NCBI GenBank assembly: GCA_023251725.1
Contig: JAHEYG010000019.1
Coordinates: 1-43,385, forward strand
Length of the DNA: 43,385 nt
Reading direction: 5' to 3'
Source: Sphingobacteriaceae bacterium
Lineage (GTDB): Bacteria; Bacteroidota; Bacteroidia; B-17B0; Aurantibacillaceae
Position numbers and translations under genes: made by a program
Notes under the pieces: generated by a model
What the model was told of the DNA's origin: nothing
Seen by the model: the letters and a program-made list of their open reading frames with translations, nothing else
Databases searched by the model: none
Part shown: piece after piece, positions 1-43,385 of the stretch
Layout of the letters: each line of letters opens with the position of its first letter
Numbering within the stretch: position 1 is the stretch's first letter

Positions 1-1
1 C

Positions 2-1417
2 ACTTATTGGATTGCCGATTTTAACAATGGATTTATTAGAAGCAAGGGCGCATTTCCTTTTTATTCTAACGATAAAATAAGTATAAATGGTACAAAAACT
101 AATTATATTGGAAGCATTACTGCAAGAAACGGAAATATAGTAACCGCGCCGGTAAAAGTTTCTGATGATGGAGTTGGACAATATAATAAAACCGGCATAA
201 GTTTTTTTGACGGAACAGATTGGCAGTATATTAAAGAAGAAGTTTTTGATACTATATACGATCAAAACTATGCGATAATTGATAACAAAGATCCCAATCA
301 TATTTGGACATCCAGTTGGTTTGAAGGATTAGTAGAATATAAAAACAAACAACTTGTTAAAGTTTACAATAGCGTAAACTCTGTTATACCGAATTTACAA
401 GGTATTCCAAGTTATCACAGAGCTTCCGGATTATCAATGGATGAAACAGGTAATTTATGGATTGGAAGCAGTGATGTTTCTAATTTTTTAACTGTTAGAA
501 AAGCAAACGGCACATTTATTAATATTGATTTCTCTACAGTTTTAAATGGAGTGAAACCGGCCGTTGGAAAAGTATTTGCCGATAAAAATAATCAGGTTTG
601 GGTTTTGTTTCCGAGAGGAAACGGAATTGCAGTGGTAAAAAACAACAATTTTATAAATTTTCCGGTTAAATTTTTAGCGGGCGGTACTTTGGCAGGTCAA
701 ACTATAATTACCGGTACAGGTAAATTACCCGACATGTATGTTAACGCTATTGCTGAAGATTTAGACGGACATATTTGGATTGGAACCAGAAAGGGCCTCG
801 GAGTATTTTATAATCCTGCCAATATATCATCAGGTGTAGGAAATTTTGATTGCCAACAAATTTTAATTACGCAAGATGGCCATGTTCAGATTTTACTTGA
901 AACAGAAATTGTTACCGCCATTGCTGTTGATGGTGCAAATCGTAAATGGGTTGGAACTGCCTCTGCTGGCGTGTTTTGTTTTTCGCCAGATGGGCAACAA
1001 CAGATTTATCATTTTACTGCCGAGGATAGTCCGATTTTTTCGAACATTATTGTTGATTTGTGTTACGATGAAATTAAAGGGGATATTTATGTTGGTACCG
1101 ATAGAGGAATACAATCTTACCGCACTTCTATTGTAAAAGGTGAAGATGAATTTACAGAAGTTCACGCCTATCCAAATCCGGTGAGGCCGGGTTACGCAGG
1201 CAGCGTTTATGTGAGAGGTTTAATAAATGGTGCCATTGTTAAAATTACAGATGTCAGCGGAAATTTAGTTTGGGAAGCGAAATCGCAAGGCGGACAAATA
1301 GAATGGCCGGTAAAAAATTTAGCGGGACAAAGAGTGGCCTCAGGAGTTTACATGGCATATTGCGCCACCTCTGATGGAAGCAAATCTGAAGTTACAAAAA
1401 TCTTAGTTGTTAACTAA
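2..1417 (+). CDS. porZ: PorZ-like beta-propeller protein with T9SS-type C-terminal domain (5' truncated)
   Basis: The frame is open from base 2 with no stop, so the gene starts before the window; about 471 residues are visible. Repeated blades carry IWTSSWFEGL, LWIGSSD, IWIGTRKGLGV and KWVGTASAGV, typical of two-component-regulator-propeller repeats. The last ~85 residues form a C-terminal domain (YPNPVRPGY, VKITDVSGNLVW, ASGVYMAY) of the type IX secretion sorting class. PorZ is a surface component of the type IX system that delivers anionic LPS to the sortase step. The PNPVRPGY form and the position directly upstream of recO fit PorZ as I know it in Bacteroidota. It could instead be another propeller protein with a sorting domain. 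Despite the family name, no kinase or receiver domain is present. The stop is 1 base before the recO ATG. Confidence 0.72.
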   Translation, partial: TYWIADFNNGFIRSKGAFPFYSNDKISINGTKTNYIGSITARNGNIVTAPVKVSDDGVGQYNKTGISFFDGTDWQYIKEEVFDTIYDQNYAIIDNKDPNHIWTSSWFEGLVEYKNKQLVKVYNSVNSVIPNLQGIPSYHRASGLSMDETGNLWIGSSDVSNFLTVRKANGTFINIDFSTVLNGVKPAVGKVFADKNNQVWVLFPRGNGIAVVKNNNFINFPVKFLAGGTLAGQTIITGTGKLPDMYVNAIAEDLDGHIWIGTRKGLGVFYNPANISSGVGNFDCQQILITQDGHVQILLETEIVTAIAVDGANRKWVGTASAGVFCFSPDGQQQIYHFTAEDSPIFSNIIVDLCYDEIKGDIYVGTDRGIQSYRTSIVKGEDEFTEVHAYPNPVRPGYAGSVYVRGLINGAIVKITDVSGNLVWEAKSQGGQIEWPVKNLAGQRVASGVYMAYCATSDGSKSEVTKILVVN

Positions 1418-1418
1418 A

Positions 1419-2138
1419 ATGTTGGTTAAAACAGAAGGCATAGTATTGCAAAATATAAAATATGCCGACAAAAAAGTAATTTCAAAAATTTATACTAAAC
1501 ATTACGGTCTCGTTACAACGCACGCATTTATTGGTAATTCTCCATTATCAAAAGTTAAGGCCGCTACTATTTTGCCGCTTCATCAAATCGAAATCAGTTT
1601 CACATTAAAACAAAACCGCGAGGTACAACAATTAAATGAAGCCCGAAGTTTATGCGTGTACAATAGTTTATCGCGAGACTATAATAAATTGGCTATCTCA
1701 CAATTTATTAATGAAATTTTATGTAAGTGTTTAAAAGAACAAAGTGCCAACGAAGAACTTTTTAATTTTATTTTGGGAGCTTATAAATGGCTGGATGTAC
1801 AGGAAAAAAATTTCAGCGATTTTCATATTTATTTTTTATTTGAATTAAGCAGGTTTTTAGGATTTGAACCTCATAACAATTACAGCGCCGAAACTGTTTA
1901 TTTTGATACCAGAGAAGGAAAGTTTACACAACTTTCTATAAGTTTCCCAATGGGATTAGACAAAAAACAATCTGAATTATTTTTGAATCTGTTCGATCCT
2001 GATTTAATAGAAAAGAAATTCAATAAAATCGAACGTGCCGAATTGGTTGAATGTTTATTGGCCTATTATAAAATGCAGGTGGCCGGCTTCAACGATTTAA
2101 AATCAATTGCCGTTTTAAAAGAAATATTTGCTTCCTAA
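1419..2138 (+). CDS. recO: DNA repair protein RecO
   Basis: A protein of 239 residues that acts with RecR to load RecA on single-stranded DNA during RecF-pathway recombination. The N-terminal OB-fold signature is visible (VKTEGIVLQNIKYADKKVI followed by IYTKHYG), as is the helical C-terminal half (FELSRFLGFEPHNNY). There is no CxxC zinc-finger pair, which many RecO proteins lack. A TTG at 1407 gives an upstream start, but it would overlap the porZ end by 11 bases and add MLTK before the conserved MLVKTEG start, so I chose the ATG at 1419. The 3' end overlaps the convergent wzi-like gene by 4 bases. Confidence 0.93.
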   Translation: MLVKTEGIVLQNIKYADKKVISKIYTKHYGLVTTHAFIGNSPLSKVKAATILPLHQIEISFTLKQNREVQQLNEARSLCVYNSLSRDYNKLAISQFINEILCKCLKEQSANEELFNFILGAYKWLDVQEKNFSDFHIYFLFELSRFLGFEPHNNYSAETVYFDTREGKFTQLSISFPMGLDKKQSELFLNLFDPDLIEKKFNKIERAELVECLLAYYKMQVAGFNDLKSIAVLKEIFAS

Positions 2139-3742
2139 TAATCACGGTAAAAATTCCATAACGCCGTTTTAATCCCAAAATAAATATAAGGGGCCTGAAT
2201 ATTAAGTCCTTTTGTATCACTTAAACTCCTCTGTATATATCCCAATTCTATTCTTAAATTCATTTGCGGGAGAAGTAAATAAGTTAATTTAACATCGCTT
2301 TGCAAAAATGTATTTTTTACACCCTGTGTTGTGTAATGGTCGTATTCATACGGACGCGTAGTGTATGATAAAAAAATATTCTGACCTACGTTAGAACCGG
2401 TAGAATCTTTCCCAATAATTGCATAAACCCCCTGAGCGCTTACCATAAATCTATTTTTTCGATACGAAAGGTTACACAAAAATTCCATAAAATTGGCGCC
2501 AAACGGATGAGCAAGGGGCTGACCGTAATGTGCATAATTTTGTGCTACTAAACCATGCGTGTAAGTATAAGGCCTCACTTCATTGTATTCAAGTTGAAGC
2601 GAAAGTCCTTTTACTTTAAAAGCATCAACATATTTCATGCCCAGTTGCCAGCCTTGTTTGTTAGCCCACCAGCCTGTGCCTTTTTTTATTTCCTCAAAAT
2701 TAAATTCGTCAAGCGCTAATTGTCCGTATAGTTTAAGGCAGCGAAATAATTTACCCGAAATATTTAGCCCAATAAAAGCATTATCGGAAGAACCGATTGA
2801 ATATTCCTGTGGGCGATACAATATAATCGGATTCAAATAATTTGGATCAAAACCTCGTGAGCGGCTCGAATCTTTACCTTGCCAAATAATATTTTCAAAA
2901 AAAGAAATATTTAAATTCTTAAAAACATTCCAGCTTAAATAATGCATGGTGCTGTATTTATCTTTGAAATTATTTTTTATTCCGTTAGCTCCTGTTATAT
3001 CATTCATCCATGTATATAACACACTGTATTGAATGTGCCAGATGTTTGTGCTGATTCGTAAATATGGATAATTGTTTGCCACATCCGACAAAAGCAATGA
3101 GCGGTATCCATCACCAATAAAATGTTTATCCTTCCCTAATTGAAAATTAAAAATTCTATTGGGAGAATAAGAAGCATATCCGCTAAAATTACTAAAGCTA
3201 TAAGATGAGTTTCCCGATTTATACGCTATACCCATCCCCGGAATAAGCATATTGTCTTTTACAAACGTGTCGGTTAAAAAAGGGTAAGCCACTTGCCCGG
3301 CAATTAAAGTTCCTGCTAAAGTAAAATTATCATTGATGTTTACTTTCACATGAGCTCCGCCTACAATTTCATTTACATTTTTTTTCTCCAACGCATCATA
3401 ACCGGTTTGAAAATCAACCACCGGTAAAAACTGAATATTAAAATGATTTCTTTTTTGTGGACCTTCATTAAATGGTTTACTCAGAAAAAAATTTTTAATG
3501 AGATAATGTTTGTAGGTTGCACAAGAATCGTGAAAATCTTTAAGTGTTGAGATTAAATAAGGTTTAAAACCACTGTGAAATTCATAACTCGGATATTTAA
3601 TATCCCACTCATCAATCACCTGCTGAGTTTCCTGATTAAAAAAAATGTTGTGCGCAATAGGATCGTTTTGTGAATGAATTTTATTCAAACAAAACAACAA
3701 AACCGGCATTAAGTAAAAATAATTATATTTTTTGGTCAACAA
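2135..3742 (-). CDS. Capsule assembly Wzi-family outer-membrane protein (copy 1)
   Basis: About 535 residues, predicted outer-membrane beta-barrel. The core motif IGDGYRSLLLSDVANNYPYL is shared nearly word for word with the other Wzi-like protein at 4839-6410, marking them as paralogues. Wzi in Enterobacteria is a surface lectin that holds capsule on the cell; the Bacteroidota members are less studied. It is the last gene of the gmd-fcl-wecA operon. The longest frame begins at 3787, overlapping wecA by 65 bases and giving an over-long Lys-rich leader. The TTG pair at 3742/3739 gives a normal signal peptide (KKYNYFYLMPVLLFCLNK, then IHSQ). An ATG at 3709 is the other choice. Start uncertain, family fairly sure. 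Confidence 0.8.
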   Translation of the reverse strand: MLTKKYNYFYLMPVLLFCLNKIHSQNDPIAHNIFFNQETQQVIDEWDIKYPSYEFHSGFKPYLISTLKDFHDSCATYKHYLIKNFFLSKPFNEGPQKRNHFNIQFLPVVDFQTGYDALEKKNVNEIVGGAHVKVNINDNFTLAGTLIAGQVAYPFLTDTFVKDNMLIPGMGIAYKSGNSSYSFSNFSGYASYSPNRIFNFQLGKDKHFIGDGYRSLLLSDVANNYPYLRISTNIWHIQYSVLYTWMNDITGANGIKNNFKDKYSTMHYLSWNVFKNLNISFFENIIWQGKDSSRSRGFDPNYLNPIILYRPQEYSIGSSDNAFIGLNISGKLFRCLKLYGQLALDEFNFEEIKKGTGWWANKQGWQLGMKYVDAFKVKGLSLQLEYNEVRPYTYTHGLVAQNYAHYGQPLAHPFGANFMEFLCNLSYRKNRFMVSAQGVYAIIGKDSTGSNVGQNIFLSYTTRPYEYDHYTTQGVKNTFLQSDVKLTYLLLPQMNLRIELGYIQRSLSDTKGLNIQAPYIYFGIKTALWNFYRDY

Positions 3743-4838
3743 TTTTTTTAGAAGTTTTTTTATTTTTAGAATGTTTTTTAAAAACAAAGTGCACCCACAA
3801 TATAAACGAACCGCTGCATCCTAATACAGTTACCAAAGAAAGACTCGGATCTAAATAATAACTAAGTAAAGAAATACCAATGGTGGCAACGCTAAACACA
3901 TAAATAATAATAACTGTTTTAACATGCGAATAACCAGAGTCAATTAACCGATGATGAATGTGGTTACGGTCGGCGGAGAATGGCGATTGGCCTCTTAAAG
4001 CACGAATAATAAAAATACGCAAGGTATCGGTTAAAGGATAAATTAAAGCGGCAATGGCTAAATTGGGTTTCGAAATGTGAACCCAAAATTTATCGAGAAA
4101 ATCTACCGGATATTCAATAAGTTTTGTACTTAATACGTAAATAAACATTCCAATAATTAAAGAGCCCGAATCACCCATAAAAATTTTAGCAGGAGAAAAA
4201 TTAAAAACTAAAAATCCTAATAAGGCCCCGGCCAGTGAAAACGAAAGCGAAGCCAAAGTTAATTCGTTACCAAACACAAACCAGGTTCCAAAAAAAGATG
4301 TGGCAATAAATCCGATGCCGGCGGCTAATCCGTCAACGCCGTCAATTAAATTCATAGCATTAACCACTACAATGTAAGTGAAGAGGGATAAAAAAATACT
4401 TCCCCATTCCGGAATCCGTTCAACACCAAATACCCCGTGCAAACCGGTAATTTTTATATCGCCCATCAAAATTAAAATTAATCCCACCACCACGTGAGCA
4501 AATAATTTTTTTACAGGAGCGGTCCCAATAATATCATCTTTAACACCAACAAAAAATAAAACCAAACTGGTTGCAATTAATATTTTAAATTCTTTTACCG
4601 AGTCTTCAATCAAACCGAGTTCGTGAATTTCTTCAATGTTGTACCATAGCGAAAATGAAAATAAAGTAGCGGCATAAATAATAATTCCGCCAATGGTAGG
4701 TACAGCACGCTTATGAATCTTGCGGTCTTCTTCGGGCGAGTCAATTAAATTTTTTAATATAGCCACTTTAATTAGCGCCGGCGTAGAATACAGCACCACA
4801 ACAAAAGCGGTTATAAAAACTAAAATTAAATAAACCAT
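3723..4838 (-). CDS. wecA: WecA/TagO-type undecaprenyl-phosphate sugar-1-phosphate transferase
   Basis: A polytopic membrane enzyme of 371 residues in the MraY/WecA superfamily. It moves a sugar-1-phosphate (GlcNAc-1-P in WecA) from a UDP-sugar to undecaprenyl phosphate, the first step of many surface glycans. Diagnostic motifs appear in order: DDIIGTAPVKKLFAH (Asp pair), NAMNLIDGVDGLAAG, KIFMGDSGSLIIGM, and DRNHIHHRLIDSG. The HIHH form separates the WecA branch from MraY. It ends in a basic Lys-rich tail. Its ATG abuts the stop of the upstream wzi-like gene, so the two are probably translationally coupled. The sugar used cannot be read from the sequence. Confidence 0.88.
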   Translation of the reverse strand: MVYLILVFITAFVVVLYSTPALIKVAILKNLIDSPEEDRKIHKRAVPTIGGIIIYAATLFSFSLWYNIEEIHELGLIEDSVKEFKILIATSLVLFFVGVKDDIIGTAPVKKLFAHVVVGLILILMGDIKITGLHGVFGVERIPEWGSIFLSLFTYIVVVNAMNLIDGVDGLAAGIGFIATSFFGTWFVFGNELTLASLSFSLAGALLGFLVFNFSPAKIFMGDSGSLIIGMFIYVLSTKLIEYPVDFLDKFWVHISKPNLAIAALIYPLTDTLRIFIIRALRGQSPFSADRNHIHHRLIDSGYSHVKTVIIIYVFSVATIGISLLSYYLDPSLSLVTVLGCSGSFILWVHFVFKKHSKNKKTSKKIVDQKI

Positions 4839-6410
4839 CTAAAAATCAAAATAAGCATTGTATAAATTAATTTTAAAACTGGCATAAACATAACTTGTAT
4901 TATTATTACCCAAAGTGGTTCCAAAAAAATCCTGCGTCCGATAACTATAACCTAAACTAACGTTTGCGTTGTAAGCAGTATTAATTGTGTAGCCCACCTT
5001 AAAGTTAAAAATATTATTGGTATAAAAATTATTATTATTTAAAGTAAAGGATTGGTAATTGTATTTCGCACTAAAAAAAAGTCGTTTAAATTTATAGTCT
5101 GAAATTAAAATTAATTCCTTCCCGTTATTGGGAGTATAAGCCAGATTTTGATTGTAATGCGAAAACGATTGATCGGCTAAATTAGAAGTTGATGGATTGG
5201 TGTAAGCAGTTTCACTCACCGAATTATACTCGCCTTGCAAAAATAATTTTTTAATTTTAAAAGCATTAAAATATCTGGCGCCTAATTGATAACCCCAACC
5301 ACCGTTCCTTGTGCTTAAATCATCGGCCATTATTTGTCCGTACAAACTAATTGTTTTGCTCAACTTAAAATTAAAATCAGAACCGATTAAAATATTATTT
5401 TTATTATTTAATCCGTAAAAAGCCAGATTGGTAAAAATTACCGGGTTAAAATATTGCCAGTCGAAATGCGGTACGTTGTTTCGGTCGGCGGCCTGCCATA
5501 TCAATCCCTGAAAAAACCCGATGTTAATTCGTTTGGTGAAATTAATGCTGAGGTATTGAAATGAAGCTGCTTTTTTCTGAAACAATAATTCGGTGTAGGG
5601 TGGCGATTTAGCACTGGCCGAATCTAAATTCATTAACGATGCATAAATGTTAGTGTATTGTACCCGCCCTTTAAACCATTGCTGTGTGACGCGCACATAC
5701 GGATAATTAAAAGCATTGTCGCTTAAAAATAATGAACGGTAACCGTTGCCAATTTTTTGTTTACCATGACCGGCCTGAATATTTATATTCTTTGTAATCT
5801 GGCAAGAAATAAATCCGGAAGAAAACGCATAATCAAATCCTCGTGTTTTAAAAACTTTCCAACGGCCTTGTCCGGGTACCACCAACGAATTTTTATTTTC
5901 GGTTTCAATATAATTAGGAAACAACGATTGCGTTTCGGCGACCATAGTTTCAAAATAAAACTTTTTGCCAATGTAACCATTAGCTATAAATCCACGTCCA
6001 TTATTGTAAAGGTTCCTCGAAAGCGTGTCCGAAAAATCTCTTCCGATCTCCAAATTTAAAAACGGATTGATACTAAAACGGTATTTGTTTTCTTTATTTT
6101 TTACATTTATTAAATTATCATTAAATATCTTATCTAAAAGCAAATCATCTTTAATATATTTAAATACTTTATAACTATCCGCCACGTGAATATATTTGGG
6201 CGAATAAAAATGAATATAAGGTTTTACTGAACTGTGAATAGAAGAATCGGGTTCGGCAAGACCACGTTCGGTAAGAAGCGCGTAAAAATAATCACCGGGT
6301 AGGTTATAGAATTGTCCTTTTGTAATTAAGAATGTAAAATTAAAAATTAAAAATAAAATTTTGATAAATATAGAACGGTTTAATTTCAAAGTATAATTTT
6401 TAATTCTCAA
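4839..6410 (-). CDS. Capsule assembly Wzi-family outer-membrane protein (copy 2)
   Basis: A 523-residue predicted beta-barrel with signal peptide (IFIKILFLIFNFTFLITKGQ). It shares with the downstream copy 1 the motif IGNGYRSLFLSDNAFNYPYV and the strand pattern after it (GFFQGLIWQ.., YGLNNKNNILIGSDFNFKL), but the two are otherwise well diverged. It begins at a TTG 2 bases after the fcl stop; no ATG lies in the N-terminal region that would keep the signal peptide. It ends directly against the wecA-like ATG. Likely role is binding or exporting the fucose-containing surface polysaccharide made by this operon, inferred from family and position. Asn/Tyr-rich, as is usual for such barrels. Confidence 0.8.
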   Translation of the reverse strand: MRIKNYTLKLNRSIFIKILFLIFNFTFLITKGQFYNLPGDYFYALLTERGLAEPDSSIHSSVKPYIHFYSPKYIHVADSYKVFKYIKDDLLLDKIFNDNLINVKNKENKYRFSINPFLNLEIGRDFSDTLSRNLYNNGRGFIANGYIGKKFYFETMVAETQSLFPNYIETENKNSLVVPGQGRWKVFKTRGFDYAFSSGFISCQITKNINIQAGHGKQKIGNGYRSLFLSDNAFNYPYVRVTQQWFKGRVQYTNIYASLMNLDSASAKSPPYTELLFQKKAASFQYLSINFTKRINIGFFQGLIWQAADRNNVPHFDWQYFNPVIFTNLAFYGLNNKNNILIGSDFNFKLSKTISLYGQIMADDLSTRNGGWGYQLGARYFNAFKIKKLFLQGEYNSVSETAYTNPSTSNLADQSFSHYNQNLAYTPNNGKELILISDYKFKRLFFSAKYNYQSFTLNNNNFYTNNIFNFKVGYTINTAYNANVSLGYSYRTQDFFGTTLGNNNTSYVYASFKINLYNAYFDF

Positions 6411-6412
6411 TT

Positions 6413-7360
6413 CTACATTTTAACAGCGCCTTCTTTTCTTTTAAAATCTTCGTACACCATTTTAATTCCTTCTTCCAGTTCAATTTTATGTTTCCATCCT
6501 AAACTGTGGAGGAAAGTTACATCCAGTAATTTTCGCGGCGTACCATCGGGTTTTGTAAAATCGTGTTTTATTTCGCCCTTGTAACCCACAATGTTTTTTA
6601 TGAGCAATGCTAAATCTTTTATGCTTAAATCTTTTCCTGTGCCAATGTTTACATGCTTTTCTCCTTCGTAAGTATTCATCAAATGCACACAGGCATCGGC
6701 CATATCATCGGCGTGCAAAAATTCACGCAAGGGTTTCCCCGTTCCCCACAATTCAACTTCCTTTAAATTATTTTCTTTCGCGTTATCAAATTTGCTAATT
6801 AACGCCGGCAATACGTGCGAATTATTTAAATTGTAATTATCATTAGGTCCGTACAAATTAGTTGGCATCACCGAAATAAAGTTACAACCGTATTGTCTTT
6901 TATAAGATTCGCATAATTTTATTCCGGCAATTTTAGCAACGGCATAAGGTTCGTTAGTGTCTTCTAAATAACCCGATAATAAATAGTCTTCCTTTAAAGG
7001 TTGCGGCGCGAGTTTGGGATAAATACAGGAAGAACCCAAGAACATTAATTTTTTTACTTTATTCAGGTAAGAACAATGAATGATATTATTCTGAATCATT
7101 AAGTTTTCATAAATAAAATCGGCACGATAAATATTGTTGGCCTGTATGCCGCCCACTTTTGCAGCCGCTAAAAAAACGTAATCGGGTTTTTCCTTTGCAA
7201 AAAAATCACTAGCGGCCTGCTGACACCGTAAATCCAATTCAGCCGATGTTTTAATTAAAAAATTAGAGAATCCTTTTTTTTGGAGATTTCTCATAATCGC
7301 AGAACCCACCATTCCACGGTGACCGGCGATATATATTTTTGATGTTAATTCCATTATCAA
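6413..7360 (-). CDS. fcl: GDP-L-fucose synthase
   Basis: A 315-residue extended short-chain dehydrogenase that epimerises and reduces GDP-4-keto-6-deoxymannose to GDP-L-fucose with NADPH. Visible are the N-terminal nucleotide-binding loop ([12 protein letters not shown]), the [21 protein letters not shown] segment split by the catalytic Ser/Cys region, the YxxxK pair in [11 protein letters not shown], and the family stretch [15 protein letters not shown]. Length is normal for the family. An in-frame second Met at residue 3 is the alternative start. It partners with gmd at 7885-8973; the two are usually adjacent, but here a four-helix-bundle gene and its flanking repeats sit between them. Confidence 0.95.
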
Positions 7361-7376
7361 TGTGAAAATTTAAAAC

Positions 7377-7406
7377 ATTGAACATTGAACATTGATGATT
7401 GAACAT
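7377..7406. repeat. Left arm of perfect 30-bp inverted repeat flanking the four-helix-bundle gene
   Basis: Thirty bases built from four tandem heptamers (ATTGAAC, ATTGAAC, ATTGATG, ATTGAAC) plus AT. The exact reverse complement lies at 7847-7876. The arm starts 16 bases upstream of the fcl ATG and 15 bases beyond the four-helix-bundle stop, so the two arms enclose that gene closely. Confidence 0.95.
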
Positions 7407-7421
7407 TGAAAATGTATTTTT

Positions 7422-7805
7422 TCATTTCTTAATTTTATTTTCAGAGGCGGTTTTAGCGGATTTTGTGAAAATATTTACAAGCTCTCCGACTTCGTTTTTT
7501 GCTTTGTCCAACTGCCTTGCATCGGCAAGATAAGATCTCCGTTCAATAATAGTAATACAAATCTTACTTTCTTTCAGCTCTTTAAGGCAAATTTTTATTT
7601 TATGAATAAAATCATTTCTTGACTCGGCAAACTGCGCTTCACCATAATTTAAAGCAGGAGAAGTTCCGGAACGCATAAGTTGATCACCCAAATAATTACA
7701 AGAACGTTTATTTGGTAAATTATCTGTAATTTCTAAAATTAGCACTGCAAAATCAACTAATCTGTCTTCCAGTTCTTGTGCTTTTGATATTTTATTTGTA
7801 TTCAT
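7422..7805 (-). CDS. Four-helix-bundle protein (23S rRNA intervening-sequence protein family)
   Basis: A 127-residue all-helical protein. The family signature is clear: LGDQLMRSGTSPALNYGEAQ followed by AESRNDFIHKIKICLKELKE. This is the family first found as the ORF inside intervening sequences of 23S rRNA in Leptospira and Coxiella; related folds include the Avd accessory protein of diversity-generating retroelements. Biochemical role is unproven; RNA or nucleic-acid binding is the usual proposal. Here it is not in rRNA: it sits between gmd and fcl in the same direction, enclosed by perfect 30-bp inverted repeats. No reverse transcriptase or variable repeat is visible nearby, so a diversity-generating element is not supported. 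Confidence 0.9.
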   Translation of the reverse strand: MNTNKISKAQELEDRLVDFAVLILEITDNLPNKRSCNYLGDQLMRSGTSPALNYGEAQFAESRNDFIHKIKICLKELKESKICITIIERRSYLADARQLDKAKNEVGELVNIFTKSAKTASENKIKK

Positions 7806-7846
7806 TTCTTATAAAATTTATGATTTAAATCGTGAGGCAAAAAAAC

Positions 7847-7876
7847 ATGTTCAATCATCAATGTTCAATGTTCAAT
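7847..7876. repeat. Right arm of perfect 30-bp inverted repeat flanking the four-helix-bundle gene
   Basis: Exact reverse complement of 7377-7406, with the same heptamer make-up. It begins 8 bases after the gmd stop (7885) in transcription order and ends 41 bases before the four-helix-bundle ATG. In the operon transcript the two arms could pair into a 30-bp stem with the whole gene in its loop. Confidence 0.95.
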
Positions 7877-7884
7877 ATTAAAAT

Positions 7885-8973
7885 TTATTCCTTATAATTT
7901 AAAACCTTATGTCCGCCTTCCATTAAATATTTATCGCGTTTAAACAATTCAACATCGCTCGCCACCATTTCTTTACACAATTGCTCCACACTGCGTTTAG
8001 CTACCCAGCCTAATTCTTTTTTGGCTTTCGATGCATCACCCAATAACAAATCTACTTCGGCGGGCCTAAAATATTTCGCATCAATCTCCACAATAATTTT
8101 TCCGGTAGTTTTATTATATCCTTTTTCGTCAATGCCTTTTCCTTTCCACTCTACCACAATTCCTACTTCGGCAAAAGCCAATTCAATAAATTTTCTTACT
8201 GATATTTTTTTTCCGGTAGCCAAAACAAAATCATCGGCCACTTTATGCTGCATCATTAACCACATGCCCTCTACATAATCTTGTGCATGTCCCCAATCAC
8301 GTTCCGAATCAATATTTCCCATAAATAATTTTTCTTGCATGCCTAAACTTATTTTAGCAACAGCACGCGTGATTTTTCTCGTCACAAATGTTTCTCCTCT
8401 AACCGGACTCTCATGATTAAATAAAATTCCATTACAAGCAAAAATACCGTAAGCCTCTCTGTAATTTTTGGTAATCCAAAAAGCATAAAGTTTTGCAACT
8501 CCATACGGACTCCGCGGATGAAAAGGTGTTGTTTCTTTTTGCGGAACTTCCTGAGCCAATCCATAAAGTTCGGAAGTAGATGCCTGATAAAAACGTGTTT
8601 TCTTTTCTAAACCTAAAATGCGAATAGCTTCTAAAATTCGCAAAGTTCCAACAGCATCAGAGTTGGCTGTGTATTCGGGAGTTTCAAAACTCACTTTAAC
8701 ATGCGACTGCGCCGCGAGATTATAAATTTCATCGGGCTGCACTTCCTGCACAATGCGAATTAAATTTGTACTATCGGTTAAATCGCCGTAGTGCAATTTA
8801 AAATGCACATTTTTTTCGTGCTGGTCCTGATATAAATGATCAATTCTATCGGTATTAAACATCGAGCTGCGGCGTTTTACACCGTGCACTTCATAGCCTT
8901 TCTCCAATAAAAATTCTGCTAAATATGAACCGTCTTGTCCGGTTACCCCTGTAATTAAAGCCACTTTTGCCAT
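7885..8973 (-). CDS. gmd: GDP-mannose 4,6-dehydratase
   Basis: A 362-residue enzyme that converts GDP-D-mannose to GDP-4-keto-6-deoxy-D-mannose, the first step to GDP-L-fucose. The NAD(P)-binding start ([20 protein letters not shown]), the STSELYG segment with catalytic Thr/Glu, and the YxxxK pair in [12 protein letters not shown] are present, followed by [20 protein letters not shown] typical of Gmd. Length matches the family. It opens the polysaccharide operon and is the first gene after a probable promoter at about 8999-9006. The product feeds Fcl at 6413-7360. Confidence 0.97.
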
Positions 8974-8998
8974 ATCTGAAAATTGCTACGCCGCAGCG

Positions 8999-9006
8999 CA
9001 AATGTA
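8999..9006 (-). promoter_or_regulatory. Probable -7 element (TAnnTTTG) of the gmd operon
   Basis: Read on the minus strand this is TACATTTG, an exact match to the Bacteroidota -7 consensus TAnnTTTG. It lies about 25 bases before the gmd ATG, leaving a short leader. No clear TTG -33 element stands at ideal spacing upstream, so the call rests on the -7 match and position at the head of the operon. Confidence 0.45.
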
Positions 9007-9069
9007 AGAAGCAATATTACGAAAAATTAACGAATTTTCGAAGGAAAATGCATGAAATAATTCAAAAAA

Positions 9070-9094
9070 TTGATTAGATTCGTGAACTAATTTG
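9070..9094 (+). promoter_or_regulatory. Possible promoter of the DUF3098-uppP-truB operon
   Basis: A TTG at 9070-9072 is followed 15 bases later by TAATTTG (9088-9094), one base short of the TAnnTTTG consensus, 16 bases before the DUF3098 ATG. Spacing is shorter than the usual -33/-7 distance, so this is tentative. Confidence 0.35.
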
Positions 9095-9110
9095 CATTAA
9101 ATAATACAAC

Positions 9111-9347
9111 ATGAAATCAACTTTTTCGAAACAAAATTATTATCTTTTTTTAGGCGGTCTCGCGCTAATTGTTTTAGGATATTTATTGATGATGGGTGGC
9201 GGAAGTGCCGATCCTAATGTTTTTAATCCTGCTATTTTTGATGCACAACGCATTACTATTGCGCCGGTAGTTTGTGTATTGGGATTTGTTGGAATTATTG
9301 TTGGCATTATGTGGCGACCAAAACAAAATCAGGAAACGTCTAAGTAA
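9111..9347 (+). CDS. DUF3098 small membrane protein
   Basis: A 78-residue protein with two transmembrane helices ([19 protein letters not shown] and [16 protein letters not shown]) and between them the DUF3098 segment with [16 protein letters not shown]. Function is unknown. In Bacteroidota it commonly sits with ftsX upstream and uppP and truB downstream, and the same order is seen here for the genes inside the window. It stops 14 bases before uppP. The context suggests a link to cell-wall or division work, but this is inference only. Confidence 0.9.
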
Positions 9348-9361
9348 TTTTATTAAATCAA

Positions 9362-10156
9362 ATGTCATTTCTCGAAGCATTTTTTATTGCCCTGGTGGAA
9401 GGCATCACCGAATTTTTGCCGGTGTCGTCAACCGGGCACATGATGATTGTTACTGCATTAATGGGAATGAAAGTTACACCCTTTGTAAAATTATTTACCA
9501 TTTGCATTCAGTTGGGCGCCATTTTATCGGTGGTAGTAATTTATTTTAAACGATTTTTTAAGAGCGTAAATTTTTATTTGAAATTAATTGTGGCTTTTAT
9601 TCCTGCCGCGGTGGCGGGACTGTTATTAGGAGATTATATTGATGCGGCCTTAGAAAATGTTTTTGGAGTAGCGGTTGCCTTATTTTTGGGAGGAATTATT
9701 TTATTGTTTGTAGATAAATGGTTTCAGCAAAATAATTTAGATGAAGAAAAAGATATTTCTTATGGGAAAGCATTTAAGATAGGATTGTTTCAGTGTATTG
9801 CATTGTTTCCGGGTATTAGTAGGAGCGGTGCCACTATTGTGGGAGGAATGACACAAAAACTTACCAGAAAAAATGCAGCGGAGTTTTCTTTTTTCTTAGC
9901 GGTACCCACGATGTTTGCAGCAACAGCAAAAAAATTATTAGATTTTTATAAAGACGGTTTACAATTAGATTCGCACGAAGTTTCATTGTTAATTTTTGGA
10001 AATGTGGTGGCGTTTGTTGTGGCCATGCTTGCAATAAAATTTTTCATAAGTATGCTAAACAAAAGCGGATTTACAATTTTTGGATGGTACCGGATTGTTG
10101 TTGGAGCAATATTAATTATTTTATTCTTGCTTCACGTTCCGTTGAGCGTGGTGTAA
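9362..10156 (+). CDS. uppP: Undecaprenyl-diphosphatase UppP/BacA
   Basis: A 264-residue multi-pass membrane enzyme that removes one phosphate from undecaprenyl diphosphate and so recycles the lipid carrier for peptidoglycan and surface glycans. Both signature motifs are present: [15 protein letters not shown] near the N terminus and [14 protein letters not shown] in the middle. Length is typical. It lies in the DUF3098-uppP-truB arrangement, but a GxxExxY gene with flanking repeats now separates it from truB. It ends (VPLSVV) just before the left arm of that repeat. Confidence 0.96.
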
Positions 10157-10162
10157 AAAGAG

Positions 10163-10206
10163 TAACCGCAAAGACGCAAAGAGAAGGCGCAAAGTTCGCA
10201 GAGAAA
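10163..10206. repeat. Left imperfect inverted repeat of the GxxExxY cassette
   Basis: About 44 bases starting TAACCGC and built from CGCAAAG/CGCAGAG-type units, running directly into the GxxExxY ATG. The reverse complement of 10585-10627 also starts TAACCGC and carries the same kind of units (GCGCAGAG, CGCAAAG); aligned by eye with a few gaps, identity is roughly three quarters. Confidence 0.75.
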
Positions 10207-10584
10207 ATGGAAGAGAACGAGATTTCAAATATTATTATTGGTTGTGCAATAAAAGTTCATTCTGCATTGGGACCTGGATTATTGGAATCTGCTTATGAAG
10301 AATGTTTGAATTATGAATTGAGAAAAGCAGGATTAAAAGTTGAAAAACAAAAACCACTTCCTCCTGTTTATGAAGAAGTAAAATTAGAAGTTGGTTATCG
10401 ATTAGATTTGTTAGTAGAAAATAAAGTAATAATTGAAATAAAAGCGGTTGAAGCTTTAAATGACGTTCATATGGCACAAATTTTAACCTATTTAAAACTC
10501 AATAAAAATAAATTGGGCTTGCTAATTAATTTTAATGTTTCTTTACTAAAGAATGGAGTTCGAAGAGTCGTAAATAACTTATAA
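10207..10584 (+). CDS. GxxExxY protein (PD-(D/E)XK nuclease-like)
   Basis: A 125-residue protein carrying the family motif GLLESAY (GPGLLESAYEECL) and a nuclease-like core, RLDLLVENKVIIEIKAVE, with the Asp, Glu and Lys pattern of PD-(D/E)XK enzymes. Function is unknown; the family is often multi-copy in Bacteroidota. The frame is open upstream to 10084, but that part overlaps uppP and translates the repeat, so I chose the ATG at 10207. It is co-directional with uppP and truB and is enclosed by imperfect inverted repeats of CGCAAAG-like units. Both the repeats and the interruption of a standard gene pair point to an inserted cassette. Confidence 0.9.
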   Translation: MEENEISNIIIGCAIKVHSALGPGLLESAYEECLNYELRKAGLKVEKQKPLPPVYEEVKLEVGYRLDLLVENKVIIEIKAVEALNDVHMAQILTYLKLNKNKLGLLINFNVSLLKNGVRRVVNNL

Positions 10585-10627
10585 AGTCTTTGCGTCCTCT
10601 GCGCAACCGTAGCGCCCTTAGCGGTTA
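10585..10627. repeat. Right imperfect inverted repeat of the GxxExxY cassette
   Basis: It starts on the base after the GxxExxY stop and ends 6 bases before the truB ATG. Read in reverse complement it opens TAACCGC and contains GCGCAGAG and CGCAAAG, matching the left arm with scattered differences. Confidence 0.75.
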
Positions 10628-10633
10628 AAAAAA

Positions 10634-11335
10634 ATGTACAACTTCTATAAAGGAGAAATAATTTTAATCAATAAGCCATTAACCTGGACATCCTTTCAGG
10701 CAGTAAACAAAATAAAACACGGTTTAAAAAAGCATCCTTCATTATTTCACGATAATAAATTTGTGCATTTAAAAATCGGTCACGCCGGAACATTAGATCC
10801 TTTGGCAACAGGATTATTAATTGTGTGCAGTGGAAAAAAAACAAAAGAAATTCATTTGTATCAAGATTTGAAAAAAGAATATACCGGCTCATTTTTTTTA
10901 GGCGCCACAACTCCTTGCTTCGATTTAGAAAAACCAATTGATGCCACTTATCCCACCGAACACATTAGCGAACAAAACATTTTAGATACAGCAAAAACAT
11001 TTTTAGGAAAGCAAATGCAAACCCCGCCTATTTTTAGCGCTATAAGAGTAAACGGCGAACGCGCTTACGAATTAGCCCGCAAAGGCGAAACGGCCGAATT
11101 AAAAGCACGCCCGATAGAAATTTTAGAATTTGAAATTACCAATATAAAAATGCCCGAAATAAATTTTAAAATTGTTTGCACCAAAGGAACTTACATAAGA
11201 AGCATCGCTCGCGATTTTGGAATGGCATTAAAAAGCGGCGCGCACTTAACCGCATTATGCCGCACAAAAATCGGCGACTTCGATGTAAAAAATGCTTTAA
11301 GTCCCGAAGAGTTTTTGAAGAGAGTGGTTATTTGA
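10634..11335 (+). CDS. truB: tRNA pseudouridine(55) synthase TruB
   Basis: A 233-residue enzyme that makes pseudouridine 55 in the T-loop of tRNAs. The start INKPLTWTSFQAVNKIK and the catalytic motif HAGTLDPLATG with Asp55 are clear, as is GTYIRSIARDFG in the second half. There is no C-terminal PUA domain, consistent with the short bacterial form. The last 16 codons (KNALSPEEFLKRVVI and stop, 11288-11335) recur in diverged form at 11878-11925, on the far side of a toxin-antitoxin pair. So the present 3' end may be one of two alternative ends brought in by insertion. Confidence 0.96.
   Translation: MYNFYKGEIILINKPLTWTSFQAVNKIKHGLKKHPSLFHDNKFVHLKIGHAGTLDPLATGLLIVCSGKKTKEIHLYQDLKKEYTGSFFLGATTPCFDLEKPIDATYPTEHISEQNILDTAKTFLGKQMQTPPIFSAIRVNGERAYELARKGETAELKARPIEILEFEITNIKMPEINFKIVCTKGTYIRSIARDFGMALKSGAHLTALCRTKIGDFDVKNALSPEEFLKRVVI
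11288..11335. repeat. Direct repeat, copy A: the 3' end of truB
   Basis: The last 48 bases of truB. They match 11878-11925 at 40 of 48 positions with no gaps; the offset is exactly 590 bases. The two copies enclose the toxin-antitoxin pair. Confidence 0.85.
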
Positions 11336-11340
11336 AAAAA

Positions 11341-11598
11341 TTAATAATGATATCTACAGGCAAAAATAATTATAGAGTTTTTGCTTATTTTATAAATTAA
11401 CCTGTGCTCTTTGTTAACACGACGGCTCCAATATCCTTTAAATTCGTGTTTTAGTGGCTCTGGTTTTCCTAATCCAACAAATGGGTTAACTTGAATATCA
11501 TCAATAAGTATTTCTATACGTTTGTATATTTTCTTATTAATTTTTTTCCATTTTTCAAGCTGAGCGAGCGCTATTGGTGTGAATAACACTTCCATCAT
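11341..11598 (-). CDS. YoeB/Txe-type mRNA interferase toxin
   Basis: An 85-residue protein of the RelE/ParE superfamily, closest by eye to YoeB: KPEPLKHEFKGYWSRRVNKEHRLIYKI is the family stretch (PLKHEF and YWSRR..EHRL), ending in CRYHY with the terminal His-Tyr pair used in catalysis. Such toxins cleave mRNA at the ribosome. Its ATG overlaps the antitoxin stop region by 4 bases. It is convergent with truB, ending only 5 bases past the truB stop. Confidence 0.9.
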   Translation of the reverse strand: MMEVLFTPIALAQLEKWKKINKKIYKRIEILIDDIQVNPFVGLGKPEPLKHEFKGYWSRRVNKEHRLIYKISKNSIIIFACRYHY

Positions 11599-11825
11599 TT
11601 CTTGCTCGCCTTTCCGATATTTACTTTGGTGAGTTTGCCCTTTTCTGCTTGTAAAATAGATTCGCGCAACATTTTTACATTGGCAGGATTAGATAAAAGA
11701 TACTCTGTTTCGTCGATATCTTCTTCAACAGTAATTGAAATATTTTTATTTTTAAATAGTAATTTAAGTTTCTTTAAAAAACTCTCATTTAATTCAACAG
11801 CTTTAATATGAAATGTTGTGTACAT
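11595..11825 (-). CDS. Antitoxin partner of the YoeB-type toxin
   Basis: A 76-residue protein directly upstream of and overlapping the toxin by 4 bases. The C-terminal part (LLSNPANVKMLRESILQAEKGKLTKV) resembles the toxin-wrapping tail of Phd/YefM-like antitoxins, while the N-terminal part (FHIKAVELNESFLKKLKLLF, then ITVEED) is not a family I recognise with certainty. The frame extends upstream to 11852, adding MVYLCKKEN; I chose the second Met at 11825 because it gives the compact start usual for this kind of gene. Antitoxins normally bind their own promoter; no operator could be picked out here. Confidence 0.8.
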   Translation of the reverse strand: MYTTFHIKAVELNESFLKKLKLLFKNKNISITVEEDIDETEYLLSNPANVKMLRESILQAEKGKLTKVNIGKASKK

Positions 11826-11877
11826 GTTTTCTTTTTTACAAAGATAAACCAAAAATTAATACGATGAAACTGTCTCA

Positions 11878-11925
11878 AAAAATATTTTGACTCTCGAAGA
11901 GTTTTTGAAAACTGTGGTTATTTGA
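11878..11925 (+). pseudogene. Displaced second copy of the truB 3' end (direct repeat, copy B)
   Basis: Read in frame it gives KNILTLEEFLKTVVI and a TGA stop, against KNALSPEEFLKRVVI and TGA at the real truB end. Forty of 48 bases agree, and of the eight differences several are silent or conservative. Codons upstream (YDETVS from 11860) may continue the likeness weakly. It has no start and is only a fragment. It looks like the 3' end of a different truB allele, either the original end pushed away by the insertion or an end carried in with it. Confidence 0.75.
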
Positions 11926-11944
11926 AGGTATTTCGAGTATTTTT

Positions 11945-12673
11945 TTAATAATAAACCGAAACCTGTATTGTTTCTAAATTATTTGGGATATAAGAACTAG
12001 TAGAGTAGGTGTAAAAAAACGGCAACATTTTAAATGAATAACATAATCTTATTTTTTTTATTTTTTGCATTAATCCAACTTCTATGATTGGAGAAACATT
12101 TAAAATACCGAAACGATCGTATAGAGTTTGGCTGGACGATTTAAAAGAATCTAAATACGAAACTGAAGTTGTATTATTGTTTATTTTTTTAACTACGAAT
12201 CTGTCAGAATGATTATCATAAAAGTAATCTCTTCTAAAATATGGAACAATAAGAATTCCAGCAGCAAAATAAAAACTATTATTTTGGTTATTGAAAAATT
12301 TGAAAGATTTTTTCATTTTAAATTCAGTCGTCAAATAATAATTCTCATCTTTTGTTTTAATCGAAGTGCTTGTAGAAGTTGTGTCTGAAGAACTATAAGA
12401 ATAAGTATCAGAATAACTAGTCATTGTAAGAATTCCTGTAATATTAATTTCTAAAAAAAAAGATTTTTTAAACATTCTTTCGTAGGCAATTCCGGCAGAA
12501 AACATCGGCATAGTTAAGGAAGCATAAGATAAATATTTAGGCGAAATTCCAATCCCAATATTTACACCAATCTTATTTTTATTAATTTGATTCCTTAATG
12601 TATCCTGCGCTTTTATATTCAAAAAAGACGAAACAAATAAAACGAAGAATAAATATGTTTTTGTAAATCTCAA
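11945..12673 (-). CDS. Unknown outer-membrane beta-barrel-like protein
   Basis: About 242 residues. After a signal peptide (TKTYLFFVLFVSSFLNIKAQ) come alternating strands rich in Ser, Thr, Tyr and Phe (SYASLTMPMFSAGIAYERMF, then FFLEINITGILTMTSYS) and an aromatic C terminus (VSVYY), the pattern of a small outer-membrane barrel. No specific family recognised. The frame opens at a GTG at 12766, but that adds 31 residues over a structured intergenic element; the TTG at 12673 puts RFTK right before the hydrophobic core, so I used it. It stands alone on this strand. Confidence 0.65.
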   Translation of the reverse strand: MRFTKTYLFFVLFVSSFLNIKAQDTLRNQINKNKIGVNIGIGISPKYLSYASLTMPMFSAGIAYERMFKKSFFLEINITGILTMTSYSDTYSYSSSDTTSTSTSIKTKDENYYLTTEFKMKKSFKFFNNQNNSFYFAAGILIVPYFRRDYFYDNHSDRFVVKKINNNTTSVSYLDSFKSSSQTLYDRFGILNVSPIIEVGLMQKIKKIRLCYSFKMLPFFYTYSTSSYIPNNLETIQVSVYY

Positions 12674-12754
12674 ATTAAGAATACAATTTAAAAATAATTT
12701 CCTTAATAAACAATTTAAATCATTCTTAAAATAACCTAAAAAACATGATTTAAT

Positions 12755-12806
12755 GGCGAGCGACACGTATCTTAGGCCTGAAGATTATGTTTTATGTCGC
12801 CTCGCC
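12755..12806. other. Nested hairpin between divergent genes
   Basis: Outer arms GGCGAGCGACA (12755-12765) and TGTCGCCTCGCC (12795-12806) pair along their length with one bulged base. Inside, ATCTT (12769-12773) pairs with AAGAT (12781-12785) around the loop AGGCCTG. GC content is well above the surroundings. There is no U-run on either side to suggest a terminator. It sits 80 bases ahead of the nucleotidyltransferase gene. Confidence 0.6.
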
Positions 12807-12860
12807 AAAACCGTTCATCATTTAGGCTATTTTAAGAGCTAAAAATCCCAATAATTCTTA

Positions 12861-12868
12861 TAAATTTG
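12861..12868 (+). promoter_or_regulatory. Probable -7 element of the nucleotidyltransferase operon
   Basis: TAAATTTG matches TAnnTTTG exactly and lies 20 bases before the ATG at 12889. It heads a run of four overlapping genes, a sensible promoter position. A TTG -33 element is not obvious. Confidence 0.45.
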
Positions 12869-12888
12869 TATGTATTATTTAAACCATT

Positions 12889-13899
12889 ATGCAAATTATA
12901 ATTCCAATGGCCGGTAAAGGAAAACGTATGCGCCCGCATACTTTAACCGTACCTAAGCCCCTAATAGCAGTGGCCGGAAAGCCAATAGTACAGCGACTTG
13001 TAGAAGACATCACCAAAGTGTGCGGCGAAAAAGTAAGCGAAATTGCTTTCGTTATCGGTTCCGATTTTGGGGGTGAAGTAGAACAAAATCTCATTAAAAT
13101 AGCCGAAGGTCAGGGTGCCAAAGGCAGCATTTATTATCAGGATAAAGCCCTCGGTACCGCGCACGCTATTATGTGCGCCAAAGAGGCCATTAAAGGAAAA
13201 ACCGTTGTGGCTTTTGCCGATACTTTGTTTAAAGCCGATTTTGTAATGGATACCAATAATGAAGGCGTTATTTGGGTGCAAAAAATTGAAGACCCGCGTC
13301 AGTTTGGTGTGGTTAAAGTAAACGACAAAAATGTAATTACCGATTTTGTTGAGAAGCCACAAAATTTTGTAAGCGATTTAGCTATCATAGGAATTTATTA
13401 TTTTAAAGACGGCGATTATTTAAAAAAAGAATTACAATATTTATTGGATAACAATATTACCGAAAAAGGCGAATTTCAATTAACCAACGCACTCGAAAAC
13501 ATGAAAGTAAAAGGAACGCAATTTGTTCCGGGCAAAGTTACCGAGTGGCTCGATTGCGGAAATAAAGATTCCACCGTAAACACCAATCAGCGCTGTTTAG
13601 AATTTGATAAAGGAAAATCTTTTTTAAAAGGGAAAAACACAAGCATCGAAAATTCTATTGTTATTGAACCTTGTTTTTTTGGCGATAACGTAAAAATTAC
13701 GAATTCAATTATTGGTCCGCATGCGAGCATTGGTGCCAATTCAATTATTGATCACAGCATTATTAAAAATTCCATCTTACAAAATCTTACAAAAATAAAT
13801 AACGCTAACATTTGCAACAGCATGTTGGGCAACGGCGCCGAAGTAAAAGGTAAAGCACTCGATTTAAGTATTAGCGATTACACACAAATTATTGCATAA
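12889..13899 (+). CDS. Sugar-phosphate nucleotidyltransferase with C-terminal left-handed beta-helix
   Basis: A 336-residue enzyme. The N-terminal domain (about 1-240) is an RmlA/GlmU-like nucleotidyltransferase: IPMAGKGKRMRPHTLTVPKP is the nucleotide-binding loop with the Lys of KP, followed by GTAHAIMCAKEA and FVEKPQNFVSDLAIIGIYYF. The C-terminal part (about 255-325) has hexapeptide-like repeats (SIVIEPCFFGDNVKITNSII, IGANSIIDHSIIKNSI) that should form a left-handed helix and a trimer. Databases often label this type glucose-1-phosphate thymidylyltransferase; the actual sugar and nucleotide are not settled by the sequence. It heads the operon with the TPR, DUF4292 and EnvC-like genes. Confidence 0.85.
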   Translation: MQIIIPMAGKGKRMRPHTLTVPKPLIAVAGKPIVQRLVEDITKVCGEKVSEIAFVIGSDFGGEVEQNLIKIAEGQGAKGSIYYQDKALGTAHAIMCAKEAIKGKTVVAFADTLFKADFVMDTNNEGVIWVQKIEDPRQFGVVKVNDKNVITDFVEKPQNFVSDLAIIGIYYFKDGDYLKKELQYLLDNNITEKGEFQLTNALENMKVKGTQFVPGKVTEWLDCGNKDSTVNTNQRCLEFDKGKSFLKGKNTSIENSIVIEPCFFGDNVKITNSIIGPHASIGANSIIDHSIIKNSILQNLTKINNANICNSMLGNGAEVKGKALDLSISDYTQIIA

Positions 13900-15658
13900 A
13901 AAAAAATTATATCCGAAACTAATTTTATTTTCCCTCATTTTTATCGTGGGAGTTTTTTTTACGTCGTGCAAAACTTCTGCGAAAGCAACTAGTACCGTTG
14001 CCAATAAAGCAAACGATAAAGACAAAGATTTAAAACAAAAGCAACGCACGTTGGTTGAAAATTTATTTATCGACGGTTGCAAAGAAAAAATGGCGGGACG
14101 ATTAGAGAGCGCCGAAAATTTATTTAATCAGGCCGGAAGAATTGATCCGCTCGACGCCGCTATTAAATATGAGCTTAGCGATGTTTTTAGATTAACCGGT
14201 CGGCCCGATGAGGCTATGCGAATTGCAAAAGAATGTGTGGATGCCGATCCAAAAAATCAGTGGTATCATATCCGTTACATCGAATGTTTGCAATACAAAA
14301 AACTTTATACCGTTGCAGCAGAAGCTTACGAAAAATTAATAAAAAATTTTCCCGACAGAAGCGATTTTTATGAATCGATGGCTATCAGTTATGCCATGAG
14401 TCGAAATTATACCAAATCATTTAAAATTTATGAGGAGCTCGAAAAACGTTTCGGTACCAACGAAACATTTACACTCAACAAAATAAAATTATTAAAAGAA
14501 CAAAAAAAATTCAGCGAAGCTGAAAGCGAATTAAAAAAATTAATTCAATCGTTTCCAAATGAAGCGCGCTATTATACTTACCTCGCCGAATTTTATGAAG
14601 ACACCAACGAATTTGAAAAAGCGAAAGTTATTTATCAAAAAATTTTAAGCATCGACCCTAATAATCCGATGGTGCATCTGGCATTGGCCAATTATTATAA
14701 AGATCAAAACAGAGTAGAAGAATCGCACGGCGAATTAAAAATTGCCTATTCTAATCCGGACTTGGAGGTAGATACCAAATTAAAAATTTTATTTTCATAT
14801 TTCGAATTGTCAGAAAAAACTCCCGCTTATTCACCTAAAGCCTATGAACTTTGTGCCATCATGTTAAAAGTGCATCCCTCAGCGCCAGAAGCGCACAGCA
14901 TTTATGCCGATTTTTTATTGCGCGATAATAAAACACTCGAAGCGCGTAATCAGTATTTAATTGCTGCGCGGCTCGATAAAAGTCGGTTTGCCATCTGGCA
15001 GCAATTATTGTTGGTAGAAAACGACATCAACCAAAACGATTCATTAGAAAAACACACCGCTTTTGCCATGGAGCTTTTTCCGAATCAACCCTTACCTTAT
15101 TTTTTTAACGGTGTAGCAAATATTAATTTGCGCGATTATAAAAAAGCGGCACAATCGTTATATGATGGACTAGAATTTGTTTACGATAATAAATCATTGA
15201 TGATTGATTTTTACAGAAACCTGGGCGATGCCTACAATTATTTAAAAGAATATGCAAAATCCGACAGAGCTTTTGAAGATGCTTTAAAAGTGGATCCCGA
15301 TAACGCCGACGTTTTAAATATTTATGGTTTTTTCCTTTCGGGAAGAAAAGAAAAAATGGAAAAGGCCGAAAAATATTCGCGGCGAAGCAACGAACTGTCT
15401 CCCAACAATGGCATTTATATGGATACCTACGGATGGATTTTATTTCAACAGGAAAAATATAAGGAAGCAGAAGAATGGCTGGCACGCGCTGCTAAAAACG
15501 TTAGTAAGCGTCCCAATGTTTTAGAACATTACGGCGATGTGTTATTTAAATTAAACAAAGTCGACGAAGCACTTAAATATTGGCAATTGGCAAAAGAGGC
15601 GGGGGGCAATTCAGAAAACTTATTAAAAAAAATAGCACTCAAAAAATTAAGTGATTAA
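13892..15658 (+). CDS. TPR-repeat lipoprotein
   Basis: A 588-residue protein starting at a TTG that overlaps the previous stop by 8 bases. The leader LILFSLIFIVGVFFTSC ends in a lipobox, so it is probably lipid-anchored. The rest is tetratricopeptide repeats (e.g. AAIKYELSDVFRLTGRPDEA, AYNYLKEYAKSDRAFEDALK, EHYGDVLFKLNKVDEALKYW), a scaffold for protein contacts. Specific partner unknown. It is followed, with overlap, by the DUF4292 lipoprotein and the EnvC-like protein, an order I know to recur in Bacteroidota, so a role in cell-envelope assembly or division is a reasonable guess. Confidence 0.88.
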   Translation: MHKKKLYPKLILFSLIFIVGVFFTSCKTSAKATSTVANKANDKDKDLKQKQRTLVENLFIDGCKEKMAGRLESAENLFNQAGRIDPLDAAIKYELSDVFRLTGRPDEAMRIAKECVDADPKNQWYHIRYIECLQYKKLYTVAAEAYEKLIKNFPDRSDFYESMAISYAMSRNYTKSFKIYEELEKRFGTNETFTLNKIKLLKEQKKFSEAESELKKLIQSFPNEARYYTYLAEFYEDTNEFEKAKVIYQKILSIDPNNPMVHLALANYYKDQNRVEESHGELKIAYSNPDLEVDTKLKILFSYFELSEKTPAYSPKAYELCAIMLKVHPSAPEAHSIYADFLLRDNKTLEARNQYLIAARLDKSRFAIWQQLLLVENDINQNDSLEKHTAFAMELFPNQPLPYFFNGVANINLRDYKKAAQSLYDGLEFVYDNKSLMIDFYRNLGDAYNYLKEYAKSDRAFEDALKVDPDNADVLNIYGFFLSGRKEKMEKAEKYSRRSNELSPNNGIYMDTYGWILFQQEKYKEAEEWLARAAKNVSKRPNVLEHYGDVLFKLNKVDEALKYWQLAKEAGGNSENLLKKIALKKLSD

Positions 15659-16538
15659 ATTAAATTTACATAAACTTCTAGCGGCCGCTTTGTTGATATT
15701 TTTTAGCGACTTTAGTTTTGTAGGATGTAAATCAAAAAAAAATATTGTAAAAACCGAAGACGTGGTGATTAACGATACACTAACCGGAAGATGCCATTTA
15801 GCTTTTAAAACTGCCAAGGCACTTACAAAACACATTAAAGAAAACGCATTTGATTACACTTGGATTTATGCCAAGGCAAATGCCGAAGTAAAAATCGATA
15901 GCGAAGATTATTCACTCGATATAAAAGTGAGGGGCAAAAAAGACTCTGCCCTTTTAATTTCGATACAGTATATTTTAGGAATTGAAATTGCCAAAGTATT
16001 AATTACCCGCGATTCGGTAAGAATGGTAATTTATCCCAAAAAACAATTTTTTAAGGGCGATTTTAATTACATCAACGAATTGTTAAATGCCGATTTGGAT
16101 TTTGATGTGATACAAGCGGTTTTGTTTGGTAATTATGCCGAGTTTGATGATGACGAAACTAAGTTAAAACCTGTAACCGATCGGCAAAATTGCCATTATC
16201 TGGTAAGTACCGAGCGAAAACGGCGCTTGAGGAAAATTAGTCAGGGTAGCGAGTTAAAAAAATCGCTGCAAACGATGACTCTTAACCCCGATAATTTTAA
16301 AATTTTAAAGAACGAATTCATTGATGTATCAACGAATCAAAGGTTTTTGGCAGTGTACGAAAATTTTACCATGAAAGATTCGGTTTATGCACCGCACCAT
16401 GTTAATATCGACATAGCTGCCCAAAAGAAAGTAAACCTTAAAATTGATTATGTTCGTATTGAGAAAAATCAGCCACAAAAATTAAGTTTAAATATACCAC
16501 CAAAGTATGAACCCATTTCGGTTAAAAAGCAAAAATAA
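15651..16538 (+). CDS. DUF4292 lipoprotein
   Basis: A 295-residue protein with GTG start overlapping the TPR gene stop by 8 bases. The signal peptide ends in a lipobox (FSFVGC). The body alternates short strands in a LolA/LolB-like way (FDYTWIYAKANAEVKIDSED, then IKVRGKKDSALLISIQYILG, MVIYPKKQFFKGDF), which is the pattern of DUF4292. LolB-like folds bind lipoprotein acyl chains, so lipoprotein or lipid handling at the outer membrane is possible, but function is unproven. The last 32 bases overlap the EnvC-like gene. Confidence 0.85.
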   Translation: MIKLNLHKLLAAALLIFFSDFSFVGCKSKKNIVKTEDVVINDTLTGRCHLAFKTAKALTKHIKENAFDYTWIYAKANAEVKIDSEDYSLDIKVRGKKDSALLISIQYILGIEIAKVLITRDSVRMVIYPKKQFFKGDFNYINELLNADLDFDVIQAVLFGNYAEFDDDETKLKPVTDRQNCHYLVSTERKRRLRKISQGSELKKSLQTMTLNPDNFKILKNEFIDVSTNQRFLAVYENFTMKDSVYAPHHVNIDIAAQKKVNLKIDYVRIEKNQPQKLSLNIPPKYEPISVKKQK

Positions 16539-17874
16539 ATTCTTGTTAAGAATTGCTTTTGTTTTTTTTATGGTTCAAATTCATTCCCCTTCATTTTCGC
16601 AAACATCTCAAAAACAAAATCAGATAATTCAGCCAAAGGCCGACAAAAAAGAACTCGAAAATAAAAAGAAAAGACTAAACGAAGAGATTAATGAAATTAA
16701 TTCGCTCTTAAACGAAACCAAGGCCAATAAAAAAACATCCTTAAATCAATTAGTGGCGCTTAATAAAAAAATCAGCATCCGCGAAGAATTAATTAATACC
16801 ATTAACGCCGAAATTCATCAGCTGAATCGTGAGATAAAACAAAATCAAAACGAAACCGAAAAGTTAAAACAAAATTTAATAAAACTTAAAAGCGATTATG
16901 CGCGTATGATTTATTTTGCGCAGCGTAACAAGGATTCTTATAGTCGTTTGGTTTTTATTTTTGCTTCCGGTGATTTTAATCAGGCTTACATGCGTTTAAA
17001 ATATTTTCAGCAGTATTCGCAATTCCGAAAAAAACAAGCCGAAGAAATTGGTAAAGCACAAACTTTATTATTGGAAAAAATTGACGAATTAAAAGATAAA
17101 CGCAACCAAAAGAATTTATTATTGGGAAATGAAGTGGAAGAAAAAACCAGCTTAGGCAAAGAAAAACAAGATCAGGAAGTGGTGCTCACCGAATTGCAAA
17201 CTAAAGAAAAAGGTTTAAAAGAAGAATTGGAAAAGAAAAAACGTGACGCCGAAAATTTGCAGATAGCCATTAAAAAATTAATTGAAGCCGAAATAAAACG
17301 AAAAATAGAAGAAGCAAAAGCTGAAGCCGCCGCTCTCGCTGCAAAAAACGAAAAAACAGAAAAAAACATTAAGAAGCCAAAAATAAAGGACGTTCCGGAA
17401 ATAAAAACAAATAAAAAAGACATTCCAGAATTAAGTGACGAAGCGATTGAATTGAGTAACGATTTTTCGAACAACCGCGGCAAATTACCGTGGCCGGTTA
17501 TCAAAGGATATATTTGCGAAGAGTACGGCGAACACGAACATCCGGCCATAAAAGGATTTATGATTGTAAACAGCGGCATCGAAATTTGTACTTCCATGGG
17601 CTCGCAGGCACGGGCGGTGTTTGATGGGGAAGTTACAGGAATCGCCGTTTCGCCTACCGGCGGAAAATTAGTGATGATTCGGCACGGCGAATATATAACG
17701 GTGTATTCTAATTTAGGAGAAGTGATTGTAAAAACGGGCGACAAAATAAAATTAAAACAAGCTATCGGAACAATTTTGCATAACGAAGATGAAGGCAAAA
17801 CCGCCATGAGTTTTCAAATTTGGAAAGGATTAAAAACTACTGATCCTGTAGGCTGGTTGCTTAACGCAAAATAA
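16507..17874 (+). CDS. EnvC-like coiled-coil protein with degenerate LytM (M23) domain
   Basis: A 455-residue exported protein (signal peptide FLLRIAFVFFMVQIHSPSFSQ). Residues ~45-290 are long coiled coil rich in Lys/Glu (KKELENKKKRLNEEINEINS onward), then a Lys-rich linker, then a C-terminal LytM fold (GYICEEYGEHEHPAIKGFMI to MSFQIWKG). Zinc-binding residues of active M23 peptidases look lost: GIEIC stands where HxxxD..GID is expected, and MSFQIW replaces the HxH strand. That matches EnvC, which activates cell-wall amidases during division and does not cut itself. The ATG lies inside the end of the DUF4292 gene, implying coupling. Confidence 0.88.
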   Translation: MNPFRLKSKNKFLLRIAFVFFMVQIHSPSFSQTSQKQNQIIQPKADKKELENKKKRLNEEINEINSLLNETKANKKTSLNQLVALNKKISIREELINTINAEIHQLNREIKQNQNETEKLKQNLIKLKSDYARMIYFAQRNKDSYSRLVFIFASGDFNQAYMRLKYFQQYSQFRKKQAEEIGKAQTLLLEKIDELKDKRNQKNLLLGNEVEEKTSLGKEKQDQEVVLTELQTKEKGLKEELEKKKRDAENLQIAIKKLIEAEIKRKIEEAKAEAAALAAKNEKTEKNIKKPKIKDVPEIKTNKKDIPELSDEAIELSNDFSNNRGKLPWPVIKGYICEEYGEHEHPAIKGFMIVNSGIEICTSMGSQARAVFDGEVTGIAVSPTGGKLVMIRHGEYITVYSNLGEVIVKTGDKIKLKQAIGTILHNEDEGKTAMSFQIWKGLKTTDPVGWLLNAK

Positions 17875-17888
17875 TTTATTTAATTTCA

Positions 17889-18713
17889 TTAAAGCATTAA
17901 TCGGTAATAACATAACATAATAAAAACCGATTCAAAACCAGGTCCGCCATAAACTTTAAAATCGTGATCGCCCGACTGAACAGGGTATTCGGGTGTAAGA
18001 TGCATTGAAGAAATATTAATGAAATCATAAGGATTAAAAGAAATATTTATTCCCACCGAATGATTACCGTCTATTCTAATTTGATTATTTATATGAAGGT
18101 ATAAATTAAAATAACTTTTGTAATTGGTATAATCGCGAGTGATGGTGGTTTGATTATATAAACCCGATAATTTATTTTGTTCCCAATACGAAAAAGTTAA
18201 AGGTTCGTAGCCGCCTTTTGTTCTTAGAAAATAATAATTCACATCCCAACCATAACCTAAAATATAATATTTATTAAGCGGAATTTTTACGGTGAATTGA
18301 AAAAATAAATTATCATAAGTAAAGGCAATAGTATTAAAATTTTTACTCACAAAAGGCCGCACCGTTACATTGGTATCTAAAGCCGAAATTTTTTCTTTGA
18401 AATCAAACATTCCGTATCCAATATTCATTTCATAAGAAGACCTGCCGTGTTTAAATTGTTTTTCGGTGCACAAACTAATATTATAAGCCTGGCTGTATTC
18501 GTTAGTGGCGAAAGTATCGCGCTTCGGAAATAAAATAGTTCCGTAAGCAATTCTAATTCCGAATGTACGTTTGTTGATTTTTGAAATTAATTCTTCTTTA
18601 GGCCCTTTCCACATCAATTCTTTTGGCGGAATCTGTGAAAACAAAAACGAGCGCCCGTAAAAAAATAAAGGCACTGTCATTAAAATATATTTTACAAAAA
18701 TAATTTTCACCAT
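17889..18713 (-). CDS. Unknown exported protein, possible beta-barrel
   Basis: A 274-residue protein with signal peptide (ILMTVPLFFYGRSFLFSQ). The body has alternating amphipathic strands with many aromatics (FGIRIAYGTILFPKRDT, YEMNIGYGMFDFKEKI, YYILGYGWDVNYYFL, SYFNLYLHINNQIRIDGNHS) and ends CYYRLML, consistent with an outer-membrane barrel. I do not recognise the family. It converges on the EnvC-like gene with 14 bases between stops, with no obvious hairpin. The DUF4296 gene lies upstream on the same strand, 62 bases away. Confidence 0.7.
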   Translation of the reverse strand: MVKIIFVKYILMTVPLFFYGRSFLFSQIPPKELMWKGPKEELISKINKRTFGIRIAYGTILFPKRDTFATNEYSQAYNISLCTEKQFKHGRSSYEMNIGYGMFDFKEKISALDTNVTVRPFVSKNFNTIAFTYDNLFFQFTVKIPLNKYYILGYGWDVNYYFLRTKGGYEPLTFSYWEQNKLSGLYNQTTITRDYTNYKSYFNLYLHINNQIRIDGNHSVGINISFNPYDFINISSMHLTPEYPVQSGDHDFKVYGGPGFESVFIMLCYYRLML

Positions 18714-18775
18714 TCAAAATATTTAGGGCGCTTAAACTAATTAAATCTAATGTAAGAAAAATTTTAATAGAACAT

Positions 18776-19120
18776 TTATTTTCTTGCAGATTGCAGTCGA
18801 CTTAGTTTTTCGAGGGCTAATTCGTATGCCTCTTTATACAATGCAGGGTGATGGCTGTAAAAATACAGGGTTGTATCGAAAGTTGTTTTGGAAATGCCAT
18901 TGTCAAATAAGGGATTAAAAGAATACACCGAATCGCTTTTGTTGCCGAAAATGTTTTTTATATTGATGCTGGAAGCCGCTTCCGCCATAGTAAAATCGCA
19001 AATTAGCTTACTAAACTTTTCTTTATCCAAAACATTGGCCGGAATATTAATTTCTTTTTTTTGATAACCACAAGATAGGAAACACAAAATAAAACAAATT
19101 ATAGAAATGTTCTTCCCCAT
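18776..19120 (-). CDS. DUF4296 lipoprotein
   Basis: A 114-residue lipoprotein: leader ISIICFILCFLSC ends in a lipobox Cys, then DKEKFSKLICDFTMAEAASS and DTTLYFYSHHPALYKEAYEL, which follow the DUF4296 plan of a short helix with an acidic-Ala stretch and a later SxxYY..P..Y motif. Function unknown. Short proteins of this family are widespread in Bacteroidota. Confidence 0.8.
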   Translation of the reverse strand: MGKNISIICFILCFLSCGYQKKEINIPANVLDKEKFSKLICDFTMAEAASSINIKNIFGNKSDSVYSFNPLFDNGISKTTFDTTLYFYSHHPALYKEAYELALEKLSRLQSARK

Positions 19121-19293
19121 TAAACAAAGGTATTCAATTAAGTGTATCTGGAGGGGAGAAGACTAAAATATTTAGATTTTTTAGGGAATTGAAGTTTTTT
19201 TGCAGAATCAGTATTTTATTTTAATATTTACTGTTGAAACCTGTTTGATATCAGGATAAAATTTTAGAGTATTCACCAAATAAAAATTGCATT

Positions 19294-20010
19294 ATGAAAC
19301 TAACAAAACTTTATTTTTTAATGGCAGTAGCTGTTCTGTTCAGTCAGTGTAAACAGGCAGGTTATGTATCTCGTAAATACACCAAAGGTAAATACCACGA
19401 GAACAAAGATAAATTAACTGCAAAAACAAACCCGGGCAATTCAATAAATCTTTCTCATCCGGGGTCGGTTGAAACAAAAAAGCCTTCGGTAAAATTGGAG
19501 CCCCAAAAAATAACACTTTTTGAAACCGATAAACAAAAAGAAAATGCAATCGCCCTAGCACAACCGCGCAATACAACTGCGAAACATGCACCTCTTTTAA
19601 ATCCTGAAACCAAACAAGCCTTAATGCGAATGCGCGCCAACTTAAAAGACGGAATAATAAAAGCTTTTACTTTTAAGAAAAATAAAAAAAGTAAAGAGGG
19701 TGCACCTGAGGGTTTAACAACCGGACTTTCCATCGGTGCATTTGCTTCGGGGGTAGTTTCTATAATTTTAGTTTTGCTGGCCATCATTACTTCTTTGAAA
19801 TTTGCAATCGTATCTTATTACTTTTTTATTGCAATGGGTGTTGGTGTTCTCGGACTTGCCTTAGGAATAACTACTTTGGTAATTGGTCAGGGAGACTTAG
19901 GAAGTATGCAAAAATCATTTTCGGTATTGGGTATTGCTTTAGGTGGAGGTGGACTCATATTTGCATTACTTTGGTATTTTCTTATTACGCTTTTAATAGG
20001 AGGAATTTAA
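19294..20010 (+). CDS. Lipoprotein with three C-terminal membrane helices and a YTKGKYH motif
   Basis: A 238-residue protein. The leader LYFLMAVAVLFSQC ends in a lipobox. Directly after it comes GYVSRKYTKGKYHENKDK, a basic motif I have seen near the start of other small Bacteroidota lipoproteins. A low-complexity basic linker follows (to ~145), then three hydrophobic segments (FASGVVSIILVLLAIITSL, YYFFIAMGVGVLGLALGITT, LGIALGGGGLIFALLWYFLI) like DUF4190-type helices. A lipid anchor plus membrane helices is unusual; it may sit in the inner membrane. Function unknown. It is a single-gene unit closed by a strong terminator at 20031-20068. Confidence 0.75.
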   Translation: MKLTKLYFLMAVAVLFSQCKQAGYVSRKYTKGKYHENKDKLTAKTNPGNSINLSHPGSVETKKPSVKLEPQKITLFETDKQKENAIALAQPRNTTAKHAPLLNPETKQALMRMRANLKDGIIKAFTFKKNKKSKEGAPEGLTTGLSIGAFASGVVSIILVLLAIITSLKFAIVSYYFFIAMGVGVLGLALGITTLVIGQGDLGSMQKSFSVLGIALGGGGLIFALLWYFLITLLIGGI

Positions 20011-20030
20011 TTTAGAATTTAAATTATATA

Positions 20031-20068
20031 AAAAAATCCCCTTCGGATAATTCGGAAGGGGATTTTTT
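20031..20068. terminator. Bidirectional intrinsic terminator
   Basis: A perfect 14-base stem (AAAAAATCCCCTTC with GAAGGGGATTTTTT) around a 10-base loop. A-runs and T-runs on both ends make it work in either direction, serving the lipoprotein gene on the plus strand and the second ompH gene on the minus strand. Confidence 0.93.
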
Positions 20069-20088
20069 TATAATGGAAAAATTAAATT

Positions 20089-20688
20089 TTATTTTCCGCC
20101 ATTTGGTTTTGGAGGAGTGCCACCGCCTTTTGGTGTATTATTTTTTGGTGCACTGTTAGTACCCGGAATTACGGCTAATGGCATGGTATCTAATTTCTTT
20201 TTTACGGGAACTAAAATATCATCACTTGACTCAGAATATAAAACGTTTCCGGAACTGGTATCCAATGCATATTTATATCCAAGTTCTTTTGCAACAGCTT
20301 CAATTCCTTTTTTAGCTTTATCCATAATAGGAGCAGTTAACTCACCATATTTTTTTTGGTAATCTTGTTGAGCTTGTCCTTTAAAATCCTGAATGCGGGT
20401 TTGCAAAGATTGTAATTCTTCACCTCTGGTTTTTTTAACCAAATCACTCATAGTGGTTTCATTGGCAAGATAGTCTTGATATTTTGTTTGGAATTCATTT
20501 TCCATACTCGACATTGTTTTTTCAAGGTCTTTCAAATACGCTTGCGCTACATCTTTTGCAGTTTTGGTTTCAGGCATTAAACCTATTAATGAATCTAAAT
20601 CAATGTGCGCAATTTTTTGTGCATTGGCATACGTTAATGTACCGACCGCGAATAAAGTTAAGGCTACTTTTTTAATGGATGTTTTCAT
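20089..20688 (-). CDS. OmpH/Skp-family periplasmic chaperone (copy 2)
   Basis: A 199-residue secreted protein (leader IKKVALTLFAVGTLTYANAQ). The Skp-like core, IAHIDLDSLIGLMPETK then a long coiled-coil arm (YLKDLEKTMSSMENEFQTKY) and a C-terminal strand (GYKYALDTSSGNVLYSESSD), is complete. It ends in a Pro/Gly/Lys-rich tail (NTPKGGGTPPKPNGGK) absent from the other copy. Skp trimers hold unfolded outer-membrane proteins in the periplasm. It follows the first ompH gene by 69 bases and ends at the strong terminator. Confidence 0.92.
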   Translation of the reverse strand: MKTSIKKVALTLFAVGTLTYANAQKIAHIDLDSLIGLMPETKTAKDVAQAYLKDLEKTMSSMENEFQTKYQDYLANETTMSDLVKKTRGEELQSLQTRIQDFKGQAQQDYQKKYGELTAPIMDKAKKGIEAVAKELGYKYALDTSSGNVLYSESSDDILVPVKKKLDTMPLAVIPGTNSAPKNNTPKGGGTPPKPNGGK

Positions 20689-20757
20689 TTGATTTTATTT
20701 TTTGTGTTTTATTTTTTGGTTTATTTTTAATTTTTTTTTTGGATGTGTTGAAACGAA

Positions 20758-21276
20758 TTATTTTTTATTGTATCCCATAAAAGTAATTACCTCTTCACTT
20801 TTATCGTATTTCGTGTTGGCGTACAAAATGGCCACTTGTCCGGCTTTATCAAACATAATAGCAATTCCGCCTCTTTCGGCTACCGACTTAACGGCATTAT
20901 AAACTTTATCCTGAATAGGCTTAACCAATTCTTGACGTTTCTTAAATAATTCACCATCTACACCAAAGCGTGCCTTTTGCAATTCTTTTACTTCTTTTTC
21001 TTTATTTACAATTTCGTTCTCGCGTTTCTTTTTCATGTCGTCGGTTAACAAAATCGCATCGGCTTGGTAGGCTTTATACAATTTATCTACTTCGGTATAT
21101 TTCAATTCAATTTCTTTTTGCCAATCAACCGAAACTTTATCAATTTCTGCTTGAGCCGCTTTATATTCTGGAATACTCGCTAAAATATAATCCGAATCAA
21201 CATAACCCACTTTTTGCGCTGAAGCGTTAGACGCCCCAAGAGCAACAAAAGCTATAACACAAATAATTTTTTTCAT
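20758..21276 (-). CDS. OmpH/Skp-family periplasmic chaperone (copy 1)
   Basis: A 172-residue secreted protein with leader ending ASNASAQ. KVGYVDSDYILASIPEYKAA is the usual start of Bacteroidota OmpH proteins, followed by the coiled-coil arm and the end strand IAIMFDKAGQVAILYANTKY. It works with BamA, encoded just upstream (74 bases), in outer-membrane protein assembly. The two copies differ enough to suggest separate or hetero-oligomeric roles, which is inference. Confidence 0.94.
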   Translation of the reverse strand: MKKIICVIAFVALGASNASAQKVGYVDSDYILASIPEYKAAQAEIDKVSVDWQKEIELKYTEVDKLYKAYQADAILLTDDMKKKRENEIVNKEKEVKELQKARFGVDGELFKKRQELVKPIQDKVYNAVKSVAERGGIAIMFDKAGQVAILYANTKYDKSEEVITFMGYNKK

Positions 21277-21350
21277 TCTGTATTTTAATTAAAATTAAAC
21301 AATTTTAAGAGGAGGCAAGGTACATAATATCTTTAATTTAACATTTTTTA

Positions 21351-23891
21351 TTATAATTCTCCGAGCGTTCCTCCAATGGTAAAGTGAAATTGTCCCACAC
21401 CATTTCCGGCGCCGGGATTGCCCGGAACAGGATCAAATCCCCATCCGTAATCAACTCCCAATAAACCAAACATTGGTAAAAAAACACGCAAACCAAAACC
21501 GGCACTTCGTTTAACATCAAATGGATTATAAGTTTTAAAACTCGGCCAGGTATTTCCGGCTTCTGCAAATCCTAAAATAAATATAGTGGCTTGCGGATTA
21601 AGTGTAATTGGAAAACGAAGCTCCATAGTATAACGACTCACAATCGGATCTCCTTTACTGCCCGACAAAGAATTATCCGGATAACCTCTTAAACCAACAA
21701 TTTCTCGAGCTACAAAATTTTGATATCCGCTTAATCCACTTCCTCCTAAATAAAAACGTTCAAATGGCGAGAAACCAACCGAAGGATTGTAATAACTTAA
21801 AAATCCAAAACCAATTTTGGTTCTCAGTACCAAATTTCTTGCTTCTTTACCTTCGGCGGCACGCTTGTTGGTTAACTGAGTAAACCACTCGGCAGTAAAT
21901 TTGTATTTTTGGTATTCTGTAAATCTATAACGTTCGGCCGGTAAAAGATCATTATAATTTCGTCCGTCGAAAGCAGAGTAAGGCGGAGTCCATTTACCTG
22001 TAAATGTAATGTTAGAACCATTCTTCGGAAAGATTGGAGCGTCAACAGAGTTGCGCGCTATATTTAAAGTTAAACTAACATCATTAGAGTAACCGGTATT
22101 AAATACAAAGGCCGGGTATTGCCATAATTCATAATAATTATAACCCACCGAAGCATACATCTGAAAAAAATCGTCGGGCCATTTAAGCCGTCTTCCTAAA
22201 CCTACAGTACCACCCGAAATATTCATAAAGTAAGAGGAAGGATTATTTTTAAGAACGCCATCGATGGTGGCCTGATGTTCTACTCCGTTTGAAAAAGATG
22301 AGTGGAAGGCGGAGACCGTTAGTGAGTTTGGTTTTTTGCCTCCCAACCACGGCTCAGTAAACGAAATGTTGTAAGATTGATACAGCAAGCCGTTAGTTTG
22401 TGCCGAAACACTTAGTCTTTGTCCGTCGCCCGTTGGAAGCGGTCTCCATGCCGACTTATGAAAAAAGTTACGCATCGAAAAATTATTAAAGGTAACTCCT
22501 AAAGTTCCAACCAAACGGTTTCCGCCGTATCCTCCCGACAAAGTAATCTGATCGCTTGGTTTTTCTTCTACGGTGTACTCAACGTCAACTGTTCCTTCGG
22601 CCGGATGAGGTGTTGGCACCACCCCTAATTTTTCGGCATTAAAATATCCGAGCTGCGATAACTCGCGTTGTGTACGCATAATATCTGAGCGGCGAAATAA
22701 TTGCCCCGGCCTTGTTCTAATCTCCCTGAAAATAACATGGTCGTTGGTTTTATCATTTCCCTTTACAGTAACTTTATCAATAATGGCTTGTCTGCCTTCG
22801 TACATGTGCATTTCAAAATCAATGGTATCGTTATGCACATTACTTTCGGTTGGATTTACCTGAAAAAATAAATACCCGTCATCCATATACAACGACGAAA
22901 TATCGTAACCATTCGGATTCATAAATAATTTTTGATCGAGACGTGTTTGATCAAACACGTCGCCTTTTTTAATACTTAAAATTGTGTCGAGCTGTCCGCC
23001 GCGGTATTTTGTATTTCCGAACCATTTAAAATCACCAAAATAAAATTTGTGTCCTTCTTCAATATACACATCAATGTTAACGCGTTTGTTATTTACAAAA
23101 TAAGTGGTGTCTTTTAAAATACGGGCATCGCGATAACCTTTACCGTTATATATTTCAATAATGGTAGGTAAATCTTTTTTTAAATTTTCTTCCAAATATT
23201 TACCCGAATTAAAAGGATTGTAAAGATGCCAGGCTTTTGTATCGCCCATTTTACGGTGAAGTTTCCAGCTTCCCACCACTGTATTACCATGAAAGGTAAG
23301 TTTTTTAATACGAACTTTTTTTCCTTTATCCACATTAATAAATAAAACAACGTGCGGCGTTTTAGCCAGTTTGTCATTTTCGGTGGTAATATTTATTTGG
23401 GTGTGATAAAAACCTTTGTTCACATAATAATCTCTCACGGTATTTCTAATAAATCCGTTAGTATAATCGGTCACCACTTTTTCGCGTATTAAACGAATTT
23501 TATTTCTGATTTCGTCGGCTTCATTTTTTTTAACGGCGCCTTTAAATGAAAATCTTGAAAGGCGGGGACGCTCAACAACATCAATCCGTAAAAAAATGGC
23601 ATCGCCAATAATTTTTTCTTTAAAAATTTTTATGTCTTCAAACAAACCTTGTTTCCATAAACTTTTAATGGCATCGGAAGTTTTATCGCCGGGAATAATA
23701 ATTTTATCTCCCACCGTTAAAGTGGATAATAATTTGATCACATTTTTATCGGTAAATTCTGCGCCGGTAACTTCAATGCCGCCAATGGTAAATTCTTTTG
23801 GCGCGGAGTAGCTGATAGAATCGGTTTGCGATTTGGAAGCGTAAGAGAGCGCCAACACAACAAAAAATATGTAAATAAATTTTATTTTCAT
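21351..23891 (-). CDS. bamA: Outer-membrane protein assembly factor BamA
   Basis: An 846-residue protein: signal peptide (IYIFFVVLALSYASKSQ), about five POTRA domains (~30-430; e.g. FTIGGIEVTGAEFTDKNVIK, KVRIKKLTFHGNTVVGSW, AIIDKVTVKGNDKTNDHVIF) and an Omp85 barrel (~440-846). The conserved lid-loop motif appears as VGLRGYPDNSLSG. BamA inserts beta-barrel proteins into the outer membrane and is essential. It overlaps uppS by 4 bases (ATGA). The C terminus reads HFTIGGTLGEL, so the last residue is Leu and not the usual aromatic. Confidence 0.97.
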   Translation of the reverse strand: MKIKFIYIFFVVLALSYASKSQTDSISYSAPKEFTIGGIEVTGAEFTDKNVIKLLSTLTVGDKIIIPGDKTSDAIKSLWKQGLFEDIKIFKEKIIGDAIFLRIDVVERPRLSRFSFKGAVKKNEADEIRNKIRLIREKVVTDYTNGFIRNTVRDYYVNKGFYHTQINITTENDKLAKTPHVVLFINVDKGKKVRIKKLTFHGNTVVGSWKLHRKMGDTKAWHLYNPFNSGKYLEENLKKDLPTIIEIYNGKGYRDARILKDTTYFVNNKRVNIDVYIEEGHKFYFGDFKWFGNTKYRGGQLDTILSIKKGDVFDQTRLDQKLFMNPNGYDISSLYMDDGYLFFQVNPTESNVHNDTIDFEMHMYEGRQAIIDKVTVKGNDKTNDHVIFREIRTRPGQLFRRSDIMRTQRELSQLGYFNAEKLGVVPTPHPAEGTVDVEYTVEEKPSDQITLSGGYGGNRLVGTLGVTFNNFSMRNFFHKSAWRPLPTGDGQRLSVSAQTNGLLYQSYNISFTEPWLGGKKPNSLTVSAFHSSFSNGVEHQATIDGVLKNNPSSYFMNISGGTVGLGRRLKWPDDFFQMYASVGYNYYELWQYPAFVFNTGYSNDVSLTLNIARNSVDAPIFPKNGSNITFTGKWTPPYSAFDGRNYNDLLPAERYRFTEYQKYKFTAEWFTQLTNKRAAEGKEARNLVLRTKIGFGFLSYYNPSVGFSPFERFYLGGSGLSGYQNFVAREIVGLRGYPDNSLSGSKGDPIVSRYTMELRFPITLNPQATIFILGFAEAGNTWPSFKTYNPFDVKRSAGFGLRVFLPMFGLLGVDYGWGFDPVPGNPGAGNGVGQFHFTIGGTLGEL

Positions 23892-24640
23892 TTTTTGTGA
23901 CTCATTAATTGTTCGCTCGTTTTTCCAAAGCGGCGTTCGCGATTCTGATAACTGATAATGGCTTCGTAAAAATCATTTTTTCTAAAATCGGGCCATAGCT
24001 TATCAGTAAAATAAAATTCGGCGTACGCCAGTTGCCACAATAAAAAATTACTAATACGGTGTTCGCCGCTGGTACGAATCATTAATTCAGGATCGGGATA
24101 AGCTTTGGTGCAAAGAAATTGAGCAATGGTATTTTCACTTATTTCTTCCGCTTTTAATTTTCCACTTCCCACTTTTTTCGAAATTTCTTTTACGGCTTCA
24201 GTTAATTCCCACTTAGATGAATAACTTAAAGCCAACACTAAAGTTAAACGCGTATTGTGTTGCGTAGCTGTAATAGATTCCTGCAATTCATTATAACAAG
24301 CTTCCGGTAAACTTTTTAAATTTCCAATTGCTTCGAGCTTTACTCCGTTTTTATTGAGTTGCGGTGTTTCTAAACTTATGGTTGCTACCAATAATTCCAT
24401 TAACGCATCTACTTCTTCTTTGGGACGATTCCAATTCTCGGTACTAAAAGCGTAAAGCGTTAAATATTTTATTCCAATCTCTGCAGCCGCTTCCACAATT
24501 TCTCTTACCGAATTAACGCCTTCGTGGTGACCAAATATACGGTCTTCTCCTTGCTGCTTCGCCCAACGGCCATTACCATCCATTATTATGGCTATGTGTT
24601 TTGGCAAGTCGGTTTTATTTATTTTTTCGAGCGGATTCAT
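23888..24640 (-). CDS. uppS: Isoprenyl transferase (undecaprenyl diphosphate synthase)
   Basis: A 250-residue cis-prenyltransferase that extends farnesyl diphosphate with isopentenyl units to the C55 lipid carrier. Catalytic start IAIIMDGNGRWAKQQG, the FGHHEGV stretch, TLYAFSTENWNRPKEEV and the C-terminal LMIRTSGEHRISNFLLWQ with the substrate-binding Arg and Ser are all intact. It is the first gene of the uppS-bamA-ompH-ompH run and supplies the carrier used by the WecA-like and UppP enzymes elsewhere in the window. Confidence 0.97.
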   Translation of the reverse strand: MNPLEKINKTDLPKHIAIIMDGNGRWAKQQGEDRIFGHHEGVNSVREIVEAAAEIGIKYLTLYAFSTENWNRPKEEVDALMELLVATISLETPQLNKNGVKLEAIGNLKSLPEACYNELQESITATQHNTRLTLVLALSYSSKWELTEAVKEISKKVGSGKLKAEEISENTIAQFLCTKAYPDPELMIRTSGEHRISNFLLWQLAYAEFYFTDKLWPDFRKNDFYEAIISYQNRERRFGKTSEQLMSHKK

Positions 24641-24656
24641 AGGTTTTAACAGCGGG

Positions 24657-24664
24657 CAAATTTA
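24657..24664 (-). promoter_or_regulatory. Possible -7 element of the uppS-bamA-ompH operon
   Basis: Minus-strand TAAATTTG matches TAnnTTTG exactly, 16 bases before the uppS ATG, which would leave a very short leader. No convincing -33 TTG. Confidence 0.35.
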
Positions 24665-24739
24665 ACAAAAAACCAATGAAAATCCTTATGAATTACAATG
24701 GTTTCGGGGTATTTGTATTGAATTATGATTTTTTAAGTA

Positions 24740-25570
24740 TTATTCAGTTCTAATAGAACCGTATGCGTGACAAGGTACAGGGCGGGGATTGAGTTTTATG
24801 TTAATTGTTAAACCACAAAAAATATACCAGTCTTGCGTACTTGGGTTTCCGCGCTGAGAATTTATAACATCGGCACCGCCACGTGTGCGATTAGAATACT
24901 GTAAACCTTTTAAGCCATTGGGCGGATTTATTTTAGGATCGGGATAAGTACCGCTCACATCGTCTAAATAATCCGTAAATGTTTTGCGCGGGCCCCATTC
25001 TAATCCGAGTCCTATTCGTTTCGAAACATTTACTTTAAAACCAATGCCGAATGGAATTGCCACTTGTACCAGACCGTAAGGTATACTTTGGCCTTCGGTT
25101 TGTAAAGGCTGCAAAGATTCCCATTGGCCGGCTCCTAAATTTCCGAGCGGCTTAAAAGTAAAAACGCTTATTCCTGCAAATAAAAAAGCCGAAAATTTAT
25201 ATTTATCATTGCTGATTCTATATTCTAAAAAATTAAATTCAGAAATGATATAAAACTCGTTGATGTCGGTTTTAAAATTTAAATTTCGTTGACGCTGATC
25301 GGAATCTTCACTTTGCGAATCATCGCCGGCAACGCCCCCATAATTATAACCGGCTCTAAAAGCGTAACGGTAATTGGGTGTAAAACGGTAAAAAGCGCCG
25401 AACGCAGGTTGAGTTAAAAAAAATTGACGGTTCGAATTTAAATCACCAATGTAATATGAGCCGCCTAAATAAATTCCCACTTCGTGCTGACGAAAAGTTC
25501 GCTTGCGTGTTTGAGCTTGAACGTTGCAAAACAACATTAAACCAATTAGTATTACGAGAAGGCGTTTCAT
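24740..25570 (-). CDS. DUF6089-type outer-membrane beta-barrel protein
   Basis: A 276-residue protein with signal peptide (LLVILIGLMLFCNVQAQ). Features typical of the family are HEVGIYLGGSYYIGDLN near the start, FGAFYRFTPNYRYAFRAGYN, and YSNRTRGGADVINSQRGNPS, with NSQRGNPSTQDWYIFCG in the last strands. It forms a small barrel of unknown function. In Bacteroidota it commonly stands just upstream of uppS and bamA, as here (99 bases). It diverges from the MBL-fold gene. Confidence 0.85.
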   Translation of the reverse strand: MKRLLVILIGLMLFCNVQAQTRKRTFRQHEVGIYLGGSYYIGDLNSNRQFFLTQPAFGAFYRFTPNYRYAFRAGYNYGGVAGDDSQSEDSDQRQRNLNFKTDINEFYIISEFNFLEYRISNDKYKFSAFLFAGISVFTFKPLGNLGAGQWESLQPLQTEGQSIPYGLVQVAIPFGIGFKVNVSKRIGLGLEWGPRKTFTDYLDDVSGTYPDPKINPPNGLKGLQYSNRTRGGADVINSQRGNPSTQDWYIFCGLTINIKLNPRPVPCHAYGSIRTE

Positions 25571-25718
25571 TATGACAATAACGTAAATATCGGGAAATTA
25601 TTACTTGTATTTTGTTAAAAATAAGTATGTAAAATACTGAATAACAATGTATTAAAGCAATGTTTTTAAAAATTATCCCTAGTCTTCGTAACAAAAGAGC
25701 ATCTTTGCAAAATAAATT

Positions 25719-26357
25719 ATGATTCACGTACACGCATTTTGTTTCGGATTTTTTGATGAAAACACCTATGTTTTGTGGGATGAAACCAACGAAGCTGTAG
25801 TTATTGATCCTGGAAACAGTTCGACCGAAGAGCATTTGGTTTTGAAAAATTTTATTGAGAGCAAAAATTTAAAATTAAAACGTTTGTTGTTAACGCATGC
25901 GCACATCGATCACATTTCGGGAAACCGTTTTGTTTTTGATGAATGGAAATTATTGCCCGAAGTTCATAAAAATGATTTGACCTATATTGAACGCCACAAA
26001 GAAATTTCTTTGATGTATAATTTGCCTTATGAAGAATCGCCGTTACCGGAAAATTTTTTAGTGGAAGGCGAAAAAATAAAATTTGGTAACAGCGAATTGG
26101 AAATGATTTTTACACCCGGACATTCGCCCGGAAGCATTACGTTTTATAACAAAGAACAAAAATTTATTATTGCCGGCGATGTGTTGTTTTATGGGAGTAT
26201 AGGAAGAACTGATTTGCCGGGAGGAAATTATCAGGACTTAATCAATTCGATTAAATTAAATTTATTTCCTTTGGGAGATGAGGTGAAAGTGTATAACGGT
26301 CACGGAGAACCGACGACAATTGGGTTCGAGAGAAAAAACAATCCATTTTTAATTTAG
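25719..26357 (+). CDS. MBL-fold metallo-hydrolase (glyoxalase II-like)
   Basis: A 212-residue enzyme with an intact two-metal site: TH60AH62ID64H65 (LLLTHAHIDHISGN), FTPGHSPGSITF, the bridging Asp in IIAGDVLFYGSIGRTD and the last His in YNGHGEPTTIG. The layout matches the small hydroxyacylglutathione-hydrolase-like group, which lacks the C-terminal helical domain of true glyoxalase II. Substrate not determinable. The stop overlaps the FAD-oxidoreductase stop by 4 bases (convergent). Confidence 0.92.
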   Translation: MIHVHAFCFGFFDENTYVLWDETNEAVVIDPGNSSTEEHLVLKNFIESKNLKLKRLLLTHAHIDHISGNRFVFDEWKLLPEVHKNDLTYIERHKEISLMYNLPYEESPLPENFLVEGEKIKFGNSELEMIFTPGHSPGSITFYNKEQKFIIAGDVLFYGSIGRTDLPGGNYQDLINSIKLNLFPLGDEVKVYNGHGEPTTIGFERKNNPFLI

Positions 26358-27493
26358 AAAGGAACACCATGCGTGCTTCTGATTAATTTTTTTACCAAGC
26401 CCGGAAATGGTTTCATGCTTGCGATAAACATATTGGTTAGTGTTTCGTTACCAAAAAATTGTTGAATAGTTCTTCCAATAAATAATCTTCCCGTAAAATT
26501 TTGTTTCCAAAGATTTGTGTAAGTTAATTCTAATTGTTCTCTTCTAATATTTCCTTTAAAATATGCTTCGAGTAAATTAGCTAAAATTTTCGACGCGTTC
26601 ATGGCCATGCTCATTCCATTGCCGCAGAGCGGCGCAATTAATCCTGCTGTATCGCCAATCATTATAATATGATTTTCGATGCAGGTTTTTTTTGAGAAAT
26701 TTACCTGTGAAATTACAACGGGTTTCTCCCATAAAAATTCGGCCTCATTAAAATATTTTTTTAAGAATGGATTTTTTTTAATTTCATTTTCTTCCAATTG
26801 TTCAATTGAATTATTATTGGCCTCAAAATTTTTAGCGGTGGTTAAATAGCAAATACAATATTTATCGCCATCTACTTTAGAAATGCCGCAATAACCATCT
26901 TTATAATTATGCAATTCAATTAAATCATCAGGGAAATTTAATTTAATATGATATTTTGCGCCTACCACATTATTTATTTTTCCTAAGGGCTTGTTTACAA
27001 AGTCGCGTTTAAGCTTAATATCGATATTTGATTTTTTCCCATAAGCACCGCAGCACATTTCGCTTTCATAATTTCCTGCTGAGGTTTTTATGGTAAAAGT
27101 ATTTTCCGAATAATCAACATCTGTTACTTTTGTATTCTCCAATAAAATTACGCCGGCTGCTTTCGCAATTTTCGATAATTCAAAATCAATAGTGTAACGG
27201 CTAATTCCAAATCCACCGGGGTTTAAATTATGTTTAATTAAATTTCCGTTAGGAGAACTGATTTGCAAACGCGTAATTTTTGGTAATTGCATTTTGCTCA
27301 ATGGCAAACCTAAGCGTTCTAAAAAATTCCAGCTTTCCATGGCAATGTATTCGCCACAAACTTTATGATACGGATAAGTTTCTTTTTCGAATAAAATGAC
27401 GCTTCTTCCGCTTTTTACTAATTGAATGGCGAGTGTGAGTCCACCTAAACCGCCACCGACGATGGCACAATCGTATTTTTTTATTTCGTTCAT
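26354..27493 (-). CDS. FAD-dependent oxidoreductase (geranylgeranyl-reductase/monooxygenase-like)
   Basis: A 379-residue flavoprotein. The Rossmann start CAIVGGGLGGLTLAIQLVKS has GxGxxG at 13-18 with Glu35 (ILFEKE), followed by HKVCGEYI typical of geranylgeranyl-reductase-like enzymes, and the second FAD motif MIGDTAGLIAPLCGNGMSMA. Members reduce prenyl chains or hydroxylate aromatics. It is the last gene of the UbiA-polyketide synthase operon, overlapping the synthase by 4 bases, so its substrate is probably the polyketide or its prenylated form. Confidence 0.88.
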   Translation of the reverse strand: MNEIKKYDCAIVGGGLGGLTLAIQLVKSGRSVILFEKETYPYHKVCGEYIAMESWNFLERLGLPLSKMQLPKITRLQISSPNGNLIKHNLNPGGFGISRYTIDFELSKIAKAAGVILLENTKVTDVDYSENTFTIKTSAGNYESEMCCGAYGKKSNIDIKLKRDFVNKPLGKINNVVGAKYHIKLNFPDDLIELHNYKDGYCGISKVDGDKYCICYLTTAKNFEANNNSIEQLEENEIKKNPFLKKYFNEAEFLWEKPVVISQVNFSKKTCIENHIIMIGDTAGLIAPLCGNGMSMAMNASKILANLLEAYFKGNIRREQLELTYTNLWKQNFTGRLFIGRTIQQFFGNETLTNMFIASMKPFPGLVKKLIRSTHGVPF

Positions 27494-28584
27494 TCCCCCG
27501 AACTAAAGAGCACAGTTTCCATGGTTAAACCCGGACCAAAAGCCGCCGCAAAAATATGACTTGTTTTCTCAAAATTTAGTTCTTTCATTATTTCGTTTAG
27601 CACAAAAAGTACGGTAGGCGACGACATGTTGCCATAATCTTTTAATACTTTATAAGAATAACGCAAATCATTTTCCTCTAAATTTAATTCTGTGGCAAAT
27701 GTTTCTAATATTTTTTTTCCTCCGGGGTGCATTGCCCAATGGGTAATTTCATTGGGAGAAAGATGGTGTTTTTTAAGGGCAGTTAATGTTAAGGCACGTA
27801 AATCTTCCTGTAATAATTGCGGAATGTAAGCGGATAGTGTCATTAAAAATCCTTTTGAAGACAATTGCCAGGCCATATCTTTTTTACCTTTTAATTTTAC
27901 TTCGCTGTAAAAACTTTTTATGTGGAGTCCTTTTTCCTTATAAGAATCGTGCGTAACTAAAACTGTAGCAGAGCCATCGCCAAACAATAAACTCGAAGTT
28001 ATAAAATCCATTTCACTTTCTTTTTGAAAATGTAAAGTACAAAGCTCTGTGCAAACCACAATTACTTTTGCATTGGGTTCGGTTTTGCAAATGCTATCGG
28101 CGAGTTTTAATCCGTGAATGGCAGCATAACATCCCATAAAATTTATGGAGGTACGATAAATATTATTTTGCAATTGTAATTCTTCCAAAATCGCTAAATC
28201 TAAGCCAGGGGCTGAAAGTCCGGTGCAGCTGACCGTTATGAGGTGTGTAATTTCTTTTGCTTCAATTTTTTCGGAAATACATTTTTTAATAGCCTTAGCG
28301 GAAAGCTCTAATGCGAAAGGATGAAAATATTCCATTCGTTTTTCGAGCGATGGAAATGGTTCTAAATTTCGGGTGGGGGGATAGAAAGTGCGTTTTCCCA
28401 ATGAAACATTGTAATCGGGCAGAACAGAATAGCGGTAATCGATGCCGCATCGGCCGTACAATAATTCAACCCGTTTGGTGTCTTGTTCGTTTAATCCATA
28501 AACTTCCAACATAAAATCGCGGATATCTTTTTGCGCAATTTTATATTGGGGCAACTCGGTAGCTATGGAAACTATTTTACTCAT
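27490..28584 (-). CDS. Type III polyketide synthase (chalcone/stilbene synthase family)
   Basis: A 364-residue thiolase-fold enzyme that extends a starter acyl-CoA with malonyl-CoA and cyclises the chain. The full triad is in place: Cys152 (NFMGCYAAIHGLKLAD), His286 (WAMHPGGKKILE) and Asn319 (DYGNMSSPTVLFVL). VSCTGLSAPGLDL and FGDGSATVLV are also family hallmarks. Product type (alkylresorcinol, pyrone, phloroglucinol or other) cannot be read directly. It overlaps UbiA by 8 bases and the oxidoreductase by 4, so the three are surely coexpressed. No methyltransferase, a common partner elsewhere, is present. Confidence 0.93.
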   Translation of the reverse strand: MSKIVSIATELPQYKIAQKDIRDFMLEVYGLNEQDTKRVELLYGRCGIDYRYSVLPDYNVSLGKRTFYPPTRNLEPFPSLEKRMEYFHPFALELSAKAIKKCISEKIEAKEITHLITVSCTGLSAPGLDLAILEELQLQNNIYRTSINFMGCYAAIHGLKLADSICKTEPNAKVIVVCTELCTLHFQKESEMDFITSSLLFGDGSATVLVTHDSYKEKGLHIKSFYSEVKLKGKKDMAWQLSSKGFLMTLSAYIPQLLQEDLRALTLTALKKHHLSPNEITHWAMHPGGKKILETFATELNLEENDLRYSYKVLKDYGNMSSPTVLFVLNEIMKELNFEKTSHIFAAAFGPGLTMETVLFSSGE

Positions 28585-29437
28585 AAAAAAAATACGTTAT
28601 AAAACAGGCGTTCAAACACAATGATGAAATAATATTCATACGCATAGTATTTTCGAAGGAGGCTTGTTTTTCATCTCTTACAACACGAACTAACCAATAA
28701 ATAAAAAACACGATGGTTGGAAATAAAAAGGCCTGCAATAAATTAAACTGAATTAATTTGTGAATACCGTTAAAATAAAAAAACAAAATCACATTGGCCG
28801 ATATAAAAAGCAAAGCCGAAAAAATAAAAGTACCAACGTAACCTAATAAAATACTGATGCTGATGTCGCCGCTTTTTTTATCATCGTCGTGCTGATAAAT
28901 TTGTGTGAGCGGATAAACACCACCCAATAAAAATGCTGAGGCAAGGGCAGGTAATAAATAATAATTAAAAATTTCCATTGAAGGAATTGGATTACTCACC
29001 CCAAACACCACCGATAAAAAAGTAACAAAACCCTGCACCAACGCTACAATTAAAAAACCGCTGATGGGAAATTTTTTTAAACGAATTCCTTTAAAACTGT
29101 AAGCGCGCGACGATAAAATGTAAATTAATGTTCCCACCAAAAATAAATTGCTTACAAAAAAACTTAAAATTAATCCTGCTGCATCTAAAATATTTGCTAC
29201 GTGAAATAATTGTTTGGTGGCTTTAGGTGGATTTTTTAATCCACCAATCGCACCTTCATCCTTGTCCATATAACTATTATAAGCATTGCTCGAAGGAAAA
29301 ATCAGCAAATGCAAAACAATAAAAACTAAAATGGCTTTAGTTACATTAATTTCTGTAGCCTGACTCAACGCAAAAAAGTACACCGGCATCAGAAAAAAAG
29401 AAAAAGGCAATCGTAATAATATAAGAGTGTTTTTCAA
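28577..29437 (-). CDS. UbiA-family prenyltransferase
   Basis: A 286-residue protein with about eight membrane helices. The first Asp-rich motif is NAYNSYMDKDEGAIGG (Asn54, Asp58, Asp60), the second IYQHDDDKKSGDISIS; both bind Mg-diphosphate of a prenyl donor. SSRAYSFKGIRLKKFPI is the usual loop between them. UbiA enzymes attach prenyl chains to aromatic or other acceptors. Position ahead of a type III polyketide synthase suggests that the acceptor is a polyketide. The first gene after the ECF sigma factor, 55 bases away. Confidence 0.9.
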   Translation of the reverse strand: MKNTLILLRLPFSFFLMPVYFFALSQATEINVTKAILVFIVLHLLIFPSSNAYNSYMDKDEGAIGGLKNPPKATKQLFHVANILDAAGLILSFFVSNLFLVGTLIYILSSRAYSFKGIRLKKFPISGFLIVALVQGFVTFLSVVFGVSNPIPSMEIFNYYLLPALASAFLLGGVYPLTQIYQHDDDKKSGDISISILLGYVGTFIFSALLFISANVILFFYFNGIHKLIQFNLLQAFLFPTIVFFIYWLVRVVRDEKQASFENTMRMNIISSLCLNACFITYFFYE

Positions 29438-29492
29438 GTTAAGGTAAAGTTAGGTAATTAGTTGTTATACCATTGATTTTTATCATAGGGAA

Positions 29493-30170
29493 TTATGACT
29501 TAGTCCCGGGTTTTCGTGATTTTTCTAATTCTGCCATTACAAAATTTACAATACGGTTACAATAAATTAAATTGAACTCGTAAATATCTTCGGGCGAATA
29601 CATTTTTTCTATTTCGCTTCTTAACATGGTTTTCGCTCTGTTTAACCGCACTTTTACATTGGTTTCAGAAATGTTGGCGGCTTCGGCTGTTTCGGTGGTG
29701 CTTAATCCGTTTAATTCGCGCAAGGCAAAAACTATTCTGTAATCTTCAGGAATTTGATTTAGTGCATTTTCTAAAACATGTCCCAATTCTTTATTAATAA
29801 TGTTTTTTTCGCCACTGCTTTGGTTTGTAAACATAGGAATGTTTTTTTCGTTTAAATTATTTTCCGGCAAAACTTCTTTTTGATAGCTGTGTTTTTGTTT
29901 TTTCTGATAACAATTGTTGAGCATTATTCTTATCATCCAGGTTTTTAAAAGCGAGCGATTCTCGAATTTTGCTAAATTGTAAAATGCGCTGATGTAAGTT
30001 TCCTGCATCAAATCTTCAGTGTCGTGATGATTAAATCCATAAGATCTTCCCACTTTATATAAAAACGGATTGTTTCTTCTGATTAATATTTCGTACAAGG
30101 CAGGTTTACCCGCAAGTATTTCTTTTATCACTTCGGTATCGGTGCATTTTTCAAAAACTTTTAATTCCAT
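29493..30170 (-). CDS. ECF-type RNA polymerase sigma factor
   Basis: A 225-residue sigma-70 family protein. Region 2 (~20-90) includes HDTEDLMQETYISAFYNLAK and KTWMIRIMLNNCYQKKQK; region 4 (~150-205) includes IPEDYRIVFALRELNGLSTT and the helix-turn-helix ETAEAANISETNVKVRLNRA. It has an extra ~20-residue C-terminal tail. No anti-sigma factor gene follows. It lies immediately ahead of UbiA in the same direction, so it may be part of, or control, the UbiA/polyketide operon; no binding site can be assigned. A CGCGGAT-type repeat lies just upstream of its start. Confidence 0.9.
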   Translation of the reverse strand: MELKVFEKCTDTEVIKEILAGKPALYEILIRRNNPFLYKVGRSYGFNHHDTEDLMQETYISAFYNLAKFENRSLLKTWMIRIMLNNCYQKKQKHSYQKEVLPENNLNEKNIPMFTNQSSGEKNIINKELGHVLENALNQIPEDYRIVFALRELNGLSTTETAEAANISETNVKVRLNRAKTMLRSEIEKMYSPEDIYEFNLIYCNRIVNFVMAELEKSRKPGTKS

Positions 30171-30190
30171 AATAACATTTTGTTAATAGA

Positions 30191-30227
30191 ACGCGGATGA
30201 CGCGGATTTGGCGGATCAACGCGGATT
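30191..30227. repeat. Short tandem repeat with CGCGGAT units
   Basis: Four imperfect units of 9-10 bases (ACGCGGATG, ACGCGGATTT, GGCGGATCA, ACGCGGATTT) in AT-rich intergenic DNA, 21 bases upstream of the sigma-factor ATG. No inverted partner was found nearby, unlike the arms around the GxxExxY and four-helix-bundle genes. Confidence 0.8.
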
Positions 30228-30284
30228 TTATTTATAAATTAAAATCATATTTGTTTTGTATGGGATTAAGTTACAAAATAAATA

Positions 30285-30628
30285 TTATTTAGAAGCCAGT
30301 TTTACCGACATAATATATTTCCAAACATTATCTTTTTGCTCGGCAGAAAGCTCGGCTTTGGGCGCCATTTTATCGAGTACTCCGCTCAATTCCTGTTCGG
30401 TATGTATAGCAATATCTTTGTCTTTAGCACCGTGACAATTTGTGCAGGCTCCGTGAAAAATGGTATTTCCTTTTTAAGCGTTTCCATGGTTACATCGGGG
30501 AATTTGGTTTTAGCAGCAGTTAATTGAGCTTCGGTTGACTCGGTAGAAACCGTAGTCACTTTTTTCTTAGCGGTACAAGCGACTATTATTAATGCTGATA
30601 CAATAATTGGTAAGATTAATCTTTTCAT
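30285..30628 (-). pseudogene. Cytochrome c lipoprotein gene broken by a single-base frameshift
   Basis: The first part reads MKRLILPIIVSALIIVAC (lipobox) then a Thr/Ser linker and FPDVTMETLKK; it then runs out of frame to a stop at 30386. One frame over, from about 30470, the sequence continues GNTIFHGACTNCHGAKDKD with a haem-binding CxxCH, and then LSGVLDKMAPKAEL and KYIMSVKLASK to a stop at 30285. Together these make an ordinary ~115-residue monohaem cytochrome c. The break falls at AAAAAGGAAAT, where one extra G restores the frame. It could be a true mutation, a sequencing error, or (less likely) -1 frameshifting. Confidence 0.85.
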
Positions 30629-30729
30629 GATTTTATGGATTTATATTTATTAGAGTGGGTGAGTTGGGGAAAGGTTACAAAGACCGATAAATTATTTTTC
30701 GGGATGGCTAAGTAAAAATAAGATGAAAT

Positions 30730-32685
30730 CTAACTCACCATCGAGTCAGAACCTTTTTTATCCTGAAGTATTTCAACAACAGCAGCGGCAATTTCTTTTG
30801 GTGAGAAACCGCACTCTTCGTACAATTCTTTTTGTTCGCCGTGTTCAATAAAATGGTCGGGGATGCCGAGGCGTTTTACTTGTGCATTGTAATTATTATC
30901 GGCCATAAATTCTAAAACTGCTGAGCCCATGCCGCCCATAATACCGCCGTCTTCAACCGTAATTATTTTTTTGTAACGAGCAAAAACTTCGTGCAACAAA
31001 GTTTCGTCAATAGGTTTTACAAAACGCATATCGTAATGCGCAGGAGAAATATTCTGTTCTTGTAAAAGTTCAATCGCTTTGGTAACTAAATTTCCCGGAT
31101 GACCGATTGATAGTATTGCTACATCTTTTCCGTCTTTTATTTTTCTTCCTTTACCAATTTCAATTTTCTTAAAAGGTGTTTTCCATTCTACCATCACACC
31201 ATTACCACGCGGATAACGAATACTAAACGGACCTTTTATTTCATCCAACTGCGCAGTATACATTAAATTTCTTAATTCTTCTTCGTTCATTGGCGCACTA
31301 ACGGTCATGTTAGGTATGCAACGGAAATAAGCCAAATCAAAAGCACCGTGATGCGTTGGTCCGTCGGAACCGGCAAGGCCTCCTCTATCCAAACAAAAAA
31401 TAACTTTTAAATTTTGCAAAGCCACATCGTGTACAACCTGGTCGTAAGCACGCTGCATGAAAGAAGAATAAATATTACAGAAAGGTAAAAGTCCTTGCGT
31501 TGCTAAACCCGCGCTAAAAGTTACAGCGTGTTGTTCGGCAATGCCAACATCAAATGCTCGGTCGGGCATTGCTTTCATCATAATATTTAACGAACAGCCC
31601 GATGGCATAGCGGGAGTGACGCCCATTATTTTCGAATTTTTTTCTGCTAATTCTACAATAGTCAAACCAAAAACATCTTGGTATTTCGGTGGCTGTGGTT
31701 CTTTAGGAACAACTTTAATTATTTCGCCGGTTTCTTTATTAAATAATCCCGGAGAGTGCCAAACAGTTTCATTTCCTTCTTCCGAAAATTTATAGCCTTT
31801 ACCTTTTTTTGTAAGAACGTGTAAAATTTTTGGACCGGGAATATCTTTTAAATCTTTTAATACTTGTGTTAAGCGAACCACATCGTGCCCGTCGACCGGA
31901 CCGAAATATCTAAACTGCAGCGATTCAAATAAATTACTTTGTTTTAGCAATGAAGTTTTTATTGTGCCCTGAATTTTAGAAACAATTTCCTGCGCGCTTT
32001 TTCCGAAGGTGCTGAGCTTGCTTAACATTTTCCACACTTCATCTTTTGCTTTGTTGTAAGTGTGAGAGGTGGTGATGTCGGTTAAATAATCTTTTAGCGC
32101 ACCAACATTAGGGTCGATGCTCATGCAATTATCATTGAGCACAACTAATAAATTAGCGTGTTGTGTGCCGGCGTGATTGAGCGCTTCGAACGACATGCCC
32201 GCAGTTAATGCGCCATCGCCAATTACTGCAATGTGCCGTTTATCATTATTGCCCTGATATTTTGAAGCCACCGCCATTCCTAACGCAGCGCCAATTGAAG
32301 TAGAAGAATGTCCCACACCAAAAGTATCAAATTCACTTTCGTCGCGTTTCGGAAAACCGCTAATGCCTTTGTAAATTCTGTTGGTATGAAATATATCGCG
32401 GCGACCGGTAATTATTTTATGTCCGTACGCCTGATGGCCCACATCCCACACTAATTGATCGTAAGGTGTATTGTAAACGTAATGAATGGCGGCGGTTAAT
32501 TCAACAACGCCGAGCGATGCACCAAAGTGTCCGCCTTTAACAGAGACTACATCAATAATAAACTGGCGCAACTCTGTGCAGAATTGTTCCAATTGATTTT
32601 CATTTAATTTTTTAAGGTCGGCCGGACTATTTATTTTAGCCAATAATTCGCCGGGAATAACGCCTGAACCTTTCACAAATTCCAT
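30730..32685 (-). CDS. dxs: 1-deoxy-D-xylulose-5-phosphate synthase
   Basis: A 651-residue thiamine-diphosphate enzyme that joins pyruvate and glyceraldehyde-3-phosphate, the first step of the MEP isoprenoid pathway. Hallmarks: DVGHQAYGHKIITGR, GHSSTSIGAALGMA, IGDGALTAGMSFEALNHAG with NDNCMSI (TPP/Mg motif), and in the pyrimidine-binding domain DVGIAEQHAVTFSAGLA and GLAGSDGPTHHGAFDL. The frame reaches 32703, but MYYLYI precedes the natural start MEFVKGSG, so I used the ATG at 32685. It feeds prenyl precursors to UppS and the UbiA enzyme. Single gene with no close partner. Confidence 0.97.
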   Translation of the reverse strand: MEFVKGSGVIPGELLAKINSPADLKKLNENQLEQFCTELRQFIIDVVSVKGGHFGASLGVVELTAAIHYVYNTPYDQLVWDVGHQAYGHKIITGRRDIFHTNRIYKGISGFPKRDESEFDTFGVGHSSTSIGAALGMAVASKYQGNNDKRHIAVIGDGALTAGMSFEALNHAGTQHANLLVVLNDNCMSIDPNVGALKDYLTDITTSHTYNKAKDEVWKMLSKLSTFGKSAQEIVSKIQGTIKTSLLKQSNLFESLQFRYFGPVDGHDVVRLTQVLKDLKDIPGPKILHVLTKKGKGYKFSEEGNETVWHSPGLFNKETGEIIKVVPKEPQPPKYQDVFGLTIVELAEKNSKIMGVTPAMPSGCSLNIMMKAMPDRAFDVGIAEQHAVTFSAGLATQGLLPFCNIYSSFMQRAYDQVVHDVALQNLKVIFCLDRGGLAGSDGPTHHGAFDLAYFRCIPNMTVSAPMNEEELRNLMYTAQLDEIKGPFSIRYPRGNGVMVEWKTPFKKIEIGKGRKIKDGKDVAILSIGHPGNLVTKAIELLQEQNISPAHYDMRFVKPIDETLLHEVFARYKKIITVEDGGIMGGMGSAVLEFMADNNYNAQVKRLGIPDHFIEHGEQKELYEECGFSPKEIAAAVVEILQDKKGSDSMVS

Positions 32686-32779
32686 AATGTAAAGATAGTA
32701 CAAAAAATTTAATGATAAAACGAGAAAATGGCGGAGAAATTATGACTTATTAGTGAAGATTTGTTAAGAGAAGAAATTA

Positions 32780-34240
32780 TTATTGCGGATGAGTTTCATA
32801 ATCATATTTAGCATCCAACTCAATCATTTCCTGAAACGAAATATTTTTTTCTTTTGCTTTTTGTCTCATTTGAGCAATCCATTCAGGAGTATTCCACATA
32901 CGAACTTTAATTTCATCAATGGCTGCAACGTATTCCGGCTTGCAGTATTCGGTTTCGAAAATATAATTGGCATCGAGTAATATCATTTCATTTATACCAA
33001 TATTTTTTTCCTTTGCTTTTTTTTCAATGTCAGCCATCCACTCTTTTGTATTTTTTATTCTTTCAACCAATGCGGGTAAATAAGCTTTTCTTCTTACGCC
33101 ATCTTTAATTTTTTTGTTAACGGCTTTATAAGCTTCATCGGCAAATCCGTAAGGAAACATATAAAAAGTTGCTTCGGTGGCAAGTAAAATAATGGCATCG
33201 CGTTGCGCGAGTGAATTAAACAGATTTAAATTTTTTACTGCGTTATCTTTTTTTCCGTTATTTACAACCAGGTCTCTGTTGTAAAACCAATATTCGTCGA
33301 TACTAAAAAACTTTATTGGTAAATTTTCTCCTACCAAACAATACCAATAACTGTCGCCAACTACAAGCACATTTGGTCGCGTATAATTTTGCCCGCCTTT
33401 AAATTTGTAAACGGGATAAGGATTAGCATCTTTATCCAATGGAAATAACAGATTGGTTAAAATACCTATGTCGTAATCGTTTCCTTTTAAAACCGGCGAA
33501 TAATTAAGTAGACTAAAATCATAGTCGGGGATATTGATATTTCTTTTTTTCTCAATGTATTTTATAAGAGAATCCATTGCTAAATTCATACCGTAATGAT
33601 TCCAGTGGGTACCGAATTTTGGATACACGGGATGTTTGAATTTTGTTTTATTATTAAAAAACCATTTATTGAAATCAATAAAATTGATTTTATTTTTGAG
33701 AAACTCGTTTGCATAAACATTATAATTAGTACTGTCTTTCATTTTACGGATATAAGTATCGGGTATAAGTTCGGGGTAATAAGAAGCTTTACCAGGTGCA
33801 AAAACAACGATTAAATCGGTGTTTAAAGATTTAAGAGAATCTTGTAATGCTTTTATTTTTGAAACTGTTTCACCTATCTTGCTTCTGCCGATAAAATTCC
33901 GTCCAATGTAATCATCAATGTAAGATTCAATAAAAAGTTCTCCGTTTTTCCCAATAACAACTCCGGGAGCTTTAGTACAATTGAAAACCGAAAACCTAAT
34001 TTGATTGTTTAATCGTACAAACCAAGAGCGGAAACCAAAATTATCGTTAATGTATTTCGTAAAATCATCTTGCCATTTTAAACTCCAGTAATTGTCGGAA
34101 TTAAATTCAGTTTTTTGTGCAATCGTAATATCACCTTCCAATATGGTGGTTTCAAATAAGTCGAATTTATGCTGAGCCATTGGCAGAAATAAAACGGCGG
34201 CAATAATTACAAGTAAAAAATATTTATAAGCTGTACTCAT
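32780..34240 (-). CDS. AlgX/AlgJ-like SGNH O-acetyltransferase with C-terminal EW-KAK repeats
   Basis: A 486-residue protein with an N-terminal membrane anchor (YFLLVIIAAVLFLPMAQ). The SGNH core has GDSYW (Ser297) and GTHWNHYG (His212); the Asp usually two residues before this His is Gly210 here. Residues 394-433 and 447-486 are two copies of a 40-residue repeat, 22 of 40 identical, with the pattern NTxEWxA..KAKEKNI..xEMI.LDA.Y. Enzymes of this type finish transfer of acetyl groups, passed by an MBOAT partner, to a polysaccharide in the periplasm. The partner is the overlapping upstream gene. The repeats resemble a segment of the GH16 protein of the same operon. Confidence 0.85.
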   Translation of the reverse strand: MSTAYKYFLLVIIAAVLFLPMAQHKFDLFETTILEGDITIAQKTEFNSDNYWSLKWQDDFTKYINDNFGFRSWFVRLNNQIRFSVFNCTKAPGVVIGKNGELFIESYIDDYIGRNFIGRSKIGETVSKIKALQDSLKSLNTDLIVVFAPGKASYYPELIPDTYIRKMKDSTNYNVYANEFLKNKINFIDFNKWFFNNKTKFKHPVYPKFGTHWNHYGMNLAMDSLIKYIEKKRNINIPDYDFSLLNYSPVLKGNDYDIGILTNLLFPLDKDANPYPVYKFKGGQNYTRPNVLVVGDSYWYCLVGENLPIKFFSIDEYWFYNRDLVVNNGKKDNAVKNLNLFNSLAQRDAIILLATEATFYMFPYGFADEAYKAVNKKIKDGVRRKAYLPALVERIKNTKEWMADIEKKAKEKNIGINEMILLDANYIFETEYCKPEYVAAIDEIKVRMWNTPEWIAQMRQKAKEKNISFQEMIELDAKYDYETHPQ

Positions 34241-35667
34241 TAAAACCTGAAATATATAAACGGATTAAAAGTACTTGATGTAATAGAAGCCAAACAAATC
34301 ATAAAAAAACAAACAGCAAACACCGAACCAATGGTGTAGCCTAAATTACTGTAATTTGTAAAATAAAATTTATCCTGGAGTTTTTTACCGAATTTAAATA
34401 ACGTAAGAAAAGAAAAAATGGTTGCCAGCATAAAATAAAAAATAAATTCGTTACTTAAAAAAATGTAAACGATATTAGAATTGAACGTAAATAATTTCAC
34501 AATAAATTTAAAAGCGAAACTAAAGCTATCGGCTCTGAAAAACACCCAGCTAAAAGCCACTAATAAGAAGGTAATTAAAACAGGAATTATTTTTCCTAAT
34601 TTTTCATAGAGCTTCAATAAAAAAATTCGTTCTAATATTAATAAAATACCGTGGTAAACGCCCCAGAAAATAAATGTCCAAGCCGGGCCGTGCCAAAAGC
34701 CTGACAATAAAAACACCAACCATAAATTAAAGTACAAACGTTTTTTTGAATCTACTTTATTTCCTCCGAGCGGAATGTATAAATAGTTTTTCATCCAGCT
34801 TCCTAAGCTTATATGCCAGCGCCGCCAAAATTCGGTAATGCTTCCGGAGGTGTAAGGATTATTAAAATTTTCGGGAAACTTAAAGCCCAACATTTTTCCC
34901 ATGCCAATGGCCATATCGCTATAGCCGCTGAAATCAAAATAAATTTGAAATGTATAAGCCAGCATTCCCAACCAAGCATATGGCGTGCTCAAATTAACTA
35001 TGTCGGTTTTAAAAATTTCATCGGCCACTCCGGCCATGGTATTGGCAATTAAAACTTTTTTGCTTAAACCAATTACAAATCTGAAAAACCCTGTTAAAAT
35101 ATCATCCACACTTTCTTTACCTAACCGGCCGGTAATCTGATCAGAAATTTCGTGATAGCGGATAATAGGACCAGCAATTAATTTAGGAAACAAAATAATG
35201 TATAACTGATATTGAAAAAAATTATTTAAAGGTTTGTGAACGCGCCTGTACACATCAATAACATAAGTTAAACTTTCGAACGTGTAAAATGAAATACCAA
35301 TGGGTAAAATTATTTTGGTCCAATGAATTTCTTTATCGGTAAAATTATGGAGAATGGAATTCACATTATCAATAAAAAAATTGCAGTACTTAAAATAAAA
35401 AAGCATCCCCACATTTAAACACAGCGACAACACTAAAAATAATTTACGCTTTTTTTCGGTGGCGGAATTGTGTAAAATATTGACTAAAAAGAAATCGAGT
35501 GTTGTAGTACCAAGAATGGCAAAAATAAATTTTGGAGCGCCCCACATGTAAAATAAAATACTTGCAATTAACAGAAAACCGTTCTTCGCTATTTTTGGCA
35601 ATAAAAAATAAATGGTAAAAACTACCGGAAAGAAGTACGCTAAAAATATAACACTACTAAAAACCAT
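34240..35667 (-). CDS. MBOAT O-acyltransferase (AlgI-like)
   Basis: A 475-residue polytopic enzyme that carries acetyl groups across the inner membrane for polysaccharide O-acetylation. FPKLIAGPIIRYHEISDQI, DFSGYSDMAIGMGKMLGFKF, FWRRWHISLGSWMKNYLYIP and the catalytic-His region SGFWHGPAWTFIFWGVYHG are all standard for AlgI/PatA. Its ATG shares one base with the GH16 stop, and its stop shares one base with the ATG of the AlgX-like gene, so all three are translationally linked. The acceptor glycan is not known. Confidence 0.95.
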   Translation of the reverse strand: MVFSSVIFLAYFFPVVFTIYFLLPKIAKNGFLLIASILFYMWGAPKFIFAILGTTTLDFFLVNILHNSATEKKRKLFLVLSLCLNVGMLFYFKYCNFFIDNVNSILHNFTDKEIHWTKIILPIGISFYTFESLTYVIDVYRRVHKPLNNFFQYQLYIILFPKLIAGPIIRYHEISDQITGRLGKESVDDILTGFFRFVIGLSKKVLIANTMAGVADEIFKTDIVNLSTPYAWLGMLAYTFQIYFDFSGYSDMAIGMGKMLGFKFPENFNNPYTSGSITEFWRRWHISLGSWMKNYLYIPLGGNKVDSKKRLYFNLWLVFLLSGFWHGPAWTFIFWGVYHGILLILERIFLLKLYEKLGKIIPVLITFLLVAFSWVFFRADSFSFAFKFIVKLFTFNSNIVYIFLSNEFIFYFMLATIFSFLTLFKFGKKLQDKFYFTNYSNLGYTIGSVFAVCFFMICLASITSSTFNPFIYFRF

Positions 35668-37697
35668 TATTCAATTTCAACTTCTAATAATTTACCTACA
35701 ATATTATTTTTTGGGAACGGAATAAAATTTTGAAGAAACGGCGCGGTGGGCCACCATTCCTGATAATGAAATTCCTGCGACATTACCATTATCATTTGAT
35801 TATTCGGGATACTTGTCATGCTTCCATCCATCCGACAAATTTCTTTCAAATTATTTTTATCTTTCCCGATTCGCCAAATAATTCGTTTTGGCTGCCAATC
35901 AATTTCAAAATAATAAAAATCATCATTAAACACTTCCTCATGTGGCGCCGGTTTTTTGGAAGTAATTAATTTATTAAAAAAACTCCATCTGCTAAAATCG
36001 TGCTTATAACCTTCTACATCTACTTCTTTGGTTCCGATAATAAAATTTTTTGGCTGCTGACAAGCCATGTCCCAATTAGTACAGCAAATAATAATATCAT
36101 TATTTATAGAAGCATCTTCTTTAGGATAATTTTCGCTTTTACCGTAAGTTGCCTTCGTCCAAAATTTAGATTCTTTTACAATTTCGAAATCAATTTCGCT
36201 ATAGGTAACTTGTGGTTTCGATTGTTTTACCGATTCGGGGCTATCCGGAATTTGTTTTGGAATATACGCAATTGCGGCGTCACAGGTTCGTCGTAAATTC
36301 CATTTTTCATCGGCCTGGTAAATTAACCAAAATGCTGCTGTAATTCCATTCCATACATTATCTTTTGAAATAATTTTTGGAAATTTAATTTTTGCACGCC
36401 ATTTCCCGTAAGTATAACCTACACGCGAAATAATTCCAACTTGCTCTTTTTTAAATTCGCCCGAATTGTTTCCCGGATTATAAATCGTAATGTTTTTTGC
36501 AAGGCTATCTGAATTAACCGTTTTGCAGGGACAATCGGTAATATTTGCAAAAGCATGAACAAAATTTTTGCTTTTACTGTAATCATTTGCCAGTTTTTGG
36601 TATTGATCGCGAGTTAAATTTTCTTTTATTACATCGCGAGTTTCTTTTACATTAACAAATTCCCAATTTTTATTGATGTTGTGAAAATATTGCGAAAATT
36701 GAGCCTTATGATATAAGCGATCCGACGAACTGCAGTTATTGTTGAAATAATTTTTATTTATTTTACTGTTTAATTTAAACGGGTTCTCATAAATACCGGA
36801 ACCTAAATCTAAATTTGAACTAACTGCCAGTTGATTTTGTGCCATTACAATTCTGGTTCCTTTTAAATTTTTACCTTCACCCCTAAGAAAATAAGAAAAT
36901 GGGTTGGTGAAATTATTGGATTTATTTTTTTTGGAAATATTTCTTATTTCATCCGGAATTTTGGCTAAATCATATCCGTTGCAAACCACAAGTAAAAATT
37001 TATAATTTCCCATTCGTGGATTTCGTTTCCAGCGATTATTATAAGAAGTGTCGGTTTGAAATTTATAATTAATACCCCAGAGTGCTTCGAAATAAAGCTG
37101 CTCATCAATTGAAACTTTATTGGATTTGGCTTTTGCAATAACACTTGCGTACCATTCGGGTTCGCTACTTGCTTTCTTCATAAAACGCACAACAATGCTA
37201 TCACTTAACACAGCCTTTTCGGGATCTAGGCCGTAAAATATTTTTTCATCTCGTGGATTTCCTACGATCTTAAAACTGTCAGTAATATTTTGTTCTCCCT
37301 CAAACAAAGGTGTTGCTTTAAATTCGAGTTCCGCTTCTTCCCAACTGCCATAAAAATTTTCGAAATCTAAAGAATCGCCTTCGTTCCATTTGTAAGAATC
37401 GTTCTGATAATATAATTTATAATAAAAACGCTGAGCTTTACCGGTCTTATTTTTCAAATTAAATGAAAAAGTAAATTTTCCATTGGATAATTGTTTTACC
37501 GTGGGAATTTCGATACCATACAAAACGGCATTACTTAAATCTGTTTTTATTGCGTATGTAGAATCGTTTTTCTTTTGCGAATAATTTGCGAGCGGATTAA
37601 AATCATCAACATAAAAGGAATTATTATTAGTGCATCCGCAAAACAATAAAACAGAAACAAGAAATAATATAGAATATACTTTTAAGTGCTTTAGCAT
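35667..37697 (-). CDS. GH16-family lipoprotein with a long N-terminal extension
   Basis: About 676 residues. The leader VYSILFLVSVLLFCGC ends in a lipobox. The C-terminal ~250 residues are a GH16 glycosidase/transglycosylase domain: RVGYTYGKWRAKIKFP, the catalytic motif SEIDFEIVKES (Glu501, Asp503, Glu505), and FEIDWQPKRIIWRIG. GH16 enzymes act on beta-1,3/1,4-glucans and galactans. The N-terminal ~170 residues look like beta-sandwich, and EWYASVIAKAKSNKVSIDEQ near 181-200 resembles the repeats of the AlgX-like protein. An ATG at 37727 adds MALGIFVNSK before the leader; the one at 37697 fits a lipoprotein better. First gene of the O-acetylation operon. Confidence 0.85.
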   Translation of the reverse strand: MLKHLKVYSILFLVSVLLFCGCTNNNSFYVDDFNPLANYSQKKNDSTYAIKTDLSNAVLYGIEIPTVKQLSNGKFTFSFNLKNKTGKAQRFYYKLYYQNDSYKWNEGDSLDFENFYGSWEEAELEFKATPLFEGEQNITDSFKIVGNPRDEKIFYGLDPEKAVLSDSIVVRFMKKASSEPEWYASVIAKAKSNKVSIDEQLYFEALWGINYKFQTDTSYNNRWKRNPRMGNYKFLLVVCNGYDLAKIPDEIRNISKKNKSNNFTNPFSYFLRGEGKNLKGTRIVMAQNQLAVSSNLDLGSGIYENPFKLNSKINKNYFNNNCSSSDRLYHKAQFSQYFHNINKNWEFVNVKETRDVIKENLTRDQYQKLANDYSKSKNFVHAFANITDCPCKTVNSDSLAKNITIYNPGNNSGEFKKEQVGIISRVGYTYGKWRAKIKFPKIISKDNVWNGITAAFWLIYQADEKWNLRRTCDAAIAYIPKQIPDSPESVKQSKPQVTYSEIDFEIVKESKFWTKATYGKSENYPKEDASINNDIIICCTNWDMACQQPKNFIIGTKEVDVEGYKHDFSRWSFFNKLITSKKPAPHEEVFNDDFYYFEIDWQPKRIIWRIGKDKNNLKEICRMDGSMTSIPNNQMIMVMSQEFHYQEWWPTAPFLQNFIPFPKNNIVGKLLEVEIE

Positions 37698-37742
37698 TTT
37701 TGAATTAACAAATATACCTAAAGCCAATGAAATATCTTATAA

Positions 37743-37773
37743 AAACAGCGGATGAAACTAACATCCGCTGTTT
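37743..37773 (-). terminator. Intrinsic terminator after the alpha-2-macroglobulin gene
   Basis: A perfect 12-base stem (AAACAGCGGATG with CATCCGCTGTTT) around a 7-base loop, followed on the minus strand by a T-run. It lies 8 bases past the macroglobulin stop and separates it from the GH16 operon. Confidence 0.9.
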
Positions 37774-37781
37774 AATAAATT

Positions 37782-40700
37782 TTATTTTGCAACATTCACT
37801 CTAATTCCTTCGCTATGACTGGTAAATTCAGGCGCATACATGCATTGAATAGTCGTAACACCATTGCTAAAATCACCATACTGATTTACCACCAAAGGAT
37901 ATTCAAATACATAAGTTCCTTTATTTAAGTAAGAGAAAAAGAAATTAGTTGCTGCATCTCTCGTGCTTTCGTAATACCCTAAACCATCCTGCCATTTGTA
38001 TCCGCTAAATACATTGGTGGGTTCAAATCCTGCGGCACGCATATCTTTCATGTGCACATAATTCATATCACGGTCAACACGCAATTCAATCCGCACTTTT
38101 ATTTTATCTCCCAATTTTAATTTTGTTGCTGTAGTAATGGGTTCAATAACCGGACCGCCCGCTGTATTTCTCTGAACAAATAATTGTTTTTTTAATTTGA
38201 GCGGTGTTTCGTGCGGCGTAATTTTATCGAGCTGTTCAAAATATTGCCAGTAAAGAGAACCCCAGCTAACACCAACATCTTTTTTCTCAACTTTTACTTT
38301 TCCCATTGTAGAAGGATTAATGTCGGAACCGGTCCATACTTTTTTAAAGTAACCTGTTCCCGGTTCTGCTTTTATGGTGGGATCATTTTTCGGATCTAAT
38401 TTAATTTCTCCCACTGTAATTTCAACATTTGGTTCTGTGGCTAACCAATCGGTGCCCTTTAATAATAATGCGTACACTGCTTCGGTGGTGGCGCGCGTTG
38501 TTCCCCAATGCTGAGTTTGTTTACTTTTTATTAACCAGGTTTTTAAATCGTCAACTGCTTTGGTATCGTTATTAATTTCATCAAACGCTTCAATCATTAA
38601 GGCTTGTTGTTCAATGGGCGCTTCGTACCAATAGAAACCATAATTTTCTTTCCAGTACATTCCCATTTCTTCGCTGTTCAGTGAATTTTCTTTTAACGAT
38701 TTTAAAATATCTTTTGGTGTTTTTAAATCAGCATTACGATTCAAACTCAAGGCAATCATTCCCTGCATGAATCTTCCATTCTGTAACCAATACGTTTGCT
38801 CTTGCTTTTTATAATATTCAAAATGTTCTTTATTGCGATTATCCAAATCAATATCTTTAAAGAAACTTCTCATATACAAATACTGAACAGCGTTATAGCT
38901 TAAATGATTTTCGGTTTTGTAATTTTTATTATATTTTTTTGTCCATTCGTATTCTTCACGCATTCGGTTATCACAATATTTTACTGCCTTATAAAGCATG
39001 TTCCAGATTTCGCTGTTAGCTCGAACTTTTAAAACATTTAATTTATCAATGTGTCCGAACCCACAGGCAATGTGTTGGGTGATGTACCAGTCATCCGGAC
39101 CACCTTCGAACCACCAGAATCCTCCATTAGAAGTTTGCGCTTTTAATAATTTTTTTAATGCGCGGGCTTGTTCGTTGGCCATTCGGTTTAAATCAAATAA
39201 TAACGCCACGCGTTTTTTATTTTCGGTTTCACTTTTTGATTGTAAAACCCAGGGCGTTTCTTCGAGTACAAGCGCTTTTAATTCCTGATTTTTTTCGAGG
39301 TTGGATAAAAATGCTTCCGGACTAACCATTTTCCAAGCCTCAAAAATGGCTTTTATTTTTGGTTTAGAATTTACCACGAATGAAGCTAAACTGTTGGCGT
39401 AATAGCGTGCAAAAGTTTGTTCGGCACATTCGTACGGGTATTCCATTAAGTACGGGAGCGCTTGTATGGCATACCAGGCAGGATTTGCCGTAAACTCTAA
39501 AGTGTAAGAATGATTTTTTAGTGTGGCTGAATTATTATTTTGGTTGGTGAATTTTGTAAAATTAAATTCTTTGGTTTGGTTGCTTCTTATTGGGAGCGGC
39601 ATGCTTTCGGTTACTAACATACGGTTTGTTAACACGGGCACTGCCATTTCTTCGCCATCACTGAAATTTCCGGCCTTAGCAACAATTTTATATTTAATGG
39701 CCGAATAACCTTCAGGTATCATTAAATTCCATTCGATGGTTGTACTCAATCCTTTTTTCACTGTAAAATCCCGGTAACCAATGGATGGAAATTTTCCTGA
39801 AATTGCTTCAATCATTTTGACAGAAATTTCTTGCTCGGTTAAAGCATCGTATAATTTTAATTCAGCGTTTCCATTTAATTCTTTATCCGACAAGTTTGAA
39901 ACTTTAGAAATAAAAGTCATTTTATCGCCTTCGCGGAAAAAACGTGGCGCATTGGGCTGCACCATTAAATCTTTTTGTGTGATAACTTCTTTTTCGAATT
40001 GACCGAATTTTAAATCTTTGGTATGCGCCAATCCCATTACTTTCCATTTGGTTAAACTTTCGGGCACTGTAAATTTTATGATGGTTTCGCCTTTTTCATT
40101 GGTTAAAAGTTGTGGGAAGAAAAATGCTGTTTCATTAAAATTGCTTCTTGCCTTAACAGCTGAAAGATCTCCGCCGCCATTTCTATTGTCAGATTCCTTG
40201 CCTTCACCCGATTTTCCGCCGACTTTTGATTCATCAGGCGAATCTCCGGGAGAAAAGTTAGAGGTGGTTGTTACTTCAGCATTTTTATTTGTTTTATCTT
40301 TCGATTTTTCTTCGGCGCGACCGGCCATTGCTTTTTTTGGCGCCGGCGCACCTTTTGTTGTTACATCATCCATCGCCACCATACCCGATGCTTCTGTAAC
40401 AGGATAATTGCCATCTTTTTCATAATCTCCTCCGTAATAACCATTGTTATAAAAATAAACACCATAATAATTTAAAGCGTCGTAATAACGGTACGGAACA
40501 TTAACGTATCCGCCGTTGGTATTATTTAATTCGGTAGAATTACTTTGTGCCCCAATACTTGATGACCAATTTAACCGCGCATAATAACTTTGATAAACAT
40601 TAAAATACCAGTTGTTAGGTTTAAATGCGTCGAGCGAAGCATCATACATTCCTGCCATTAATTCTGCTGTAGCTTTTTCTCCTTTTCGGTCTTTCAAAAT

Positions 40701-43385
40701 TAATTTCCATTCTTCGGCTTGTCCGGGTAATAATTTATTTCTAAAAGTTTCGAACTGAATATCTAATTCTTTATTAGTATAAGGCACATTCACCACATTG
40801 CTTCTGTGATAAAAGCGATTGTATTTTACAAACGTTGCATGAAAAGAAATATTTCCGCGATGAATTTCTTCAATATTAATATCCACCGGTTTCATTGATG
40901 TTGTTAGAGTTTTTGTAGTAACCGCTTTTCCCTGATGCTCTAATTCGAACATATAATTTGTATTGGGATAAGCCGATGCTAAAATAAAATTCACTTTCTC
41001 TCCGGGTTCTGCTTTTGTTTTAGGATAATAAAACCAATCAGCTGTCATTTCCGGAATTTCATTATTGGTTGGATTAAAAATGGTTGTGTAAGAAAACGCT
41101 TTTATGTCTTCCCCAAACTTATCCTTACAATTGGCTTCAATAACATAAACGCCGGGTTTTAAATTTTTTAATTCGGCAGCTAAATCAATTTCTGTTTTTG
41201 TTCCCGTGTCGAAAGATTTTTCTAACACTTTAGTTTCTTTTTCCCATTTGTATTTATTTAATTCATCGACGTACAAATCGTTCGGAAAAGTTTTGTAATA
41301 TTCTTCCTTCGTAAAAATGGTTCTGTCGGCTTGCGCCCACAAACGACTTCTAAAAACTTTTTCGGGCTGTTTCAATTTGTAAATTGTAAAATTTCCTTTT
41401 GTTGCTTCTGCCACACCATTAAGATTAGTTGTTGTAATGCGAATCGGTTTTGCGGCAGTTTGATCAATAATTTCATCCGAAGAAACATTTAATTGCAGAG
41501 CAGTGTATCCAACCAAAGCACTGGTTTGCGAATTATGCGTTTCGCCATTTATATCAGTAACGTCAACTAAAACTTCATACATATATACAGCCTGACTCGT
41601 TTTCGAAACGCTTTCATCGGGCAGTGCCTTAAATTTAATAATGTAAGCGCCGGTATCGTTAGTAACGGTCTCACCATTGCCTATCTCAACATCCGAACCA
41701 ACATTATAATACGGCCTGTACCACCACCACCAATATGGATACTGAATTTTACGCACAATGCGGTAAGCACATTTAGCTCCGTCAACAACATTTCCTGCAT
41801 ACGCTTTTGCAATTCCTGTAACAGTAATTGAATCATTTAATTTGTAAGAACCTTTTACAGGATTAAAATTCACTTCAAATTTTGGACGCTTATAATCTTC
41901 TACCGAAATGTAAGCGGTACCATGGCCATCGGTAATATGCATTTGTCCGTTTAAAACTCCTTGCGGCGCAATGAATGAACCGCTTACAGTTCCAAATTCA
42001 TTGGTGGTTAAATCCTGTGAAGCTACTTTCTGATAATTTACATCGTAAAATGTCAATGTTACCGGAGTGTTAGTTTTAATTTTATAGTTGTCATTATTTT
42101 TTCCTTCCAATAAAATAGATTTAAAATAAACGGTTTGTCCCGGTCGGTAAATGGCTCTGTCGGTAAAAATAAATGAACGCAGCTGTGTATAACTATTGTC
42201 GTAAGGTTTGTAGGTGTAATAATTGTTGTTGTTAAAATAAGAATCTTGTCCGTTTAATAATTCTACAAAAAATGAACGGTCGGCATCGGTTTCATAGTTC
42301 ACATTAAAAAACCCGCTTTCGTTTGTTTTTAAATTATCGCCGCGTTTAATTTCGTATTCGCGGGTAACGTAACTGTATTTCTCGTGCCAAATTTGTACCG
42401 AAATGTTTTTTAGCGGCTCGCCGGTTTGTCGGTTCATGGCATAAAAATCATACGAACCATTCTCTCTGCGGCGCTCGATAGTAGTAATATCAGAAACAAT
42501 ACATTGTGAGTAGGCCGTTAGGTTGTTGGCATATTTAAATTCGGGGTTAAGTGAGGTCAGAATAATATAATAACCATAAGGCAACTCCGGCATTTTTATT
42601 TCTAAAGTGTGCGGCTGATAATCGCCATCGTCGGTTATGGCTTGCTCAAATGTTTTTACGGTTGGTAATGCATTTAATTTATTGTACAATTTTTCGCCGT
42701 AATCGTTTCTGTAAATTTTGCGTAATTCAATATGAGAAGTTTTTACAATTTTAAAATATAATTTAGTAATGTTGGAAGACAACACTGAAGCGCGGAACGG
42801 CTTATTAGGTTCATTCACCTCTTCAATAGCAACGTTGAGTAATTTTGATGAGATAGTTATACTTAAATTCCGGCATTGCTTACCCCCATACGAATTTGGA
42901 AATACTCTAAAAGCTTCGTCGCAAATTTCTTTGGCCATTTTTTTGTACCACTTAAATTTATCGCTTTCTAATGGTTTGTAGGCGGCGGCCTTTTGATTGT
43001 ACCAGTTGGCTAATCTAAAATCAATTTCAGTAACTCGGTCACTTTTAGAAGTTTTTGGTCGTAAGGCCTGGAGCGAAGTAAAATACAAAGTATCTTTTTT
43101 AGGATTTTGTGAATTAGCAAAAACATAATCTAAGCGCAATAATTCCACATCAATTAAGGCATCTTCATTAGTATCGTAACGATGAAAGCGAATTACATCC
43201 TGCATTAATTTTAAAGCGTAATATTTTGTTTCTAAACTATCGGAAGGATTTATAATATTGGTGTTTAAAAATTCGGGATACGGTTTTAAATAAATATCGT
43301 CATTTACTGTAAATCTCGAAGCGGGACGGGAAATATCCGGTTCACTGCTCATAAAAAAACCAATGGCACGGTGTGCTAAAAAATC
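37782..43385 (-). CDS. Bacterial alpha-2-macroglobulin (N terminus beyond window)
   Basis: At least 1867 residues. The first ATG in the window is at 43352, but the frame stays open to the edge and reads DFLAHRAIGFFMSSEPDI, so the gene starts upstream. MG-type domains follow (QLRSFIFTDRAIYRPGQTVY is the MG2 start; TNEKGETIIKFTVPESLTKW the C-terminal-half entry). The thioester motif is CAEQ within YPYECAEQTFARYY (near 39430), and the helical thioester domain follows. A low-complexity Lys/Gly/Ser/Pro spacer near 40190-40350 may be the bait region. Such proteins trap proteases at the cell envelope, commonly beside a PBP1C gene, which would lie outside this window. Confidence 0.93.
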   Translation of the reverse strand, partial: DFLAHRAIGFFMSSEPDISRPASRFTVNDDIYLKPYPEFLNTNIINPSDSLETKYYALKLMQDVIRFHRYDTNEDALIDVELLRLDYVFANSQNPKKDTLYFTSLQALRPKTSKSDRVTEIDFRLANWYNQKAAAYKPLESDKFKWYKKMAKEICDEAFRVFPNSYGGKQCRNLSITISSKLLNVAIEEVNEPNKPFRASVLSSNITKLYFKIVKTSHIELRKIYRNDYGEKLYNKLNALPTVKTFEQAITDDGDYQPHTLEIKMPELPYGYYIILTSLNPEFKYANNLTAYSQCIVSDITTIERRRENGSYDFYAMNRQTGEPLKNISVQIWHEKYSYVTREYEIKRGDNLKTNESGFFNVNYETDADRSFFVELLNGQDSYFNNNNYYTYKPYDNSYTQLRSFIFTDRAIYRPGQTVYFKSILLEGKNNDNYKIKTNTPVTLTFYDVNYQKVASQDLTTNEFGTVSGSFIAPQGVLNGQMHITDGHGTAYISVEDYKRPKFEVNFNPVKGSYKLNDSITVTGIAKAYAGNVVDGAKCAYRIVRKIQYPYWWWWYRPYYNVGSDVEIGNGETVTNDTGAYIIKFKALPDESVSKTSQAVYMYEVLVDVTDINGETHNSQTSALVGYTALQLNVSSDEIIDQTAAKPIRITTTNLNGVAEATKGNFTIYKLKQPEKVFRSRLWAQADRTIFTKEEYYKTFPNDLYVDELNKYKWEKETKVLEKSFDTGTKTEIDLAAELKNLKPGVYVIEANCKDKFGEDIKAFSYTTIFNPTNNEIPEMTADWFYYPKTKAEPGEKVNFILASAYPNTNYMFELEHQGKAVTTKTLTTSMKPVDINIEEIHRGNISFHATFVKYNRFYHRSNVVNVPYTNKELDIQFETFRNKLLPGQAEEWKLILKDRKGEKATAELMAGMYDASLDAFKPNNWYFNVYQSYYARLNWSSSIGAQSNSTELNNTNGGYVNVPYRYYDALNYYGVYFYNNGYYGGDYEKDGNYPVTEASGMVAMDDVTTKGAPAPKKAMAGRAEEKSKDKTNKNAEVTTTSNFSPGDSPDESKVGGKSGEGKESDNRNGGGDLSAVKARSNFNETAFFFPQLLTNEKGETIIKFTVPESLTKWKVMGLAHTKDLKFGQFEKEVITQKDLMVQPNAPRFFREGDKMTFISKVSNLSDKELNGNAELKLYDALTEQEISVKMIEAISGKFPSIGYRDFTVKKGLSTTIEWNLMIPEGYSAIKYKIVAKAGNFSDGEEMAVPVLTNRMLVTESMPLPIRSNQTKEFNFTKFTNQNNNSATLKNHSYTLEFTANPAWYAIQALPYLMEYPYECAEQTFARYYANSLASFVVNSKPKIKAIFEAWKMVSPEAFLSNLEKNQELKALVLEETPWVLQSKSETENKKRVALLFDLNRMANEQARALKKLLKAQTSNGGFWWFEGGPDDWYITQHIACGFGHIDKLNVLKVRANSEIWNMLYKAVKYCDNRMREEYEWTKKYNKNYKTENHLSYNAVQYLYMRSFFKDIDLDNRNKEHFEYYKKQEQTYWLQNGRFMQGMIALSLNRNADLKTPKDILKSLKENSLNSEEMGMYWKENYGFYWYEAPIEQQALMIEAFDEINNDTKAVDDLKTWLIKSKQTQHWGTTRATTEAVYALLLKGTDWLATEPNVEITVGEIKLDPKNDPTIKAEPGTGYFKKVWTGSDINPSTMGKVKVEKKDVGVSWGSLYWQYFEQLDKITPHETPLKLKKQLFVQRNTAGGPVIEPITTATKLKLGDKIKVRIELRVDRDMNYVHMKDMRAAGFEPTNVFSGYKWQDGLGYYESTRDAATNFFFSYLNKGTYVFEYPLVVNQYGDFSNGVTTIQCMYAPEFTSHSEGIRVNVAK

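Follow-up and report, generated by a model that had tools for sequence, protein, structure and literature searches.

Why is a gene for a small four-helix-bundle protein, enclosed by inverted repeats, inserted between gmd and fcl? This arrangement is found in a window of 43,385 nucleotides, which is the whole stretch of DNA analysed here and derives from contig JAHEYG010000019.1 of a Sphingobacteriaceae bacterium. The features of the locus are listed in Table 1. An earlier note on this DNA had reported exact inverted arms at 7377-7406 and 7847-7876. These segments are indeed exact 30-nt reverse complements and form the sole perfect 30-mer inverted pair in the window; when mismatches were allowed, the pair grew to 40 nt at 90%. 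As the note had also claimed, the arms enclose the four-helix-bundle gene alone: the one gene between them matched PF05635 (E 1.3e-13) and TIGR02436, "four helix bundle protein" (E 8.4e-23), and no transposase is encoded there. The AlphaFold2 model of the protein (IVP or S23p; pLDDT 92.6) has four helices, and the nearest solved folds are the S23p structures 2RLD and 2GSC. To our knowledge, no function of the PF05635 "four helix bundle protein" has been established. The best match of fcl is GDP-L-fucose synthase (498.8 bits, just below the 500-bit cut-off). One distance in the note is refined here, and one statement required correction. The 30-nt arm begins 8 nt after the gmd stop, as described. 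However, the 16 nt given for the distance between the other arm and the fcl start applies only to the TTG codon, and the distance to the likelier ATG is 22 nt. Similarly, the arms are built of heptads but not of ATTGAAC alone: read inward, each arm consists of five ordered units. The cassette spans about 510 bp in total. When its own assembly, which is 75% complete, was searched at the DNA level (E <= 0.001), the 30-bp arm was found at the gmd-fcl cassette only. The feature is a cassette in which two inverted end arrays bracket an IVP gene, and it lies in the gap from the gmd stop codon to the fcl start codon.

Table 1. Positions of the cassette components and neighbouring genes in the window
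Feature	Position	Strand	Description
5' arm (gene sense)	7846..7880	-	inward heptads TAATATT GAACATT GAACATT GATGATT GAACATG
3' arm	7373..7411	+	inward heptads AAACATT GAACATT GAACATT GATGATT GAACATT + GAAA
IVP / S23p four-helix-bundle gene, 127 aa	7422..7805	-	PF05635 / TIGR02436
Upstream gene gmd (GDP-mannose 4,6-dehydratase)	7885..8973	-	TIGR01472
Downstream gene fcl (GDP-L-fucose synthase)	6413..7360	-	TTG at 7360, likelier ATG at 7354

Does the cassette stand alone? We searched 60 genomes, including that of the window, and found PF05635 in 52 of them; 45, again with its own genome among them, possess 2 to 12 PF05635 genes each. Its own genome contains six, and the other five genes also have inverted end repeats, each with a unit of its own, although the repeat at one locus (L010) is doubtful. 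We then scored 79 PF05635 loci (6 own, 73 from relatives) by the best gapless inverted match between the two flanks, a measure that misses arms with indels. It should be mentioned that these loci are not a random sample: they comprise the 6 own loci, the best locus from each of 29 genomes and 44 loci picked by hand among the matches listed, mostly from the top of the match list and away from contig ends. A score of at least 11 was obtained at 62 of the 79 loci, as compared with 4/237 shuffled flanks, 26/395 crossed-arm pairs and 7/81 control ORFs of similar size from a relative (G007). A score of at least 16 was reached at 23/79 loci and in none of the controls (0/237, 0/395 and 0/81, respectively). 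Thus, the idea that the cassette is a unique oddity of the window can be dismissed. Among the 62 armed loci, the best period was 7 in 45, 8 in 11, 9 in 3 and another value in 3.

Two further sets gave the same picture. In the first set, genomes were scanned with the window protein and two orthologs; 80 loci were kept of 373, and 2 of these were dropped because of short flanks. Arms were found at 70 of the remaining 78 loci, with period 7 in 67 of the 70. The record titles of these relatives name Bacteroidota, Ignavibacteria, KSB1, Armatimonadota, Verrucomicrobia and Planctomycetes, and the set includes the gmd-fcl cassettes of genomes G011 and G012 (L160 and L161). The second set consists of 29 of 30 loci (44 matches listed) from five further genomes, all represented among these relatives, with titles naming Planctomycetes, Verrucomicrobia, KSB1 and Armatimonadota; one locus below the family cut-off was dropped, and two (L300 and L301) repeat loci of the preceding set (L227 and L166). 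In this set, 24/29 loci are armed, with period 7 in 18, period 8 in 5 and period 12 in 1. Scores below 11 were observed at 17/79, 8/78 and 5/29 loci in the three sets. The genomes are mostly draft assemblies, and the phylum names come from the titles of records that are mostly MAGs, in which binning errors are possible. These counts demonstrate that the PF05635 cassette with inverted arms is a common kind of element. The window element, with its inverted period-7 arms of about five units around a PF05635 gene, belongs to this widespread class, which occupies operon junctions. By comparison, 400 kb of G007 without an IVP gene (hmmsearch E <= 0.1) contained 41 inverted repeats scoring at least 14, none of them with clear two-sided period-7 arms; about half of the IVP arms would themselves fall short of this threshold. 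Heptad hairpins lacking a gene were considered as a common element in their own right and rejected, since no clear one was present in these 400 kb.

We also recorded where the cassettes lie. When flanking genes were called as the longest open frames, 115 of the 143 loci with readable flanks lay between co-directional genes, and the upstream gene was co-directional in 136 of 143. The upstream stop and the arm are separated by a median of 10 nt (120 loci), and the opposite arm and the start codon that follows by a median of 14 nt (107 loci). Several junctions recur in the set of 79 loci: fadB-fadA (8), miaB-sigma-54 regulator (7), sufB-sufC (6), sdhA-sdhB (5) and hisB-hisH (2), where the gene names are our reading of the flank translations. 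The fadB-fadA junction harbours several IVP clades.

The known element closest to this arrangement is the intervening sequence (IVS) of 23S rRNA, and the earlier note had recognised an IVS-like architecture inside a protein-coding operon. We confirmed this view. As in helix 45 of Coxiella burnetii 23S rRNA, the ends are complementary and an S23p/PF05635 gene lies in the loop. The Coxiella IVS is 428-444 nt, similar in size to the window cassette, and its 5' side is described as carrying heptameric direct repeats, two or three copies of GACAGAT depending on the strain followed by GACAGAA (PMC4990558). There are clear differences, however. The window cassette belongs to an mRNA operon, where it separates a stop codon from a start codon and does not interrupt an rRNA helix; the arms of its class have about five units each with clade-specific cores; and the IVP of its relatives is under purifying selection, whereas the Coxiella ORF is described as decaying (PMC4990558). 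Thus, the architecture is IVS-like, but the cassette does not lie in rRNA as an IVS does. A 23S location of the other members was also rejected: there was no Rfam match in the 20 of the 29 loci from the five further genomes that were scanned.

To see which part of the arm is conserved, we compared the two arms of each locus. Among relatives of the window protein, each unit consists of a core (mostly GATT, GAAT or GAAC) and a 3-nt spacer, and 582 units carry 45 different spacers. At 53 loci, the arms differed from each other at 12/665 (1.8%) of core positions 1-3, 16/211 of fourth core bases and 121/583 (21%) of spacer positions. Because the heptad phase was set by maximising GA, core positions 1-2 are favoured by the procedure; position 3, which was not used, alone still gave 4/220. 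Therefore, cores are kept about ten times better than spacers between arms. Because the spacers nevertheless agree between arms at about 79% of positions, pairing or recent copying also acts on the arms. Copying has left a trace at locus L204, where one insert of about 50 nt breaks the heptad row in both arms (1548 (+) and 2276 (-)); one arm can therefore be copied to the other.

The number of units was also informative. We aligned 58 arms from 41 loci (29 5' arms and 29 3' arms) on an inner GAAG. The two kinds of arm have one common pattern, in which the core is visible in heptads -5 to -1 and heptads -6 to -8 carry at most 0.5 bit everywhere. For an arm to be included, three of the four heptads from -4 to -1 had to contain GA; heptads -5 and -6 played no part in this choice. 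In other clades with unrelated cores, where units were counted by simple rules, five was again the commonest number (31/92 arms; four in 23, six in 5; range 1-13). Five is the mode and not a law, given that 61/92 arms differ from it. The inward-reading strand has more G than C at 57/62 loci. These properties bear on the idea that the arms are neutral satellite DNA without a role, generated by slippage and arm-to-arm conversion. The long runs of 12-13 units in some arms and the insert copied to both arms of L204 are what such a process would leave. However, the five-unit mode with its terminal GAAG, the contrast between core and spacer, and the occurrence of one core in relatives from several phyla all argue against it, and we regard this explanation as highly improbable.

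If the cores are conserved, with what do they vary? Neighbours in the protein tree often have common cores, even at different junctions. Across 134 loci (8755 pairs without related flanks), protein identity correlated with the 4-mer similarity of the arms (r 0.496), whereas the maximum of 2000 permutations was 0.143. The correlation was weaker in the set of 79 loci alone (r 0.186, permutation maximum 0.137, 1920 pairs). We also considered that the arms might pre-exist at the site. This was ruled out by 31 pairs with related flanks and a protein identity below 40%, in which the arm similarity was at background (0.15-0.17). Thus, it is the protein clade, and not the insertion site, that the arm core follows. 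Because core and protein correlate across unrelated flanks, the arms and the gene are inherited as one unit. The simplest further step would be that the core is read by the IVP protein; joint movement of arms and gene would by itself give the correlation, so that the correlation does not prove recognition.

These results allow an evaluation of the RNA stem, to which the earlier note had assigned the selected function. According to this explanation, the arms are selected to form a stem that is cut by RNase III in the gmd-IVP-fcl mRNA, and the cut releases the cassette message and parts its neighbours. The arms do pair: when 530 nt were folded as RNA, they formed a stem with a z value of -4.77 against 100 shuffles. 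The preference for sites between co-directional genes and the agreement of spacers between arms are also consistent with a stem. However, under selection for the stem, G-U mismatches between arms should exceed A-C mismatches, and no such excess was observed: G-U and A-C numbered 37 and 43 in one comparison, and 43 and 32 in another (p 0.25). On this test the candidate of an RNA stem under selection was rejected. Moreover, at 21 loci the cassette is followed by a gene of opposite orientation, and 20 of these loci retain their arms. The roughly tenfold better conservation of cores also speaks against selection for a stem, and a stem has no need of cores that follow the protein clade. Thus, the stem did not hold up as the selected function, and we consider this explanation unlikely.

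We next compared whole cassettes. When every pair among 157 loci was considered, 11 had a likeness confined to the cassette, with an identity of 80% or more over 300 nt or more. One of them (L219/L229) represents the same site; in the other ten, the identity is 80-87% and the flanking genes are unrelated. The best pair, L185/L204, is 87.0% identical over 462 nt. In the four pairs whose alignments were inspected, the similarity begins and stops at or close to the outer heptads; L198/L222 is the clearest case. Because ten pairs with 80-87% likeness have unrelated flanks, the cassette, delimited by its inverted ends, moves as one unit; this statement applies to the relatives and not to the window copy itself. 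Movement is not frequent, since no two cassettes at unrelated sites exceed 87% likeness and orthologs of the window cassette (L160 and L161) have persisted at a single site over a saturated synonymous distance. Among individual cases, L227 and L236 are 81% identical over 452 nt at unrelated sites in Planctomycete genomes (Brocadiaceae and Scalindua by title).

The gain and loss of cassettes can be followed at single junctions. A gmd match was present in 51 genomes, and the gmd-fcl locus could be compared in 30 of these. As the earlier note had assumed, the two genes are normally adjacent: they are at most 97 nt apart in 24 of the 30 genomes. The empty sites that it had suggested seeking in relatives therefore exist, and only three genomes carry the gene (G000, which is the window's own genome, G011 and G012), with arms that differ in their letters. 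The remaining loci are one with a 477-nt spacer without an IVP match and two without fcl within 1.5 kb. Among seven relatives of the same genus, six lack the gene and have gmd beside fcl; in the seventh (G005), neither fcl nor an IVP gene was matched at this place. At the pdhA-aceF junction, G007 has 436 nt with a cassette and G005 has 14 nt without one, and the flanks of the two genomes are 98.4% and 99.6% identical. Of the other five relatives, four have 3, 3, 27 and 29 nt at this junction and G001 has 460 nt with a cassette. No target-site duplication was visible in the comparison of G007 and G005 at pdhA-aceF, the one recent junction inspected. At the ychF junction, the cassette is present in G007, G005 and G001 and absent from G002, G004 and G006, and G003 gave no match.

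Some cases concern neighbouring junctions. In G006 (G006:C27:113406-115798; L245, L248 and L252), which has no cassette at the ychF junction, a 69% identical cassette relative lies one junction further downstream than in G007 (L045), as if cassettes hop to a neighbouring junction. A similar picture was seen in the fad operon for L011 as compared with L014, L017 and L055. Among the 24 short gmd-fcl spacers, nine are at least 40 nt long, and three of these (L087, L093 and L102; scores 9, 12 and 10) look by eye like hairpins built of repeats, whereas a fourth (L101, score 11) looks like a terminator. The three gene-less hairpins may be what is left of lost cassettes. L102 contains the palindrome CCGATAGCTATCGG, which is also present elsewhere in a relative (G007:C1:973635) and may represent a separate repeat family.

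The earlier note had offered a second explanation, in which the arms are ends recognised in trans by an unrelated transposase; the cassette would then be a non-autonomous transposon with the IVP gene as cargo. The part of this proposal that treats the arms as ends of a moving unit agrees with our results. The terminal inverted arms, the similar cassettes at unrelated sites, the patchy presence with empty sites, and the repeat-like hairpins without a gene in 3 of the 24 short gmd-fcl spacers would all be expected of a transposon. The foreign transposase, in contrast, is not supported. The cores vary by clade and track the cassette's own IVP protein, and one transposase would give one end sequence per genome, whereas several units exist in the window's own genome. 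The one recent site without target duplication is a further point against it. We therefore judge this explanation quite improbable.

The protein itself was then analysed. In five ortholog pairs with dS of 0.44-1.84, dN/dS was 0.02-0.06. One pair (L034/L059) gave 0.32, and three near-identical pairs (0.12-0.81) were uninformative. For the window protein and its orthologs L160 and L161, synonymous sites were saturated and pN was 0.12 and 0.21. Because of the low dN/dS in the five pairs, we conclude that the IVP protein has been kept functional in the relatives by purifying selection. S23p is described as a homopentamer (PMC4990558), in agreement with the five chains of 2RLD and chains A-E of 2GSC. 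A reverse transcriptase as a necessary partner was ruled out: 39 of the 60 genomes searched lack an RVT_1 match, among them its own genome (G000, 75% complete), G001 with 10 IVP genes and G050 with 7.

A conserved protein could be an autoregulated host gene, in which IVP binds the repeats of its own 5' leader and controls translation of its own gene or of the operon, and movement is past or incidental. Purifying selection and the long persistence at one junction are in line with this idea, as is the 5' arm, which reaches the IVP start codon at some loci (for example, L042 and L068). However, the ordered cores and the inner GAAG recur in the 3' arm just as in the 5' arm (29 arms of each kind), and a leader site would have no need of them there. 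Furthermore, close genomes differ in the presence of the cassette, and similar cassettes lie at unrelated sites. Autoregulation thus seems rather improbable to us.

Which explanation, then, accounts for the arms best? We propose that the end arrays are bound by the cassette's own IVP protein and mark the cassette for copying, and we consider this probably correct. About five cores, a spacing of 7 nt and free spacers suit a ring with five sites; because of this, we propose that the IVP pentamer ring would bind the end array with one subunit per heptad. In B-DNA, a step of seven base pairs corresponds to a rotation of about 240 degrees, and cores spaced in this way would not share one face of a straight duplex. 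Because of this misfit and the strong bias of the inward strand to G over C, the array is most likely single-stranded when bound, either as RNA or as displaced DNA, and the G-rich strand would be the one recognised. A single strand wrapped round the ring would present a core to each subunit. Recognition of both ends would mark the cassette as the unit for copying, and copying from arm to arm would keep the ends alike. The moving enzyme would be encoded outside the cassette. On this view, the pairing of the arms in the mRNA, perhaps followed by RNase III cutting like that of the 23S IVS, would be a by-product through which the insertion is tolerated.

A wider reading is attractive, but we offer it tentatively. 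IVP rings may be modular readers of repeat rows, with one subunit per heptad and an evolving core specificity, and five-heptad ends together with the gene may constitute a large class of mobile elements at operon junctions in several bacterial phyla. It is possible, with the same reserve, that the 23S IVS is a special case that landed in rRNA and that a ring on single-stranded ends enables copying between junctions. A row of cores and spacers that matches both a protein clade and a pentamer provides a concrete candidate binding site, and the class ties rRNA intervening sequences to a larger group in mRNA operons. If the binding is true, it would be a new mode of repeat recognition. The TRAP ring, which has 11 subunits and a tryptophan switch, reads (G/U)AG repeats at fixed spacing, one per subunit. 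IVP would be analogous in reading a row of repeats and has no homology to TRAP.

Other systems resemble parts of the cassette. PF05635 is described as resembling Avd of diversity-generating retroelements (DGR) (PMC10053308). Consistent with this, the modelled fold of the window IVP matched the four-helix Avd chains of 4DWL and 8UB7, more weakly than the S23p structures (weak E values of 0.09-0.1, but TM about 0.7). Unlike the Avd systems, its own assembly (75% complete) contains no reverse transcriptase match. Heptads are also known from elsewhere. The P6b stem of the Nostoc trnL intron is reported to contain degenerate heptads with fixed and N positions (TDNGATT and NNTGAGT; PMC4476775), and in Xanthomonas inverted GGGAATC heptamer pairs number 70 and 75 per genome (PMC4692102). 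As far as the cited parts of these papers go, the Nostoc and Xanthomonas heptads have no link to an S23p gene, and they represent one or two unit types as compared with one per protein clade in the present class. TAACTGA direct repeats (PMC4679880) and heptanucleotide elements of Geobacter (PMC2700814) have been described as well. In searches of open-licence PMC articles, no title or abstract described arms of this kind flanking PF05635 genes of mRNA operons. The heptamers of the Coxiella 23S IVS are thus already known, and the generalisation was not found in these searches.

Inverted oligomer arms also surround genes of an unrelated protein, GxxExxY (PF13366). In a set of 28 of 30 loci, from which 2 with internal stops had been dropped, 19 scored at least 11. 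Their units differ from those of the PF05635 cassettes, being CACAGAG/CGCAGAT-like at many loci, and the period is 8-10 in 18 of the 19. The window contains one such cassette as its second: at 10147-10625, a GxxExxY gene with inverted arms of the CGCAAAG/CTTTGCG type (score 10) lies between uppP/bacA-like and truB-like genes, named by our reading. A module on the - strand, made up of a YoeB-like toxin gene and a small partner gene (11341-11852), is enclosed by two direct copies of a 50-bp repeat (84%; 11287-11336 and 11877-11926). The truB-like gene has its 3' end in the left copy, which looks as though the module had inserted at the end of this gene and duplicated that end.
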